Under the pieces are notes generated by a model that was not told the DNA's origin, searched no databases, and worked only from the letters and a program-made list of their open reading frames with translations. 64,000 nt of DNA, from positions 1,178,001 to 1,242,000 of the forward strand of contig NZ_CP059557.1 of the NCBI RefSeq assembly GCF_022828475.1. The letters run 5' to 3'. The translations under genes were made by a program, and so were the position numbers. Shown here piece by piece: positions 1-64,000 of this stretch; the stretch's first letter is position 1, and the number at the start of each line of letters is the position of its first letter. The stretch is from Saccharopolyspora gloriosae. Lineage in GTDB: Bacteria; Actinomycetota; Actinomycetes; Mycobacteriales; Pseudonocardiaceae.

Positions 1-1305
1 GAGCCGGGCTCCGACGCCGACGGCGTCACCGTGCACCTCCCGCTGGCGGTGCTCAACCAGATCGAACCCGCCGGGTTCGACTGGCAGATCCCCGGGCTGC
101 GCGAAGAACTCGTCATCGCGTTGCTGAAGTCGCTGCCGAAGACGTTGCGGCGCAACTTCGTTCCGGTGCCCGACCACGCCCGCGCCGCGCTGTCCCGGAT
201 GCCGGTGATGCGCGGCGACCTCGTCGGTGCGCTGAGCGAGCAGCTGCGCGCCATGACCGGGGTGACCGTGCCACCGGACGCGTTCGACGTGGACGCGTTG
301 CCGGAACACCTGAAGATGTCGTTCCGCGTGATCGACGGGGACGGCAAGAAGCTCGCCGAGTCCAAGGATCTCGACGCGCTCAAGCAGCGGCTGCGCCCGA
401 AGCTGCGCGCCGAGATCTCCGCGGCCGCCGACACCGTCGAACGCACCGGGCTGAGCTCGTGGAGCTTCGGTGAGCTGCCGCGCACCTTCGAGAAGGAACG
501 TGGCGGCAACTCGGTCAAGGCCTACCCGTCCCTTGTGGACGAGGGCGACTCGGTCGCGGTCCGCATGTTCGACACCGAAGCCGAACAGCGCCGCGCGTTG
601 TGGCACGGCACCCGGCGGCTGTTGCTGCTGAACCTGCCGTCACCGGTGAAGTCCTTGCAACGAGGCATGAACGCGCGCACCCGCGTCGTACTCGGCACCG
701 GCCCGCACGGCGACATCACGCGCCTGCTCGAGGACTGCGTGACCTGCGCCGTGGACAAGCTCGTCGCAGACGCGGGCGGACCGGTGTGGAGCCAGGACGG
801 ATTCGCCGCGCTGAAGGCGAAGGTGCGGGCCGGTCTCGGCCCCGTCACCGCCGATACCGCCGCCAAGGTGGAGAAGGTGCTCAACGCGGCGCAGCAAGCC
901 CGATCGGCACTGGCGGACCGGGAACGCACCATGCCCGCGGACTCGCTGGCCGACGTCAAGGAACAGCTCGAAGGGCTGCTCCACCCCGGATTCGTCGCCG
1001 GAACCGGATGGGACCGGCTGCCGGACCTGGAGCGGTACCTGCGCGCCATCGAGCACCGGCTGGACAAGGTGCAGCACCATCCGCAGCGCGACCGGCAGTG
1101 GATGGCGCAGATCGACGAGGTGCGGGACCGCTACCTGGATCTGCTCGACGCCGTCCCCGACGGTCGCGCGCCCGGTGCGGAACTGCGCAAGGTCGGCTGG
1201 ATGATCGAGGAGTTCCGCGTTTCGCTGTTCGCGCAGGCGTTGGGGACCCCGCACGCCGTCTCCGCCAAGCGCATTCACCGGGCTTTGGATAAGGCTGCTC
1301 GGTGA
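1..1305 (+). CDS. hrpA: ATP-dependent RNA helicase HrpA, C-terminal part (5' end outside window)
   Basis: The frame is open from the first base, so this is the last 434 residues of a larger protein. The visible part contains the stretch GVTVHLPLAVLNQ and later GLREELVIALLKSLPKTLRR, which is the signature of the DUF3418 region at the C terminus of actinobacterial HrpA DEAH-box helicases. The helicase core motifs lie upstream of the window and cannot be checked. HrpA proteins unwind RNA and in bacteria are linked to mRNA processing and rescue of collided ribosomes. The GTG at 31 is an internal codon and not the start. The gene is followed within 25 bases by a large palindromic repeat shared with the convergent degV gene, which may serve as its transcript end. 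Confidence 0.85.
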   Translation, partial: EPGSDADGVTVHLPLAVLNQIEPAGFDWQIPGLREELVIALLKSLPKTLRRNFVPVPDHARAALSRMPVMRGDLVGALSEQLRAMTGVTVPPDAFDVDALPEHLKMSFRVIDGDGKKLAESKDLDALKQRLRPKLRAEISAAADTVERTGLSSWSFGELPRTFEKERGGNSVKAYPSLVDEGDSVAVRMFDTEAEQRRALWHGTRRLLLLNLPSPVKSLQRGMNARTRVVLGTGPHGDITRLLEDCVTCAVDKLVADAGGPVWSQDGFAALKAKVRAGLGPVTADTAAKVEKVLNAAQQARSALADRERTMPADSLADVKEQLEGLLHPGFVAGTGWDRLPDLERYLRAIEHRLDKVQHHPQRDRQWMAQIDEVRDRYLDLLDAVPDGRAPGAELRKVGWMIEEFRVSLFAQALGTPHAVSAKRIHRALDKAAR

Positions 1306-1327
1306 AGGCTGCTTGGGGGGTCGGGTG

Positions 1328-1426
1328 GCGGAACCTCAGTTGGTCTCTCGCTGCGGGATCTTTTTCCCTAGTGGCTCCGCCACGAGGGAAAAAGCTGTCC
1401 TCGCGAGAGACCAACTGAGAACCCGC
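1328..1426. repeat. two-tier palindromic repeat, family A copy 1
   Basis: About 100 bases that fold almost entirely on themselves. The outer stem pairs CTCAGTTGGTCTCTCGC with its exact complement. The inner stem pairs CTTTTTCCCTAGTGG with CCACGAGGGAAAAAG around a CTCCG loop. The outer flanks are GCGGAACCT and GAGAACCCGC. The same element recurs at 9005, 26361, 41801 and 55254, with different but complementary bases in the outer stem. It lies between the 3' ends of the convergent hrpA and degV genes, so a bidirectional terminator or mRNA 3'-end stabiliser is a reasonable inference. Confidence 0.85.
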
Positions 1427-1445
1427 CGGTGGTCGGCTTTTCGAC

Positions 1446-1560
1446 GTGGGCTATGCGCTTCGCGCATACAGGCACGGCTTCGCCGCAAGGCAGGCTTGCT
1501 TCGCGGCCCAACTGCACGGCTTCGCCGCAAGGCAGGCCGTTGGCCGTGAGGCAGGCGGGG
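1446..1560. repeat. companion short repeats of family A copy 1
   Basis: This begins with GGGCTATGCGCTTCGCGCAT and continues with two near-identical units around CACGGCTTCGCCGCAAGGCA (1473 and 1516). The same words flank the family A palindromes at 9005, 26361 and 55254, so palindrome and companion travel as one composite element. Short open frames across it encode the same low-complexity peptides at each copy and are almost certainly not genes. Confidence 0.7.
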
Positions 1561-1602
1561 CTTCCGCTCAGAGGTTCGGACTTCGGGGCGTGAGGGGTGG
1601 GG

Positions 1603-2448
1603 TCAGACTGCTGGGGAGACTGTTAAGCCCAAGGCTCCGGGGCCGGCGTGGGCGCCGATGATCGCGCTGGTTTCGGCGATGACGACGCGGCGGACCTGGG
1701 GGAGTTGGGCCTTCAACTGCTCGGCCACCTCGTTGGCGCGCTCGGCGTACTGGAAGTGCTCGATGCCGATGTCGACCTGGCCGTCACCGGCACGGCTCAC
1801 GGCCTGGCGCACGGCCTTCTTCAACGCGCGATCCGGTCCACGGCCTTTCACCAGCGGCTCCAGGATCCCTTCGCGCAGCACCAGCACGGGCTTGATGGAC
1901 AGCGCCTGGCCGAGCATCGCCTGAGCGCGGCCCACCCGGCCGCTGCGGCGCAGGTACTCCAAGGTGTCCACGTAGATCATCTGCGTGGTGCTGCGCAGCC
2001 GCCGGTCAAGGACGCCGAGCACGCCCTGCGGGCTCGCCCCGGCGGCGGCGGCCTCGGCCGCTGCGATCACCGGGAAGCCGATGCCGAGCCCGCACAGCCG
2101 GGAATCCACCACGTACACCGGCAGATTGACCTCGTCGGCCGCGAGGCGGGCCGATTCGCAGGTCTTGGACAGGCCTTCGGAGATGTGCACCGACACGATC
2201 GCCTCGGCTCCGGCGGAAGCCGCGTCGTTGTAGTTCCAGAAGAACGCGGGCGGCGGCGGCGGTCCCGTTTCGACGGGAGTTCCCTCGCGCATCGCCTGCG
2301 CTAGTTCGGAGTGCGGAACGCGGCGCTCGTCGTTCTCCTGATCGCCGATCTTGAGTTCCAGCTGGATCACGCAGATGTTCAGCTGGTCGGCGACGTCGGG
2401 CGGAATCGAGGCGGTGGAGTCCGTCACGATGGCGACGTGGTGTTTCAT
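1603..2448 (-). CDS. DegV family fatty-acid-binding protein
   Basis: A 281-residue protein with the DegV hallmarks: an N-terminal VTDSTASIPPDVAD strand-loop, a central TQMIYVDTLEYLRRSGRVG segment, SIKPVLVLREG, and a C-terminal GAHAGPGALGL. DegV proteins bind a fatty acid and in Firmicutes act as the FakB subunit that presents it to a fatty-acid kinase; the role in actinobacteria is less clear. I prefer the ATG at 2448 (MKHHVAIVTDST) because it begins right at the conserved domain. A GTG at 2466 would add six residues, and neither start has an obvious ribosome-binding site. The gene is monocistronic, convergent with hrpA and divergent from etfB. Confidence 0.88.
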   Translation of the reverse strand: MKHHVAIVTDSTASIPPDVADQLNICVIQLELKIGDQENDERRVPHSELAQAMREGTPVETGPPPPPAFFWNYNDAASAGAEAIVSVHISEGLSKTCESARLAADEVNLPVYVVDSRLCGLGIGFPVIAAAEAAAAGASPQGVLGVLDRRLRSTTQMIYVDTLEYLRRSGRVGRAQAMLGQALSIKPVLVLREGILEPLVKGRGPDRALKKAVRQAVSRAGDGQVDIGIEHFQYAERANEVAEQLKAQLPQVRRVVIAETSAIIGAHAGPGALGLTVSPAV

Positions 2449-2748
2449 GTCGTGCAGGCTAGTCACGTGTAAAAGTTTTCAGGTCGTGGCCGGGCTGGTC
2501 GTGGGCCAGAATTCCGGCGCGATCGAAGACGGTACCGATGACGTGAGTACCGTCACGGGAAGCCGTGGTTGCGCAGGGGCTACCGGCAAGTAACATCCGG
2601 GGTGGCTGGCGTCACTGTGTCACCGACACTGTGTCATGGCAAGGTCGAACTTCCCGGTAGCGATGTGAATGCATCGACCGGAACCCGCGCAACAGCGCGA
2701 AACGCAAGCAAAGCCATCGTGAAGTCCGCAGGAGGTCGAAGAGGACCC
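2449..2748. other. intergenic region degV-etfB
   Basis: About 300 bases between two divergent genes, so promoters for both should lie here. It is somewhat less GC-rich than its surroundings. The frame of etfB stays open upstream to 2569, but that part has no similarity to the family and precedes the good ribosome-binding site. I see no further gene, repeat or clear operator. Confidence 0.5.
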
Positions 2749-3531
2749 ATGAACATCGTCGTCCTGGTTAAGCAGGTGCCCGATACGTGGTCCGAGCGCA
2801 AGCTCAAAGACTCCGACCACACGCTCGACCGCGAGTCGGCGGACGCCGTGCTGGATGAGATCAATGAACGTGCGGTGGAAGAGGCACTGCTGATCAAGGA
2901 GGCCCAGGGCGGTGAAGTGACCGTCGTGGCGATGGGTCCGGATCGTGCCACTGACGCCATCCGCAAGGCGCTGTCGATGGGTGCGGACAAGGCGGTGCAC
3001 CTGTCCGACGAGGCGCTGGCCGGCTCGGACGCGGTCTCGACCGCGAAGGCCCTGGCGAAGGTCGTGGGCACCGTCGAGTCCGTGGACCTGGTGCTGGCGG
3101 GCAACGAGGCCACCGACGGCCGCGTGGGCGCGGTTCCGGCGATGCTGGCCGAGCTGCTCGGATGGGCGCAGCTGACGTACGCGCGCAAGGTCACCACCGA
3201 CGGTTCGACGATCAGCGTCGAGCGCGAGACCGACGCGGGCATCATCAGCCTGGAAGCGAACCTGCCCGCGGTCGTCTCGGTCACCGAGAAGATCAACGAG
3301 CCGCGCTACCCGTCGTTCAAGGGCATCATGGCCGCCAAGAAGAAGCCGGTCTCCGTGCTGACGCTGGCCGACGCCGGGATCGACGCTTCCGAGGTCGGCC
3401 TGGCCGGCGCCGGTTCGAAGGTCGTCGAGTCCGCGCCGAAGCCGCCGAAGCAGGCCGGTCAGCGCGTCAACGACGAAGGCGACGGCGGCAGCAAGATCGT
3501 TGAGTTCTTGGCCGCCGAAAAGCTGGTCTGA
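2749..3531 (+). CDS. etfB: electron transfer flavoprotein subunit beta
   Basis: A 260-residue EtfB/FixA protein that, with EtfA, carries electrons from acyl-CoA dehydrogenases and similar flavoenzymes to the membrane ETF:quinone oxidoreductase. It starts MNIVVLVKQVPDTW and has the ETF beta signature region VDLVLAGNEATDGRVGAVPA and VTEKINEPRYPSFKGIMAAK. The length matches the family. The ATG at 2749 is chosen because GGAGG at 2730-2734 and a second AGAGGA lie just upstream and the conserved N terminus begins there. etfA follows after 27 bases, so the two form an operon, as in most actinobacteria. Confidence 0.95.
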   Translation: MNIVVLVKQVPDTWSERKLKDSDHTLDRESADAVLDEINERAVEEALLIKEAQGGEVTVVAMGPDRATDAIRKALSMGADKAVHLSDEALAGSDAVSTAKALAKVVGTVESVDLVLAGNEATDGRVGAVPAMLAELLGWAQLTYARKVTTDGSTISVERETDAGIISLEANLPAVVSVTEKINEPRYPSFKGIMAAKKKPVSVLTLADAGIDASEVGLAGAGSKVVESAPKPPKQAGQRVNDEGDGGSKIVEFLAAEKLV

Positions 3532-3558
3532 GCCCTAGGTTCGCGAGGAGATAAAGAC

Positions 3559-4518
3559 ATGTCTGAGGTTTTGGTCCTCGTCGACCACTCCGGCGGCGAG
3601 GTCAAGAAGGTCACCCTGGAACTGCTGACCGCGGCACGTCGCCTCGGTGAGCCGTCGGCCGTTGTGGTCGGCGAGCCCGGTGAAGCGGGCAAGCTCACCG
3701 ACGCGCTGGCGTCGCACGGTGCGGAGAAGGTCTACGCGGCGGAGTCCGCGGAGGCGGCGTCGTACCTGGTCACCCCGGCCGTGGACGTGCTCGCGTCGCT
3801 GGTCGCCTCGGCCTCGCCGGCCGCGGTGCTGGTACCGGGCTCGGTCGACGGCAAGGAGATCGCGGGCCGGCTGGCCGTGCGGCTCGGTTCGGGTCTGCTG
3901 TCCGAGGTCGTCGACATCGACGCCGACGGGATCGGCTCGCACTCGCTGTTCGGCGGTACCTACAACGCGAAGGCGCAGGTCACCACCGGTACGCCGATCG
4001 TGACCGTGCTGCCCGGCAGCATCGAGGCCGAGCAGACCTCCGGTGCCGGTGCGCAGGAGGCCGTCGAGGTGCCCGCGGTCGACGCGGCGAAGAACGCGAA
4101 GATCACCGGCGTGCAGCCGGTCGAGGCCGGGGACCGCCCCGAGCTCACCGAGGCGTCCGTGGTCGTCTCCGGTGGCCGCGGTGTCGGTTCGGCCGAGTCG
4201 TTCGACGTGGTGGAGAAGCTGGCCGACTCGCTCGGCGCGGCCGTCGGCGCCTCGCGTGCCGCGGTGGACTCCGGCTACTACCCGCACCAGTTCCAGGTCG
4301 GGCAGACCGGTAAGACCGTCTCGCCGCAGCTCTACATCGCCCTCGGGATCTCCGGCGCGATCCAGCACCGCGCGGGCATGCAGACCTCGAAGACGATCGT
4401 CGCGGTCAACAAGGACGCCGAGGCGCCGATCTTCGAGATCGCCGACTACGGCGTCGTGGGCGACCTGTTCAAGGTCACCCCGCAGCTGACCGAAGAGGTC
4501 GGCAAGCGCAAGGGCTGA
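3559..4518 (+). CDS. etfA: electron transfer flavoprotein subunit alpha
   Basis: A 319-residue EtfA/FixB protein, the FAD-carrying partner of EtfB. The N-terminal half is the ETF alpha domain. The C-terminal half has the FAD-binding signature with [46 protein letters not shown] and [33 protein letters not shown] ribosome-binding site precedes the ATG. It is the second gene of the etfBA operon and is closed by a strong terminator 18 bases after the stop codon. Confidence 0.96.
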
Positions 4519-4535
4519 GCCCTCGAACACGACGA

Positions 4536-4569
4536 AGCGGGCCGCACCCATCGGGTGCGGCCCGCTTTT
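4536..4569 (+). terminator. rho-independent terminator of etfBA
   Basis: A perfect 14-bp stem, AGCGGGCCGCACCC paired with GGGTGCGGCCCGCT, a three-base loop and a short T run. It sits between the stop of etfA and the convergent rnhA. Confidence 0.9.
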
Positions 4570-4724
4570 CGTACCGGCGCGGATTTCGTCGTTGCTCATT
4601 GGTGCGCGGTCATTCGCGAGCACGTTGTTGATCAATGCGAAATGTCCGGATCATTCCGGGTTCCGGTCGCCGATGAAGAGATCGCGGTGAAAGGTTCCGG
4701 CGAATCAGGCCGGAGAACCGTCCC

Positions 4725-5201
4725 TCAAGATCGGGATTCGTCGCGGCCTTTGCAGGCGAGCTTGTCGGCGCGCTCGTTCTCCGGGTGGCCGCTGTGTCCC
4801 TTGACCCAGTTCCACTCCACTTTGCCGTGCCGCTGCTTTTCCGCGTCGAGGCGCTGCCACAGCTCCGCGTTCTTCACCGGCTGCTTCGCGGACGTCTTCC
4901 AGCCGTTGCGCTTCCAGCCCTTCATCCACTCCGAGATGCCCTTCAGCACGTACGTGCTGTCGCTGAAGACCCGCACGTGCGGCATCGGCCGGTTCAGCGC
5001 CGCCAAGCCCTCGATGACGGCGGTGAGCTCCATCTTGTTGTTCGTCGTGGCGCGTTCACCGCCGTAGAGCTCGCGTTCGTGGTCGCCGTAGCGCAACACC
5101 ACGCCCCATCCGCCGGGGCCGGGGTTGCCGCTGCACGCGCCGTCGGTGAACAGCTCCACGCGTTTCTGATCGGGCTCGTCGGCCCCTGCTGGCTGTGGCA
5201 T
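4725..5201 (-). CDS. rnhA: ribonuclease HI
   Basis: A 158-residue RNase HI, which cuts the RNA strand of RNA:DNA hybrids (R-loops, Okazaki primers). The catalytic acidic residues are visible: Asp20 in [16 protein letters not shown], Glu58 in NNKMEL, Asp81 in FSDSTYV, and the final Asp in [11 protein letters not shown]. The basic handle helix [11 protein letters not shown] that helps substrate binding is present. The ATG at 5201 ([14 protein letters not shown]) gives the normal family length; the open frame continues upstream but without family similarity. It is convergent with etfA. Confidence 0.93.
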
Positions 5202-5492
5202 CCGGGCAACGTAGCGCGCTTCTCCGGCAGGCCGGGAAGCAGGCGCGCCGCGTCGGCGATGAGTTCCGCGGCTCGGGAACTTCCGGGACGCGTCGCCCGT
5301 TGGACCGGTGGAACCGCGATGCGTCGCAGGGCGAAGCGGCGAGAATTTCGGGACGAACCGAACGAAACGGCCCGATTCGCGGGGGCCGGTACCGGCGAAA
5401 TCGATCAGGTACCGGGCATTCACCGAAAGTTCCTGCTGCGTGTCATCAGCCTGTCTACTGCGCTTTCAGCGCGCGGGGATACACCTGCACGC
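5202..5492. other. intergenic region rnhA-GNAT
   Basis: About 290 bases between divergent genes. It should hold both promoters. I see no repeat, RNA gene or convincing small gene in it. Confidence 0.4.
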
Positions 5493-6272
5493 ATGTCCGA
5501 GTCGCAGCTGCTAGCCAGCACCGCGCCAGCAGGATCCTCCTCGTCCGAGGGCGCCCACTACTCCCTGCTCGTGGCCAGGGACACCGATGAAGTGCGGGCC
5601 GCGCAGCGCCTGCGCTACCAGGTGTTCGCCGAGGAGATGGGCGCCACCGTGCACGGTGACCTGCCGGGGGTGGAGACCGATCCGTTCGACGACTTCTGTG
5701 ATCACCTGATCGTGCGCGACGACCGCTCCGGCGAGGTCGTCGGCACCTACCGCATGCTCCCCCCGGAACGCGCGCACGCCGCCGGGAAGTTGTACTCCGA
5801 AAGCGAATTCGACCTCGGTGCGCTCAGTTCGGTGCGGCCTGCGCTGGTGGAGACCGGGCGCTCCTGCGTGCACCGGGACCACCGCAGCGGTGGCGTCGTG
5901 AGCCTGGTGTGGGCGGGCATCGCCCGCTACATGCTGCTCTACGGCCACACCTGGCTCGCCGGGTGCGCCTCGGTGCCGCTGCACGACGGCGGCCCGCTCG
6001 CGGCGAAGGTCTGGGACACCGTCTCGGCGAAGCACCTGGCGCCCGAGGAGTTCCGGGTCCGGCCCTACCAGCCGTGGAACCCGGACGGCGTCGCGCGGAC
6101 CCACCGCGGTCCGCTGCCCGCGCTGCTGAAGGGCTACCTGCGTCTCGGGGCGTGGGTGTGCGGGCCGCCCGCGCACGACCCGGACTTCGGGGTGGCCGAC
6201 TTCTTCGTGCTGCTCAACTTCACCGAGATCGACCAGCGCTACCTGCGGTTCTTCCTGGGCTCGGCGGCATGA
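5493..6272 (+). CDS. GNAT-fold N-acyltransferase, OlsB/hemolysin-like
   Basis: A 259-residue protein of the acetyltransferase-like family that includes ornithine N-acyltransferase OlsB. Supporting segments are RLRYQVFAEEMGA near the N terminus, GTYRMLPPERA, ALVETGRSCVHRDHRSGGVV and LWAGIARYM-like text after it (here LVWAGIARYMLLYG), and LAGCASVPL. OlsB transfers a 3-hydroxyacyl group from ACP to ornithine; the substrate here is not proven. The ATG at 5493 is the first start that leads straight into the domain. The stop overlaps the ATG of the following PlsC gene by four bases (ATGA), which indicates translational coupling. The same pair occurs next to etfBA in mycobacteria. Confidence 0.82.
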   Translation: MSESQLLASTAPAGSSSSEGAHYSLLVARDTDEVRAAQRLRYQVFAEEMGATVHGDLPGVETDPFDDFCDHLIVRDDRSGEVVGTYRMLPPERAHAAGKLYSESEFDLGALSSVRPALVETGRSCVHRDHRSGGVVSLVWAGIARYMLLYGHTWLAGCASVPLHDGGPLAAKVWDTVSAKHLAPEEFRVRPYQPWNPDGVARTHRGPLPALLKGYLRLGAWVCGPPAHDPDFGVADFFVLLNFTEIDQRYLRFFLGSAA

Positions 6273-7123
6273 TCCACGCGTGGTCCCCGGTTTCGCCGTG
6301 CGGGCCGGGTTGTCTGCCGAGAGCGGGCAGCGTGCGTCGCGCGGGCACGCACCGGGTGGTGCTGCGGTTGACGAGGGCGGCCGGGCAGATGCTGCTGGGC
6401 GTCGGGCTCGCCGTGGTGTACGCGCTGGTGCGCGGGCCGGTGCGCACCGCGTTGGTGAAGGCGTGGTTCCGCGGGCTGCTGCGCGCGTTCGGCGTGCGGC
6501 TCGTCGTGCGCGGCGAACGGCCGGAGGCCGATGGGCTGGTCGTCACCAATCACGTGTCCTGGCTGGACGTGGTGGCGCTGATGGCGGTGAACCCGATGCG
6601 GCTGCTGGCGAAGACCGAACTGCGGTCCTGGCCGGTCGTCGGGCCGCTCGCCGCCCGCGTCGGAACGCTCTACATCGACCGGGAGCGCCTTTCGGCGTTG
6701 CCGGATGCGGTGCGCACGGTCGCCGACGCGCTGCGGGACGGGTCGGTCGTCGGGGCCTTCCCGGAAGGCACCACCTGGTGCGGGCTCGCCTCCGGCACGT
6801 ATCGGCCGGCGGTGTTCCAGGCCGCGGTGGACGCCGGCGTGCAGGTGCGGCCGGTGGCGTTGCGGTTCACCACCGCATCCGGGGCGCCCACCACGATCGC
6901 GGCGTTCGTCGGTGCGGCCACGCTGCTGGAATCCGTGCTCGCCGTCGCCCGCGTCCGGGGCCTCGTGGTGGAACTGTCGGTGCTGCCCGCGATCGACGCG
7001 GCGGCGATCGGCGACCGGCGGGAGCTGGCGCGTCGCGCGGAGCGGGCCGTCGCGGCGATCACGGAACCCGACGGCCCTGAGGTCCCGCACCTCACCGAAG
7101 CCGGACACGCCCTCGCGGCCTGA
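6269..7123 (+). CDS. 1-acyl-sn-glycerol-3-phosphate acyltransferase family (PlsC/OlsA-like)
   Basis: A 284-residue membrane-associated acyltransferase. It has a hydrophobic N-terminal segment (MLLGVGLAVVYALV), the catalytic NHxxxxD motif as NHVSWLD, LYIDRER, and the FPEGTTW block. PlsC enzymes acylate lysophosphatidic acid; OlsA relatives acylate lyso-ornithine lipid. The start codon overlaps the stop of the upstream GNAT gene, so both are made from one message. Partnership with an OlsB-like enzyme makes an ornithine-lipid or related aminolipid role plausible, but glycerophospholipid remodelling is equally possible on sequence alone. Confidence 0.85.
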   Translation: MIHAWSPVSPCGPGCLPRAGSVRRAGTHRVVLRLTRAAGQMLLGVGLAVVYALVRGPVRTALVKAWFRGLLRAFGVRLVVRGERPEADGLVVTNHVSWLDVVALMAVNPMRLLAKTELRSWPVVGPLAARVGTLYIDRERLSALPDAVRTVADALRDGSVVGAFPEGTTWCGLASGTYRPAVFQAAVDAGVQVRPVALRFTTASGAPTTIAAFVGAATLLESVLAVARVRGLVVELSVLPAIDAAAIGDRRELARRAERAVAAITEPDGPEVPHLTEAGHALAA

Positions 7124-7163
7124 CAGGTGAATGTCCCCTTCCTTCGAAGGGGCCATTCACCTG
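7124..7163. repeat. palindromic repeat, family C copy 1
   Basis: CAGGTGAATG...CATTCACCTG with inner arms CCCCTTC and GAAGGGG, starting at the base after the plsC stop. Related palindromes occur at 36190 and 44830-44943. Position suggests a 3'-end function. The following 200 bases hold weaker copies of the same words (GGCATTCACTCC near 7217) and no gene. Confidence 0.65.
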
Positions 7164-7373
7164 GTGCGGCCGGTGAGGTGCAAGGCCCCGTTGACCGGTG
7201 GGATCGGTCAACGGAGGCATTCACTCCAGGTGGCGTTACTCCGGCGGAGCCGGCCAGGTGTTCAGGGCGCGGTCCGCGGCTGCTCGGGCCTCCGTTTCCG
7301 GAGTGCCGACGACCGCTGCGCTGATCGCGGAAACTCCTGGCCTCCACCAGGGGCCAGGTTGCAGGCTCGTCGG

Positions 7374-8822
7374 GTGACGGTCGATGACGGAACCAGTGGA
7401 ACTCCATCCGCAACCACCGAGAGCGCGCTGTGGGGGCCGCGGCGCCGCAACTTCACCGCCGGGCTGATCCTGGTCATCACGCTCGCCGCGTTCGAGGCGA
7501 TGGGCATCGGGACGGCGCTGCCGACGATCGTGCGGGAATGGCACGCCGAGCAGTGGTACTCGTGGCCGTTCACGATCTTCATGGCGGCCAGCGCGATCGG
7601 CACCGTGGTAGCGGGCCGCTTCTCGGACCGCAGCGGTCCGGCGGTGCCGCTGCTGGTGGCGATGCCGACGTTCGCCGCCGGTCTGGTGCTCGCCGGAATC
7701 GCCCCGGACATGTTCGTGCTGTTGGTGGCCCGCGCGTTGCAGGGGCTGGGCGCGGGGGCGCAGATCGTCGCGCTGTACGTGCTGATCGCCCGCGTGTACC
7801 CGGAGCGGGATCGTCCGGCGGCGTTCGGTGCGCTGTCGGCGGCGTGGGTGGTGCCCGCGCTGGTCGGGCCGGTGGTGGCCGGGGCGTTGACCGAACACGT
7901 CGGCTGGCGCTGGGTCTTCCTCGGGCTGGCGCCGCTGATGCTGGTCGGCGCGCTGCTGCTGGTGCCGACGGTGCGGCGGATCGGCTCCGCGGGGGAGACG
8001 GCGGCGCCGGGTTCCGCGCGGCTGCCGCTGGCCGCGGTGGGGGCGGCGGCCGGGACGGTCGGGCTGAACTGGGCCGCGCAGCGGATCTCCGGTTCGGGCG
8101 AGATCCCGCTGCCGGTGGCGGCGGTCGGGATCGCGGCGGTGCTCGTGCTCGTCCCGTCGCTGCGGGTGTTGTTGCCGCGCGGCACCGGCACCGGGCGGCC
8201 CGGCATACCGGTGATGGTGCTCGCGCGCGGGCTGCTGGCCGGGGTGTTCTTCGCCGCGCAGGCCTTCGTGCCGTTGATCCTCTCGGTGGTGCACGGGTAT
8301 TCGCCGACGGCGGCGGGGATTCCACTCACCGTCGGCTCCCTCGGCTGGAGCGTGGGGGCGTTGTGGCAGAGCAGGCGACCGGACGTGCGCCGCGAGCACA
8401 TCGTCGCCGCCGGGCTGGCGCTGGTCGCCGTCGCGGTCGTCGGACTCGTGCTGATCGCACCCGAGTGGGGGCCTGCGTGGGCGGTGTACCTGCTGTGGTC
8501 GATCGGCGGCATCGGGATGGGCATCGGAGTGGCGAGCACCTCGGTGCGGGTGCTGTCGCTGTCGGCGGCGGACCGGCGCGGCTTCCACTCCTCCGCGCTG
8601 CAGATCTCCGACATGCTCGGCCAAGCGCTGCTGGTGGGCCTGGGCGGCGTGCTCGTCGCAGCACTGGCGAGCCCGAATGAGCCGACGGGCGGCGTGGTGG
8701 CGCTGAACCTGGCCCTGGGCTGCATGGCGTTGCTCGGCGCGGCCCGGGTGTTCCGCAGCGCGCACACCGAACCGGCACCCGAAGCCCCGAACCCCACCGA
8801 ACGAAACACCGAGCACCCGTAA
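7374..8822 (+). CDS. MFS transporter
   Basis: A 482-residue major facilitator with roughly a dozen or more hydrophobic helices. It opens with [20 protein letters not shown] and has the MFS loop motif as [10 protein letters not shown] and a second-helix motif [20 protein letters not shown], followed by [15 protein letters not shown], typical of drug/proton antiporters. The substrate cannot be read from sequence. The GTG at 7374 is chosen because the text upstream of it is not membrane-like; no clear ribosome-binding site is visible, so the start is uncertain by a few codons. No regulator is adjacent. In mycobacteria the genes on either side are neighbours, so this gene looks like an insertion into the ancestral order. 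Confidence 0.85.
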
Positions 8823-8869
8823 CCCCCCACAACCCTCCAGACGCCCACCCGCGAACCACGCAGTGCCAG

Positions 8870-8992
8870 CGGCGCACCCGTGCCTCGCGGCGAAGCCGTG
8901 TCTTGCGGCGAAGCCGTGCTCTGCGGCCGGAGGCCGTGCTTGGCGGCGTAGCCGTACTTGGATGCGCGAAGCGCATAGCCCACGTCCGAGAA
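8870..8992. repeat. companion short repeats of family A copy 2
   Basis: Four imperfect units built on TTGCGGCGAAGCCGTG, ending in GCGCGAAGCGCATAGCCCAC. It is the reverse-complement arrangement of the block at 1446-1560 and leads directly into palindrome copy 2. Confidence 0.65.
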
Positions 8993-9004
8993 GCCGGTCA
9001 CCGG

Positions 9005-9104
9005 CGGGTTCTCAGTTGGTCTCTCGCGAGGACGGCCTTTTCCCTCGTGGCGGAGCCACTCGGGAAAAGGATCCCGCAGCGAGAGACCAACTGAGGTTCC
9101 GCCG
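9005..9104. repeat. two-tier palindromic repeat, family A copy 2
   Basis: Inverted orientation relative to copy 1. The outer stem is TCAGTTGGTCTCTCGC with its exact complement, the same stem version as copy 1. The inner stem is GGCCTTTTCCCTCGTGG with CCACTCGGGAAAAGG. It lies 3' of the MFS gene and just upstream of the cysteine desulfurase gene. Confidence 0.85.
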
Positions 9105-9156
9105 ACCCGCCACGCAACTCATTGCCGATAAGCCCCTGCATTACCCTGGTAGAGCG

Positions 9157-10388
9157 ATGACTTATCTCGACCATGCCGCCACTACGCCCATGCGGGCGGA
9201 AGCGGTCACGGCGATGAGCGAGGCGTTGGCCCGGCTGGGCAACGCCTCATCCCTGCACACCTCGGGCCGCCGCGCGCGCCGCGCCGTCGAGGAATCCCGC
9301 GAGAGCATCGCCACCGCCCTCGGCGCCCGCCCCTCCGAGGTGCTGTTCACCGGCGGCGGCACCGAAAGCGACAACCTCGCGGTCAAGGGCATCTTCTGGG
9401 CACGCCGGGGCAAAGAACCCGAGCGCAGGAGGGTGCTGGCCTCGGCGGTCGAACACCACGCGGTGCTGGACACCGTGGAGTGGCTCGCCGCCCACGAGGG
9501 CGCCGACGTCACCTGGCTGCCCGTCGACGAGCACGGCCGGGTCCGCCCGGAAGTCCTGGAGGACGCGCTGCGCGCGAACCCCGACGACGTCGCGCTCGCC
9601 ACTGTGATGTGGGCGAACAACGAGGTCGGCACGGTCAACCCGATCCCGGAGCTCGCCGCCGTGGCCGACCGCTACGGGGTGCCGTTGCACACCGACGCGG
9701 TGCAGGCGGTGGAGACCGTGCCGGTGGACTTCGCCGCTTCCGGAGCCGCCGCGCTGACCATGACCGGGCACAAGGTCGGCGGCCCCTACGGTGCCGGTGT
9801 GCTGCTGCTGGCGCGCGACGTCGAGTGCACCCCGGTGCTGCACGGCGGTGGCCAGGAGCGCGAGGTGCGTTCCGGCACGCTCGACGTGCCCGGTGTGCTC
9901 GGGCTGGCCAGCGCGACCCGCGAGGCGGTCGAGCAGCGGGCCGAGCACGTGCCCGAGCTGGCGGCGCTGCGCGACGAACTCATCAACGGGGTCCGCGCGG
10001 CGGTGCCCGACGTGATCCTCAACGGCGATCCGATGCTGGAGATCACCGGCGATTCCCCGGCGCGGCTGCCCGGCAACGCCCATTTCACCTTCCCCGGCTG
10101 CGAAGGCGACAGCCTGCTGATGCTGCTCGACGCGCACGGCATCGAATGCTCCACCGGCTCCGCCTGCACCGCGGGCGTCGCCGAACCCAGCCACGTGCTG
10201 CTGGCGATGGGGCCGAGCCGCAAGCGGCGCGCAGCTCCCTGCGATTCTCCTTGGGACACAACTCCACCGGCGCCGACGTGCGGGCGCTGACCGAGGCCAT
10301 CGGGCCGGTGGTGGAACGAGCGCGCAACGCCGGGCTGACCGGGTTGCGCAGGGCGGCGGCCGCTTCGACCGCCACGACGGAGGTGTGA
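9157..10388 (+). CDS. cysteine desulfurase (IscS/NifS family), frameshifted in this sequence
   Basis: A PLP enzyme that takes sulfur from cysteine as a protein persulfide, here most likely feeding MnmA encoded next to it. The N terminus [13 protein letters not shown], the PLP lysine (Lys206) in MTGHKVGG and the active-site Cys337 in STGSACTAG are intact. After LLAMG the frame breaks. As written, the frame runs off to a stop at 10290 (377 residues), while the expected tail [17 protein letters not shown] continues in another frame to a stop at 10388. Adding one G to the run GGGG at 10209-10212 restores a 410-residue protein. A base-call error is the likeliest cause. Only five bases separate the restored stop from mnmA. 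Confidence 0.85.
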
Positions 10389-10392
10389 GGCA

Positions 10393-11481
10393 GTGCGAGT
10401 ACTGGCTGCGATGAGCGGCGGCGTCGACTCCGCGGTCGCCGCCGCCCGCGCGGTGGAAGCCGGGCACGACGTGACCGGCGTGCACCTGGCGCTGTCTGCG
10501 AAACCGGGCACGCTGCGCACCGGCGCCCGCGGTTGCTGCACCGTCGAGGACTCCCGCGACGCGCGCCGCGCCGCCGACATCCTCGGAATCCCGTTCTACG
10601 TGTGGGATTTCGCGGAGCGGTTCACCGAAGAGGTCATCGAGACGTTCGTCGGCGAGTACGCCGCCGGGCGCACCCCGAACCCCTGCCTCACCTGCAACGA
10701 GAAGATCAAGTTCGAGGCGTTGCTGGAGAAGGCGATGGCGCTCGGGTTCGACGCCGTCTGCACCGGCCACTACGCGCGGCTCGTCGTCCTGGACGGTGTG
10801 CCGGAGCTGCGCCGCAGCCGCGACGAGGGCAAGGACCAGTCCTACGTACTGGCCTCGTTGACGGCCGAGCAGCTGCGGCATTCGATGTTCCCGCTGGGCG
10901 ATTCGCTCAAGTCCGAGGTGCGCGCCGAAGCCGAACGCCGCGACCTGGCCGTCGCGCAGAAGCCGGACAGCCACGACATCTGCTTCATCCCCGATGGCGA
11001 CACCCGCTCCTTCCTGGAGTCCAAGCTCGGGCAGAGCCCCGGGCAGCTCGTGGACGCCGAGACGGGCGCCGTGCTCGGCGAGCACACGGGCGTGCACGGG
11101 TTCACCGTCGGGCAGCGCAAGGGCCTCGGCATCGACGCGCCCGCGCCGGACGGGAAACCGCGCTACGTGCTGTCGCTGGAGCCCGTGTCGGGCACCGTGA
11201 AGGTCGGTTCCGCCGATCACCTCGGGGTGATGGGGATCGACGCGAAGCGGCCGATCTGGCCGTCCGAGCGGGAACTGGACGGCTCCACCGAGTGCGTCGT
11301 GCAGGTGCGGGCGCACGGCGGCACCGCCGGAGCGGTCGCCGAGGTCGCCGACGGCGGCCTGCGCGTCCAGCTCAGCGAGCCGCTGCGCGGCGTCGCACCG
11401 GGGCAGGCGATCGTGCTGTACCGCCCGGAACCGGAAGGTGACCTGGTCCTGGGCAGCGGGCTCATCTCCGCGACCCGTTGA
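10393..11481 (+). CDS. mnmA: tRNA 2-thiouridine synthase MnmA
   Basis: A 362-residue tRNA-specific 2-thiouridylase that thiolates U34 of tRNA-Lys, -Glu and -Gln. It has the PP-loop ATP motif [11 protein letters not shown] at the N terminus, the catalytic cysteine Cys101 in [11 protein letters not shown], and the second cysteine Cys197 in [11 protein letters not shown] that carries the persulfide. The C-terminal beta barrel has TVGQRKGLG. The GTG start at 10393 lies five bases after the restored end of the cysteine desulfurase gene, so sulfur donor and acceptor are co-transcribed, as in mycobacteria (iscS-like and trmU neighbours). Confidence 0.95.
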
Positions 11482-11506
11482 GGGGCCTGTCTTCGGTCCG
11501 CGGGTA

Positions 11507-11590
11507 GCGGAACCTCGGCTGCTTCCTGGTCGGGGTAGCGATTTTCGCGCGCGACATTGCCGTCCTCGTGAGGAGGCAGCCGAGAACCCG
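11507..11590. repeat. divergent family A palindrome (copy 6)
   Basis: It keeps the family A outer edges (GCGGAACCTC and GAGAACCCG) and an outer stem CTCGGCTGCTTCCT with AGGAGGCAGCCGAG, one wobble only. The inner sequence differs from the other copies. It lies between the convergent mnmA and the lipoprotein gene, again at gene 3' ends. Confidence 0.6.
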
Positions 11591-11679
11591 TCCTTGTGCG
11601 CGGGTGGTCGCCGCCCAGCGGCTTCGCCGCTGACAAGACACGGGATCAGGGGTCGATTCTCGGGATTTCCGCCCGCTCG

Positions 11680-12648
11680 TCAGCGGGTGCGCAGGACCGC
11701 TTCCAACTCGTCGAGGGCGCCGAGGGCCTGGCTGTAACCGAACACGTACAGGTTCTTGAACGGGACCCCGCCGGATTCGCGCATGGCGGGCAGGTTCTGG
11801 AACGCGCCCTGATCGAGCAGCGCCCGCATCGCCTGGTCCACCTGCCCGTCCGGGTTGACCTGGTAGAACAGCACGCTCGTGTCGTTGAGCACGCCGAGCT
11901 GCTCGTAGGACTGCTCCACGGCGCTGCCGGTGCGCCCTTCGGCGGCGGAACCGAAGCGGCACCCGGCCTCGGCGAGCACCACGCCGCTCCACGAGTCCGG
12001 CAGGCACAGGTTCCAGCTGCCGGACTTGAAGGAGGCCACCAGGTTGAACCGGGTGCGTTCCAGCGCGGCGGCGTAGGTCCGGCGGATCTCCGCGGCGCGC
12101 TGCAGGTAGCGGTCCCGGAGCCGGTTCATCGGCTCGGGCCGGTTGACGATGTCCGCGGCCTGCAACGCCATCTCCTGCCACTCACCCGAAACGCGGGAGG
12201 TCAGGATCACCGTCGGGGCGATGCCGGTGAGCTGTTCGTAGGTGCTGCCGCCGCTGAGCGTGAACGCGCTGTTGCCGATGATCAGATCGGGGCGCACGGA
12301 GAGCACCCGTTCGAACTCGGGCTGGTAGCCGCCGACCCGCGGCAGCGCGCGGTAGGTGTCGATGTGCTCCGCGGGCATCCAGTCGTCGAGGTCGTCGACG
12401 GTCGCCGCCGGGCGGATGCCCACGTCGAGCAGCGCGATCGTCGCGTACTGGTCGAGGCACACGACGCGCTGGGGGTCCGCGGGGATGTCGACCGGACCCT
12501 GGTGGGTCTCGACGCGGCGAGTCGGCCCCTCGGGCTTGGCCCCGCCTGCTCCGCCTCCGGCGCACCCCGCGACGCCCAGCGCCGCGAACGCCGTCGCGGC
12601 TTGCAACAGGCCCCGGCGGGAGAGTGCGGATGTCCCGGACAGCGGCAT
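11680..12648 (-). CDS. iron-siderophore ABC transporter substrate-binding lipoprotein
   Basis: A 322-residue periplasmic-binding-type protein (FepB/FecB superfamily). It has a twin-arginine-like SRRGLLQAATAFAALG signal followed by the lipobox VAGC, so it should be exported and lipidated. Family features are PQRVVCLDQYATIALLDVGI, VGGYQPEFERVLSVRPDLIIGN and a C-terminal helix. The ATG at 12648 has AAGGAG seven bases upstream; the frame is open further upstream but that would bury the signal peptide. No permease or ATPase gene is next to it. An IdeR/DtxR-type box lies about 60 bases upstream, so it is probably induced when iron is low. It resembles mycobacterial FecB. Confidence 0.85.
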   Translation of the reverse strand: MPLSGTSALSRRGLLQAATAFAALGVAGCAGGGAGGAKPEGPTRRVETHQGPVDIPADPQRVVCLDQYATIALLDVGIRPAATVDDLDDWMPAEHIDTYRALPRVGGYQPEFERVLSVRPDLIIGNSAFTLSGGSTYEQLTGIAPTVILTSRVSGEWQEMALQAADIVNRPEPMNRLRDRYLQRAAEIRRTYAAALERTRFNLVASFKSGSWNLCLPDSWSGVVLAEAGCRFGSAAEGRTGSAVEQSYEQLGVLNDTSVLFYQVNPDGQVDQAMRALLDQGAFQNLPAMRESGGVPFKNLYVFGYSQALGALDELEAVLRTR

Positions 12649-12707
12649 GGGAGTACTCCTTCGCAGAACCGGCGGCGCCCGAGCGGGTGACACCGAAAGG
12701 CGGTAAG

Positions 12708-12726
12708 CATGGTTAGCCTAACCTAC
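12708..12726. promoter_or_regulatory. IdeR/DtxR-type iron box
   Basis: CATGGTTAGCCTAACCTAC matches the actinobacterial iron-box consensus TTAGGTTAGCCTAACCTAA at 15 of 19 positions, with an intact GGTTAGCCTAACC core. It lies between the binding-lipoprotein gene (minus strand) and the MetE-like gene (plus strand). Repression of the lipoprotein gene by Fe-IdeR is inferred. Confidence 0.8.
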
Positions 12727-12778
12727 GGTGCGCATCCCGCCCTCCGGTCCTTCCGACGGCGCAGCCGATAATGGACGA

Positions 12779-13810
12779 GTGAGTGACGCAGCGTGGAACC
12801 CCGGCATCGTGACCGCCCTCGGATCGATGCCTGGAACGGACCCCTTGGAGGCCGCTCGCATCGTCCTGGGTGAGCTGCCCGGCTTGATGCCGTTCCCGGA
12901 GCTGCCCGCGCGCGGCGTGGGCGCAGACATGCTCGGCCGCACCGCCGGGCTGCTCGTGGACCTCGCCGTGGAGGTCGTGCCCTCCGGCTACCGCGTCGCG
13001 GGAAAGCCGGGCCGGGATCATCGCCGGGCGCTGGACCTGCTGCGCTGGGACCTCGACGCGGTGGAGCAGGCCGTGGCCGAGGCGGGCGCTCCGCAGGCGG
13101 TGAAGGTGCAGGCGGCGGGGCCGTGGACGCTCGCGGCGGGCATCGAGCTGGAACGCGGCCACCGGGTGCTCACCGATCCCGGCGCGCTGCGGGACTTCGC
13201 GGAGTCGCTCACCGAAGGGCTCCGCGCGCACGCCGCGCAGGTCGCGGCACGAACCGGCGCTCCGGTGGTGGTGCAGCTCGACGAGCCGTCGCTGCCCGCG
13301 GTGCTCGCCGGGAGCCTGCCCACTCCGTCCGGTTACGGGCGGGTGGCCGCAGTGCCGGAACCGGAGGCGCAGAGCCTGCTGGGCGAGGTGATCGGGTCCC
13401 TGGAAGCGGCCACGGGCGCTCCGGTGCTGGTGCACTGCTGCGCGGACCGCCCGCCGGTGCGGCTGCTGCGCGGCGCAGGAGCGGGAACGGTGGCGCTGGA
13501 CGCGACCCGGCTCGGCTCGGTGACGGGTGCGCTGGCCGACGAACTCGGCGAAGCATGGGAGGAAGGCACCCGGCTGCTGCTGGGCCTCGTGCCCGGCCTC
13601 GCTCCGGAGGACCGCCCCGATGTGCGGGAACTGGCCCGGCCGGGCCTGGACCTGGCGGCACGGCTGGGGTTCGCGCCGAAGGCGCTGCTGGAGCGCAGCG
13701 CGGTGAGCCCGGCCTGCGGTCTCGCGGGAGCCTCGCCGGAGTGGGCGCGGCGAGCGTTGTCGCTGGCGAAGGACGTCACCGAGGTGTTCGCCGAGGCGGC
13801 GCACCGCTAG
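12779..13810 (+). CDS. cobalamin-independent methionine synthase-like protein (MetE C-terminal domain)
   Basis: A 343-residue single-domain relative of the MetE catalytic half. Candidate zinc ligands are visible as His-x-Cys in VLVHCCADRPP and a later Cys in SPACGLAGASPEW, placed as in MetE. It is half the length of true MetE and lacks the N-terminal domain, so it may use a different methyl donor, or be a demethylase or methyltransferase of unknown substrate. The equivalent mycobacterial gene also lies near ligA. The GTG at 12779 is chosen because the domain starts right after (WNPGIVTALGSMPGTDP). Confidence 0.8.
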   Translation: MSDAAWNPGIVTALGSMPGTDPLEAARIVLGELPGLMPFPELPARGVGADMLGRTAGLLVDLAVEVVPSGYRVAGKPGRDHRRALDLLRWDLDAVEQAVAEAGAPQAVKVQAAGPWTLAAGIELERGHRVLTDPGALRDFAESLTEGLRAHAAQVAARTGAPVVVQLDEPSLPAVLAGSLPTPSGYGRVAAVPEPEAQSLLGEVIGSLEAATGAPVLVHCCADRPPVRLLRGAGAGTVALDATRLGSVTGALADELGEAWEEGTRLLLGLVPGLAPEDRPDVRELARPGLDLAARLGFAPKALLERSAVSPACGLAGASPEWARRALSLAKDVTEVFAEAAHR

Positions 13811-13895
13811 CCGCAACGAACTTCACCCGGGATTTCAAGATCATTATGTCCCGTTCGCGTCACCTGAATATCCCAACGATGGTAAGAAACCAGAC

Positions 13896-14954
13896 GTGTC
13901 GAACACCGGGGAAGTCGAGCGGTTCGGATGGGTGCACCGCAGCACCGTCCAGGACGCGGCGTGCCTGACCTTCGTGCGCGGCACCGACCTCGATCGGCTC
14001 GCGCAGCGCTTCGGCGCGATCACCGAGCACGCGCGCACCCTCGACTTCGACGAGTACTGCGAGGAAGCGTTCGCGCACCAGGATCGGTACCCCGTGATCG
14101 GTCTGCGCAGCGTCGGGGAGTGGACGCTGATCGCCGAGGACGGCGGCTTCCAAGGCAGCAGGCCGGAAGTGCTGCGCCGCGTCAGCCACCGCACCGAGGC
14201 CGTCTCGGCCTTCTGGAACGTCAACGGCCTCACCCAGCTCTCGCACGCCGTCGACGAGGAGCTGCGCACCTCGTTCGAGCCCCTGATGCCCGCCTTCCGG
14301 CACGGCACTCGCCCGAACGGGCTGGAGGAGATCCGCGCGGGCCTTCCTTGGCCGGGCGTCGAAGACCGGGGTGCGAACACGATCAACCTGATGCTGGCGC
14401 TGGCGGCGCGGATCACCGGCGAGCCGCTGACGCCGGAGTGGTTCGACGGTGATTTCGCCACCTACCCCGTCGCGTCCTGGCCGCTGGACCTGCCGGGCTC
14501 GCCGGAGACGCTGCTCGACGAAGTGGGGCTGGACCAGGTCGGCATCAGGTTCGACGCCGACGACCTGGAAGCGGATTCCGACGCACTGCTCGACGCGGTG
14601 CGCCGAGCAGGCCCCGTGCGGTGCAGGCGGGCGGCGGCGAGCGTGGCGCGGCACGTGCTCGACCTCACCGCGGGCCACGACCAGCTGGTGGTCGCCGAAA
14701 CGTTGTGCGCGCTGGAGAGCGGAGCCGAACCCGACGCCACGGCCATCGGCGAAGTGGTGCGCCTGCAGCGGTGGGAACTGCACCGGCGTCCGGTGACCAG
14801 CGCGGAACGTTCCAGGGTGCGGGCGCTGGAAGTGCTGCGGCAGGCCACGAACCGCGATCCGCTGACCGGGTTGCTCGGGGCGCTCGCCGAGGCGGGCCGG
14901 CTGCGAGTCGAACGGGGCGACCTCACCGACCTCGTCACGGCCGCTTTGGCGTAG
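13896..14954 (+). CDS. uncharacterised protein, DUF6461-like
   Basis: A 352-residue soluble protein with no signal peptide or membrane segment. The N-terminal half (LTFVRGTDLDRLAQRFGA, YPVIGLRSVGEWTLIAEDGG) resembles the DUF6461 group of actinobacterial proteins of unknown function; that assignment is tentative. The C-terminal third is rich in Ala, Arg and Glu helices (RRAAASVARHVLDLTAG). It starts with GTG at 13896, 85 bases after the MetE-like gene. No catalytic motif is recognisable. Codon use matches its neighbours. Confidence 0.7.
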   Translation: MSNTGEVERFGWVHRSTVQDAACLTFVRGTDLDRLAQRFGAITEHARTLDFDEYCEEAFAHQDRYPVIGLRSVGEWTLIAEDGGFQGSRPEVLRRVSHRTEAVSAFWNVNGLTQLSHAVDEELRTSFEPLMPAFRHGTRPNGLEEIRAGLPWPGVEDRGANTINLMLALAARITGEPLTPEWFDGDFATYPVASWPLDLPGSPETLLDEVGLDQVGIRFDADDLEADSDALLDAVRRAGPVRCRRAAASVARHVLDLTAGHDQLVVAETLCALESGAEPDATAIGEVVRLQRWELHRRPVTSAERSRVRALEVLRQATNRDPLTGLLGALAEAGRLRVERGDLTDLVTAALA

Positions 14955-15185
14955 GTGCCCCTTCGAACGACCGGCGAAGGTGCCCGGTCGCGGAACCTCA
15001 GCCGCTTCGGCCCCGTCCCCTTCGCCCTATGGCACCGGGTCAAAGGGGCCGTTCACGCCGGCGCAGGAACCGGCTGAACGTCCGCTCTGACCGGTGGGAC
15101 GGGGCGAAAGGGCCGATCACCTCGGCTCCGCGGCGATCTGGCGGAACGGCCGCGACGGGCGCGGCGGGACCTGCACAATGAACGC
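14955..15185. other. intergenic region with repeat fragments
   Basis: It contains one arm of a family A palindrome (GCGGAACCTCAG, near 14990-15001) and words of family C (GGGGCCGTTCACG near 15045, GGGCCGATCACC near 15111). Both look decayed. No gene is visible. Confidence 0.5.
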
Positions 15186-15917
15186 ATGTTGAAGTTCTTC
15201 CGCCGCAGCACCGCCCGAGCCGACGCAGCACCGGAAGAGGTCGACGTGACCGCGCAAGCGCGGACGCGGGCGGAGGCGTTCTGGCGGCGCTGGGAGGAAC
15301 TGCTGCCCGAGGTGGCGGCGGCGCTCGGCGAGAGCATGCCCCAGCGCGTCGATCACGACCTGGCCGAGGCCGTGGCGGCGGTGCACCCGGATCTGACGTT
15401 CTCCATCGAACAGGGCGAACGCGCCGTCTACGCGCTGGTCGTCAGCGGCCAGGCCGACCCGGAGGTGCGGCCTTACACGGACGCGTGGCTGGCGGCGGCG
15501 CCCAAACCCGACGCGTTGTTCGAGTACCACGACGCGGTGCCGCCGGTGCCGGATCCGACGCAGGTCACGGTGAACTTGCGCGGTGAGAGCTACCCGCTGG
15601 CCGACGTGCGGGTGTTCGCCCAGGTCGACGCGGCGGAAGGGCTGGTCGACGTTGCCGTGTACCACCCGTTGTTCGCCGGGATGGAGTCCGCGGCGCTGTC
15701 CGCGCTGACCTTCCTGCCGTTGGACGCCACGCTCGGCGAGCGGCTCGCGGCGGACCGGCTCGGCAGGGTGGAGTCGGCGGAGCAGGAGCCGCAGGGCGCG
15801 ATCGGGCTGCTGGAGTTCCGGGAGCTGGTGCGCACCTTCGACGCGGCGGGCGAGGCGGACTCGTCGGAGGCGCGGCCTTCCGGTGGAGCGGGAACCGCTT
15901 CGGGCGACTCTGCGTGA
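15186..15917 (+). CDS. hypothetical protein
   Basis: A 243-residue soluble protein that I do not recognise. It starts MLKFFRRSTARADAAPEEVD, then a helical segment (RAEAFWRRWEELLPEVAAAL), a predicted alpha/beta core (LTFSIEQGERAVYALVVSG, SYPLADVRVFAQVDAAEGLVDVAVYHPLFAG) and an acidic, Gly/Ser-rich tail. There is no signal peptide or membrane helix. It sits between an uncharacterised gene and ligA on the same strand, with about 190 bases before ligA. The codon pattern (strong G/C at third positions) supports a real gene. Confidence 0.7.
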   Translation: MLKFFRRSTARADAAPEEVDVTAQARTRAEAFWRRWEELLPEVAAALGESMPQRVDHDLAEAVAAVHPDLTFSIEQGERAVYALVVSGQADPEVRPYTDAWLAAAPKPDALFEYHDAVPPVPDPTQVTVNLRGESYPLADVRVFAQVDAAEGLVDVAVYHPLFAGMESAALSALTFLPLDATLGERLAADRLGRVESAEQEPQGAIGLLEFRELVRTFDAAGEADSSEARPSGGAGTASGDSA

Positions 15918-16094
15918 TCTCCGGTTCCATCCGGACCGGCGAGCCGTGCCGCCGGAGCCCGGTCGCCGAGCGCGCACGGTGAGGACCGCCTCGGGCAGCG
16001 CCACCGGATACGGGCCGGACCGTCCTGTACCAGGTGGCGTCGGCCGCGACGGACTGCGTGGTGATCCGCGCGAGCTGTCGGGGGCGCTGGTTAG

Positions 16095-18386
<2,292 letters not shown>

Positions 18387-18502
18387 GCCTCCCGGCGAAC
18401 GGGCTGCACCCGGCCGGGATCTCTCGGCGGCCCTTCGTGTTCTCGCGGGCCGAATTCGGGAATCGGGTGAGCTCGGCCTCGCCCGCTGGAAGGATCACCG
18501 GC

Positions 18503-18991
18503 GTGATCAGAACGCGGGCGGTGCGGCTGGACGAGTGCGCTGCGGTGGGGGAGTTGACCGTGCGGGCCTTCGTGGACGGCGGGCACCTCGCCGCGGACGA
18601 CGAGTACGAGCAGGTGCTGAGCGACGTCGCCGGTCGGGTGGCGCAGGCGGAGGTTCTGGTGGCCGTCGACGGCGCGGAGCTGCTCGGCTCGGTGACCGTC
18701 GTGCGGCCGGACGAGACCTACGCGCAGCTGTGCGGGCCGGGCGAGCTGGAATTCCGGATGCTGGCCGTGCACCCGGACCACGCCGGTCGAGGGGCCGGGC
18801 GTGCGCTGGTGCGCGCGGTGCTGGACCGGGCGCGGGCCGAAGGGCGCACGCGGGTGCTGCTCAGCACCCTGGATTCGATGGAGACCGCCCGGCGGCTCTA
18901 CCTCGGCCTGGGTTTCGGCCGCCTCCCGGAACTCGATCGCACGCTCCCGGTCGGTGCGATCGTGCGGGCGATGTCCCGCAGCGTGAGCTGA
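18503..18991 (+). CDS. GNAT family N-acetyltransferase
   Basis: A 162-residue acetyl-CoA-dependent acetyltransferase. It begins VIRTRAVRLDECAAVGELT and has the acetyl-CoA pyrophosphate loop as MLAVHPDHAGRGAGRALVRA and the C-terminal ARRLYLGLGFGRLPELDR. Substrate unknown. The GTG at 18503 is supported by AAGGA nine bases upstream and by the domain boundary. It follows ligA after 116 bases and is convergent with the ACT protein gene. Confidence 0.85.
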   Translation: MIRTRAVRLDECAAVGELTVRAFVDGGHLAADDEYEQVLSDVAGRVAQAEVLVAVDGAELLGSVTVVRPDETYAQLCGPGELEFRMLAVHPDHAGRGAGRALVRAVLDRARAEGRTRVLLSTLDSMETARRLYLGLGFGRLPELDRTLPVGAIVRAMSRSVS

Positions 18992-19067
18992 CCGGGCAGC
19001 CCGAACGCCGACCCGGCCGCTTCCGCCGGGAGGTCACCGGCTGCGCAGATCCTCCGGAACGGACTTC

Positions 19068-19721
19068 TCAGCCGTCCAGGACGACCGAGACGATGCCTGC
19101 CAGGTGCGCCAGTCGCGCCACTTCCGCCGCGCGGAACATGGGGCCGCCGGGGCGACCTGCCAACAGCACGCGGTCGGGCTTGCCGATCGGCGTCGCGGCC
19201 AGTTCCGTGCCCAGCTCCTGCCAGGTCTCCGGCACCCAGAGCTCGTCGCCGTCGAGGATGGTGGCCCGCGGTAGCGGTAACCACGGCAGTTCGAGGTAGC
19301 CCTGCTGCGGGGCCGAGGAACTCGCGGCGAGCTGCTCGGCGCCGCCCGAGTGGTGTCCGAACACGATCGCCCAGCCCGATCGAATGATCTTCGGGACGCC
19401 TTCGGCGAAGATCTGCAGGCCGTTGCCGGGTTCGGCGGCGATGTCCTCCACGAGCTCCAGCTCGCGGTGGGTGTCCAGCACGCCGGCGTAGGGGCGGACC
19501 GCGTCGACCTCAACGCCGTCGACCGACTCGGCGGCGGTGATCAGGATGTCCGGCAGCCTGCCCGAGGGCAGTTCCACCACCATGTCGTCGATCGCCACGT
19601 CACCGCCGCGCTCCACGACGTCGACGCTGAGGATGTCGGCGCCGATCTCGCCCAACGCGGAGGCCACCGCGCCGAGCACGCCCGGACGGTCCGGTATCTG
19701 CACCCGGATCAGGAAGGACAC
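19068..19721 (-). CDS. ACT-domain protein
   Basis: A 217-residue protein with an N-terminal ACT domain (SFLIRVQIPDRPGVLGAVAS, GADILSVDVVERGG), the fold that binds amino acids in regulatory proteins. The rest may contain a second ACT-like or effector domain (PKIIRSGWAIVFGHH, RVLLAGRPGGPMFRAAEVARL). It corresponds to the mycobacterial gene between ligA and gatC (Rv3013, from memory). The GTG at 19721 has GGAGG 11 bases upstream and begins at the conserved strand. A GTG at 19838 would add 39 residues that do not look like part of the domain. Confidence 0.8.
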   Translation of the reverse strand: MSFLIRVQIPDRPGVLGAVASALGEIGADILSVDVVERGGDVAIDDMVVELPSGRLPDILITAAESVDGVEVDAVRPYAGVLDTHRELELVEDIAAEPGNGLQIFAEGVPKIIRSGWAIVFGHHSGGAEQLAASSSAPQQGYLELPWLPLPRATILDGDELWVPETWQELGTELAATPIGKPDRVLLAGRPGGPMFRAAEVARLAHLAGIVSVVLDG

Positions 19722-20355
19722 CGGACTCAACGCCTCCAGCTTCGTGCGCGGCACCTTGCCGTCCGCGCTCCCCGCGCCGCACGGCCGCACACGGAGGCCA
19801 CCGTGCGCCCGGCAGGCGGGGCAAATTGTGGCAGACACCGCAGCCTATCGGTGAGACCGGCGTTCGTGTAGTGGAACGACCGGGCCGCCATCGCTGGTCC
19901 CGGGTGTTTCGGCGTCGCACCGAGCGGCGTCCCGGACTGCGGAACCGCACCGGCCGAGAGCACGCCTGGCGATCCCGCCGCTTGGGACATCGGAGGCCGT
20001 CTCCACCGGCCGGACCGGCCCGTCCACATCACGGGAGCCGCACGTCGCCGGCCGACAGGTGACGCGGGGAATCCCTACGGCGCCCCGCAGCGGCCGCTTC
20101 GCGCGGGCCGCCGAGCCGACCATTGGGGCACGGGGGAAGGAGAGGTGGACGGTCACCGGAGAAGCGGGGGCGGTGACCGTCCACCCGCGCCGAAACGAAC
20201 CGCGAAACCCGGCGGCGGCGAAGCGCCGAGCCGAACCCGCGACGCCGCGAACCCCGCCGCCGACACGTCGGTTCGCCCCCTGAACGGGCACATGCGGGCT
20301 CCGCAATAGACTGAGGTCTAACCGTGATACCGGACATGACCAGGGAGCCTTCGTA
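19722..20355. other. long intergenic region upstream of gatC
   Basis: About 630 bases between the divergent ACT-protein gene and gatC (520 if the ACT protein starts at 19838). It holds one strong inverted repeat (20144-20185) and presumably promoters for both directions. Open frames across it on the minus strand are shadows of gatA continuing past its start and have no family similarity. I see no RNA gene. Confidence 0.5.
20144..20185. promoter_or_regulatory. perfect 15-bp inverted repeat upstream of gatC
   Basis: GGTGGACGGTCACCG pairs perfectly with CGGTGACCGTCCACC around a 12-base purine-rich loop. No T run follows. It is 170 bases upstream of gatC. It may be an operator, an RNA hairpin in a gatC leader, or a bidirectional transcription stop. 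Confidence 0.6.
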
Positions 20356-20654
20356 GTGTCCAAGATCTCCCGCGACGAGGTCGCGCACCTCGCCGGCCTG
20401 GCCAGGCTGGCGGTCACCGAACAGGAGCTCGACACCTTCGCCGGGCAGCTCGACGTGATCCTGGAATCGGTGGCGAGGGTGGGTGAGGTCGCCGCGGATG
20501 ACATTCCGCCGACCTCCCACGCGGTGCCGGTGACGAACGTGTTCCGCGATGACGTGGTGCGGCCCAGCCTGCCGCGCGAGGCGGCACTGGACGGTGCGCC
20601 CGCGGCGGAGGACAACCGGTTCCGCGTTCCGCGGATCCTGAGTGAGGAGGCGTG

Positions 20655-20655
<1 letters not shown>
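20356..20655 (+). CDS. gatC: Asp/Glu-tRNA amidotransferase subunit C
   Basis: A 99-residue GatC ([23 protein letters not shown], then [14 protein letters not shown]). It wraps around GatA and GatB and stabilises the amidotransferase that turns Glu-tRNA(Gln) and Asp-tRNA(Asn) into Gln-tRNA and Asn-tRNA. GTG start with GGGAG upstream. Its TGA stop shares one base with the ATG of gatA, so translation is coupled. Confidence 0.95.
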
Positions 20656-22189
<1,534 letters not shown>

Positions 22190-22190
<1 letters not shown>

Positions 22191-22387
22191 TGAACTCGAA
22201 GCTCAAGGCAGTGTTCCAGCTCGCGTCGGTGATTTCGGCGGCCTTCGGGCTGCGCGCGAGCCTGCGCGACGCGAAGGCGAACAACGACCGGCTCGCGATG
22301 GCCGACTCGATCATCACCGCGCTGGGCCTGATCACAGGCACCGCGCTGGCGATCCGCACCCTGCGCAAGGGGGATGACGGCAAGTGA
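22190..22387 (+). CDS. small hydrophobic protein inside the gatCAB operon
   Basis: A 65-residue protein with two hydrophobic or amphipathic stretches ([17 protein letters not shown] and [19 protein letters not shown]) separated by a charged turn (RDAKANNDR), consistent with a small membrane-associated protein. It is not part of the known amidotransferase. Its ATG overlaps the gatA stop by one base and its TGA overlaps the gatB GTG (GTGA), and TGGAGGTGG gives it a ribosome-binding site, so it is translationally coupled on both sides. I do not recognise a family and infer no function. Confidence 0.75.
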
Positions 22388-23889
22388 CCGCGGTCGCCGA
22401 GATCATGGACTACGACGAGGTCCTGGAGCGGTTCGACCCCGTTCTCGGCCTCGAGGTGCACGTGGAGCTGTCCACGGCCACCAAGATGTTCTGCGGGTGC
22501 GCCAACGAGTTCGGCGCCGAGCCGAACACGCAGGTGTGCCCGGTGTGCCTGGGCTTGCCCGGGGCGCTGCCGGTCGTCAACGGCAAGGCGGTGGAGTCGG
22601 CGATCCGCATCGGGCTGGCGCTGAACTGCCAGGTCGCCGAGTGGTGCCGGTTCGCGCGGAAGAACTACTTCTACCCGGACCAGCCGAAGAACTTCCAGAC
22701 CTCGCAGTACGACGAGCCGATCGTCTTCGACGGTCACCTCGACGTGGTGCTCGACGACGGCGAGACGTTCCGCGTCGACATCGAGCGGGCGCACATGGAA
22801 GAGGACACCGGCAAGTCGCTGCACGTCGGCGGGGCCACCGGCCGCATCCACGGCGCCGAGCACTCGCTGCTCGACTACAACCGGGCGGGCGTGCCGCTGG
22901 TGGAGATCGTCACCAAGCCGATCGTCGGCGCCGGTGAGCGTGCTCCCGAGGTGGCTCGGGCGTACGTGGCGGCGCTGCGGGATCTGCTGCGGTCGCTGGA
23001 CGTGTCGGACGTGCGGATGGACCAGGGCTCGCTGCGCTGCGACGCGAACGTGTCGCTGATGCCGAAGGGCACGAGCGAGTTCGGCACCCGCACCGAGACG
23101 AAGAACGTGAACTCGCTGCGCAGCGTGGAGCGCGCGGTGCGCTTCGAGATGCGCAGGCACGCGGCGGTGCTGACCTCCGGCGGCGAGATCCGCCAGGAGA
23201 CCCGGCACTTCGACGAGTCGAGCGCGACGACCTCGGCGGGCCGCAAGAAGGAGACCTCCGAGGACTACCGGTACTTCCCGGAGCCGGACCTGGTGCCGAT
23301 CGCGCCGTCCCGCGAGTGGGTCGAGGAGCTGTCCAAGACGCTGCCCGAACTGCCGTGGGAGCGCCGCAAGCGCATCCAGGACGAGTGGAAGCTCTCCGAC
23401 GAGGAGCTGCGCGACCTGGTCAACGCCGGGGCGCTCGACCTCGTCGCGTCCACTGTGGACGCCGGTGCGCCCGCGGCGGAGGCGCGTTCCTGGTGGGTCG
23501 CCTACCTGTCGCAGCAGGCCAACACGCGCGGCGTGGAACTCACCGAACTGGCCATCACGCCCGCGCAGCTGGCACGGGTCATCGCGCTGGTCAGCGAGGG
23601 CAAGCTGACGAACAAGCTGGCCCGCCAGGTCGTCGACGGCGTGCTCGACGGCCAGGGCGAACCCGACGAGGTCGTCGCCGCGCAGGGCCTGGAGGTCGTC
23701 TCGGACGACTCCGCGCTGCAGGCCGCGATCGACGAGGCGCTGGCCGCGCAGCCGGACGTGGCGGACAAGATCCGCGGCGGCAAGGTGCAGGCCGCCGGCG
23801 CGGTCGTCGGCGCGGTCATGAAGGCCACCGGCGGCAAGGCCGACGCGAAGCGGGTCCGCGAGCTCATCCTCGCCGCCTGCGGCCAGTGA
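22384..23889 (+). CDS. gatB: Asp/Glu-tRNA amidotransferase subunit B
   Basis: A 501-residue GatB, the kinase and tRNA-binding subunit that phosphorylates the carboxyl of misacylated tRNA. Family landmarks are [34 protein letters not shown], the [20 protein letters not shown] block, [24 protein letters not shown] and the C-terminal YqeY-like tail ending [11 protein letters not shown]. It starts with a GTG that overlaps the upstream small gene. It closes the gatC-gatA-orf-gatB operon and is followed by a terminator. In this organism Gln-tRNA is presumably made by this route, with gltX (46311) charging tRNA-Gln with Glu. Confidence 0.96.
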
Positions 23890-23906
23890 CCCGGCTCGGC
23901 TGATCG

Positions 23907-23940
23907 GACCTCCCGTCCCGTTCGCGGGGCGGGAGGTCTT
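23907..23940 (+). terminator. terminator of the gatCAB operon
   Basis: GACCTCCCGTCCC pairs with GGGGCGGGAGGTC (one G-T wobble) around a six-base loop, starting 18 bases after the gatB stop. The T run is short (TT C), as is common in GC-rich actinobacteria. Confidence 0.75.
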
Positions 23941-24027
23941 CGCATTTCCGGTCCGCCGAGCCTCCGGAGCGGTGTCGTCGGCGGTCCCCGCCGGACGCGT
24001 GCTGGAACGAGCCTGGGAGTCGCCGTC

Positions 24028-24612
24028 GTGGCGGGTTCGATGCGAGCGTGGCTGACCGCCCCCGGCGAACGCTGGGAGCTCACCGAACGGCCGATCCCCG
24101 AGCTGGGGCCGGGCGACGTGCTCGTCCGAGTGCAGGCGGGGGCGGTGAACCGCGCGGACCTCGATGAGGCCGACGGCGCCTACCGGCCTCGGGACGCCGG
24201 AACGCACCGCCACCTCGCGGGCTCCGACTTGACCGGCGAAGTCGTCGGAACCGGATCCGACGTGACGGACGTGCGCATCGGCGACCGCGTCCTGGCCATG
24301 GCGGAAGGTGCCCTCGCCGAGTACGTGGCGCTGGACCACCGGCTCGCCATCCCCGTGCCCGACCGCCTCACACCCGAGCGGGCCGCGGCCCTGCCGTCCG
24401 CGTTGATGACCGAGTACGACGCGCTGATCCGGCAGGGAGGTCTGCTGCCCGGCTGGTCCGTGCTGATCACGGCCGGTACTTCCGGGGTGGGGTTGGTCGG
24501 CGCCGAGATCGCCCGATGGGCCGGGGCGGGAACGGTCGCGGTCACCACGACGCGCGCGCAGGCGCCGCCGGAACCGGCCGACCGCGGCCTGCGGGTGATC
24601 ACCGGCGGGGTC
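24028..24612 (+). pseudogene. truncated NADPH:quinone oxidoreductase (zinc-type alcohol dehydrogenase family)
   Basis: The N-terminal GroES-like domain is clear (MRAWLTAPGERWELTERPIPELGPGDVLVRVQAGAVNRADL, quoted in parts: GPGDVLVRVQAGAVNRADL and GSDLTGEVVGTGSDV), and the Rossmann entry VLITAGTSGVGLVGAEIARWAG is present. About 10-20 residues later (TRAQAPPEPADRGLRVI) similarity stops, and a decayed family A palindrome begins at 24605. The family is normally about 320 residues; here only about 190 remain. The frame stays open to 24960 through repeat and antisense antiporter sequence, which is not protein-like. The missing half is not in another frame nearby, so this is a real deletion rather than a frameshift. 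Confidence 0.75.
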
Positions 24613-24700
24613 GGGGGGTTGCGCGACGCTCGCGAGGACGGCCCTTCCCTCGTGGTGGAGGCACGGGAAAAAGCAGCGAGGAAGCCACTGAGGTCCCGTC
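24605..24700. repeat. decayed family A palindrome (copy 7)
   Basis: It matches the inverted form of family A in order: CTCGCGAGGACGGC, TTCCCTCGTGG, CACGGGAAAAAG, GCAGCGAG, CACTGAGGT. Pairing is broken at several places. It marks the point where the quinone oxidoreductase gene ends abruptly and lies beside the 3' end of the antiporter gene. Confidence 0.6.
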
Positions 24701-24731
24701 ACCCGGACACATCCGGAGACCCCGAGACGGG

Positions 24732-26228
24732 TCAGTCAGGGGTGCCGTACTCGCCGAACCAGTGGGCCAGGCGGCCACGGCGGCTCACCGCGCGCAGCCG
24801 GTTCTCGGTGGCGGTGCGCGCCCGCGCAGTCGTCATGATCAGCAGCTCGTCGCCGGTGGTCAGGCGGGTGGCGGGTTCGGGAACGAAGGACCGGCCCGCC
24901 CGGATGATCAAGGTGATCGCGCTCGGCTCCGGCAACCGCAGCTCCCGCAGCGTCACGTAGTGCAGCTGGGAACCCGCGGGCACCGAGACGGTGAGCAGTT
25001 CCGCGTCGAGCACGTCCAGCGGAGCCACCTCCACCTGGATCTCGCGCGCCGCGTCGGCCCGGACCAGCCCCAGCCGGCGCGCGAACCGCAGCAGACCCGG
25101 ACCCTGCACCAAGGTGAATGCCGCGACCAGCACGAAGACCACGTTCAGCACCCGGTCGCTGCCCGCGACGCCCGCCACCACCGGGAAAGTCGCCAGCACG
25201 ATCGGTACCGCGCCGCGCAACCCCGCCCAGGACACGAACGCCTGCTCCCGCCACGGCAACCGGAACGGCGCCAACGCCACCAGAACCGACACCGGTCGCG
25301 CCACCAGCAGCAACACCAGCCCCACCACCAGCGCGGGCACCACCTCCGGCAGCAGCTCGTGCGGCGTGATCAGCAAGCCCAGCAGCACGAACAGGCCGAT
25401 CTGCGCCAGCCACCCGAGGCCCTCGGCGAACGAACGCAGCGAAGCCCGGTGCGGCAACCCCGAATTCGCCAGCACCAGACCGGACACGAACGCGGCGAGG
25501 AACCCGGAAGCGCCCACCGAGCCCGCGGCGGCGAACGCGACCACGCCGAGCCCGAACATCGCCAGCGGGTACAGGCCCGACGCGGGAAGCGTGATCCGGT
25601 GCAGGACCCGCGCCCCGGCCCAGCCCAGCACCGAGCCGATCACAGCGCCCACCACCAGCTGGTACAGCACGTTCCCGGCCACCTCCAGCGGGTGGACCTC
25701 CAGCGGGATCGTGCTGAACAGCAGCACGAGGATCACGGTGGGGGCGTCGTTGAACCCGGACTCGGCCTCCAACATTCCCGACACGCGTCGCGGCAGGGGC
25801 AGCGTGCGCAACACCGAGAACACCGCGGCAGCGTCAGTGGAGGACACGATCGCGCCGAGCAGCAGTGCCGCCTGCCAGTTCATGCCGATGAGCAAATGCG
25901 CGCCCGCCGCCGTGATGGCGACGCTGACCGCGACCCCGACGGTGGCGAGCAACGCGCTGGGCGTCAGCAACGGGCGCACATCGGACCAGCGGGTGGTGAG
26001 TCCGCCTTCGACGAGGATCAACGCCAACGCGGCGGTGCCGAGGTTCTGCGCGAGCTGCGCGTCGTCGAAGTGCAGCCCGAGCCCGTCCTCGCCGATCACC
26101 AGCCCCAGCGCCAGGAACAGCAGCAACGCGGGCAGGCCGAAGCGCGCCGCCGCGCGCGTGGCGACGATGCCCGCCAACAGCACGAGACCGCCCGCCAGCA
26201 GCGTCGTGTACAGCTGCGGCAAACTCAT
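24732..26228 (-). CDS. cation/proton antiporter (CPA1 family, NhaP/CvrA-like) with RCK_C domain
   Basis: A 498-residue protein. Residues 1 to about 385 form the exchanger with about 12 membrane helices and the conserved ion-site region LLLGAIVSSTDAAAVFSVLR and MLEAESGFNDAPTVILVLLF. The last 110 residues are a cytoplasmic TrkA-C/RCK_C-type ligand-binding domain (LRELRLPEPSAITLIIRAGR, TRLTTGDELLIMTT). This layout is typical of K+/H+ or Na+/H+ antiporters gated by nucleotides. Cation specificity cannot be told. The start MSLPQLYTTLLAGGLVLLAG leads straight into the first helix. It is monocistronic. Confidence 0.9.
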   Translation of the reverse strand: MSLPQLYTTLLAGGLVLLAGIVATRAAARFGLPALLLFLALGLVIGEDGLGLHFDDAQLAQNLGTAALALILVEGGLTTRWSDVRPLLTPSALLATVGVAVSVAITAAGAHLLIGMNWQAALLLGAIVSSTDAAAVFSVLRTLPLPRRVSGMLEAESGFNDAPTVILVLLFSTIPLEVHPLEVAGNVLYQLVVGAVIGSVLGWAGARVLHRITLPASGLYPLAMFGLGVVAFAAAGSVGASGFLAAFVSGLVLANSGLPHRASLRSFAEGLGWLAQIGLFVLLGLLITPHELLPEVVPALVVGLVLLLVARPVSVLVALAPFRLPWREQAFVSWAGLRGAVPIVLATFPVVAGVAGSDRVLNVVFVLVAAFTLVQGPGLLRFARRLGLVRADAAREIQVEVAPLDVLDAELLTVSVPAGSQLHYVTLRELRLPEPSAITLIIRAGRSFVPEPATRLTTGDELLIMTTARARTATENRLRAVSRRGRLAHWFGEYGTPD

Positions 26229-26360
26229 CGCTTCCCCGTCTCGGCCACCGGCGAGTCGCCGCGCTCCGGCCCGACGATCCGTCCTGAGTGGACCACGACC
26301 GGGCTTGACTTGTTGGTCGTGCCGCGGGTTCCACGGGTCTTTTTGCTTTGGGGGCGGGTG

Positions 26361-26460
26361 GCGGAACCTCAGCTGTCTTCTCGCTGCGGGATCTTTTTCC
26401 CTAGTGGCTCCGCCACGAGGGAAAAAGCTGTCCTCGCGAGAAGACAGCTGAGAACCCGCG
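26361..26460. repeat. two-tier palindromic repeat, family A copy 3
   Basis: The outer stem is CTCAGCTGTCTTCTCGC with its exact complement. Compared with copy 1 (CTCAGTTGGTCTCTCGC) the middle bases changed on both sides, so pairing is kept. The inner stem CTTTTTCCCTAGTGG / CCACGAGGGAAAAAG is identical to copy 1. It lies between the start of the antiporter gene and the 3' end of the LppZ-like gene. Confidence 0.88.
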
Positions 26461-26471
26461 GGTGGTCGGTT

Positions 26472-26575
26472 TTTTGACGTGGGCTATGCGCTGGCGCGCA
26501 TGCAGGCACGGCTTCGCCGTAAGGCACGGCCTTCGGGGGCGAGGCAGGTGTGGCTTCGCCGCCCTTTGTGGGGTT
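26472..26575. repeat. companion short repeats of family A copy 3
   Basis: GACGTGGGCTATGCGCTGGCGCGCATGCAGGCACGGCTTCGCCGTAAGGCACGG and further related words (written here in order; the key units are GGGCTATGCGC, CACGGCTTCGCCGTAAGGCA and TGGCTTCGCCGCC). It has the same arrangement as 1446-1560. The whole 26229-26644 gap contains only this and the palindrome. Confidence 0.6.
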
Positions 26576-26644
26576 CGTGGCCCGAGTGGACGGCTTGGTC
26601 GTTGGGAAGATCGGTGTGTCGCGGTGTTCGGGGAACCGCTGTGA

Positions 26645-27862
26645 TCAGTCCTTGCCGCTTTCGCCCGATGGGGGTTCGATGCGGATCGCGCGGTCGTCGC
26701 TGGGGACGGGGGCGCCACCGGACTTGTTCGCGGTTCCCAGCCACAGCTGGCCGTCGGGGCCGCTGGCGGCAGCGGAGAAACGTCCGTAGGTGCGTTCCAT
26801 GACCTTGGACGGTTGGCCGGTGAACGTGCCGTCCGGGCCGGGGTTGAGCGTGTACAGCGCCGCCGCGTCCGTCAACGCCACGACGACCGAGTTGGGGCCT
26901 GCCGCGCAACCGGACACTCCGGGCCGGTCCGGCCAGCTCCACGCCGGTGCACCCAGCTCCGCGCCGAACTCCAGCCGGTGCAGCGAATCCCGGGAATCGG
27001 CGCGGTCGGTGAGCCAGTAGCCGCCGGTGTTGATCGCCCCGCACAACCCGCCGGGATCCGACACCCCGGAGGCCACCACTCGCGAAGCCGGGTCGGGATT
27101 GCCCGCCGCCGCGGCGCCGAACCCGTCGATGCGCAGCACCTTTCCCGCCAATGACGCGGGATCGGTCGCGTTCGACCGGTCACCCGCGTCGCCGGTGGCG
27201 ACCAGCAGCGCACCCCGGCCGTCGTCGAGCAGCGCGCCGGAGTTGCCGGAGCCGCCCTTCGGGATGCCGGCTAGGACCGGTTTCGGGGTGTCTTTCGGCG
27301 CCACCCGCAACACCTGGTTCTCGCCGTCCACGCTCGCGTAGGCGTAGATCAATTCGTCTTCCTGGTAGCTCGGCGACAGCGCGAGCCCGGTGAGCCCGCC
27401 GCCCGCCGACGAGTCGACCGGCACCCGGGCGATCTCGACCGGTTCGGCGTCCTGCTGCACCCGCAGGATCCGGCCGGTGGCGCGTTCGCCCACCAACGCT
27501 CCCTTCCCGTCCGGCAGCACGGTGATCGCGCCCACCGGGTCGAGGCAGGTCGCGACCACTGCCGGGTCCGGGTCGACGCAACCGGCGGGCACCGGCGGAG
27601 GCTGTTCGCTCGGCCGGCCGGGCGGAGGTGGGGGAGGCGCGGGTTGCTCGATGGACGGCTGCGGCCCGGCCTGCGGTTCCAGCGAAGGCTGGTCCTGCCA
27701 GGCGTTCGGATGCTCGTTCGGGAACTGGGCGCAGCCGCCGACCGCGAAGGCGCCCACGGCCAGCAGCACTCCCGCCGCTCGCGCGCGAGGACGGCGACCG
27801 GGGCGGAAGGTGCGCGGGGAGGCTGCCACGAGGTCCGAGGGTATCCGTCCGGTCGTGAACAC
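26645..27862 (-). CDS. LppZ-like lipoprotein with sorbosone/glucose dehydrogenase-type beta-propeller
   Basis: About 405 residues. A basic n-region (RPGRRPRARAAG), hydrophobic core and lipobox VGGC indicate a lipoprotein signal. A Pro/Gln-rich linker (PAPPPPPPGRPSEQPPP) follows, then a beta-propeller of the soluble aldose sugar dehydrogenase type: VGERATGRILRVQ, GGGLTGLALSPSYQEDELIY, GALLVATGDAGDRSN, GKVLRIDGFG. The mycobacterial counterpart LppZ lies in the same neighbourhood. Whether it binds PQQ or acts on sugars is unknown. The GTG at 27862 is one of several possible starts (27895 and an internal GTG at VAASPRTF are alternatives). Confidence 0.8.
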   Translation of the reverse strand: MFTTGRIPSDLVAASPRTFRPGRRPRARAAGVLLAVGAFAVGGCAQFPNEHPNAWQDQPSLEPQAGPQPSIEQPAPPPPPPGRPSEQPPPVPAGCVDPDPAVVATCLDPVGAITVLPDGKGALVGERATGRILRVQQDAEPVEIARVPVDSSAGGGLTGLALSPSYQEDELIYAYASVDGENQVLRVAPKDTPKPVLAGIPKGGSGNSGALLDDGRGALLVATGDAGDRSNATDPASLAGKVLRIDGFGAAAAGNPDPASRVVASGVSDPGGLCGAINTGGYWLTDRADSRDSLHRLEFGAELGAPAWSWPDRPGVSGCAAGPNSVVVALTDAAALYTLNPGPDGTFTGQPSKVMERTYGRFSAAASGPDGQLWLGTANKSGGAPVPSDDRAIRIEPPSGESGKD

Positions 27863-28233
27863 ACGGTGAGCACCCGAACTCGGCGGCACGGGCACGGCCC
27901 CGTCATCTCACCCGGTGGAAGCCGCACCCCGTGCGGTGCCGGGCCGGGCGGTCGCGCGGTGGCGACCGAATGCAGCAATTCCGGATGACCCCTCGGAGGT
28001 GCGCTGAGAGCGAGATGTGGCGACGCACGGTGTCGGCTCGGTGATTCCGCGTGTTCTCAGTCGACGATCTTACTGTCGTCGCCTGCGGAAACCAGGAATT
28101 CAAGGAACGTTAGCGAACCCGCCGGACCATTCTGCCGGATGCCGGAACACTGGGATCTCAGGCAATTACGTCTGGAAAAGCTTCACCCGAAAGGGTCGCT
28201 TCAGCCGTACGTGATGCCTTAACCTTCAGCGCC
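27863..28233. other. intergenic region LppZ-DoxX
   Basis: About 370 bases between divergent genes. From 28000 on it is clearly richer in A and T than its surroundings, as expected for a promoter region. A weak CGACGA/TCGTCG inverted repeat lies near 28062-28081. I see no gene, RNA or known repeat. Confidence 0.4.
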
Positions 28234-28950
28234 GTGAGCATTCACGACGATCGCCCGAGCGGCGCGGGCGGAAACGGCGACCGCGCGCAACGTGGCGGAA
28301 AAATGTCCGCCGACGGGCCTACGGGAACTCAGGGCCTCGGCGTTCGGGACTACGACTACTACGACGATGCCGCCTACGGCGATGACGAGGCGACCTCGGT
28401 GGTCGATCGCCGGGACGACTTCTACGAAGAATCGGACACGCGGAAACCATTCGGCTGGAACGCCGGAGCCGACCTCGGGCTCTTGGCGTTGCGTCTGGTG
28501 ATCGGCGGGATCTTCGCCGCCCACGGTGCGCAGAAACTGTTCGGCGTGCTCGGCGGCACCGGCCCGGAGGCCTTCGCGCAATCCCTGGCGAAGTCCGGGT
28601 TCGAGCAGAGCGCGGTGCTGTCGTTGGTCACCGGCGGAACCGAGCTCGGCGCGGGCGCGCTGCTGGTGCTCGGCCTGTTCACCCCGCTGGCGGCCGCAGG
28701 CATCGTCGGTGTGATGGCCAGCGCCATCGTGTCGATGAAGCTGCCCGGCCCGTTCTTCGACCAGGAAGGCGGCTACGAGTACCTCGTGGTGCTGATCGCC
28801 GCCGCGCTGTGCCTGATGTTCGCGGGTCCCGGACGGGTCGCGTTGGACAACGGCCGTTCCTGGTTCCGGCACCCGCTGGTCAGCGGATTCATCAGCCTGG
28901 TGATCGCGGCGGGTTCCTCGGCCGCGGTGCTGATCCTGCTGCGTTCCTGA
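28234..28950 (+). CDS. DoxX family membrane protein
   Basis: A 238-residue protein. Residues 1 to about 75 are acidic, Tyr/Asp-rich and probably cytoplasmic (GVRDYDYYDDAAYGDDEATS). Then come four membrane helices of the DoxX fold, starting LGLLALRLVIGGIFAAHGAQKLFG and continuing GAGALLVLGLFTPLAAAGIVG, YEYLVVLIAAALCLMFAGPG and a last helix at the C terminus. In mycobacteria DoxX works with SodA and a thiosulfate sulfurtransferase in a membrane oxidoreductase complex; the link is not visible here. GTG start at 28234. A bidirectional terminator separates it from ilvD. Confidence 0.85.
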   Translation: MSIHDDRPSGAGGNGDRAQRGGKMSADGPTGTQGLGVRDYDYYDDAAYGDDEATSVVDRRDDFYEESDTRKPFGWNAGADLGLLALRLVIGGIFAAHGAQKLFGVLGGTGPEAFAQSLAKSGFEQSAVLSLVTGGTELGAGALLVLGLFTPLAAAGIVGVMASAIVSMKLPGPFFDQEGGYEYLVVLIAAALCLMFAGPGRVALDNGRSWFRHPLVSGFISLVIAAGSSAAVLILLRS

Positions 28951-29011
28951 TATCCGGCGGCCTGCTCCGACGGTTCGTTCCGGCGGGCGGCGCCGCACGA
29001 TCCCCGATATG

Positions 29012-29049
29012 AAACCGGCCGGGTTCCACGTGGAACCCGGCCGGTTTTC
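29012..29049. terminator. bidirectional terminator between doxX-like gene and ilvD
   Basis: A perfect 15-bp stem, AACCGGCCGGGTTCC with GGAACCCGGCCGGTT, an ACGT loop, T run on the plus strand and A run on the minus strand. It can end both convergent transcripts. Confidence 0.92.
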
Positions 29050-29060
29050 TCGTCATCCGG

Positions 29061-30905
29061 TCATTTCGACACGTCGCGGACCGCGCCGTGCGAAGCCGAC
29101 GTGGCCAGCCGCGCGTAGGCCCGCAGCGCGCCGGTCACCGGGCGCCGCCGGGACACCGGCTGCCACGGGTGCTCGGCGGCGTCCATCTTCGCGCGCCGCT
29201 CCGCCAGCACGTCGTCGTCGACGAGCAGCTGCAGGGCGCGTTCGCGGACGTCGATGAGGATCTGGTCGCCGTCCTGCACCAGGCCGATCACGCCGCCGTT
29301 CGCCGCCTCCGGCGAGATGTGCCCGATGGACAGCCCGGAGGAACCGCCGGAGAACCGGCCGTCGGTGATCAGCGCGCACTTCTTGCCCAGCCCGGAGCCC
29401 TTCAGGAACGCCGTCGGGTGCAGCATCTCCTGCATTCCGGGGCCGCCCGCGGGACCTTCGTAGCGGATCACCAGCACGTCGCCGGGCTCGATCTGCTTCT
29501 GCAGGATCGCGGCCACGGCCTGTTCCTGGCTCTCCAGCACCCGCGCGGGACCCTGGAAGTGCCAGAGCTCCTCCTCGACACCTGCGGTCTTCACGACCGC
29601 GCCGTCCTCGGCGAGGTTGCCGCGCAGCACCGCCAGCCCGCCGTCGGCGGTGTAGGCGTGCTCGAAGTCGCGGATGCAGCCGTCCGCCGCATCGGTGTCC
29701 AGCGAGGACCAGACGTTCTCGGTGGAGAACGCCTGCGTGGTGCGCACTCCGCCGGGGGCGGCGTGGAACAGGTCGAGCGCCTGCTGCGAGGGCGACTCGC
29801 CGCGCACGTCCCAGCTCGACAGCCACTCCGTGAGGCTCCCGCTGTGCACCGAGGACACGTCGCGGTGCAGCAGTCCGGCGCGATCCAGCTCACCCATGAT
29901 CGCTGAGATGCCGCCCGCCCGGTGCACGTCCTCCATGTGGTAATCGGAGTTCGGCGCGACCTTCGACAGGCACGGCACCTGGCGGCTGATCCGCTCGATG
30001 TCCTCCAGCTCGAAGTCGATCTCGCCTTCGCGCGCGGCGGCCAGCGTGTGCAGCACGGTGTTCGTCGAGCCGCCCATCGCCATGTCCAGCGCCATCGCGT
30101 TCTCGAAGGCCTTCTTGTTCGCCACCGAACGCGGCAGGACCGAGTCGTCGTCCTCCTGGTACCAGCGCTTGGAGATGCGCACGACGGTGCGTCCGGCGTC
30201 CTCGAACAGCTCGCGGCGCAGGGCGTGGGTGGCCAGCGTCGAACCGTTGCCAGGCAGCGCGAGGCCCAGCGCCTCGGTGAGGCAGTTCATCGAGTTCGCG
30301 GTGAACATGCCCGAACACGAACCGCAGGTCGGGCAGGCGGAGCGTTCGACCTCGCTGAGCCCGTCCTCGTCCACGGCGGCGTTCGCCGAAGCGGAGATCG
30401 TGGTGATCAGGTCGGTCGGCGCCTGCGCGACGCCCTCCACGACCACGGCCTTTCCTGCCTCCATCGGCCCGCCGGAGACGAACACCGTCGGCACGTTGAG
30501 CCGCATCGCGGCGTTGAGCATGCCCGGAGTGATCTTGTCGCAGTTCGAGATGCACACCAGCGCGTCCGCCTGGTGGGCGTTGACCATGTACTCCACCGAG
30601 TCGGCGATCAGTTCGCGCGAGGGCAGCGAGTAGAGCATTCCGCTGTGGCCCATGGCGATGCCGTCGTCCACCGCGATCGTGTGGAACTCCCGCGGCACGC
30701 CGCCTTCTTCGCGGATCTTCTCGGCCACCACGTCCCCGAGGTCGCGGAGGTGCACGTGACCGGGCACGAACTGGGTGTAGGAGTTGGCGATGGCCACGAT
30801 CGGCTTGCCGAAGTCGTCGTCGGTCATGCCGGTGGCACGCCACAACGACCGGGCGCCTGCGGCGTTCCGTCCGTGCGTGGTGGTGCGGGAGCGCAACTGG
30901 GGCAT
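29061..30905 (-). CDS. ilvD: dihydroxy-acid dehydratase
   Basis: A 614-residue IlvD, the Fe-S enzyme for the third common step of valine, leucine and isoleucine synthesis. Cluster-binding cysteines sit in [15 protein letters not shown] and [17 protein letters not shown]. Other landmarks are [22 protein letters not shown] and [22 protein letters not shown]. The length is that of the long IlvD group seen in enterics and some actinobacteria. The ATG at 30905 has GAAGG upstream. It is monocistronic and 3.5 kb from ilvBNC on the opposite strand. No leader-peptide attenuator is visible upstream of it, unlike ilvB. Confidence 0.96.
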
Positions 30906-31272
30906 GGTCCTTCTCGGTTTCTCACAGAGTTCGCGTCATAGCGGCGAAAGACGCCCACCTTGTGGGTGGGGGCGAACAGCGGTGACCACGACGCTACTCC
31001 TGCACTGCGACGTCCGGTCCGACCGGTTCTGGCTCACCGGGCGTTCGTGACGCACGCCTCGCACGGCGCCGCGCCGACGGCGCACACCGGCCCGCGAGCC
31101 CGTTCCCGCACGGTCACGATGCGGATGATTTCCGTGATTTCGCGAGAAAACGAGCCACCCGAACAGGGTGATCTCCGCGCCTCAGTCCCACCTGAACCGG
31201 ACTGATCAGCCAGAACGGTTGCCCACCGGGCTGTCCGAACGTCAGGTGCCGTCGATCTTTCGCGGTCGGGAG
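30906..31272. other. intergenic region upstream of ilvD
   Basis: About 370 bases that follow the 3' end of the PH-domain gene and precede ilvD on the same (minus) strand. The ilvD promoter should be here. I looked for a leader peptide rich in Leu, Ile or Val, and for a terminator hairpin, and found neither. Confidence 0.4.
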
Positions 31273-32103
31273 CTAGGCGGGATTCGTGCCGGTCTCGGGC
31301 GTCTCGGACGTTGTCCGGTCGTTCTCGGGCCGGTCCGGTTCTTCCGCGTCGGTCGGCTGTTGCGGGGTGGTCGCCGCTGCGTCTTCCTGCGGCGGTTCGG
31401 CGCTCGGGTCCGGGAGTCGGCCGCCGCTGAGCTCGGCGAGCCGGGCCAGGTCGCGCACCCGGATCGCGGGGAGCACGACCTCCTTGCCGGAAGTGAGCAC
31501 CGCCCGCACCCAGCGGTTCTCGTTCAACCGCACCGAGGAGAGCTCGTCCCAGCCGAACCGGGTGGTGCCGATCAGGCCGCGGGTGGTGACGTGCTCGGCC
31601 GTCACCACGGTCCGCGGACGCGTGATCACGTACGCCAGCGCCAGCGGAATCAGGTACGAGGGCAGCAGCAGCGGGAACGGCTGCGCGAACGCGATCGGCG
31701 TCACGCAGATCGCCACCGTCATGACCGCCAGCAGCGAGGTTCGGGTGAGCTGGAACGTCAACGAGTTCGGCAGGGACTTCGCGCGCCCGGCGCTGGACTT
31801 GTCCGCGGCCGGGGCGGCGGGAGTCTCGGCGGTGTTCGGCGCGGAAGCCGTCGCCTCGGCCGTTTCCGCCGCGTCGGCCCGGGTTTCTTCGGGCAGGTCC
31901 GAGGCGTCTCGGGTCGCCGTGCCGGTCGTGCCGTGCTCCTCGGACTTGCTCACTTCGCGGGTCCCCTCTGCCTCTGCGCGTTCCGAGTCCGCCGCATCCG
32001 GGGCGCCGGGTTCCGCCGGGGCGGAGTCGGTGCCGGAGCGGCCGGTCTCCTGCTCGGCGTCGTTCTCGCCGGGCCGTTCCGATGCCGCTGGGGACTCGCT
32101 CAC
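31273..32103 (-). CDS. PH-domain membrane protein (Cfp6/low-molecular-weight antigen 6-like)
   Basis: A 276-residue protein. The first 100 residues and last 45 are acidic, Ala/Glu/Thr/Pro-rich and probably disordered. The middle has two membrane helices (TSLLAVMTVAICVTPIAFA and LLPSYLIPLALAYVI) followed by a bacterial PH domain (TVVTAEHVTTRGLIGTTRFGW, SSVRLNENRWVRAVLTSGKE, LPAIRVRDLARLAEL). It matches the mycobacterial Cfp6 family encoded next to ilvB. Function unknown; PH domains of this type are often in membrane-stress or secretion complexes. It is divergent from ilvBNC. Confidence 0.8.
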   Translation of the reverse strand: MSESPAASERPGENDAEQETGRSGTDSAPAEPGAPDAADSERAEAEGTREVSKSEEHGTTGTATRDASDLPEETRADAAETAEATASAPNTAETPAAPAADKSSAGRAKSLPNSLTFQLTRTSLLAVMTVAICVTPIAFAQPFPLLLPSYLIPLALAYVITRPRTVVTAEHVTTRGLIGTTRFGWDELSSVRLNENRWVRAVLTSGKEVVLPAIRVRDLARLAELSGGRLPDPSAEPPQEDAAATTPQQPTDAEEPDRPENDRTTSETPETGTNPA

Positions 32104-32408
32104 CCCTCGATGCTCTCACCCGTGCGCACACCGCCCGCAGAGTCCCGGACGCTCACCGCCCCGCGGCCGGTTTCCACCGTGACGGTCGGTCGCGCCGCTG
32201 CTGCGCGCGGGCATTTCCGCCCGGTGGCCTCCTGGTCTCGGCGGTTCCGGGGTCGCCGGTGGCCACTCGTCGTGGATCGAAGCGACGTACGCCACATCGG
32301 ACTCGGCCGAATGCGAACTCGATACCTGTGAGCAGCGAAAACGAGCTCTGGATTCGACGTGTCGAGCCACCTTCGCGTCCACCATGCGGGAACCGCGTCC
32401 CGCATGGT

Positions 32409-32437
32409 TTGACCTCGTGGTGTCACTGCCGTTAACG
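32409..32437 (+). promoter_or_regulatory. candidate ilvBNC promoter
   Basis: A TTGACC -35 element at 32409-32414, a 17-base spacer and TTAACG as -10 at 32432-32437. A transcript starting six to nine bases later would begin at, or within a few bases of, the ATG of the leader peptide (32446). Confidence 0.55.
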
Positions 32438-32445
32438 TCCTCGCC

Positions 32446-32496
32446 ATGCTGCGACTGCACGACATTCTCGTACTTCCCCGGCGCGTCTACGCCTGA
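32446..32496 (+). CDS. ilvBNC leader peptide
   Basis: A 16-residue open frame, MLRLHDILVLPRRVYA. Seven of 16 codons are Leu, Ile or Val, clustered as ILVL. The core ILVL-x-(K/R)RV resembles the leader peptide I recall upstream of Streptomyces ilvB. No ribosome-binding site precedes the ATG and the likely -10 is only eight bases upstream, so the message is probably leaderless. A ribosome slowed at these codons when branched-chain aminoacyl-tRNA is scarce would affect the hairpins that follow. Confidence 0.85.
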   Translation: MLRLHDILVLPRRVYA

Positions 32497-32562
32497 GGAA
32501 GCTCCGCAGCGTCGACGCGCCAACCCTCGTACGGTCCCTATTGGTCCGACGGGGGTTTTTTC
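32480..32562 (+). promoter_or_regulatory. ilvBNC transcription attenuator
   Basis: Two consecutive hairpins. The first pairs 32480-32492 (GGCGCGTCTACGC, the last leader codons) with 32509-32521 (GCGTCGACGCGCC), one mismatch. The second starts at the very next base: AACCCTCGT-A-CGG (32522-32534) pairs with CCGACGGGGGTT (32546-32557, one bulged A), followed by TTTT, a classic terminator. The leader stop codon lies in the loop side of the first hairpin. The two hairpins abut but do not overlap, so the antitermination step is not fully explained by these pairings alone. Confidence 0.8.
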
Positions 32563-32607
32563 GTGCCCAACTCACCGACCACCACCGTTCGGACAGAGGC
32601 GAACTCG

Positions 32608-34436
32608 ATGACCAGCGCCCACACCAGGCAGAGCCCGGTCCCGGCACCGCCGCCGGGACACCGTTCCAAGCCAGCACCGCCCAGCGACGCCCCAGTGCAG
32701 GTCACGGGCGCGCAGTCGCTCGTCCGGTCGTTGGAGTCCGTCGGCGCCGAGATCGTCTTCGGTATTCCCGGCGGCACCATCCTGCCTGCCTACGACCCGC
32801 TGCTGGACTCCACGAACGTCCGGCACGTCCTCGTTCGCCACGAACAGGGCGCCGGGCACGCGGCCACCGGATACGCCCAGGCCACCGGGAAGGTCGGTGT
32901 GTGCATGGCGACCTCCGGTCCCGGCGCGACGAACCTGGTCACGGCGTTGGCCGACGCGCAGATGGACTCGGTGCCGATCGTCGCGATCACCGGTCAGCAG
33001 GCCACCAACCTGATCGGCACCGACGCCTTCCAGGAAGCCGACATCTGCGGCATCACGCTGCCGATCACCAAGCACAACTTCCTGGTCACCAAGGCCGAGG
33101 ACATCCCGCGCACCATCGCCGAGGCGTTCTACATCGCCGCCTCCGGACGTCCCGGCCCGGTGCTGGTGGACATCCCGAAGGACGTCCAGCAGACCGCGAC
33201 CTCGTTCTCCTGGCCGCCGGAGATGAAGCTGCCCGGCTACCGCCCCACCAGCAAGCCGCACGGCAAGCAGGTGCGCGAAGCCGCGAAGCTGATCACCGCG
33301 GCGCAGCGGCCGGTGCTCTACGTCGGTGGTGGCGTGCTCAAGGCCGAAGCGACCGAGCAGCTGCGCAAGCTCGCCGAGGCCACGAACATCCCCGTCGTCA
33401 CGACCCTGATGGCGCGCGGCGCGTTCCCCGACTCGCACCCGCTGAACCTGGGCATGCCCGGCATGCACGGCAAGGTCGCCGCCGTCGCCGCGATGCAGCG
33501 TTCCGACCTGCTGATCACGCTCGGCGCCCGGTTCGACGACCGGGTCACCGGCCAGCTGTCCTCGTTCGCACCGGACGCGAAGGTCGTGCACGCCGACATC
33601 GACCCGGCGGAGATCTCCAAGAACCGCAACGCGGACGTGCCGATCGTCGGTGACTGCAAAGAGGTCATCACCGAGCTCATCGACGCCGTCGCCACCGCCA
33701 CCGGCGAGAGCGGCACCGCCGACCTGGGGCCGTGGTGGACGCAGCTGAGCACCTGGCGCGACACGTTCCCGCTGGGCTACGAGTGGCCCGCGGACGGCAG
33801 CCTCGCTCCGGAGTACGTCATCGAACGGCTCGGCGCGCTCGCCGGTCCGGAAGCCGTGTACGCGGCGGGCGTCGGCCAGCACCAGATGTGGGCGGCCCAG
33901 TTCGTCAGCTACGAGAAGCCGCGGACCTGGCTCAACTCCGGCGGTCTCGGGACCATGGGCTATGCGGTTCCGGCCGCGATGGGCGCCAAGGCCGGGGTGC
34001 CGGACGCGCAGGTCTGGGCCATCGACGGCGACGGTTGCTTCCAGATGACCAATCAGGAACTCGCCACCTGCGCCATCGAGGAACTGCCGATCAAGGTCGC
34101 CGTCATCAACAACGGCAACCTCGGTATGGTCCGGCAGTGGCAGAGCCTGTTCTACGCCGAGCGCTACTCACACAGTGACCTCGGTACCCACAAGCACCGC
34201 ATCCCCGACTTCAAACTGCTCGCCGAGGCGCTCGGCTGCGCGGGCCTGCGGTGCGAGTCCCGCGAGGACGTCGACAGCGTCATCCAGCGGGCGATGGAGA
34301 TCAACGACCGACCCGTCGTGATCGACTTCGTGGTGGGCAAGGACTCCCAGGTGTGGCCGATGGTGGCCGCGGGCACCGGCAACGACGAGATCATGGCGGC
34401 GCGCGGAATCCGCCCGCTGTTCGACGAGGACGAGGG

Positions 34437-34440
<4 letters not shown>
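32608..34440 (+). CDS. ilvB: acetolactate synthase large subunit
   Basis: A 610-residue ThDP- and FAD-dependent enzyme making acetolactate or acetohydroxybutyrate. The catalytic Glu is in [16 protein letters not shown]. Further landmarks are [49 protein letters not shown] and the ThDP motif [18 protein letters not shown] use the ATG at 32608, preceded by AGAGGCGAA; a GTG at 32563 directly after the attenuator T run is in frame but lacks a ribosome-binding site. It is first in ilvBNC, and its stop overlaps ilvN. Confidence 0.96.
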
Positions 34441-36090
<1,650 letters not shown>

Positions 36091-36145
36091 TCATCCACGA
36101 CTGATGACTCCCCGGCGCCGCCTGACCGGTGACGCCGCGGTGATC

Positions 36146-36184
36146 AAGGCCCGGCGATCCCCACAAGGGATCCCCGGGCCTTTG
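36146..36184 (+). terminator. terminator of ilvBNC
   Basis: AAGGCCCGG-C-GATCCC pairs with GGGATC-C-CCGGGCCTT around CACAA (one mismatch), followed by TTTG-type bases, 56 bases after the ilvC stop. Confidence 0.82.
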
Positions 36185-36189
36185 TCGTG

Positions 36190-36242
36190 CGCACCAGGTG
36201 AATGCTCGGCCACACCGGTCGACGGGGCCGTTCACCCCCGGT
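36190..36242. repeat. palindromic repeat, family C copy 2
   Basis: CACCAGGTGAATG ... CGACGGGGCCGTTCACCCCCGGTG. It is less perfect than the copies at 7124 and 44893. It follows the ilvC terminator and precedes the 3' end of the convergent LysR gene. Confidence 0.55.
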
Positions 36243-36289
36243 GGAGTCAATATCGCCTTTGACCAAGAGGAGCAGGCGACGGAGGCATC

Positions 36290-37165
36290 TCACCTCTGAG
36301 GTGATCGGCGGGGAGGGCGGCCTTCGCCGTAGAGCTCGGTGAGGAGGGCTACTGCGGCTGAGGTGGCGGGGTGGGGGTCGTGGCGGCGCCAGATGAGGCG
36401 GACGGGCACCGGGGCGGCGTCGCGGACCGGGCGGTAGACGATGCCGTCGCGGCGGTACTGGGTGATGGTGCTCTGCGGCGTGATGCCGACGCAGCGGCCG
36501 GTGGAGATCGCGGCCAGCCAGTCGTCGATCTCGTGGGTGTACTCCAGCTCCGGGCGATCGTCGGGCGGCCACAGGTCCGCGGTGGTGGTGCCGGTGCGGC
36601 GATCGACGATGAGCACGCGCCGCCGGATCTCGTCCAGCGTCAGGGAACGGCGCCGCGCCCACGGATCATCGGCGGCCAGCGCGCAGTAGCGGCGCTCGTG
36701 CCCGACGGTCGCGTGGGCGTAGCGGTCGGCGTCGATGCCGACGCGCACCACGGCCAGATCGCACGCGCCCTCGGCGAGACCACCGGTCTGCGTGTTGGTG
36801 CGGACCAGCAGGAGCTCGACCTCGGGATGGCGTTGCGCCCAGCGGCGCTGGAACTCACTGGTGTGCGTGCCCATCGCCGACCAGGCGTGGCCGATGCGCA
36901 GCCGAGTGTGGCCGGTGGTGGCCTCGCGGACCAGATCGTCGACCTCCGCGAGCAGGTGCCGGGCGCGGGCGAGGACCTGCACGCCCGCCGTGGTCGGAGT
37001 GCAGGTGCGGCTCGTGCGGTGCAGCAATCGCACGCCGAGCGCCCGCTCCAGCGACAGCAGCGTGCGCGAGATCGCCGCCTGCGAGACGCCGAGCTCGATT
37101 GCGGCGTCGGTGAACGTGCCGGTGTCCACGATCGCGACCAGGCAGCGCAGATACCGCAGCTCCAC
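36290..37165 (-). CDS. LysR family transcriptional regulator
   Basis: A 291-residue regulator. The N-terminal winged helix-turn-helix is clear (MELRYLRCLVAIVDTGTFTDAA, AIELGVSQAAISRTLLSLERALGVRLLHR), followed by the linker helix and a substrate-binding effector domain (HTRLRIGHAWSAMGTH, LAVVRVGIDADRY). The GTG at 37165 begins the conserved helix-turn-helix. It is divergent from an EamA exporter gene with about 75 bases between them, the classic arrangement in which a LysR protein controls its neighbour in response to the exported metabolite. The effector is unknown. Confidence 0.9.
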   Translation of the reverse strand: MELRYLRCLVAIVDTGTFTDAAIELGVSQAAISRTLLSLERALGVRLLHRTSRTCTPTTAGVQVLARARHLLAEVDDLVREATTGHTRLRIGHAWSAMGTHTSEFQRRWAQRHPEVELLLVRTNTQTGGLAEGACDLAVVRVGIDADRYAHATVGHERRYCALAADDPWARRRSLTLDEIRRRVLIVDRRTGTTTADLWPPDDRPELEYTHEIDDWLAAISTGRCVGITPQSTITQYRRDGIVYRPVRDAAPVPVRLIWRRHDPHPATSAAVALLTELYGEGRPPRRSPQR

Positions 37166-37240
37166 ATCCCCGACTCCAGCGTATGGGTGGAGCCGTCGAC
37201 GCATTTTGCACGGCGGACGATGCCGCCGATTCTCGAGACC

Positions 37241-38284
37241 ATGACGACGCGAGTGCGGCATCCGGGAATTCCCGGCGCCGAACGGGGAAGCGCTGGACGG
37301 GGAGCTGCCGAGCCGGAATTCCACGGATCGGGCAGCGGCGAGCAAGCCACTTCCGAACAGGGATCTTCGGGAACAGGACCCGCTGGATCCGGGACCGATG
37401 CCGGTACCGGCCGGGCCGCGGGGATGGCGCTGATGTTGGGCGACGGATTGTCCAACCAGCTCGGCGCCGCGACCGGTGCGCTCGCGTTCCCCGTGATCGG
37501 CCCGGCGGGCGTCGTGGCGGTGCGGCAGTGGGTCGCGGGCGTCGTGCTGCTGCTGGCCGGACGTCCCCGGTTCCGCTCGTTCACCGCCCGCCAGTGGTGG
37601 CCCGTGCTGGGCCTGGCCGGGGTGTTCGCCACGATGAACCTGTCGCTCTACACCGCGATCGACCACATCGGCTTGGGGCTCGCGGTCACGCTGGAGTTCC
37701 TCGGCCCGCTGGCGGTGGCGCTGATCGCCTCCCGGCGGATGCTCGACCTCGGCTGCGCGCTCGCCGCGGCGGCGGCCGTCGTGGTGCTCGTCCGGCCGCA
37801 GCCGAGCACCGACTACCCGGGCATCGCGCTGGCGCTGCTGGCCGCGGTGTGCTGGGGCTGCTACATCCTGCTCAACCGCACCGTGGGGCGGCGGGTGCCC
37901 GGTCTGCAGGGCTCGGCCGCCGCGGCCGCGGTGAGCGCGGTGGCGTACCTGCCGATCGGCGTCCTGGTGCTCGCGCAGCATCCGCCGACCGCGGCCGCGC
38001 TCTGCTTCGCCGTCATCGCGGGAGTGCTGTCGTCGGTCGTGCCGTTCCTGGCCGATCTGCTCGCGCTGCGCCGCGTCCCCGCGCAGTTCTTCGGGGTGTT
38101 CATGAGCGTCAACCCGGTGCTGGCCGCCCTGGTCGGAGCCGTGGTGCTGGGGCAGCGGCCGGGCTGGCCGGAGTGGGCCGCGATCGTGGTCATCGTCGCC
38201 GCGAACGCCACCGCGACGCTGGCATCGCCGCGACGCACTTCCTGCGCGGAGGCGGGTTCCCGGCCGCTGAGCAGCGAGGGGTGA
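37241..38284 (+). CDS. EamA/RhtA-like DMT family exporter
   Basis: A 347-residue membrane protein with ten predicted helices after a Gly/Ser/Thr-rich tail of about 60 residues. EamA features include GAATGALAFPVIGPAGVVAVR, MNLSLYTAIDHIGLGLAVTLEFLGPLAVAL and, in the second repeat, ALRRVPAQFFGVFMSVNPVLAAL. The RhtA subgroup exports threonine and homoserine or other amino acids and purine precursors. The start could be the ATG at 37241 or at 37220. It is probably controlled by the divergent LysR gene. The pair interrupts the ilvC-serA neighbourhood conserved in mycobacteria. Confidence 0.85.
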   Translation: MTTRVRHPGIPGAERGSAGRGAAEPEFHGSGSGEQATSEQGSSGTGPAGSGTDAGTGRAAGMALMLGDGLSNQLGAATGALAFPVIGPAGVVAVRQWVAGVVLLLAGRPRFRSFTARQWWPVLGLAGVFATMNLSLYTAIDHIGLGLAVTLEFLGPLAVALIASRRMLDLGCALAAAAAVVVLVRPQPSTDYPGIALALLAAVCWGCYILLNRTVGRRVPGLQGSAAAAAVSAVAYLPIGVLVLAQHPPTAAALCFAVIAGVLSSVVPFLADLLALRRVPAQFFGVFMSVNPVLAALVGAVVLGQRPGWPEWAAIVVIVAANATATLASPRRTSCAEAGSRPLSSEG

Positions 38285-38354
38285 ACGCGCATCGGCCCCG
38301 GCCACCCGATCACGTGATCGAAGAGATCGCGCCGACGGCGGTAGGGTGCGCGGC

Positions 38355-38615
38355 GTGAGCGAAGAGACCAGTACGACAGTGGACGAACCGGTGGACGACA
38401 AGGCGCACATCCGGCACAAGCTGGACTTCACCGACGCGGAATGGATCACCAGCACCGAGGACGACGACGAACCGGGCGTGGAGATCGCCTTCGTCGACGG
38501 TTACATCGGCATGCGCAACGGTGCCGAACCCGAAGGCCCGGTCCTCGTTTTCACTCCCGAGGAATGGGACGCTTTCGTCGCCGGAGCCAAGGACGGCGAG
38601 TTCGACGAGCCGTGA
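38355..38615 (+). CDS. DUF397 domain protein
   Basis: An 86-residue acidic protein with a clear DUF397 C-terminal half (EIAFVDGYIGMRNGAEPEGP, LVFTPEEWDAFVAGAKDGEFD). DUF397 proteins of actinobacteria usually lie beside an XRE-type helix-turn-helix regulator and act as its partner; no such regulator is near. The N-terminal Trp-Arg-Lys-Ser-Ser motif common in the family is replaced by EWITSTEDDDE. The GTG at 38355 is likely; another at 38346 is in frame. Confidence 0.75.
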   Translation: MSEETSTTVDEPVDDKAHIRHKLDFTDAEWITSTEDDDEPGVEIAFVDGYIGMRNGAEPEGPVLVFTPEEWDAFVAGAKDGEFDEP

Positions 38616-38831
38616 TCATTCTCCGCGCAATCAAGCGGCTGAGCTGCTAGAACACCTTCTTCTTTTGATCCGGCCGAACGCCGCCGCACACGCCCCCGGA
38701 CGGCATGGAATGAGATTGGGATGCGTCACACCCTTGTGAACGAGTTCTCAATCTCCCGTTAAACTGCCTGACCGTCCGGGTACAACGCCGTGCCCAGCTA
38801 CGACCGTGATCCCTCTCAATGGAGCGCGCCC

Positions 38832-40421
38832 GTGACCAATCGTCCTGTCGTCCTGATCGCCGAGAAGCTGGCCCCCTCCGTGCTCGAAGCGCTCGGAGAT
38901 GAGGTCGAGATCCGCCACGTCGACGGCACGGACCGGCCGGCCCTGCTCGCTGCCGTCGCCGACGCCGACGCACTGCTGGTCCGCTCCGCGACCAAGGTCG
39001 ACGCCGAGGTCCTGTCCGCCACGAGCAAGCTCAAGGTCGTCGCCCGCGCCGGCGTGGGCCTGGACAACGTCGAGGTGCCCGCCGCCACCGAGCGCGGCGT
39101 GATGGTGGTCAACGCCCCCACCTCCAACATCGTCTCCGCCGCCGAGCACGCGCTGGCGCTGCTGCTGTCGGTGGCCCGCAATGTGTCCGCCGCGGACGCG
39201 AGCCTGAAGGCGGGGGAGTGGAAGCGCAGCTCCTACAGCGGCGTCGAGCTCAACGGCAAGACCGTCGGCGTCGTCGGCCTCGGCAAGATCGGGCAGCTGT
39301 TCGCGCAGCGCATCGCCGCCTTCGGCACCAAGCTCATCGCCTACGACCCCTACGTGTCCGCCTCGCGCGCCGCGCAGCTGGGCATTGAACTGGTGAGCCT
39401 GGAGGACCTGCTGGCGCGGGCCGACGCGCTCTCCATCCACCTGCCGAAGACGGCCGAGACGCTGGGCCTGATCGGTGCGGAGGAGCTGAAGAAGGCCAAG
39501 AAGGGCCTGATCGTCGTCAACGCCGCTCGCGGCGGTCTCATCGACGAGGAGGCGCTGGCCGAGTCGATCCGCAGCGGCCACCTCGGCGGCGCGGGCATCG
39601 ACGTCTACAAGACCGAGCCCACGACCTCCAGCCCGCTGTTCGAGCTGGACAACGTCGTCGCCACGCCGCACCTGGGCGCCTCCACCGCCGAGGCGCAGGA
39701 CCGCGCGGGAACCGACGTGGCCCGCTCGGTGCTGCTGGCGCTGCGCGGCGACTTCGTCCCGGACGCGGTGAACGTGCAGGGCGGCGCCGTCGGCGAAGAG
39801 GTGCGCCCGTACCTGCCGCTGACCCAGAAGCTGGGGCAGTTGCTGTCGGCCGTGCTGGGCAGCACGCCGACCTCGGTGACCGTGGAGGCGCGCGGCGAGC
39901 TCGCCGACGAGGACGTGTCGGTGCTGCAGCTCGCGGCGCTGCGCGGCGTGTTCTCCGGGGCCGTGGACAGCCAGGTCACCTTCGTCAATGCGCCGCAGCT
40001 CGCCGAGGACCTCGGCGTCGAGGTCGAGGTGAAGACCACCTCGGAGAGCCCGCACCACCGCAGCGTCGTCACGGTGCGCGCAGGTCTCGCCGACGGGCGT
40101 TCGGCGGTCGTGTCGGGCGCGCTGTCCGGCGCGGACCTGGTGGAGAAGCTCATCGAGGTCAACGGCCGCCACTTCGACCTGCGGGCCGAGGGCAGCGTGC
40201 TGCTGCTGGAGTACCCGGACCGTCCCGGCGTGATGGGCAAGGTCGGCACCCTGCTCGGCGAGGTGGGCGTGAACATCGAGGCGGCCACCGTCAGCCAGAC
40301 CACCGAGCGTTCCGACGCGATCATGCTGCTGCGGGTGGACCGTCCCGTCGAGGCAGGCGTGCTGGAGCCGATCGGTGCCGCCGTCGGCGCCCGCACGGTG
40401 CGGACCGTCGACTTCGAATGA
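38832..40421 (+). CDS. serA: D-3-phosphoglycerate dehydrogenase
   Basis: A 529-residue SerA of the long type with catalytic domain, intervening domain and C-terminal ACT domain, as in Mycobacterium. It performs the first step of serine synthesis. The NAD loop is [16 protein letters not shown]; catalytic residues sit in [13 protein letters not shown] (Arg), VYKTEP (Glu) and ATPHLGAST (His). The ACT domain ([41 protein letters not shown]) binds serine for feedback inhibition. The GTG at 38832 has GGAG upstream and gives the family length; an in-frame GTG at 38790 is less likely. A terminator follows. Confidence 0.96.
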
Positions 40422-40466
40422 TCCGTTGATCGGGCGCTGAGGGCCGTTGAAGGTTCCCGGCGCCGG

Positions 40467-40511
40467 CGCGAAAAAGGGCCGCCACACCCGTGTGGGCGGC
40501 CCTTTTCGCGA
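40467..40511 (+). terminator. terminator of serA
   Basis: GCGAAAAAGGGCCGCCACAC folds on GTGTGGGCGGCCCTTTTCGC with one bulged base and a CCG loop. A run on one side and T run on the other. Confidence 0.85.
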
Positions 40512-40667
40512 CCCGGCTCACCTGCATCACCCGTTCGAGTGTCCCGCCAATCGGGAAGCCTCGACCACTTGGTGGGTCCGGCGTGCCTGCGTGCGTGGCC
40601 TTGCCGGTAGCCTTCGGCGCAACAGTTCTAGCCCCGCGGTTCGGGGTGGTAGTCGGGAGGTGTGTAC

Positions 40668-41711
40668 ATGCGGCTCGCTGTGATCCCCGGTGACGGGATC
40701 GGGCCGGAAGTAGTGGCCGAGGCGCTCAAGGTGCTCGGTGAGGTCGTTCCCGATACCGAGATCACTCGATACGACCTGGGAGCCGCGCGCTGGCACGCGA
40801 CCGGTGAGCTGCTACCGGAATCGGTGCTCACCGAATTGCGCCAGCACGATGCGATCCTGCTCGGTGCGGTCGGCGACCCCTCGGTGCCCAGCGGGATCCT
40901 CGAGCGGGGGCTGCTGCTGCGGCTGCGCTTCGAGCTCGACCACCACGTCAATCTCCGCCCAGCCCGGCTGTACCCGGGCGTGAAGAGCCCGGTCAACGAC
41001 CCGGGTGAGATCGACATGGTGGTGGTGCGCGAAGGCACCGAAGGCCCGTACGCGGGCAACGGCGGGCTGCTGCGCAAGGACACCACGCACGAGATCGCCA
41101 CCGAGGTCAGCCTCAACACGGCGTTCGGCGTGGAGCGGGTCGTGCGGGACGCGTTCGCCCGTGCCGCATCCCGTCCGCGCAAGCACCTCACGCTGGTGCA
41201 CAAGACCAACGTGCTCACGCACGCCGGTTCCTTGTGGTCCCGCGTGGTCGAAGAGGTCTCGCTGCAGCACCCCGACGTGACGGTGGCCTACCAGCACGTG
41301 GACGCCACCACGATCCACTTGGTGACCGACCCGAGCCGGTTCGACGTGATCGTCACCGACAACCTGTTCGGCGACATCCTCACCGACCTGGCGGGCGCGG
41401 TCACCGGCGGCATCGGGCTGGCGGCGAGCGGCAACATCGACGCCACGCGCCGGAACCCGAGCATGTTCGAGCCGGTGCACGGCAGCGCGCCGGACATCGC
41501 CGGGCACGGTTCGGCGGACCCGACGGCCGCGGTGCTGTCGGTGGCGCTGCTGCTCGACCACGTCGGGCAGACCGAGGCGGCACGGCGGGTGGAGGCATCG
41601 GTGGCCTTCGACCTGGCGACTCGTGACCACTCGGCGCCGGGCGCGACCTTCGCCGTCGGCGATCGGCTGGCGGCGCTGGTGTCCTCCCGCGAGGTGGCCC
41701 AGCAGGCCTGA
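40668..41711 (+). CDS. leuB: 3-isopropylmalate dehydrogenase
   Basis: A 347-residue NAD-dependent enzyme for the third step of leucine synthesis. Landmarks: [20 protein letters not shown], the [16 protein letters not shown] loop, [27 protein letters not shown] and the NAD-binding [20 protein letters not shown]. The ATG at 40668 has GGGAGG seven bases upstream; a GTG two codons earlier is in frame. It is shorter than enterobacterial LeuB, as usual in actinobacteria. leuCD lie 9 kb downstream. Confidence 0.96.
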
Positions 41712-41724
41712 TCCACGCACGCAC

Positions 41725-41760
41725 AACGGGCGTCTTCCCTCCGGGGAAGGCGCCCGTTCT
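41725..41760 (+). terminator. terminator of leuB
   Basis: AACGGGCGTCTTCC pairs with GGAAGGCGCCCGTT (one wobble) around a six-base loop, 14 bases after the leuB stop. Confidence 0.82.
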
Positions 41761-41800
41761 GCGTTCTGGGGTCGGGCCGTCCTGCATTGGTGGTCGGGTG

Positions 41801-41900
41801 GCGGAACCTCAGCCGTCTTCTCGCTGCGGGATCTTTTTCCCGAGTGGCTCCGCCACGAGGGAAAAAGCTGTCCTCGCGAGAAGACAGCTGAGAACCCGCG
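41801..41900. repeat. two-tier palindromic repeat, family A copy 4
   Basis: Same stem version as copy 3 (CAGCCGTCTTCTCGC against GCGAGAAGACAGCTG). One change, C for T, gives a C-A mismatch on one strand and a tolerated G-T pair on the other. The inner stem has CCCGAGTGG in place of CCCTAGTGG, which now pairs fully with CCACGAGGG. It follows the leuB terminator. Fragments of the companion repeat (CATCGGCTTCGCCGCTGACAGG) follow near 41932. Confidence 0.85.
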
Positions 41901-42065
41901 GCGGGTCGTTTTGCTCTGGTGGTCACTGCTCATCGGCTTCGCCGCTGACAGGAAGACGACCGGAGGCTCGCTCGGCTGCGGCCTAAGGCGACATCAACCT
42001 TGGTGCGCGGGTTGGTGTGAGCGGCCAGGGGAGCCGTTCGGGGTGTGGGGCGGTTCGACCAGGTG

Positions 42066-42096
42066 GTGACGGGTGGCCGGGTTGTGGCAGCATACG
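42066..42096 (+). promoter_or_regulatory. candidate cimA promoter
   Basis: A GTGACG -35-like element at 42066-42071 and GCATAC/CATACG as -10 around 42090-42096, spacing 18-19 bases. The match is modest. If used, transcription would start about at the GTG of the leader peptide (42100). Confidence 0.4.
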
Positions 42097-42099
42097 GGC

Positions 42100-42144
42100 G
42101 TGGCCATCAGCTCCCTGATCATTATTGGACCGCGCGCCGGGTGA
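42100..42144 (+). CDS. cimA leader peptide, isoleucine-rich
   Basis: A 14-residue open frame starting with GTG: MAISSLIIIGPRAG. Four of 14 residues are Ile (ATC, ATC, ATT, ATT), three of them consecutive, with one Leu and a GTG start. The product of the downstream pathway is isoleucine. No ribosome-binding site is visible and the possible -10 ends only a few bases upstream, so this leader too may be leaderless. It is followed directly by an attenuator hairpin pair. Confidence 0.75.
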   Translation: MAISSLIIIGPRAG

Positions 42145-42199
42145 CGACTCCGCACCCCCGGCGCGCAGACCTCTCGCATTGTCGCGGGGGGTCTTTTTT
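42132..42199 (+). promoter_or_regulatory. cimA transcription attenuator
   Basis: The first hairpin pairs 42132-42141 (GCGCGCCGGG, last leader codons) with 42157-42166 (CCCGGCGCGC), perfect 10 bp. The next base starts the terminator: 42167-42177 (AGACCTCTCGC) pairs with 42184-42194 (GCGGGGGGTCT, two G-T wobbles) and is followed by TTTTT. Layout, spacing and abutting hairpins are the same as upstream of ilvB. Control of cimA by isoleucyl-tRNA supply is the natural inference. Confidence 0.8.
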
Positions 42200-42277
42200 G
42201 TGCCCGGAAACTCCCGCCACGCAGCGTGGCGACCGGCCCGCCGAGGCATCGACATCGAAGCCGACAGGAGACGTCCA

Positions 42278-43921
42278 GTGACTCGCACGACCCCGACAGC
42301 TTCCCCCTTGGGCGACGAATTCCACGTCTACGACACCACGCTGCGCGACGGAGCCCAGCGGGAAGGGATCTCCTACTCGGTTCCGGACAAGATCGCGGTC
42401 GCCCGGCTGCTGGACTCCCTCGGCGTCGGCTTCATCGAAGGCGGCTGGCCCGGCGCGCTGCCGAAGGACACCGAGTTCTTCGCCCGCGCCGCCGCCGGTG
42501 AACTGGAACTGCGCCACGCCGCGCTCGTCGCCTTCGGCGCCACCCGCCGGGCCGGGGCGCAAGCGCACGAGGACCCGCAGGTGCAGGCGCTCGCCGCCTC
42601 CGGTGCCCCGGTCGTCACGCTCGTGGCCAAGTCCGACCGCAGGCACATCGAACGCGCGCTGCGCACCAGCGTGGACGAGAACTGCGCCATGGTCGCCGAC
42701 ACCGTGCGCTACCTGGTCGGTGAGGGGCGCCGCGTGTTCGTCGACGCCGAGCACTTCTTCGACGGCTACGCCCACGACCCGGACTGCTCGCTGCGCGTGC
42801 TGGAGGCCGCGGTGACCGCCGGCGCCGATGTGGCGGTGCTCTGCGACACCAACGGCGGGCAGCTGCCCACCGGGCTCGCCGACACCGTGCGGGAAGTCGT
42901 GGCGCGCACCGGATTCCGCGTCGGCATCCACTGCCAGGACGACACCTCCTGCGCCGTGGCGAACTCGGTCGCGGCGGTGCAGGCGGGCGCGACACACGTG
43001 CAGTGCACCGCGAACGGTTACGGGGAACGCGCGGGCAACGCCGACCTGTTCGCCGTGCTCGGCAACCTCACGACGAAGCTGGACATGCCGGTGCTGCCTG
43101 CGGGCAGGATCGCCGAGCTCACCCGCGTCTCGCACGCGCTCACCGAGATCGCCAACCTCGCCCCGGACACCCACCAGGCCTACGTGGGCGCGTCGGCGTT
43201 CGCGCACAAGGCCGGACTGCACGCCAGCGCGATCAAAGTGGACCCGGAGCTCTACAACCACCTCGACCCGGCCGTCGTGGGCAACAAGATGCGGGTGCTG
43301 GTCACCGAAATGGCCGGGCGGGCGAGCCTCGAACTCAAAGGCGCCGAGCTCGGGCTCGACCTGACGGACTCGCCGACGGCCGTCAGCGCAGCGGTGCGCA
43401 AGGTCAAGGAGCTGGAGGCGCGCGGCTGGTCCTTCGAAGCCTCCGACGCCTCGCTGGAACTGTTGCTGCGCCGCGAACTCACCGCGGCGGGCGACGAGGA
43501 CGCGGGCGAGCACGACGCACCGTTCGACCTGGAGTCCTACCGGGTGGTGCTCGATCACCGGCCGGACGGCGCGGTCGTGTCGGAGGCGACGGTGAAGGTG
43601 CACGTGGCGGGCAGCCGGGTGATCGCCACCGCCGAGGGCAACGGCCCGGTGAACGCGCTGGACGCCGCGCTTCGGGAGGCGCTCGTGCCGCGATTGCCGT
43701 GGCTGGACTCGGTGGAACTGGTGGACTACAAGGTCCGCATCCTCACCGATGCCTCCGGGACGGACGCGGTGACGCGGGTGCTGGTCGAGTCCCGCGACGG
43801 CGAGGACGAGTGGACCACGGTCGGCGTGCACGGCAGCATCGTCGAGGCGAGTTGGCTGGCCCTGTGCGACGCCCTCGCCTACAAGGCACTGCGGCACAAC
43901 GCGATCGCCGAGACGCGGTGA
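42278..43921 (+). CDS. cimA: citramalate synthase (CimA; 2-isopropylmalate/homocitrate synthase family)
   Basis: A 547-residue enzyme. The N-terminal TIM barrel has VYDTTLRDGAQREGISYSV, LCDTNGGQLPTG and GIHCQDDTSCAVANS with catalytic metal ligands; QCTANGYGERAGNADLFAV is typical of CimA. The C-terminal LeuA-type regulatory domain (DYKVRILTDASGTDAVTRVL) probably binds isoleucine. CimA condenses pyruvate with acetyl-CoA and opens a threonine-independent route to isoleucine. The isoleucine-rich leader upstream supports citramalate over isopropylmalate as the product. The GTG at 42278 has AGGAGA eight bases upstream. The FAH gene follows at 44044. Confidence 0.9.
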   Translation: MTRTTPTASPLGDEFHVYDTTLRDGAQREGISYSVPDKIAVARLLDSLGVGFIEGGWPGALPKDTEFFARAAAGELELRHAALVAFGATRRAGAQAHEDPQVQALAASGAPVVTLVAKSDRRHIERALRTSVDENCAMVADTVRYLVGEGRRVFVDAEHFFDGYAHDPDCSLRVLEAAVTAGADVAVLCDTNGGQLPTGLADTVREVVARTGFRVGIHCQDDTSCAVANSVAAVQAGATHVQCTANGYGERAGNADLFAVLGNLTTKLDMPVLPAGRIAELTRVSHALTEIANLAPDTHQAYVGASAFAHKAGLHASAIKVDPELYNHLDPAVVGNKMRVLVTEMAGRASLELKGAELGLDLTDSPTAVSAAVRKVKELEARGWSFEASDASLELLLRRELTAAGDEDAGEHDAPFDLESYRVVLDHRPDGAVVSEATVKVHVAGSRVIATAEGNGPVNALDAALREALVPRLPWLDSVELVDYKVRILTDASGTDAVTRVLVESRDGEDEWTTVGVHGSIVEASWLALCDALAYKALRHNAIAETR

Positions 43922-44043
43922 GGTGGGCCGCCGTTCGGGCGGGAACGGCCCGGGCGGCGGCACCGCATAGGCTGGGAGGGTTCGTTCCGTCCGAGCACGA
44001 GCGAGCCGAATGCGAAACAACCGGGAACGAAAAGAGGTCCGCC

Positions 44044-44820
44044 GTGCGCCTGGCCCGAGTCGCCCACTCCGATGGAGTGTCGTTCGTCGCGCTGGAACCC
44101 GATCCGTCCGCGCCGCAGGAGAAGGTGCTGGCCATCGAGATCGACCAGCACCCGTTCGGCGACCCCACCTTCACCGGGCGCAAGTGGCCGATGGCCGACG
44201 TCCGCCTGCTCGCGCCGATCCTGCCCAGCAAGGTGATCTGCGTCGGGAAGAACTACGCGGACCACGCGAAGGAGATGGGCGGTGCGGCGCCGGAGAACCC
44301 GGTCATCTTCATGAAGCCGTCCACCTCGGTGACGAGCCCGAACGCGCCGATCAAGCTGCCGCCGAACTCGGAACGGGTGGACTACGAGGGCGAGCTCGCG
44401 GCCGTCATCGGCCAGCCCTGCAAGGACGTTCCCGAAGCCCGCGGTCTTGAGGTGATCCTGGGCTACACGATCGCCAACGACGTCACGGCCCGGGACCAGC
44501 AGCAGGCGGACGGGCAGTGGACGCGCGCCAAGGGCTACGACACGTTCTGCCCGCTGGGACCGTGGATCGACACCTCCGTCGACCCGGCGGACCTGGGCTT
44601 GCGCACCGAGCTCGACGGGGAGCTCAAGCAGGAGTCGCGGACGTCGCTGATGCTGCACGACGTCGCCGGGCTCGTGTCGTGGGTCTCGCGCGTCATGACG
44701 CTGCTGCCGGGTGACGTGATCCTCACCGGCACGCCCGCCGGGGTCGGGCCGGTGCAGTCGGGGCAGAGCGTCTCGGTCTCCATCGACGGCCTGGGCACCC
44801 TCACCAACCCGGTGCAGTAA
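44044..44820 (+). CDS. fumarylacetoacetate hydrolase family protein
   Basis: A 258-residue FAH-fold enzyme (acylpyruvase/2-hydroxyhepta-2,4-diene-1,7-dioate isomerase type). Metal and active-site segments are VICVGKNYADHAKEMG, VIFMKPSTSVTSPN, VDYEGELAAVIG (Glu ligands), GYTIANDVTARDQQ (Asp) and VILTGTPAGVGPV. The actual substrate cannot be told; the same gene lies upstream of gltX in mycobacteria. GTG start with AGAGG upstream. Probably read from its own promoter or with cimA (122-base gap). Confidence 0.9.
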   Translation: MRLARVAHSDGVSFVALEPDPSAPQEKVLAIEIDQHPFGDPTFTGRKWPMADVRLLAPILPSKVICVGKNYADHAKEMGGAAPENPVIFMKPSTSVTSPNAPIKLPPNSERVDYEGELAAVIGQPCKDVPEARGLEVILGYTIANDVTARDQQQADGQWTRAKGYDTFCPLGPWIDTSVDPADLGLRTELDGELKQESRTSLMLHDVAGLVSWVSRVMTLLPGDVILTGTPAGVGPVQSGQSVSVSIDGLGTLTNPVQ

Positions 44821-44829
44821 CCCGCGGCA

Positions 44830-44943
44830 CAGGTGAATGTCGCGTTCGCCCAATAGGAATGGGCGCAGGAGGCGTCACCCGCCGAGGTTTTCCAGGTGAA
44901 TGTCCCGTTCGCCCAATGCGTGGGCTGATGGGACATTCACCTG
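44830..44943. repeat. palindromic repeat, family C, two tandem copies
   Basis: The second copy (44893-44943) is a near-perfect palindrome: CAGGTGAATGTCCC with GGGACATTCACCTG, and GCCCA with TGGGC inside. The first (from 44830) shares CAGGTGAATGTCGCGTTCGCCCAAT but its 3' arm has decayed. They lie between the convergent FAH and monooxygenase genes. Confidence 0.7.
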
Positions 44944-44952
44944 CTGCGGAGT

Positions 44953-46185
44953 TCACTTCCGCACCGCCTCGCGCGGTGGGCGTTCGCGGAGCGCTCCGTA
45001 AGCCAGCACGTACGGCGGGAGCATGCGCAGCGCGGGCATCCGCGTGATCAGCCGCAACGGGAGTGGCAGCCGGGCCGACCCGAAGTCGATGGCGCCGCGC
45101 AGACCGGGCTCGACCCCGTTGCGGTGCAACACCTTCTGCAACCCCTGGATCAGCACGGTCGTCGGCCAGCGCCTGCGTTGGATCGCCGCCACGTGCCTGC
45201 GGCGCAACCGGCCCTCCCGCAGCGGAGTCGCCAGGTGGCGGGCGGCGGCCACCGCGTCCTGCACGGCCAGGTTGATGCCGATGCCGCCGACCGGGGACAT
45301 CGCATGCGCCGCGTCCCCGATGCACAACAGGCCCGGAACGTGCCACTTGCTCAGCCGGTCGAGCGTGACGTGCAGCAGCTTCACGTCGTCCCAGTCCTCG
45401 ACCAGTTCGCGGCCGTCGTCCAGCCACGGCACGAGGTGACGCAGCCGCCGGTTGAACTTCTCGATCGGCGCGGACCGGCCGTCGGCGTCGGTGTTCTTCT
45501 CGATGATCGAGGCCGTCTGGTAGTAGTCGCCGCGGTCGATCAGCGCCGTGAACGTGCGGTCGCGGATCAGCCCGACCAGCCCGGACGGATCGTCTTCCTT
45601 GCGCGGCACCCGGAACCAGCGCACGTCCATCGGGGTGGGGAAGTCCCGCAGCCCGAGCTCCGGCAGCCGCCGGGCGAGCGAATCCCGTCCGTCGCAGGCG
45701 ACGGTGATGTCGGCGCGCAGCTCCCCGGTGGTGCCGTCGGCCTCGCGGTAGTGCACGCCGTTGACCCGGCCGCCCTCCCGGATCAGCCCGGTGACCTCGG
45801 TGCGCATCCGGAGTGAGAAGCCGTCCTCCTGCTTCGCCTCGTCCGCGAGCAGGTCCAGCAGGTCCCACTGCGGGACCAGCGCGACGTAGTTGTACTTGAT
45901 CGGCAGCAGCCGGAAGTCGCCGATGGTGATGAAACCGCCGTCTTCGCCGACGGGCAGCCGCACCGTCTCCATCCGGCGCTGCGGCAGCTCGGCGAACCGT
46001 TCCGCCAGCCCCAGGTCGTCCATGAGTTGCAGCGTCGTCGGATGCACGGTGTCGCCGCGGAAGTCGCGGAGGAAATCACCGTGCTTCTCCAGGACGGTGA
46101 CCCGCACCCCGGACCGGGCCAGCAGCAGACCCAGGACCATGCCCGCGGGACCCCCGCCGATGATGCAGCAAGTCGTGCGCTCCAT
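44953..46185 (-). CDS. FAD-dependent aromatic-type monooxygenase
   Basis: A 410-residue flavoprotein of the p-hydroxybenzoate hydroxylase fold. It has the FAD dinucleotide motif CIIGGGPAGMVLGLLLARSG, the ACDGRDSLAR (DG) motif and GDAAHAMSPVGGIGINLAVQDA (GD motif). Such enzymes hydroxylate or epoxidise small organic molecules with NAD(P)H. The substrate is unknown and no pathway genes are adjacent. The ATG at 46185 has GGAGTG upstream and starts exactly at the domain; the frame is open to 46281 but that part overlaps a palindromic operator. Control by an unlinked TetR-type repressor is likely. Confidence 0.88.
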   Translation of the reverse strand: MERTTCCIIGGGPAGMVLGLLLARSGVRVTVLEKHGDFLRDFRGDTVHPTTLQLMDDLGLAERFAELPQRRMETVRLPVGEDGGFITIGDFRLLPIKYNYVALVPQWDLLDLLADEAKQEDGFSLRMRTEVTGLIREGGRVNGVHYREADGTTGELRADITVACDGRDSLARRLPELGLRDFPTPMDVRWFRVPRKEDDPSGLVGLIRDRTFTALIDRGDYYQTASIIEKNTDADGRSAPIEKFNRRLRHLVPWLDDGRELVEDWDDVKLLHVTLDRLSKWHVPGLLCIGDAAHAMSPVGGIGINLAVQDAVAAARHLATPLREGRLRRRHVAAIQRRRWPTTVLIQGLQKVLHRNGVEPGLRGAIDFGSARLPLPLRLITRMPALRMLPPYVLAYGALRERPPREAVRK

Positions 46186-46222
46186 TGCGATCACTCCTAC
46201 CCGACGACGAACGCTGAGATCG

Positions 46223-46244
46223 TTATTCAACGTGCGTTGAATAA
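46223..46244. promoter_or_regulatory. palindromic operator upstream of the monooxygenase
   Basis: TTATTCAACG-TG-CGTTGAATAA, perfect 10-bp arms with a two-base centre, within a longer near-palindrome GAGAT...ATCTC. AT-rich against a very GC-rich background. It lies 38 bases upstream of the monooxygenase start and 67 bases before gltX. Size and form fit a TetR-family operator. No regulator gene is adjacent. Confidence 0.8.
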
Positions 46245-46310
46245 TCTCAGGGTGCTCCTTCCGGAGTCGCTGGTCAACCACCTCACCCCGCCGGATATGG
46301 TGGAAGCGTC

Positions 46311-47804
46311 ATGAGCACGCCAGAGTTCGCCACACCAGCGCCCGGAACCGTCCGCGCCCGGTTCTGCCCGTCACCGACCGGCACACCGCACGTCGGGCTC
46401 ATCCGCACCGCCCTGTTCAACTGGGCTTTCGCCCGGCACCACGAAGGCACCTTGGTGTTCCGCATCGAGGACACCGACGCCAGCCGGGACAGCCAAGAGT
46501 CCTACGACGCGCTACTCGAAGCGCTGCGGTGGCTCGGCCTCGACTGGGACGAAGGTCCCGGAGTCGGCGGCGAACACGGGCCGTACCGGCAGAGCGAGCG
46601 CAAAGAGATCTACGCCGACATCGCGCAGCGCCTGCTGGCCGCCGGTGAGCTCTACGAGGCGTTCTCCTCGCCCGAAGAGGTCGAAGCCCGGCACCAGGCC
46701 GCAGGCCGCGACCCCAAGCTCGGCTACGACAACTTCGACCGCGACCTCACCGACGAGCAGAAGGCCGCCCACCGCGCCGAAGGCCGCACACCCGTGCTGC
46801 GGCTGCGGATGCCGGAACACGACATCACCTTCACCGACCTCGTCCGCGGCGACATCACCTTCCGCGCAGGCACCGTGCCCGACCCGGTGCTGGTGCGCGG
46901 CAGCGGAGACGCGCTCTACACGCTCACCAACCCCGTCGACGACGCGCTCATGCGCATCACGCACGTGCTGCGCGGCGAAGACCTGCTCTCCTCGACGCCG
47001 CGGCAGATCGCGCTCTACGAGGCGCTGCGGCGCATCGGCGTCACCGACTTCATCCCCGAGTTCGGGCACCTGCCGTTCGTCATGGGCGAAGGCAACAAGA
47101 AGCTCTCCAAGCGCGACCCCGCTTCCGACCTGTTCCACCACCGGGACCGCGGATTCCTGCCCGAAGGACTGCTCAACTACCTCGCGCTGCTCGGCTGGTC
47201 CATCGCCGACGACCGCGACGTGTTCACCCTCGACGAAATGGTCGAAGCCTTCGACATCAGCCGGGTCAGCGGCAACCCCGCCCGGTTCGACCAGAAGAAG
47301 GCCGACGCGATCAACTCCGCGCACCTGCGGGCGCTCGCCCCGGACGACTTCGTGCAGCGCGTCGTGCCCTACCTGATCGACGGCGGCGTGCTCGACGACG
47401 AGCCGACCCAACAGCAGCTCGACACCGTGCGGGCCGCCGCGCCGCTCGTGCAGGAACGGCTCATCGTGCTCTCCGACGCCGTCGGCATGCTGCGATTCCT
47501 GTTCGCGGGCGAGGACTTCGCACCCGAAGAGGCCTCCGCGAACAAGGCGCTCGGCGAAGACGCCCGGCCCGTGCTCGACGCCGCCATCGGCGCGCTCGAC
47601 GCCCTTCCCGAATGGACCACCGAAGCCATCGAAGCGGCGCTGAAAGAGTCCGTCGTGGACGGACTCGGCATCAAACCGCGCAAGGCCTTCGCGCCCGTCC
47701 GGGTAGCCGTCACCGGCCGCACCGTCTCGCCGCCGCTGTACGAATCCATGGAACTGCTCGGCCGCGACGTCTCGCTGAACCGGCTCCGCCGCGCGCTCGT
47801 CTGA
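46311..47804 (+). CDS. gltX: glutamyl-tRNA synthetase
   Basis: A 497-residue class I synthetase. The HIGH-type motif is [18 protein letters not shown] and the KMSKS-type motif is [33 protein letters not shown] and [20 protein letters not shown] are characteristic. With gatCAB present, it probably also charges tRNA-Gln with Glu (non-discriminating), which fits the tRNA-Gln and tRNA-Glu genes 1.2 kb downstream. ATG at 46311. A strong hairpin follows the stop. Confidence 0.96.
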
Positions 47805-47824
47805 TCAGCAGCACGATTCCAGCG

Positions 47825-47857
47825 ACCGGGTGATGTCCCCAGTGGACGTCACCCGGT
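47825..47857. terminator. hairpin downstream of gltX
   Basis: ACCGGGTGA-T-GTCC pairs with GGAC-G-TCACCCGGT around CCAGT. No T run follows, as in many actinobacterial terminators. Confidence 0.65.
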
Positions 47858-47946
47858 ACTGGTACCTCGACTAAACCGTGTCAGGCCAACGACTATCACC
47901 GTCTTGGCCGAGGCGGACACCGCCGGTGAACCCCTAGCCTCTCGGG

Positions 47947-48750
47947 GTGACATCCGTGCCGCACCCTCCGACCACGCCTGAACTCGGCCGCATCAAAGCC
48001 GTGTGCCTGGACATCGACGACACCCTTCTCGACAACGCCGCCTCCTCCCGCCTCGGCCTGCGCGCCCTCATCGGCAACGACGCCGCCTGGCCCGTGTGGC
48101 GCCACACCACCGAAGACCACTACGAGCGATACGTCGCAGGCGAAGTGGACTTCGCCACCATGTGCGTCGAACGCACCCGCGCCTTCTTCGCCGCCTTCGG
48201 CGAACAGATCAGCGACGCCGAAGCAACCGCCCGCGAAGACCACCGGATGGCCGCCATGCAAGCCGCCTGGTGCCTGTTCGACGACGCGCTGCCCTGTCTC
48301 GAATGGATGCGCGCCAGCGGCCTGCAACTCGCCGTCATCACCAACGCGCCCAGCGCCTACCAACGCAAGAAGATCAGCCGCACCGGACTCGCCGGAACCT
48401 TCGACAGCATGCTCATCTCCGGTGAACTCGGTGTCGCCAAACCGGATCCGCGGATCTTCCACGCCGCCTGCGACGCCCTCGACGCCGCCCCGCACGAAGT
48501 CGTGCACGTCGGCGACCGGCTCGACACCGACGCGCTCGGCGCCGCCGACGCCGGCCTGCACGGCGTCTGGCTCAACCGCAACGGCACCGAACACGCGCCG
48601 CCCGAGGGCGTATCCATGATCACCAGCCTCGCCGAGCTCCCCGAACTGCTCGTCTGCGACCTGCCGTTCGCCCCCGGAATCCCCGGCCGACCCGACCCCG
48701 GCGCCACGGCACCACACGAGACCACGCGCATCGGCGCGCTCACCCGCTGA
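47947..48750 (+). CDS. HAD family hydrolase
   Basis: A 267-residue haloacid-dehalogenase-type phosphatase. Motif I is VCLDIDDTLLDN with the two catalytic Asp residues, motif II VITNAPS, motif III Lys near RKKISRTGL and GVAKPDPRIF, and motif IV VHVGDRLDTDALGAADAG. A helical C1 cap lies between I and II. The substrate is probably a small phosphorylated metabolite; it cannot be named. Start GTG at 47947. The C-terminal 30 residues are Pro-rich. Confidence 0.85.
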   Translation: MTSVPHPPTTPELGRIKAVCLDIDDTLLDNAASSRLGLRALIGNDAAWPVWRHTTEDHYERYVAGEVDFATMCVERTRAFFAAFGEQISDAEATAREDHRMAAMQAAWCLFDDALPCLEWMRASGLQLAVITNAPSAYQRKKISRTGLAGTFDSMLISGELGVAKPDPRIFHAACDALDAAPHEVVHVGDRLDTDALGAADAGLHGVWLNRNGTEHAPPEGVSMITSLAELPELLVCDLPFAPGIPGRPDPGATAPHETTRIGALTR

Positions 48751-48955
48751 CCGAGCCCGGCCCGCGAGACGACGACGTCCACCCGCGACAGCACACCCGA
48801 AACCCAGCCCTCACCAGGGAAATCGACCCAACAGGGGGGTGCTGTCACGGCGGCGCGGGCCATGCTCTACTATTTTCATCAGCAAGGCGGACAGCGACAA
48901 ACAGGTCGGACTTCCTCCAGAAGCCCGGACATAGCTCGCTGGACACCGAAGCCGA
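48751..48955. other. leader region of the tRNA cluster
   Basis: About 200 bases. A TACTAT -10-like element lies at 48868-48873, in a local AT-rich patch. About 75 bases would then precede tRNA-Gln. No protein gene is convincing here. Confidence 0.4.
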
Positions 48956-49027
48956 TGGGGTATGGTGTAATCGGCAGCACGACTGATTCTGGTTCAGTTA
49001 GTCTAGGTTCGAGTCCTGGTACCCCAG
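48956..49027 (+). tRNA. tRNA-Gln (anticodon CTG)
   Basis: A 72-base cloverleaf. The acceptor TGGGGTA pairs with TACCCCA, the anticodon arm ACTGA-TTCTGGT-TCAGT gives anticodon CTG, and the T loop is GGTTCGAGTCC. Discriminator base G. It reads CAG codons. Confidence 0.95.
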
Positions 49028-49029
49028 CG

Positions 49030-49051
49030 GAACGATCAGTATTGATCGTTC
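49030..49051. repeat. hairpin between tRNA-Gln and tRNA-Glu
   Basis: GAACGATCA-GTAT-TGATCGTTC, perfect 9-bp stem filling most of the 31-base gap between the two tRNAs. It may be a processing site in a joint precursor. Confidence 0.6.
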
Positions 49052-49058
49052 GTTCTAG

Positions 49059-49131
49059 GGCCCCGTCGTCTAGCGGCCTAGGACACCGGCCTCTCACGCC
49101 GGCGGCGCGGGTTCGAATCCCGTCGGGGCTA
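49059..49131 (+). tRNA. tRNA-Glu (anticodon CTC), copy 1
   Basis: A 73-base cloverleaf. The acceptor GGCCCCG pairs with CGGGGCT. The anticodon arm CCGGC-CTCTCAC-GCCGG gives anticodon CTC, reading GAG. The T loop is GGTTCGAATCC. Copies 2 and 3 differ only at acceptor positions. Confidence 0.95.
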
Positions 49132-49445
49132 CAGAAGTGTGTTCAGCGCCCACCCCTTTGGGGTGGGCGCTTTTCCGTTTCCGCGCTTTGTCTGGGGGGC
49201 GACCCCCCAGGCCCCCACGGTGCGGGGGTTGGGTTTTGTGGGGCGGTTGTGCTTGGGGTGGTGGGGGTTTCGGCTCGCGCTTTGCGCATTGGCTGTGTGG
49301 GGTCGGGGTTTGTGGGGATTGGTGTGTGTGTGTGTGTGTGTGGGCTTGGGCTTGGGCTTTGCTTGGGCTTTGCTTGGGCTTTGTTTGGGGTGGGGGTGGG
49401 TGTTTGGGGGAGGGTGGGGGTGTTGTAAAGTTTCTTGTGTAGCGC
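49132..49445. repeat. tRNA-Glu spacer, first copy: terminator plus G/T-rich tract
   Basis: It starts with a terminator (49145-49174: AGCGCCCACCCC with GGGGTGGGCGCT, then TTT). From about 49190 the plus strand has almost no A and very little C. It contains (TG)10 at 49323-49342, three tandem CTTTGCTTGGG-type units, and six G runs between 49387 and 49421 that could form a G-quadruplex. A TAAAGT -10-like hexamer lies at 49426-49431, 15 bases before tRNA-Glu copy 2. No credible protein gene. Confidence 0.8.
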
Positions 49446-49518
49446 GGTCCCGTCGTCTAGCGGCCTAGGACACCGGCCTCTCACGCCGGCGGCGCGGGTT
49501 CGAATCCCGTCGGGGCTA
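49446..49518 (+). tRNA. tRNA-Glu (anticodon CTC), copy 2, hybrid acceptor
   Basis: A 73-base tRNA. The 5' acceptor strand is GGTCCCG (as copy 3) and the 3' strand CGGGGCT (as copy 1), leaving a T-G wobble at the third pair. The body is identical to the others. This mix is the expected product of unequal crossing-over between copies 1 and 3. Confidence 0.95.
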
Positions 49519-49834
49519 CAGAAGTGTGTTCAGCGCCCACCCCTTTGGGGTGGGCGCTTTTCCGTTTCCGCGCTTTGTCTGGGGGGCGACCCCCCAGGCC
49601 CCCACGGTGCGGGGGTTGGGTTTTGTGGGGCGGTTGTGCTTGGGGTGGTGGGGTTTCGGCTCGCGCTTTGCGCATTGGCTGTGTGGGGTCGGGGTTTGTG
49701 GGGGATTGGTGTGTGTGTGTGTGTGTGTGTGGGCTTGGGCTTGGGCTTTGCTTGGGCTTTGCTTGGGCTTTGTTTGGGGTGGGGGTGGGTGTTTGGGGGA
49801 GGGTGGGGGTGTTGTAAAGTTTCTTGTGTAGCGC
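49519..49834. repeat. tRNA-Glu spacer, second copy: terminator plus G/T-rich tract
   Basis: Nearly identical to 49132-49445. Differences are run-length changes only: GGTGGGG against GGTGGGGG, one more G before ATTGG, and (TG)11 against (TG)10. The terminator is at 49532-49561 and the -10-like TAAAGT at 49815-49820. Confidence 0.85.
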
Positions 49835-49907
49835 GGTCCCGTCGTCTAGCGGCCTAGGACACCGGCCTCTCACGCCGGCGGCGCGGGTTCGAATCCCGTC
49901 GGGACTA
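49835..49907 (+). tRNA. tRNA-Glu (anticodon CTC), copy 3
   Basis: A 73-base tRNA with acceptor GGTCCCG paired with CGGGACT, so the third pair is T-A where copy 1 has C-G. The rest is identical to copies 1 and 2. Confidence 0.95.
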
Positions 49908-49921
49908 CAGAGGTACAGCTG

Positions 49922-49963
49922 CTGGAGCCCCACTTCCTTTTGGGAGTGGGGCTCCAGTTTTTT
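49922..49963 (+). terminator. terminator of the tRNA cluster
   Basis: CTGGAGCCCCACTTCC pairs with GGGAGTGGGGCTCCAG (one wobble) around TTTT and is followed by TTTTTT. Confidence 0.92.
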
Positions 49964-49977
49964 GCTTGTTCTGCTTG

Positions 49978-50679
49978 TTATAGGCGGTTTTGCAGGCCCT
50001 CTGTTGCCGCTAGCAGGTCTGCTGCCCAGCGGGAGCCTGGGCGGCGGCCCATTCGGTCTATCGGGCCTGAGACCGAGATGGCTGCCACCACTCCGCCTTG
50101 GGAGTCCCTCACGGGGGCCGAGACGCTTGCTACGCCCGACTCCCGTTCTGCGACGCTTTGCGCCCAGCCCCTTCTTCTCACCTCTAGGAGAGTTCGCTCC
50201 CCGAAGACCGCTTCCGCCAGTACCGCGCGTTGTGTCGCCGGGTCCGCCCAGGCCGCCAAAACCTTGGCGCCGGAGCCGGCGACCATCGGAAGGGTGCTGC
50301 CGACGGGGACCGTGTCCCGCAAGCCGCTGGGAGGTTCCGCGGAAGCGATGCACAAGCGCTGCATGCCGTCCCTGCGGTAGAGCTGGACGCTTTCGCCGGT
50401 GATGTCCCGCAATTTGGGCAGGATCGTGGAGGCCGCCTCCAGCAACGGATCGACGGCGCCGCCCGCCAGCTCCGCCAGCGCGGCACCGGGGCGCCACCGC
50501 CCATCCGAACCGCGGCGCAGCAGGCGGTGCACCTCCAAGCCCACGGCCAGCCGATGCGCGGTCGCCCTGGGCAGGCCCGTGCGCCCGCACAACTCCGTCA
50601 AACCGCACGGTTCGCCCGCCACGGCCTGCAACACGGCCACTGCCTTGTCCAACACTCCGATGCCGCTATGCTGTCCCAC
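49978..50679 (-). CDS. ndgR: IclR family regulator of leuCD (NdgR/LtbR type)
   Basis: A 233-residue regulator. The N-terminal winged helix ([40 protein letters not shown]) is followed by the IclR effector domain ([41 protein letters not shown]). An IclR gene divergent from leuCD is conserved across actinobacteria, where NdgR (Streptomyces) and LtbR (Corynebacterium) control leuCD and related amino-acid genes. The GTG at 50679 is used. The 96-base gap to leuC contains an inverted repeat that could be the operator. Confidence 0.88.
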
Positions 50680-50691
50680 GTACCGATACTA

Positions 50692-50712
50692 ACTTCTCGG
50701 TATCTGAGAAGT
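50692..50712. promoter_or_regulatory. inverted repeat in the ndgR-leuC gap
   Basis: ACTTCTC-GGTATCT-GAGAAGT, 7-bp perfect arms, AT-richer than its surroundings, 13 bases from the regulator start and 64 bases before leuC. A binding site for the IclR protein is inferred from position. Confidence 0.5.
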
Positions 50713-50775
50713 CCACTCTTTGGGACAGTGCCCCGGAACCGGGGTGCGACCACCACATCTCGATGGGGAGGAGCG

Positions 50776-52178
50776 ATGGGCAACACGCTCGCGGAGAAGG
50801 TCTGGGGCGGCCACATCGTGCGCCGAGGCGAAGGTCATGAGCCCGACCTGCTCTACATCGACCTCCACCTCGTGCACGAAGTCACCAGCCCGCAGGCGTT
50901 CGAAGGGCTGCGGCTGGCGGGCCGGCCGGTCCGCCGACCCGACCTCACGATCGCCACCGAGGACCACAACGTGCCCACCACCGGCATCGATCTGCCGATC
51001 GCCGACCCGGTGTCGCGGACTCAGGTGGACACCTTGCGGCGCAACTGCGAGGAATTCGGCGTCCGCCTGCATCCGATGGGCGACGCCGAGCAGGGCATCG
51101 TGCACGTGGTGGGGCCGCAGCTGGGACTCACCCAGCCCGGCACCACGGTGGTGTGCGGCGACAGCCACACCTCCACCCACGGGGCGTTCGGCGCGCTCGC
51201 GTTCGGCATCGGCACCTCCGAGGTGGAGCACGTGCTGGCCACCCAGACGCTGCCGCTGCGCCCGTTCAAGACCATGGCCATCAACGTCGAAGGCACGCTG
51301 CGGCCGGGCGTGACGAGCAAGGACATCATCCTCGCCGTCATCGCCCGGATCGGCACCGGCGGCGGGCAGGGCTACGTCCTGGAATATCGCGGCGAAGCGA
51401 TCCGGCAGCTGTCCATGGAATCCCGCATGACGGTCTGCAACATGTCCATCGAAGCGGGCGCCCGCGCCGGGATGATCGCCCCCGACGAGACGACCTTCGA
51501 GTACCTCAAGGGCCGCCCGCACGCGCCGGAGGGCGCAGACTGGGACGCGGCCGTCGAGTACTGGAAAACGCTGCGCACCGACGAAGACGCCGAGTTCGAC
51601 GCGGAAGTCACCATCGACGCCGACGCGCTCACGCCGTTCGTCACGTGGGGTACCAACCCCGGGCAGGGGCTGCCGCTGGGGACCGGATCCCCGATCCGGC
51701 GGCCATCGGCGACGACTCCGAGCGCTACGCCGTCGAGAAGGCGCTCGCCTACATGGGTCTCGAAGGCGGCACGCCGCTGCGTGAGGTCGCCGTGGACACC
51801 GTCTTCCTCGGTTCCTGCACCAACGGCCGCATCGAGGACCTGCGGGCCGCAGCGGCCGTGCTGGACGGGCGCAAGGTGGCCCAGGACGTGCGGATGCTGG
51901 TGGTGCCCGGCTCGATGAAGGTCCGGCTGCAGGCCGAGACCGAAGGGCTCAACGAGGTTTTCACCGCGGCGGGCGCCGAATGGCGTTCGGCGGGCTGCTC
52001 CATGTGCCTGGGGATGAACCCCGACCAGCTCGCCCCCGGCGAGCGCAGCGCCTCCACCTCGAACCGCAACTTCGAAGGACGGCAAGGCAAAGGCGGCCGC
52101 ACCCACCTGGTCTCCCCGCTGGTCGCCGCAGCCACCGCGGTTCGCGGAACCCTGTCGTCGCCCGACGACCTCGACTGA
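50776..52178 (+). CDS. leuC: 3-isopropylmalate dehydratase large subunit, frameshifted in this sequence
   Basis: An aconitase-family Fe-S enzyme that isomerises isopropylmalate with LeuD. The N-terminal two thirds is intact ([33 protein letters not shown]). After [13 protein letters not shown] the frame breaks and would run to a stop at 51918. The expected continuation ([16 protein letters not shown], the cluster cysteines in [10 protein letters not shown] and [10 protein letters not shown]) is in the next frame and ends at 52178. Adding one G to GGGG at 51678-51681 restores about 467 residues. GGGGAGGAG precedes the ATG. leuD follows after 26 bases. Confidence 0.88.
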
Positions 52179-52204
52179 TTCGCCACGACCCGAAAGGAGC
52201 AACG

Positions 52205-52807
52205 ATGGAACCGTTCACCCAGCACACCGGCGTCGGCGTTCCGCTGCGGCGGTCCAACGTGGACACTGACCAGATCATCCCTGCCGTGTACCTCAAGCGG
52301 GTCGCGCGCACCGGGTTCGAGGACGCGTTGTTCGCCGCGTGGCGCAACGACGACAGTTTCATCCTCAACAACGACGCCTTCCGCAACGGCAGCGTGCTGG
52401 TGGCCGGACCCGACTTCGGCACCGGATCGTCGCGCGAGCACGCCGTTTGGGCGCTCAAGGACTACGGCTTCCGAGTGGTCATCTCCTCTCGGTTCGCCGA
52501 CATCTTCCGCGGCAACTCCGGCAAACAGGGGCTGCTCGCGGCCGAGTGCTCTCAGTCCGATGTGGAACTGCTCTGGAAGCTGCTGGAGAACGAGCCCGGC
52601 ACCCAGGTGACCGTCGATCTGGAAGAGCGGACCGTGCAGGCGAAAGACCTCACCGTCCCGTTCGCCATCGACGACTACACCCGCTGGCGGCTGCTGGAAG
52701 GGCTCGACGACATCGGTTTGACCCTGCGCCACGCCGAGACGATCGACACGTACGAGAAAACCCGCCCTTCCTTCAAGCCGGCGACGCTGCCCGCCCGCGC
52801 GGGCTGA
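52205..52807 (+). CDS. leuD: 3-isopropylmalate dehydratase small subunit
   Basis: A 200-residue LeuD, the swivelling domain partner of LeuC. Landmarks: [39 protein letters not shown], and [23 protein letters not shown] lies before the ATG. Intact. It completes the leuCD operon upstream of hupB, the same order as in mycobacteria. Confidence 0.96.
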
Positions 52808-53036
52808 GCCGGATCCGGCCGCGGAGCCTTTTCTCCTTGCTGCGCAGGGAAAATCGGTTTCGCGGCCGGTGTTCACAACCTGACCGGGAAACCCGGCGAT
52901 ACGAGCCCTGAGCCGCCGAAAGCCCCACGCCCCAACGAAAAAATGGGGCGTGGCGAATGGCATTCGGCAGTTCGGGGCTTTACCGTGGGTTTTGAGTCGG
53001 CCCGACGGGGCCGTTGTTGTCCTGGGAGGGACTGAA

Positions 53037-53837
53037 GTGAACAAAGCCCAACTCATCGAGGCACTCGCGGAACGCCTCGGCGACAAGAAGACCGCCAGTC
53101 AGGCGGTAGAGGGCGTCGTGGACCTCATCGTCCGCAACGTCAACAAGGGCGAAAAGGTCAACATCACCGGCTTCGGTGTCTTCGAGAAGCGTGCACGTGC
53201 CGCCCGCACCGCGCGCAACCCGCGCACCGGCGAGGCCGTCAAGGTGAAGAAGACCAACGTCCCGGCATTCCGCGCCGGCACCCAGTTCAAGGAAGTCGTG
53301 GGCGGCAGCCGGAAACTGCCCCGCGCGACCGCCGCGAAGTCGGCGGGCACCAAGTCCGCGGGCACCCGCACCACCGCGACGAAGACCGCGGGCACCGGGC
53401 GTGCCGCGGCCAAGTCCACCGGTACGGCGACCAAGGCTCCTGCCACCAAGGCGGCGGGCACCCGCAGCACGGCCAAGACGGCGGCAGCCACCAAGACCGC
53501 GCCGAAGAAGGCCGCCACCACGCGGTCCAGCGCGAAGCCGGCCGCCACCAAGGCCGCGCCGAAGACGGCGGCGGGCAGCAAGGCCACCGCGGCCAAGTCC
53601 ACCGGCACCAAGGCGACCGCGACCAAGGCCGCCACCGGCAAGACCACGGCTTCCAAGGCCACGGCGAGCAAGGCGGCGCCGAAGAAGGCCGCCACCACCA
53701 AGGCCGCGCCGAAGGCCGCCGCCACGAAGTCGACCGCCAAGGGCTCCGCCGCGAAGACCTCGGCGGCCAAGACGTCGACCTCGACCGCCAAGGCCTCCGC
53801 GGGCAAGACGACCGCGCGCAAGACCGCCAAGAAGTGA
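53037..53837 (+). CDS. hupB: HU-family nucleoid protein with long Lys/Ala tail
   Basis: A 266-residue actinobacterial HupB. Residues 1-92 are the HU fold ([40 protein letters not shown] and the arm [19 protein letters not shown]). The remaining 170 residues are a histone H1-like tail of KxAA, KSTGTKA and APKKA repeats, longer than the roughly 120-residue tail of mycobacterial HupB. The tail increases DNA binding and is acetylated in mycobacteria. GGGAGG precedes the GTG. The tail repeats resemble those at the N terminus of PPK (57520-60333). Confidence 0.95.
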
Positions 53838-54007
53838 GCGCTCGCCGCCTGAGCGAGCCGAATTTCGCAGGCGTTCGCGGGTGGCGTCCCCGCACACGGC
53901 GCAGCGTCACCCGCGCCACGCGCGGCGGCGGAGCGACGTGCGGCCCCGGTACCCGTGCCACGGGCACCGAGGCCTCGCACGGATCACAGTGCTCCGACGG
54001 TTCTCAG

Positions 54008-54053
54008 CGATGATCCCGGTGCGATCGCGAAGGCGATCGGGCCGGGATCATCG
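54008..54053. terminator. long hairpin downstream of hupB
   Basis: CGATGATCCCGG-TG-CGATCGC pairs with GCGATCG-GG-CCGGGATCATCG around GAAG-type loop bases, about 170 bases after hupB. It has no T run. It may end the hupB transcript or be a separate palindromic repeat. The rest of 53838-54119 holds weak copies of the CGAAGTC/GGCGAAGCC repeat words and no gene. Confidence 0.6.
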
Positions 54054-54119
54054 CCGTTCCACCCCAAAACCTTCGCCCACCGACGAAGTCGTGCACTCGA
54101 TGGCGAAGCCACGCGCTTA

Positions 54120-55027
54120 GGGGTCCTTGCAGAATGATCTTGTTTTGGCATGGTGGGGGTGTGTGTTGATCGCGTTTGTGGTTGGAGCGTGGGATGTCTC
54201 GCCCGAGGCCGTGGGAGGTCAGTGACGAGCTGTGGGCGGTGATCGCACCGTTGCTGCCCAGGCATGAACGAAGGTTTCGGCATCCGGGGCGGTGTCGGAT
54301 CGATGACCGTAAGGCGTTGCAGGGTGTGTTGTTCGTGCTCTACACCGGTATCCAGTGGGAGTTCCTGCCCCAGGAACTCGGGTTCGGTTCGGGCTCGACG
54401 TGCTGGCGCCGGTTGGCGGAGTGGCAGCAGGCCGGTGTCTGGGAACAGCTGGAGGAGGTCCTGCTGGCCAAGCTGCGTGCGGCCGATCAGCTGGATTTCT
54501 CCCGCGCAGTGGTGGACTCCTCGCAGATCCAGGCCAAACGAGGACGTGGTTCCCCAAAAGTGGGCAAGAGCCCGGTTGATCGGGGCAGGCCGGGCTCGAA
54601 ACACCACATCATCACCGACGCCCGCGGAACCCCGCTACAAGTGCTGCTGACCGGCAGCAACCGCAACGACGTCACCCAGCTGATACCGCTGATCGAGGCG
54701 GTCCCACCGGTACGCGGAGTCCGAGGCCGACCCCGCCGCACACCCCGTCACGTCTACGCCGACCGCGGCTATGACCACGACAAATACCGGCACCAGCTAC
54801 GGGACCGCAACATCACACCCCGCATCGCACGTCGCGGTGATCAGCACGAATCCGGCCTCGGCACACTCCGCTGGGTCGTCGAAGCCGCCTTCGCCTGGCT
54901 CCACGGTCCCCGCAAACTCCGCATCCGCTGGGAAACCCGCGACGACATCCACGAAGGCCTACTCCACCTCACCCACTGCATGATCCTCGCCCGCAAACTC
55001 CTTGCCACAGCATTCTGAAAGGACCCC
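54120..55027 (+). mobile_element. IS5-family insertion sequence, complete
   Basis: A 908-bp element bounded by 17-bp inverted repeats GGGGTCCTTGCAGAATG and CATTCTGAAAGGACCCC (one mismatch) and flanked on both sides by TTA (54117-54119 and 55028-55030), a 3-bp target duplication as known for the IS1031 branch of IS5. It carries one intact DDE transposase gene. The intact ends and frame suggest recent arrival. It landed in the repeat-rich gap downstream of hupB. Confidence 0.9.
54194..55018 (+). CDS. IS5-family transposase
   Basis: A 274-residue single-frame transposase. The N-terminal DUF4096-type domain (VSDELWAVIAPLLPRH, GVLFVLYTGIQWEFLPQELG) is followed by the DDE core: Asp in AVVDSSQIQAKRG, Asp in YADRGYDHDKYR and Glu in RWVVEAAFAWLHGPRKLRIR. 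The ATG at 54194 is chosen; the frame extends 18 bases further. Its stop is ten bases from the element's right end. Confidence 0.93.
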   Translation: MSRPRPWEVSDELWAVIAPLLPRHERRFRHPGRCRIDDRKALQGVLFVLYTGIQWEFLPQELGFGSGSTCWRRLAEWQQAGVWEQLEEVLLAKLRAADQLDFSRAVVDSSQIQAKRGRGSPKVGKSPVDRGRPGSKHHIITDARGTPLQVLLTGSNRNDVTQLIPLIEAVPPVRGVRGRPRRTPRHVYADRGYDHDKYRHQLRDRNITPRIARRGDQHESGLGTLRWVVEAAFAWLHGPRKLRIRWETRDDIHEGLLHLTHCMILARKLLATAF

Positions 55028-55039
55028 TTAGGCGACGAA

Positions 55040-55232
55040 GTCCGCGAAGGACGGCGAATCCCCGCCTGCTGCCCGGCCCAAGCCCGTGCTTCACGGCAAA
55101 GCCGTGCCTGACGCCGCAGCCGTGCAGTGGGCGGCGAAGCCCGCGAAGGGCGGGCGAAGCCCCGCCTGCCTCGCGGCGATAGCCGTGCCTTGCGGCCGAA
55201 GGCCGTGCCTGTATGTGCGAAGCACATAGCCC
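55040..55232. repeat. companion short repeats of family A copy 5
   Basis: At least six imperfect units on the theme CACGGC(A)AAGCCGTGCCTG / GGCGAAGCC / GCCTGCCTCGCGGCGATAGCC, ending GTGCGAAGCACATAGCCCAC. This is the longest companion block in the window. The IS5 element is inserted at its left edge. Confidence 0.65.
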
Positions 55233-55253
55233 ACGTCACAAAGCCGACCACCG

Positions 55254-55352
55254 GCGGGTTCTCAGCGGCCTTCTCGCGAGGACGGCTTTTTCCCTCGTGG
55301 CGGAGCCACTTGGGAAAAAGATCCCGCAGCGAGAAGGCCGCTGAGGTTCCGC
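55254..55352. repeat. two-tier palindromic repeat, family A copy 5
   Basis: Inverted orientation. The outer stem is CTCAGCGGCCTTCTCGC with its exact complement, a third stem version. The inner stem is GGCTTTTTCCCTCGTGG with CCACTTGGGAAAAAG. It lies 3' of mutT1. The IS481-family element is inserted immediately at its edge, and its 6-bp target duplication includes the last two bases of the palindrome. Confidence 0.88.
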
Positions 55353-55356
55353 TACC

Positions 55357-56463
55357 TGTTGTGTCTCGGGAGGTTGTGAACGGGGGACACGGGGCGGATG
55401 ATCTTGGAATGAGTGAGGACCTCCGGGTTCGGTGTGGATCACGACATCTGCACCGAATACCTGGAGGTCCTCGTGTGTCACCGTAACGCTCCGTTGACTG
55501 AGACGGGCAGGCTGCGTCTGGCTCGGTGTGTCGTGGACGATCGCTGGCCGTTGCGGCGTGCGGCTGAGCGTTTCCAAGTCTCGCCCAGCACCGCGCAACG
55601 GTGGGCGGATCGGTATCGCACCGAGGGCGAGGCGGGGATGGCAGACCGGTCCTCGCGTCCGCATCACAGTCCGCGGCGCACTCCGTCGCGCACCGAGCGG
55701 CGGATCATCAAGGTCCGGGTGATCCGCCGGTGGGGGCCGGCACGGATCGCGTTTTTGCTGGGCTTGAACCCGGCTACCGTGCACCGGGTCTTGGGCCGCT
55801 ACAGGCTGGCCCGGCTCGCACACCTGGACCGGGCCACCGGGCGGGTGATCCGCCGCTACGAGTACCCGCAGCCCGGCGGCCTCGTCCACGTCGACATCAA
55901 GAAAGTCGGCAACGTCCCCGACGGCGGCGGCAGCAAAGTCCTCGGCCGCCAGGCCGGCAGCCACAACAGCCAGGCCACCGTCACCGACCGCCGCCGCGCC
56001 GGCGGGAAGAAACCCGCCATCGGCTACAGCTACCTGCACAACGCCGTCGATGACCACTCGCGGCTTGCCTACACCGAAATCCTTCCCGACGAGACACGCG
56101 AAACCGCCGCCGCGTTCTGGCAACGAGCACACACATTCTTCACCGATGCCGGGATCACCGTGCTCCGAGTACTGACCGACAACGGCTCCTGCTACCGCTC
56201 CCACCTCTGGACCGCCACACTCACCGCCGCCGGCATCACACACCTCCGCACCCGCCCCTACCGACCCCAAACCAACGGCAAAGTCGAACGCTACAACCGC
56301 ACCCTGCTCGACGAATGGGCCTACGCCCAGCTCTACCTCTCCGACACCGAACGCCGAAACGCCCTCCCACACTGGCTCCACACCTACAATCACCACCGCG
56401 GCCACACCGCACTCGGCGGCCACCCACCCGCCAGCCGCGTCCCCAACCTCACAAGACACAACA
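55357..56463 (+). mobile_element. IS481-family insertion sequence, complete
   Basis: A 1107-bp element with 19-bp terminal inverted repeats TGTTGTGTCTCGGGAGGTT and AACCTCACAAGACACAACA (17 of 19 pair) and a 6-bp target duplication GCTACC on both sides (55351-55356 and 56464-56469). The empty site can be rebuilt as TGAGGTTCCGCTACCCGACC, which is the standard flank of a family A palindrome. The right inverted repeat lies inside the transposase reading frame. Confidence 0.9.
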
Positions 56464-56522
56464 GCTACCCGACCACCAAAGCAAAAAGACCCGCTCAACC
56501 CCCAGAAGGATCGGCCAAGTAA
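55473..56522 (+). CDS. IS481-family transposase
   Basis: A 349-residue transposase. The N-terminal helix-turn-helix (LARCVVDDRWPLRRAAERFQ, VSPSTAQRWADRYRTEGEAG) is followed by the rve/DDE core: Asp in LVHVDIKKVGN, Asp in VLTDNGSCYRS and Glu in NGKVERYNRTLLDEW. The GTG at 55473 has GGAGG six bases upstream. That site is buried in a 10-bp hairpin (55415-55424 with 55463-55472). The frame passes through the right end of the element, and the last 20 residues and the TAA stop come from host DNA, overlapping mutT1 on the other strand by 28 bases. Confidence 0.92.
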   Translation: MCHRNAPLTETGRLRLARCVVDDRWPLRRAAERFQVSPSTAQRWADRYRTEGEAGMADRSSRPHHSPRRTPSRTERRIIKVRVIRRWGPARIAFLLGLNPATVHRVLGRYRLARLAHLDRATGRVIRRYEYPQPGGLVHVDIKKVGNVPDGGGSKVLGRQAGSHNSQATVTDRRRAGGKKPAIGYSYLHNAVDDHSRLAYTEILPDETRETAAAFWQRAHTFFTDAGITVLRVLTDNGSCYRSHLWTATLTAAGITHLRTRPYRPQTNGKVERYNRTLLDEWAYAQLYLSDTERRNALPHWLHTYNHHRGHTALGGHPPASRVPNLTRHNSYPTTKAKRPAQPPEGSAK

Positions 56523-57523
56523 GTGGCCGATACGAGGCGTAGGAGCGGGCCGGAGCCGTTGCCGGTGTGGGCGTCGCGGCTGAAGCGCAGCGTCCACACG
56601 CTTCCCTTGGCGCTGACCACGTCGCCGCTGACGGCCTCGCCCACCGTGGCCGTGTCGCCCACTGCCTCGCCCGGCTCGGCCGGGTGCAGCGCGGCGGACT
56701 CCACCAGGCGAGTCACCAGGTCCGGGATCACGCCGCCTTGGCTGCACACGACCGCGGTGCCCGAGCCCGCGGCGATCCGCAGCAACCGGTGCACGGCCGC
56801 GTCCGGATCGGCCTGGTAGCCCTCTTCGGACAGCAGCGGCTCCGGGGCGACCTCGATGCCCAGGTCCGCCGCCACCGGCTCCACCGTCTGCGCGCAGCGA
56901 ATCCGCGGGGCCGCGTACACCCGTTCCGGGCCGAACAGCGGCAGCCAGGAGCTCAGCGCGTCGCGTTGCCTGCGGCCCGCTCCGGACAGCGGGCGCCGGG
57001 TGTCGTCGTCGTCGAAGTCCGATCGTTTCCCGGCCTTCGCGTGCCGAACCAGCAGCAGCGTCACCGGATCGTCGGGCAGCGCCGTGAACTCGTCCAGCAC
57101 GTGCCGGTCCTGGGGGTAGCTCAGCAGTTCCCGCGCCTTCGGCAGCGCCGTCCACACGAGTTCGTCGACCTCGTCGTTGACCTCGAAGTGGCCGTCGCCC
57201 GCGCGGGCCGTGAAGTAGTCCACCTGCTTGCCGGTGTCGCCGTCGGCTCCCGGCACCTCGTAGCTGACCCGGCTCAGGAAACCGGCGAGCACGCAGCCGA
57301 ACCCGGTCTCCTCCAGCACTTCTCGCGCCGCGGCGTGCGCGGAGGTCTCACCCGGATCGAGCTTTCCCTTCGGCAGCGACCAATCGTCGTACCGCGGCCG
57401 GTGCACCACGGCCACCTCGGGCGTCCCGTCGGCACGCGGGCGCCACAACACGGCGCCCGCGGCGTGGACCGTCACCGGCCGGCTCGTCGTCATCGGCTGT
57501 TCCGGTTCGTGCTGAGCGGTCAT
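56495..57523 (-). CDS. mutT1: MutT1-type NUDIX hydrolase / histidine phosphatase fusion
   Basis: A 342-residue two-domain protein. Residues 15-140 are a NUDIX hydrolase with its Nudix box [24 protein letters not shown]. Residues 155-342 are a histidine phosphatase ([14 protein letters not shown] with catalytic [17 protein letters not shown]). Mycobacterial MutT1 of this design removes 8-oxo-dGTP and related oxidised or diadenosine nucleotides. The ATG at 57523 overlaps the ppk stop (ATGA); an ATG ten codons later is an alternative. It is the last gene of cofC-ppk-mutT1. Its 3' end now abuts the IS481 element. Confidence 0.93.
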
Positions 57524-60333
57524 GACACCTTCGCCCCGTGCTGGCGCAACATTTCCGCCTGGTGGTCGCGAACCTGCTCACCGCTGCGCGGCGAGGCCTC
57601 CCAGTCGCCCTTGGCGTTGAGCACCCAGCAGCGCGTCGACGGGTGCAGCGCCGAATCCAGCATCGCGTCCAGCTGCTCGGTCAGCTTCGGGTCGACCACC
57701 CGCACCTGCGCCTCGATACGGCGATCCAGGTTGCGGTGCATCATGTCCGCGCTGCCGATCCAGCGTTCGTCGATGCCGACGAAGTGGAACACCCGCGAGT
57801 GCTCCAGGAAACGGCCCAGGATCGACCGCACTTCGATGTTCTCGCTGAGGCCCTCGACCCCGGCCTGCAGCGCGCAGATGCCGCGCACCACGATCCGGAT
57901 CGGCACGCCCGCCAGCGAAGCCCGGTACAGCGCGTCGATGATCTGCTCGTCGACCAGCGAGTTGACCTTCATCCGGATTCCGCACGGCTGCCCGGCGCGG
58001 GCGCGCTCGGCCTCCGCTTCGATGCGTTCCACGATGCCGAGCCGGATGCCGTACGGCGACACCAGGATCCGCCGGTACGTGCCGTGCCGGGCGTAGCCGG
58101 TGAGCACGTTGAACAGGTCGGTGAGGTCCGCGCCCACTTCGGGGGCGGCCGTCAGCAGACCCAAGTCCTCGTAGGTGCGGGCCGTCTTCGGGTTGTAGTT
58201 ACCGGTGCCCAGGTGGCAGTAACGGCGGATCGTGGCGCCTTCCTGGCGCACCACCAGTGCCGTCTTGCAGTGCGTTTTCAGGCCTACCAGGCCGTAAACC
58301 ACGTGCACGCCGGAACGTTCCAGGGTGCGCGCCCACTGGATGTTGGCCTGCTCGTCGAAGCGGGCCTTCAGCTCGACCAGCGCCACCACCTGCTTGCCCG
58401 CTTCGGCGGCGTCGATCAGCGCGTTCACGATCGGCGAGTCGCCGGAGGTGCGGTACAGCGTTTGCTTGATGGCCAGCACGTGCGGGTCGGCGGCGGCTTG
58501 CTCGATGAACCGCTGCACCGACGTGGAGAACGCGTCGTACGGGTGGTGCACCAGCACGTCGCCTTCGCGCAGCGTCGCGAAGATGCTCTTCGGCGTCTGG
58601 CCCTCCGCGAACGCCGGGTGCGTGGCGGGCACGAACGGCGGGTTCTTCAGGTCCGGGCGTTGCAGCTTGTCCAACTGGAACAGGCAGGACAGGTCCAGCA
58701 GCCCCGGCACCTCGACCACGTCGTGCGCGTCGACTTCGAGCTCCCGCAGCAGGAGTTCGAGCATCGTCTCGCTCATCGTGTCGGTGACTTCCAGGCGCAC
58801 CGGCGGGCCGAACCGGCGCCGCGCCAGTTCCCGCTCCATGGCTTGCAGCAGGTCCTCGTCGCGGTCCTCCTCCACTTCGAGGTCCGCGTTGCGGGTGACC
58901 CGGAAGATGTGGTGGTCGCTGATGTCCATGCCGGGGAACAACTTGTCCAGGTGCGCGGCGATGAGTTCTTCCAGCGGCAGGAACGTCGCCCGCTCGTTCT
59001 CCCGATCGGCTTCCACGCGGATCAGCCGCGGCACGTTGTCGGGGACTTTCACGCGGGCGAACCGGCGCAGGCCCTCCTCCGGGTCGCTGACGGTGACCGC
59101 GAGGTTCAGCGACAACCCCGAGATGTACGGGAACGGGTGCGCGGGGTCGACCGCCAGCGGTGTGAGCACCGGGAAGATGTGGTCATCGAAGTAGCGGCCC
59201 AGCACTCCCCGCTCGGGTCCGTCGAGCTGTTCCCAGCGCATGATCTGGATGCCGTTGGCCTCCAGCTCCGGAACCAGCTCGTCGAGGAAGGTGCGGCCCA
59301 GTTTCTCGGTGAGGTCCTGATTGCGGGCCGCGATGCGGGCGAGCTGCTCGTGCGGGGTGAGCCCGTCGGCGCTGCGCACCGACAGCCCGGTCTCCTCGCG
59401 GCGCTTCAGGCCCGCGACGCGGACCATGTAGAACTCGTCCAGGTTGGAGGCGAAGATCGCCAGGAACTTGGCGCGTTCCAGGACCGGCTGCGAGGGGTCC
59501 TCGGCGACCGCGAGCACGCGGGCGTTGAAGTCCAGCCAGGACAGCTCGCGGTTGAGGTAGCGGTTGTCGGGCAGGTCGGTGCTGGCGGCGGCGCGGGTCA
59601 CCGCCGGCGGCACGGCGGGCACGCGGGCGCCTTCGCCGTTGACGGGCTGCTTCGGTGCCGGGGGAATCTCTGGGGCGACGTTGGTGCTCGTCGTGGTGGT
59701 GGCGGGCTTCGCGGTTCGCGTCCGGGACGTGCTCGGCTTCGCGGCGGGGGAGCCCGTGCTGCGCGGGGCGGCCTTGGCCGTGGAGGTGCGTGTGGTGGAT
59801 TTCGCGGAGGCGGACCTGGAAGTCGTGGATTTGGCTCCGCTGGATTTCGCGGCCGTGGACTTGGCGGCAGTGGACTTGGCGGCCGTGGTTTTCGCGGCCG
59901 TGGACTTGGCGGCCGTGGATTTCGCGGCCGTGGATTTCGCGGCCGTGGACTTAGTGCCCGTGGACTTCGCAGCGGTGGACTTGGGCGTCGTCGACTTGGA
60001 TGTCGTGGACTTCGCCGTGCCGGACCTCGTGGTTCCGGTCTTCGTCGTGCCGGATTCCGCCGCACCGGACTTCGCCGCGCCGCGCTTCGCAGCCGTCCCG
60101 GACGTGCCGGACGACCGCGACCCGGCCGATCTCGTGGGCGTGGACTTCGCCCCGGAGTCCACATCGCCGGAACCGTCCGGTCGAGCCGCCGCCTTCTGCC
60201 TGGTCGTCCGGCTCCCGCGGCCGGATTTCGACGAGTTCTGACGAGCACCGGCGGACCCGGCGGTCGACGAGGTCGGGCGTTGCACGGAGTCACTGATCTC
60301 GTGATCGCTGCTGTCGGTACTCACAACGTCCAT
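57520..60333 (-). CDS. ppk: polyphosphate kinase PPK1 with histone H1-like N-terminal tail
   Basis: A protein of about 937 residues. The last 685 form a normal PPK1: N domain ([20 protein letters not shown]), head domain, and catalytic domains with the phospho-His region [21 protein letters not shown] and [16 protein letters not shown]-type text (here [31 protein letters not shown]). It polymerises phosphate from ATP. The first 250 residues are low complexity, with many AAKST units at about 105-175 and Ser/Thr/Lys-rich flanks, not seen in most PPKs. Possible starts are 60348, 60333 and 60324; all keep the tail. It overlaps mutT1 by four bases. Confidence 0.93.
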
Positions 60334-60388
60334 TCTCACCCATGTCATGGCCGTCTCTCGACCTTTGTCACAGGGAACACCACACAGG

Positions 60389-61024
60389 TCAGCGCGGTTT
60401 CCCGGCGGCACCCGCCAGCCACGCCATGGTGCGCTCACCGAGCCCGATGCCGGTCGCCCGGCGCAGATCCGCCGCAGTGTCCACATCGCAGCGCAACGAC
60501 TCCCAGCCGCCGTCCAACGTCCGAGCCCCGGAGGACGCGTGCGCCGCGGCCGAACCCGGCCCGAACCGGGGCGTGAGCGCGCCGCCCACGCCTGCCAGCA
60601 GCAGCGTCGTTCCCGTTCCCAGGTGATCCGCGCTGAACGCCCGATCCGGCCCGGCCTGGACCAGCGCCGCCGCCAGTTCCACGGGGCGCAGCGCCGGAAG
60701 ATCCGCTTGCAATGCCCCGATCCGGGCCGTGCCGCGCGAGCGCAGCACCCGCTCCCCGTGCTCCAACGCCGGATTGAGCCCCGCCCCCGGATCGTCGGGC
60801 ACGACCTCCACGCCGTCGGCGGCGAACGACTCCGCCAGCCGCGGATCGGAGGTCACCACCAGCACCGCCCGCACCCCCGGAGTGCGCCGTGCGGCGTCCA
60901 CCGTGTCGTGCGCGACCGCGCTCACCAGATCCGCGTGCTGCGCGGCCGGCCGATCGCCGCGCAACCGGGACTTCGCCAGGTGCAGCGGCTTGATCGGTAC
61001 CAGCAAGGACACTCCGACGCTCAT
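60389..61024 (-). CDS. cofC: phosphoenolpyruvate/2-phospho-L-lactate guanylyltransferase
   Basis: A 211-residue CofC/FbiD, which joins GTP to phosphoenolpyruvate (or phospholactate) in cofactor F420 synthesis. The N-terminal motif [16 protein letters not shown] is diagnostic, followed by [29 protein letters not shown] and [18 protein letters not shown]. The ATG at 61024 has GGAGG nine bases upstream; the open frame runs to 61159 but without similarity. It heads the cofC-ppk-mutT1 unit and is divergent from plsC. The same neighbour relation occurs in mycobacteria. Confidence 0.9.
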
Positions 61025-61143
61025 CCCGTCATCCTCCGCTTCGCCGTCGATCATCGAGTATGCCCGCCGCGAACCGACCGCTCGCCGGGCAAGAGCGTGG
61101 GCCGGGTAACTTGACAGCCGCTCTAGGGCGAGAGGAGACAGGC

Positions 61144-61929
61144 GTGGCGGAACCGGCAAGCCTCAAGCGGCCGCGCAAGCGGACCAAGGAACGGCCTCCG
61201 ACGCTGATGGGGCGGTTCTGGCTGCGGCTGGCGGCGATCGTGTTCTACCCGGCGACCTCACTGCTGTCCCGCGTTCGGGTGCACGGGTTGGCGAACATTC
61301 CGGCCACCGGCCCGGCGATCCTGGTCCTCAACCACATCTCGCACCTGGACCCGGTGTACGACGCGGTCACCGTGCACCGTGCGGCGCGGATCCCGCGGTT
61401 CATGGCCAAGAGCACGCTGTGGAACGTGCCGGTGCTGCGCAACGTGCTCATCGGAGTCGAACAGATCCCCGTGTTCCGGCGGACCGCCGACGCGCGCAAG
61501 AGCCTGGAATCGGCGCACGACGCGCTCGAAGTGGGCAAGGTCGTGATCCTCTACCCGGACGGGACGGTCACCAAGGACCCCGAGGGCTGGCCGATGATCC
61601 CGAAGCCCGGCGTGGCCCGGCTCGCCCTGGAGCACGACGTCCCGATCCTGCCCGCCGCCCGCTGGGGCACCCGCGACATCTACGACCACTACGCGAAGAA
61701 GTTCCGACCTTTCCCGCGGAAAACGGTCCACGTGCGGATCGGTGAGCCGCTGGACCTGTCCGAATTCCACGGCAAGTCCGCTGACGCCCACACGCTGCGC
61801 GCCATCAGCGAGGCCGCGATGAACCGAGTCCGCGAACTGCTCAGCGAGATCCGCGAGCAGCAGCCGCCGGAAGAGTTCTACTCACCGGCCCGCAGCCAGC
61901 AGACCCGGAGCGACGATGACGGGGCCTGA
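61144..61929 (+). CDS. lysophospholipid acyltransferase (PlsC family)
   Basis: A 261-residue acyltransferase. After a basic N terminus ([14 protein letters not shown]) and one hydrophobic stretch it has the catalytic NHISHLD motif, [31 protein letters not shown], and a YPDGTVTKD block in place of the usual FPEGT. It probably acylates lysophosphatidate. AGGAG precedes the GTG at 61144. It overlaps gpsA by 14 bases, so a glycerol-3-phosphate-making enzyme and an acyltransferase for phospholipid synthesis are translated together. Confidence 0.9.
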
Positions 61930-62935
61930 GCCCGCGGCCCCCAAGATCACGGTGCTGGGCGCCGGTTCCTGGGGCACCACCTTCGCGAAGGTCCTCGCCG
62001 ATGCGGGCAGCGACGTCACGCTGTGGGCACGCCGCGCGGAAGTCGCGGAACGGATCAACACCGAGCACCACAACCCCGGCTACGTGCCCGGCGTCGCGCT
62101 GCCCGCCGCGCTGCGGGCCACCGACGACGCCGCCGAGGCGATGCACGGCGCCGAGGCAGTGGTGCTCGCCGTGCCCAGCCAGACGTTGCGGGAGAACCTG
62201 GCGGGCTGGCAGCCGCTGCTGCCGCCGGACGCCACGCTGGTCAGCCTCGCCAAAGGCGTCGAACTCAGCACCCTCAAGCGGATGAGCGAGGTCGTCGCCG
62301 AGGTCGCAGACGTGCCGATGGACCAGGTCGCCGTGGTCTCCGGCCCGAACCTGGCCATGGAGATCGCCACCGAGCAGCCCACCGCGACCGTCGTCGCCTG
62401 CACCGACCACGACCGTGCCGTCGCGCTGCAGGCCGCGTGCTCCACCGGCTACTTCCGGCCGTACACCAACACCGACCTGGTGGGCATCGAGCTGGCCGGG
62501 GCGTGCAAGAACGTGATGGCGCTGGCGTGCGGCATGGCCGCCGGGCTCGGCTACGGGCAGAACACGATGTCCTCGCTGATCACCCGCGGGCTGGCGGAGA
62601 CGACGCGGCTGGGCGCCGCGCTCGGAGCGGAGCCGATGACCTTCGCGGGGCTCGCCGGGCTGGGCGACCTGGTCGCCACCTGCACCTCGCCGTTGTCGCG
62701 GAACCGGACCTTCGGGGAACGGCTCGGGCGCGGCGAGACGCTGGCGCAGGCGCAGGACGCCACGAACGGCCAGGTCGCGGAGGGCGTGAAGTCCTGCTCG
62801 TCCATCCGGGAACTCGCCGCCCGGCACGGCGTGGAAGTGCCGATCACCGAGGTGGTGCACCAGGTGTGCCACGAGGGGCTCGGGCCGGTGCCGGGTGCGG
62901 CGATGCTGCTGGGACGGGAACCCAAACCGGAGTGA
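61916..62935 (+). CDS. gpsA: NAD(P)+-dependent glycerol-3-phosphate dehydrogenase
   Basis: A 339-residue GpsA, which reduces dihydroxyacetone phosphate to sn-glycerol-3-phosphate for phospholipids. Landmarks: [30 protein letters not shown], the catalytic Lys in [20 protein letters not shown], and [20 protein letters not shown]. The ATG at 61916 lies inside the end of the plsC gene. Complete and of normal length. Confidence 0.96.
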
Positions 62936-63015
62936 ACCGGCACCGCCCCGTTGCGGACGGGCACCTCGTGGACGCCTAGATTGCGTGAGCACGGGTTCGT
63001 ACGGGGAGGTCACAG

Positions 63016-64000
63016 GTGGCGGAGAGCAGCGTCGAATTCGGAGACGGCACCAAGTGCGTGCACGGCGGTCACGGCGACCCCCGCCCGGGTGCTCCGCTGG
63101 CGCCGGGACCGGTGTTCGCCGCGCCCTACCACCTCGGCGGTCCGGAGGCGGACTTCTACGGCCGGGCCGGAAATCCTTCCTGGCGGGCGCTGGAAACGGC
63201 CATCGGCGAGCTCGACGGCGGGGAGTGCGTGCTGCTGCCCTCCGGCATGGCGGCCATCAGCGCCGTGCTGCGCTGCGTGCTCCGCGCGGGAGATTCGCTG
63301 TTGGTGCCCGGTGACGGCTACTACGCGACCCGGCAGTTCGTGCAGGAGGAACTCGCCGAACTCTCGTTGCGCGTCCGGGAGATCCCGACGGCGGGGCCGT
63401 GGCCGGAGGACGTCTTCGACGGGGTCCGGCTTGTCCTGCTCGAAACGCCGTCCAACCCGGGCCTGGACGTCTGCGACATCGCCGAACTGGCGCGGCGCGC
63501 GCACCGGGCCGGAGCGCTGGTGGCCGTGGACAACACCACCGCCACCCCGCTCGGGCAGCGGCCGCTGGAACTCGGTGCGGACATCGCGCTCGCCAGCGAC
63601 ACCAAGGCCCTGACCGGGCACAGCGACGTGCTGCTCGGGCACGTGTCGACGGCCGACGGCGCGCTGGCGCAGCGGCTGCGCCGGGCGCGCACCCTTTCCG
63701 GCGCCATCCCCGGGCCGTTCGAGACTTGGCTGGCGCACCGCAGCCTCGGCACCCTCGATCTGCGACTGGCGCGGCAGGCGTCGAACGCGGCCGAGCTGGT
63801 GGCGGCGTTGCTCGAGCATCCGGCGGTGACCGGCCTGCGCTGGCCGGGCCTGCCAGGGGACCCGGCGCACCGGCTCGCGAGTGCCCAGATGCGGCGCTGG
63901 GGCGGGGTGTTCAGCTTCGAGCTGGCGGACGCGGACGCGGTGGCGGAGTTCGTGCACCGCAGCGAGCTGGTCGTGGCGGCGACCAGCTTCGGCGGGCTGC
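63016..64000 (+). CDS. cystathionine gamma-lyase-like PLP enzyme (3' end outside window)
   Basis: The frame is open from a GTG at 63016 to the window end (328 codons). It belongs to the Cys/Met metabolism PLP family: CVHGGHGDPRPGAPLAPGPV, FYGRAGNPSWRALETAIGEL, LLPSGMAAISAVL, ETPSNPGLDVCDI and the PLP lysine in ASDTKALTGHSDVLLGHV. The SDTKYxxGHSD pattern with Ala after Lys is a little unusual. Gamma-lyase or gamma-synthase activity cannot be told apart here. GGGGAGG lies six bases before the start. It is 80 bases after gpsA. Confidence 0.88.
   Translation, partial: MAESSVEFGDGTKCVHGGHGDPRPGAPLAPGPVFAAPYHLGGPEADFYGRAGNPSWRALETAIGELDGGECVLLPSGMAAISAVLRCVLRAGDSLLVPGDGYYATRQFVQEELAELSLRVREIPTAGPWPEDVFDGVRLVLLETPSNPGLDVCDIAELARRAHRAGALVAVDNTTATPLGQRPLELGADIALASDTKALTGHSDVLLGHVSTADGALAQRLRRARTLSGAIPGPFETWLAHRSLGTLDLRLARQASNAAELVAALLEHPAVTGLRWPGLPGDPAHRLASAQMRRWGGVFSFELADADAVAEFVHRSELVVAATSFGGL

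Follow-up and report, generated by a model that had tools for sequence, protein, structure and literature searches.

Upstream of cimA in the window (by which we mean the whole stretch of 64,000 nucleotides analysed, part of a 6.88 Mb single-contig genome) lies what is probably a translated, isoleucine-specific leader-peptide attenuator of this gene. Its anatomy, its specificity for Ile and its hairpins are shown by comparison; that it answers to Ile-tRNA, and does so by a read-through step, we infer. The leader is real, widely conserved and specific for isoleucine, and it is apparently unreported for cimA. It adds a new member to the leader-peptide attenuators of branched-chain genes, which in Actinobacteria are known from ilvB and leuS. 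Its parts, and the gene behind it, are the following:

42064..42071, + strand: weak -35-like region TGGTGACG, placed by the site of TTG in the alignment of 81 sequences described below and by an 18-base spacer to the -10 box (inference)
42083..42093, + strand: extended -10 box TGTGGCAGCAT, from conserved columns in 100 class-wide cimA elements
42100..42144, + strand: leader ORF, peptide VAISSLIIIGPRAG followed by stop, predicted to be leaderless; direct reading, start and stop in frame in 81 of 81
42118..42126, + strand: control codons ATC ATT ATT (Ile-Ile-Ile), conserved in the 81 sequences, with ATT enriched
42132..42166, + strand: hairpin P1, whose 5' arm covers the end of the leader frame with its stop codon; folding and consensus structure
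42167..42199, + strand: hairpin P2 with T run, an intrinsic terminator; terminator scan, folding and consensus structure
42278..43921, + strand: cimA, citramalate synthase of 547 aa, the presumed regulated gene; TIGR00977

Leader frame, hairpins and promoter

Read directly, the leader consists of the codons GTG GCC ATC AGC TCC CTG ATC ATT ATT GGA CCG CGC GCC GGG TGA, from the GTG at 42100 to the TGA at 42142-42144. A preliminary description of this DNA had claimed a frame of 14 codons with four Ile codons, three of them consecutive, and this is what is found, with Ile at codons 3, 7, 8 and 9. It had further claimed an inverted repeat across the leader stop codon and a terminator with a T run, everything within 100 bases and just upstream of cimA. 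These points, too, are borne out: the repeat is P1 (42132-42166); the P2 stem (42167-42194) has 11 pairs and a loop of 6 and runs into the Ts at 42194-42199; frame, both hairpins and T run all lie inside 42100-42199, and the leader elements end 78 bases before cimA. An intrinsic terminator between leader and structural gene, as it is typical of ribosome-mediated attenuators, is thus present.

The alignment of relatives, which the same description had proposed as a check, was run with the window and the best 80 of 186 relatives from a protein search of named genomes (the 81-set). It kept the Ile codons in 81 of 81 sequences, the rare ATT with them, and both hairpins with compensatory changes. 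Having been gathered by protein match, the set is free of selection on Ile codons. Among these best 80 of 186, the nearest named relatives of the window's cimA are Saccharopolyspora; judged from the record titles, the 80 are presumably mostly Pseudonocardiaceae.

All 81 aligned cimA genes are preceded by an in-frame leader of 10-19 residues with adjacent Ile codons, which starts with GTG (48) or ATG (33) and ends at an in-frame stop. Two adjacent Ile codons occur in every leader, three in 64 of the 81. Ile occupies the first control position in 65/81, the second in 81/81 and the third in 80/81; positions 2 and 3 vary, with one exception, at the third base only. A frame by chance is excluded, mainly because it is conserved in 81/81 aligned relatives, and the conserved frame, together with the third-position variation in the Ile codons, supports translation of the leader. 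ATT makes up 126 of 226 Ile codons in the leaders versus 39 of 1047 in 80 cimA genes (Fisher p 3.5e-75, a value that is overstated by the relatedness of the sequences), and it accounts for 2 of 113 Ile codons in six window genes. ATT codons may slow decoding. Conservation and codon content support the sensing of Ile-tRNA, to the charging of which the leader would respond.

A riboswitch or a T-box, instead of a translated leader, would likewise be a conserved structured RNA ahead of a biosynthetic gene. However, no Rfam family reached its gathering threshold at the leader in the window or at ten related loci. Up to an E value of 10, the leader yielded a sub-threshold sRNA match only (16.3 bits, where the gathering score is 50), and the Rfam matches within the window are four tRNAs, all of them elsewhere. 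Nor does it suit a riboswitch or T-box that two conserved Ile codons vary at their third positions, with that one exception in 81. Such a device is hardly credible here.

The leader of 106 bases folds at -50.9 kcal/mol, which none of 200 shuffles matched (z -4.0). On both strands of 41000-44000 there are 4 terminator-like sites, P2 among them, versus 1.0 +/- 1.0 in shuffles. The RNAalifold consensus of the 81-set has 9 pairs in P1 and 10 in P2. Changes on both sides affect 3 of the 9 and 1 of the 10, in total 4; 99.9% of the P1 and P2 cells are paired, and 0/500 shuffles reached any of five measures. In two class-wide alignments, which were fitted to a covariance model and hence lean towards structure, 120 and 130 cells are changed on both sides, corresponding to 12/19 and 15/19 pairs; in the one with 12 changed pairs, 5 of 500 shuffles also reached 12, the other four measures remaining at 0/500. 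Alignment A2 mixes elements of cimA, ilvB and leuS and includes one spurious partial match of 16.7 bits. In Kutzneria (L020) the leader stops before P1 and the P1 stem is still intact, which means that P1 is kept for its RNA structure and not just for the codons it contains.

The control might, of course, be translational, i.e., a stalling event in the leader might free the cimA ribosome-binding site. The minimum-energy fold of the window, a single sequence, indeed pairs the Ile codon region with the cimA start region, but the conserved terminator with its T run lies in between, and we regard translational control as very improbable.

The -10 box is well conserved in the 100 class-wide cimA elements (T3 94, G4 97, A7 90, T11 97). 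In the 81-set, the first four columns of the box are conserved partly because TGTG was the chosen anchor; CAnnAT follows right behind TGTG, and TTG stands further up with an 18-base spacer; at this site the window has TGG, or GTGACG two bases further on. In the 100 class-wide elements of cimA, which were positioned by means of the model, no -35 signal exceeded the threshold. The distance from the first T of TGTGG to the leader start is 16-19 bases in 81/81 sequences (17 or 18 in 76/81). With the start codon mostly 6-7 bases behind the box, the leader mRNA is probably leaderless. A promoter box directly before the predicted start codon is also what characterizes the actinobacterial leaderless branched-chain leaders: in the accessible part of PMC8079986, the S. 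lividans leaders are leaderless with a -10 consensus TAnnnT and a weak -35 nTGACn, and the C. glutamicum ilvB leader is nearly leaderless according to the part of PMC11857589 at hand.

The gene behind the leader and the distribution of the element

The cimA frame most likely starts at GTG 42278, preceded by AGGAGA. Its protein scores 580.8 bits against TIGR00977 (citramalate synthase, cut-off 450) and 229.4 bits against the best isopropylmalate synthase model, below the cut-off of 517. A separate leuA elsewhere in the genome (867 bits, cut-off 697) implies that cimA is not needed as leuA. A candidate for a threonine dehydratase is also present (435 bits, cut-off 379), so that with cimA the genome probably has two entries to isoleucine. 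The preliminary description had favoured a role in isoleucine and not in leucine synthesis; this role of the enzyme is supported by the Ile codons of the leader, the TIGR00977 match and the separate leuA. Such enzymes are often annotated as 2-isopropylmalate synthase, and the leader gives a sequence-based reason to assign them to isoleucine synthesis. It would put citramalate-dependent isoleucine synthesis in many Actinomycetes under an isoleucine-specific sensor, beside the mixed-codon sensor of ilvB.

A covariance model (R1) of the cimA leader was used for genome searches. In the window's own genome it scores the cimA element at 107 bits and nothing else above 16.3 bits. Within the order, 269 of 397 genomes have a match to it, and within the class 175 of 296. 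cimA itself is present in 298 of the 397 genomes of the order. When the lists were compared by eye, 265 genomes had both element and cimA (in some of them the match is at ilvB, not at cimA), 4 the element only and 95 neither; in the remaining 33 of the 298 cimA-bearing genomes an R1 match is absent genome-wide. The four genomes of the window's own family in which the element is missing have no cimA either. Twenty cimA upstream regions without model match were inspected, 17 from the 33 and 3 with a match at ilvB only: a leader is clear in three (L257, L270, L273), doubtful in two (L255, L262) and missing in 15. In nine loci (L256, L260, L261, L263, L264, L266, L267, L271, L272) leuB is closely followed by cimA, and inspection by eye revealed no leader and no T-run terminator; this suggests that the element was lost there with fusion of leuB and cimA into one operon. 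Among the cimA matches listed for the order, four (G344, G050, G157, G237) have one in-frame stop inside the matched frame.

Upstream of cimA the window holds ilvB, ilvC, serA and leuB, with

32605-34440: ilvB, from the scan
40662-41711: leuB, from a profile match

leuB has a hairpin of its own just past its stop, at 41725-41758 (z -7.7, 0/200 shuffles as good). It is without T run and absent from the results of two scans. The gap between leuB and cimA also contains an imperfect palindrome of about 99 bases (41801-41899), a high-copy interspersed repeat with at least 40 copies in the genome, itself included, at 95-100% identity (40 of 328 candidates scored); a second copy in the window is found near 26365-26460. 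The repeat resembles a MITE or REP-type element.

One may ask whether the hairpins before cimA are just a constitutive terminator that insulates cimA from leuB, the small frame being incidental. That the terminator is strong would agree with this, yet the hairpin behind leuB is strong, too, though it lacks the T run, and insulation does not account for the conservation of Ile codons, start codon and promoter box in the 81-set. Moreover, by eye, several genomes with cimA directly behind leuB miss the leader, as is expected if the leader belongs to cimA's own promoter. Insulation is unlikely by a wide measure, and the attenuator is preferred.

Codon content and sister leaders

A part of all element matches in order and class, 133 in number, was fetched and classified: 100 lie before cimA, 29 before ilvB, 1 before leuS, and 3 are unassigned. 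Leaving out 2 of the 100 cimA and 3 of the 29 ilvB elements, in which there is no leader frame, adjacent Ile codons are found in 92/98 cimA leaders versus 1/26 ilvB leaders, Ile counts that are partly selected by the model, since R1 contains Ile columns. The longest branched-chain runs add up to I 226, L 50 and V 42 in cimA leaders and to L 52, V 39 and I 19 in ilvB leaders. The only leuS leader matched by the cimA model (L155) reads MAAYGLLLT. The codons thus suit the pathway of each gene: Ile before cimA, Leu, Val and Ile before ilvB, whose enzyme is shared, and Leu before leuS. A short ORF with codons for the pathway's end product, as attenuators have it, precedes cimA in 81/81 near relatives and in the said 92/98 class-wide.

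Three elements were unassigned. In L156, from one genome of the window's family, an element at 464-571 with the leader MSLGLIIIDGAG precedes an ORF (612-1712) that, named by eye, resembles a leucine/valine dehydrogenase. In L218 (2501-2610, - strand) the leader MFTPRIII precedes an ACT-domain-like protein which by eye resembles the small subunit of acetolactate synthase. The third, L225, ends at the contig end.

The window itself has a sister leader:

32446..32496, + strand: leader before ilvB, MLRLHDILVLPRRVYA followed by stop, with Ile-Leu-Val-Leu; sequence, by eye
32480..32561, + strand: its hairpin P1 and terminator with T run; folding

It folds at -55.5 kcal/mol (0/200 shuffles as good) and has the same layout as the cimA leader. 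R1, run on the own genome up to an E value of 10, missed it; its hairpin was picked up by the P1 pattern (G000:1210481). In the own genome the P1-plus-ACC pattern gives 8 matches, ilvB and cimA among them, versus 20 for the reversed control, and therefore is not enriched; at the other six matches no T-run terminator was seen by eye. That one genome has two leaders alike in layout but different in their codons makes the attenuation mechanism of these bacteria directly accessible to tests. Directly before the -35 of ilvB (TTGACC) lies a palindrome, CCATGCGGGA-ACCGCG-TCCCGCATGG (32382-32414), which may serve a branched-chain regulator as operator. Some other leaders of ilvB and cimA have, by eye, similar GTGGGA motifs upstream.

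The ilvB attenuators (IlvL of C. glutamicum, the ilvB-II motif, ilvB1 of M. tuberculosis, IlvL of S. lividans) share with the cimA leader a short ORF that has branched-chain codons and is leaderless or nearly so, a hairpin near its end and a terminator; they mix Leu, Val and Ile, whereas the cimA leaders are built on Ile. The Streptomyces leuS leader (LeuL2), as far as it is covered in the accessible parts of PMC8079986 and PMC1262725, is similarly leaderless with a hairpin and a U stretch (PMC8079986), but has Leu codons, an aminoacyl-tRNA synthetase as target and a predicted antiterminator (PMC1262725). The LEU element of actinobacterial leuA also has a run of one branched-chain amino acid; unlike the cimA leader, it forms a pseudoknot whose base stem covers the Shine-Dalgarno box (PMC1262725, in part), and LeuL1 of leuA has no typical intrinsic terminator (PMC8079986, in part).

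For Actinobacteria, the accessible part of PMC1262725 describes leaders of trp, cys, ilvB, leuA and leuS and T-boxes of ileS, and a cimA leader is not named there. S. lividans has eight leaders, including leaderless ones of ilvB and leuS, without a cimA leader among the eight in the part of PMC8079986 at hand. The gene names did not turn up in the accessible part of PMC4833913. By title and start of abstract, in a search that left subscription journals largely outside, no report of a leader or attenuation for cimA or citramalate was found. The same holds, again by title and start of abstract, for a cimA leader at SCO5529, which we take to be S. coelicolor cimA.

The stalled ribosome and the terminator

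The attenuator may be pictured as follows. Transcription would start at or next to the leader start codon, as the promoter box suggests, and the ribosome would load without a Shine-Dalgarno sequence. If Ile-tRNA is ample, it would clear the Ile codons, terminate and depart; P1 would close, and P2 would halt most transcription ahead of cimA. If Ile-tRNA is scarce, the ribosome would stall on the Ile codons with its leading edge touching the first bases of P1, and RNA polymerase would presumably pass P2 more often. Related leaders speak on both sides. In an M. tuberculosis ilvB1 reporter, replacement of LVVI by alanine leaves a low, dose-independent expression (PMC13236596, accessible part), which counts for the attenuator as pictured; in the S. 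coelicolor ilvB leader, codon changes were without effect on regulation (PMC1262725, accessible part), which counts against a stalling model.

The E. coli trp attenuator resembles the cimA leader in its control codons, first hairpin and terminator with T run. Its leader, trpL, differs in having a normal ribosome-binding site. When the full-length cimA leaders were folded at equilibrium with ribosome masks, the terminator was kept in 81/81 at each Ile stall; it fell below 0.5 in 11/81 without ribosome and in 1/81 with the ribosome at the stop. The conclusion that no antiterminator exists had to be dropped, since the trpL control also keeps its terminator (0.90 at Trp) and the test is thus uninformative. 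It was replaced by folding before the 3' arm of the terminator is made, in which the probability is scored that the 5' arm is paired upstream. For trpL this probability is 0.62 if the ribosome sits at Trp, 0.01 if it sits at the stop and 0.31 without ribosome. The means for the 81 cimA leaders are 0.085, 0.26 and 0.50 at Ile1, Ile2 and Ile3, 0.49 at the stop and 0.34 without ribosome. Folding that clearly detects the stall-specific antiterminator of trp sees in the cimA leaders a weak alternative hairpin, which appears when a stall at the last Ile masks P1 but equally with the ribosome at the stop, and no stall-specific one.

A local solution is conceivable. In examples, the alternative pairing is a small hairpin made of the freed P1 3' arm and the end of the terminator 5' arm. 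In the window's family, the candidate step would be a pairing of GCG in the freed P1 3' arm (81/81) with the CGC that ends the terminator 5' arm (76/81; TGC in 5), somewhat like the three-hairpin model proposed for the Corynebacterium glutamicum ilvB leader. At Ile3 the pairing probability of the terminator 5' arm exceeds 0.5 in 43 of the 81 leaders, and class-wide (96 cimA and 26 ilvB elements kept, two more dropped) in 20/96 cimA elements at the last control codon versus 28/96 at the stop; such a pairing is, hence, at best local. For a pairing of the P1 loop with the terminator 3' arm, as proposed for Corynebacterium in the accessible part of PMC10272879, there was no clear signal (mean z -0.62; 75 sequences, 6 of the 81 being dropped as duplicates), and the same 75 sequences gave no clear signal for leader-to-terminator and arm pairings compared with shuffled strands. 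P1 loops of 6 bases or fewer are found in 12 of 94 class-wide cimA elements (6 of 100 left out).

P1 starts 5 bases past the last control codon in 81/81 near relatives. Class-wide, 9 cimA and 5 ilvB elements without clear hairpin or run being left out, this gap is found in 51/91 cimA and 21/24 ilvB leaders; other gaps of the cimA leaders are mainly 2 (12), 8 (11) and 6 (6), and 7 leaders have 20 or more. The leader stop lies at the base of P1 (+2) in 47/91 cimA and 18/24 ilvB leaders and ten bases inside (-10) in 25 and 4, respectively, i.e., the 5-base gap is better conserved than the position of the stop codon. A GC-rich hairpin a few bases past the control codons and then a terminator, the arrangement of the ilvB/leuS kind, is thus found here. 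The leading edge of a ribosome lies about 12 bases beyond its A site, so that a ribosome stalled at the last control codon would reach over about the first GCGC of P1, a stretch that does not vary within the 81-set. This suggests that the position of the ribosome relative to P1 is what is read.

Taken to its end, this leads to a variant of the proposed attenuator, not exclusive of it, in which the distance from stalled ribosome to P1 does everything: P1 would be a pause or antiterminator hairpin that forms at first-Ile stalls, is opened when the ribosome advances, and shares no pairs with the terminator. With the ribosome stalled at Ile1, Ile2 or Ile3, the P1 3' arm is paired with a probability of 0.997, 0.81 or 0.33, respectively, the gap is kept (81/81 near, 51/91 class-wide) while the stop is at the P1 base or 10 inside, the compact P1 loops leave no other strand, and a hairpin that is prevented by a ribosome at the stop is described in the accessible part of PMC13236596. 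On the other hand, full-length folding keeps the terminator in 81/81 at each Ile stall, the test being blind even for trpL. We also know of no way in which a hairpin one base upstream could weaken a terminator without shared pairs. Distance alone is, therefore, a doubtful explanation, if a possible one.

Similarly tentative is a generalization: an Actinomycetes-wide device of two hairpins without a true antiterminator strand, in which the fixed gap would read the stalled ribosome, a swap of codons (Ile, Ile-Leu-Val, Leu) would retarget it to cimA, ilvB and leuS, and the stop position would be irrelevant. If this is true, attenuation would here be of a non-classical type, which could account for the lack of a clear codon effect in the Streptomyces ilvB leader.

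A natural lengthening of the control region is seen in the leader of L070, which has two separated runs of Ile codons and ends in MIISGIIIDERVG.
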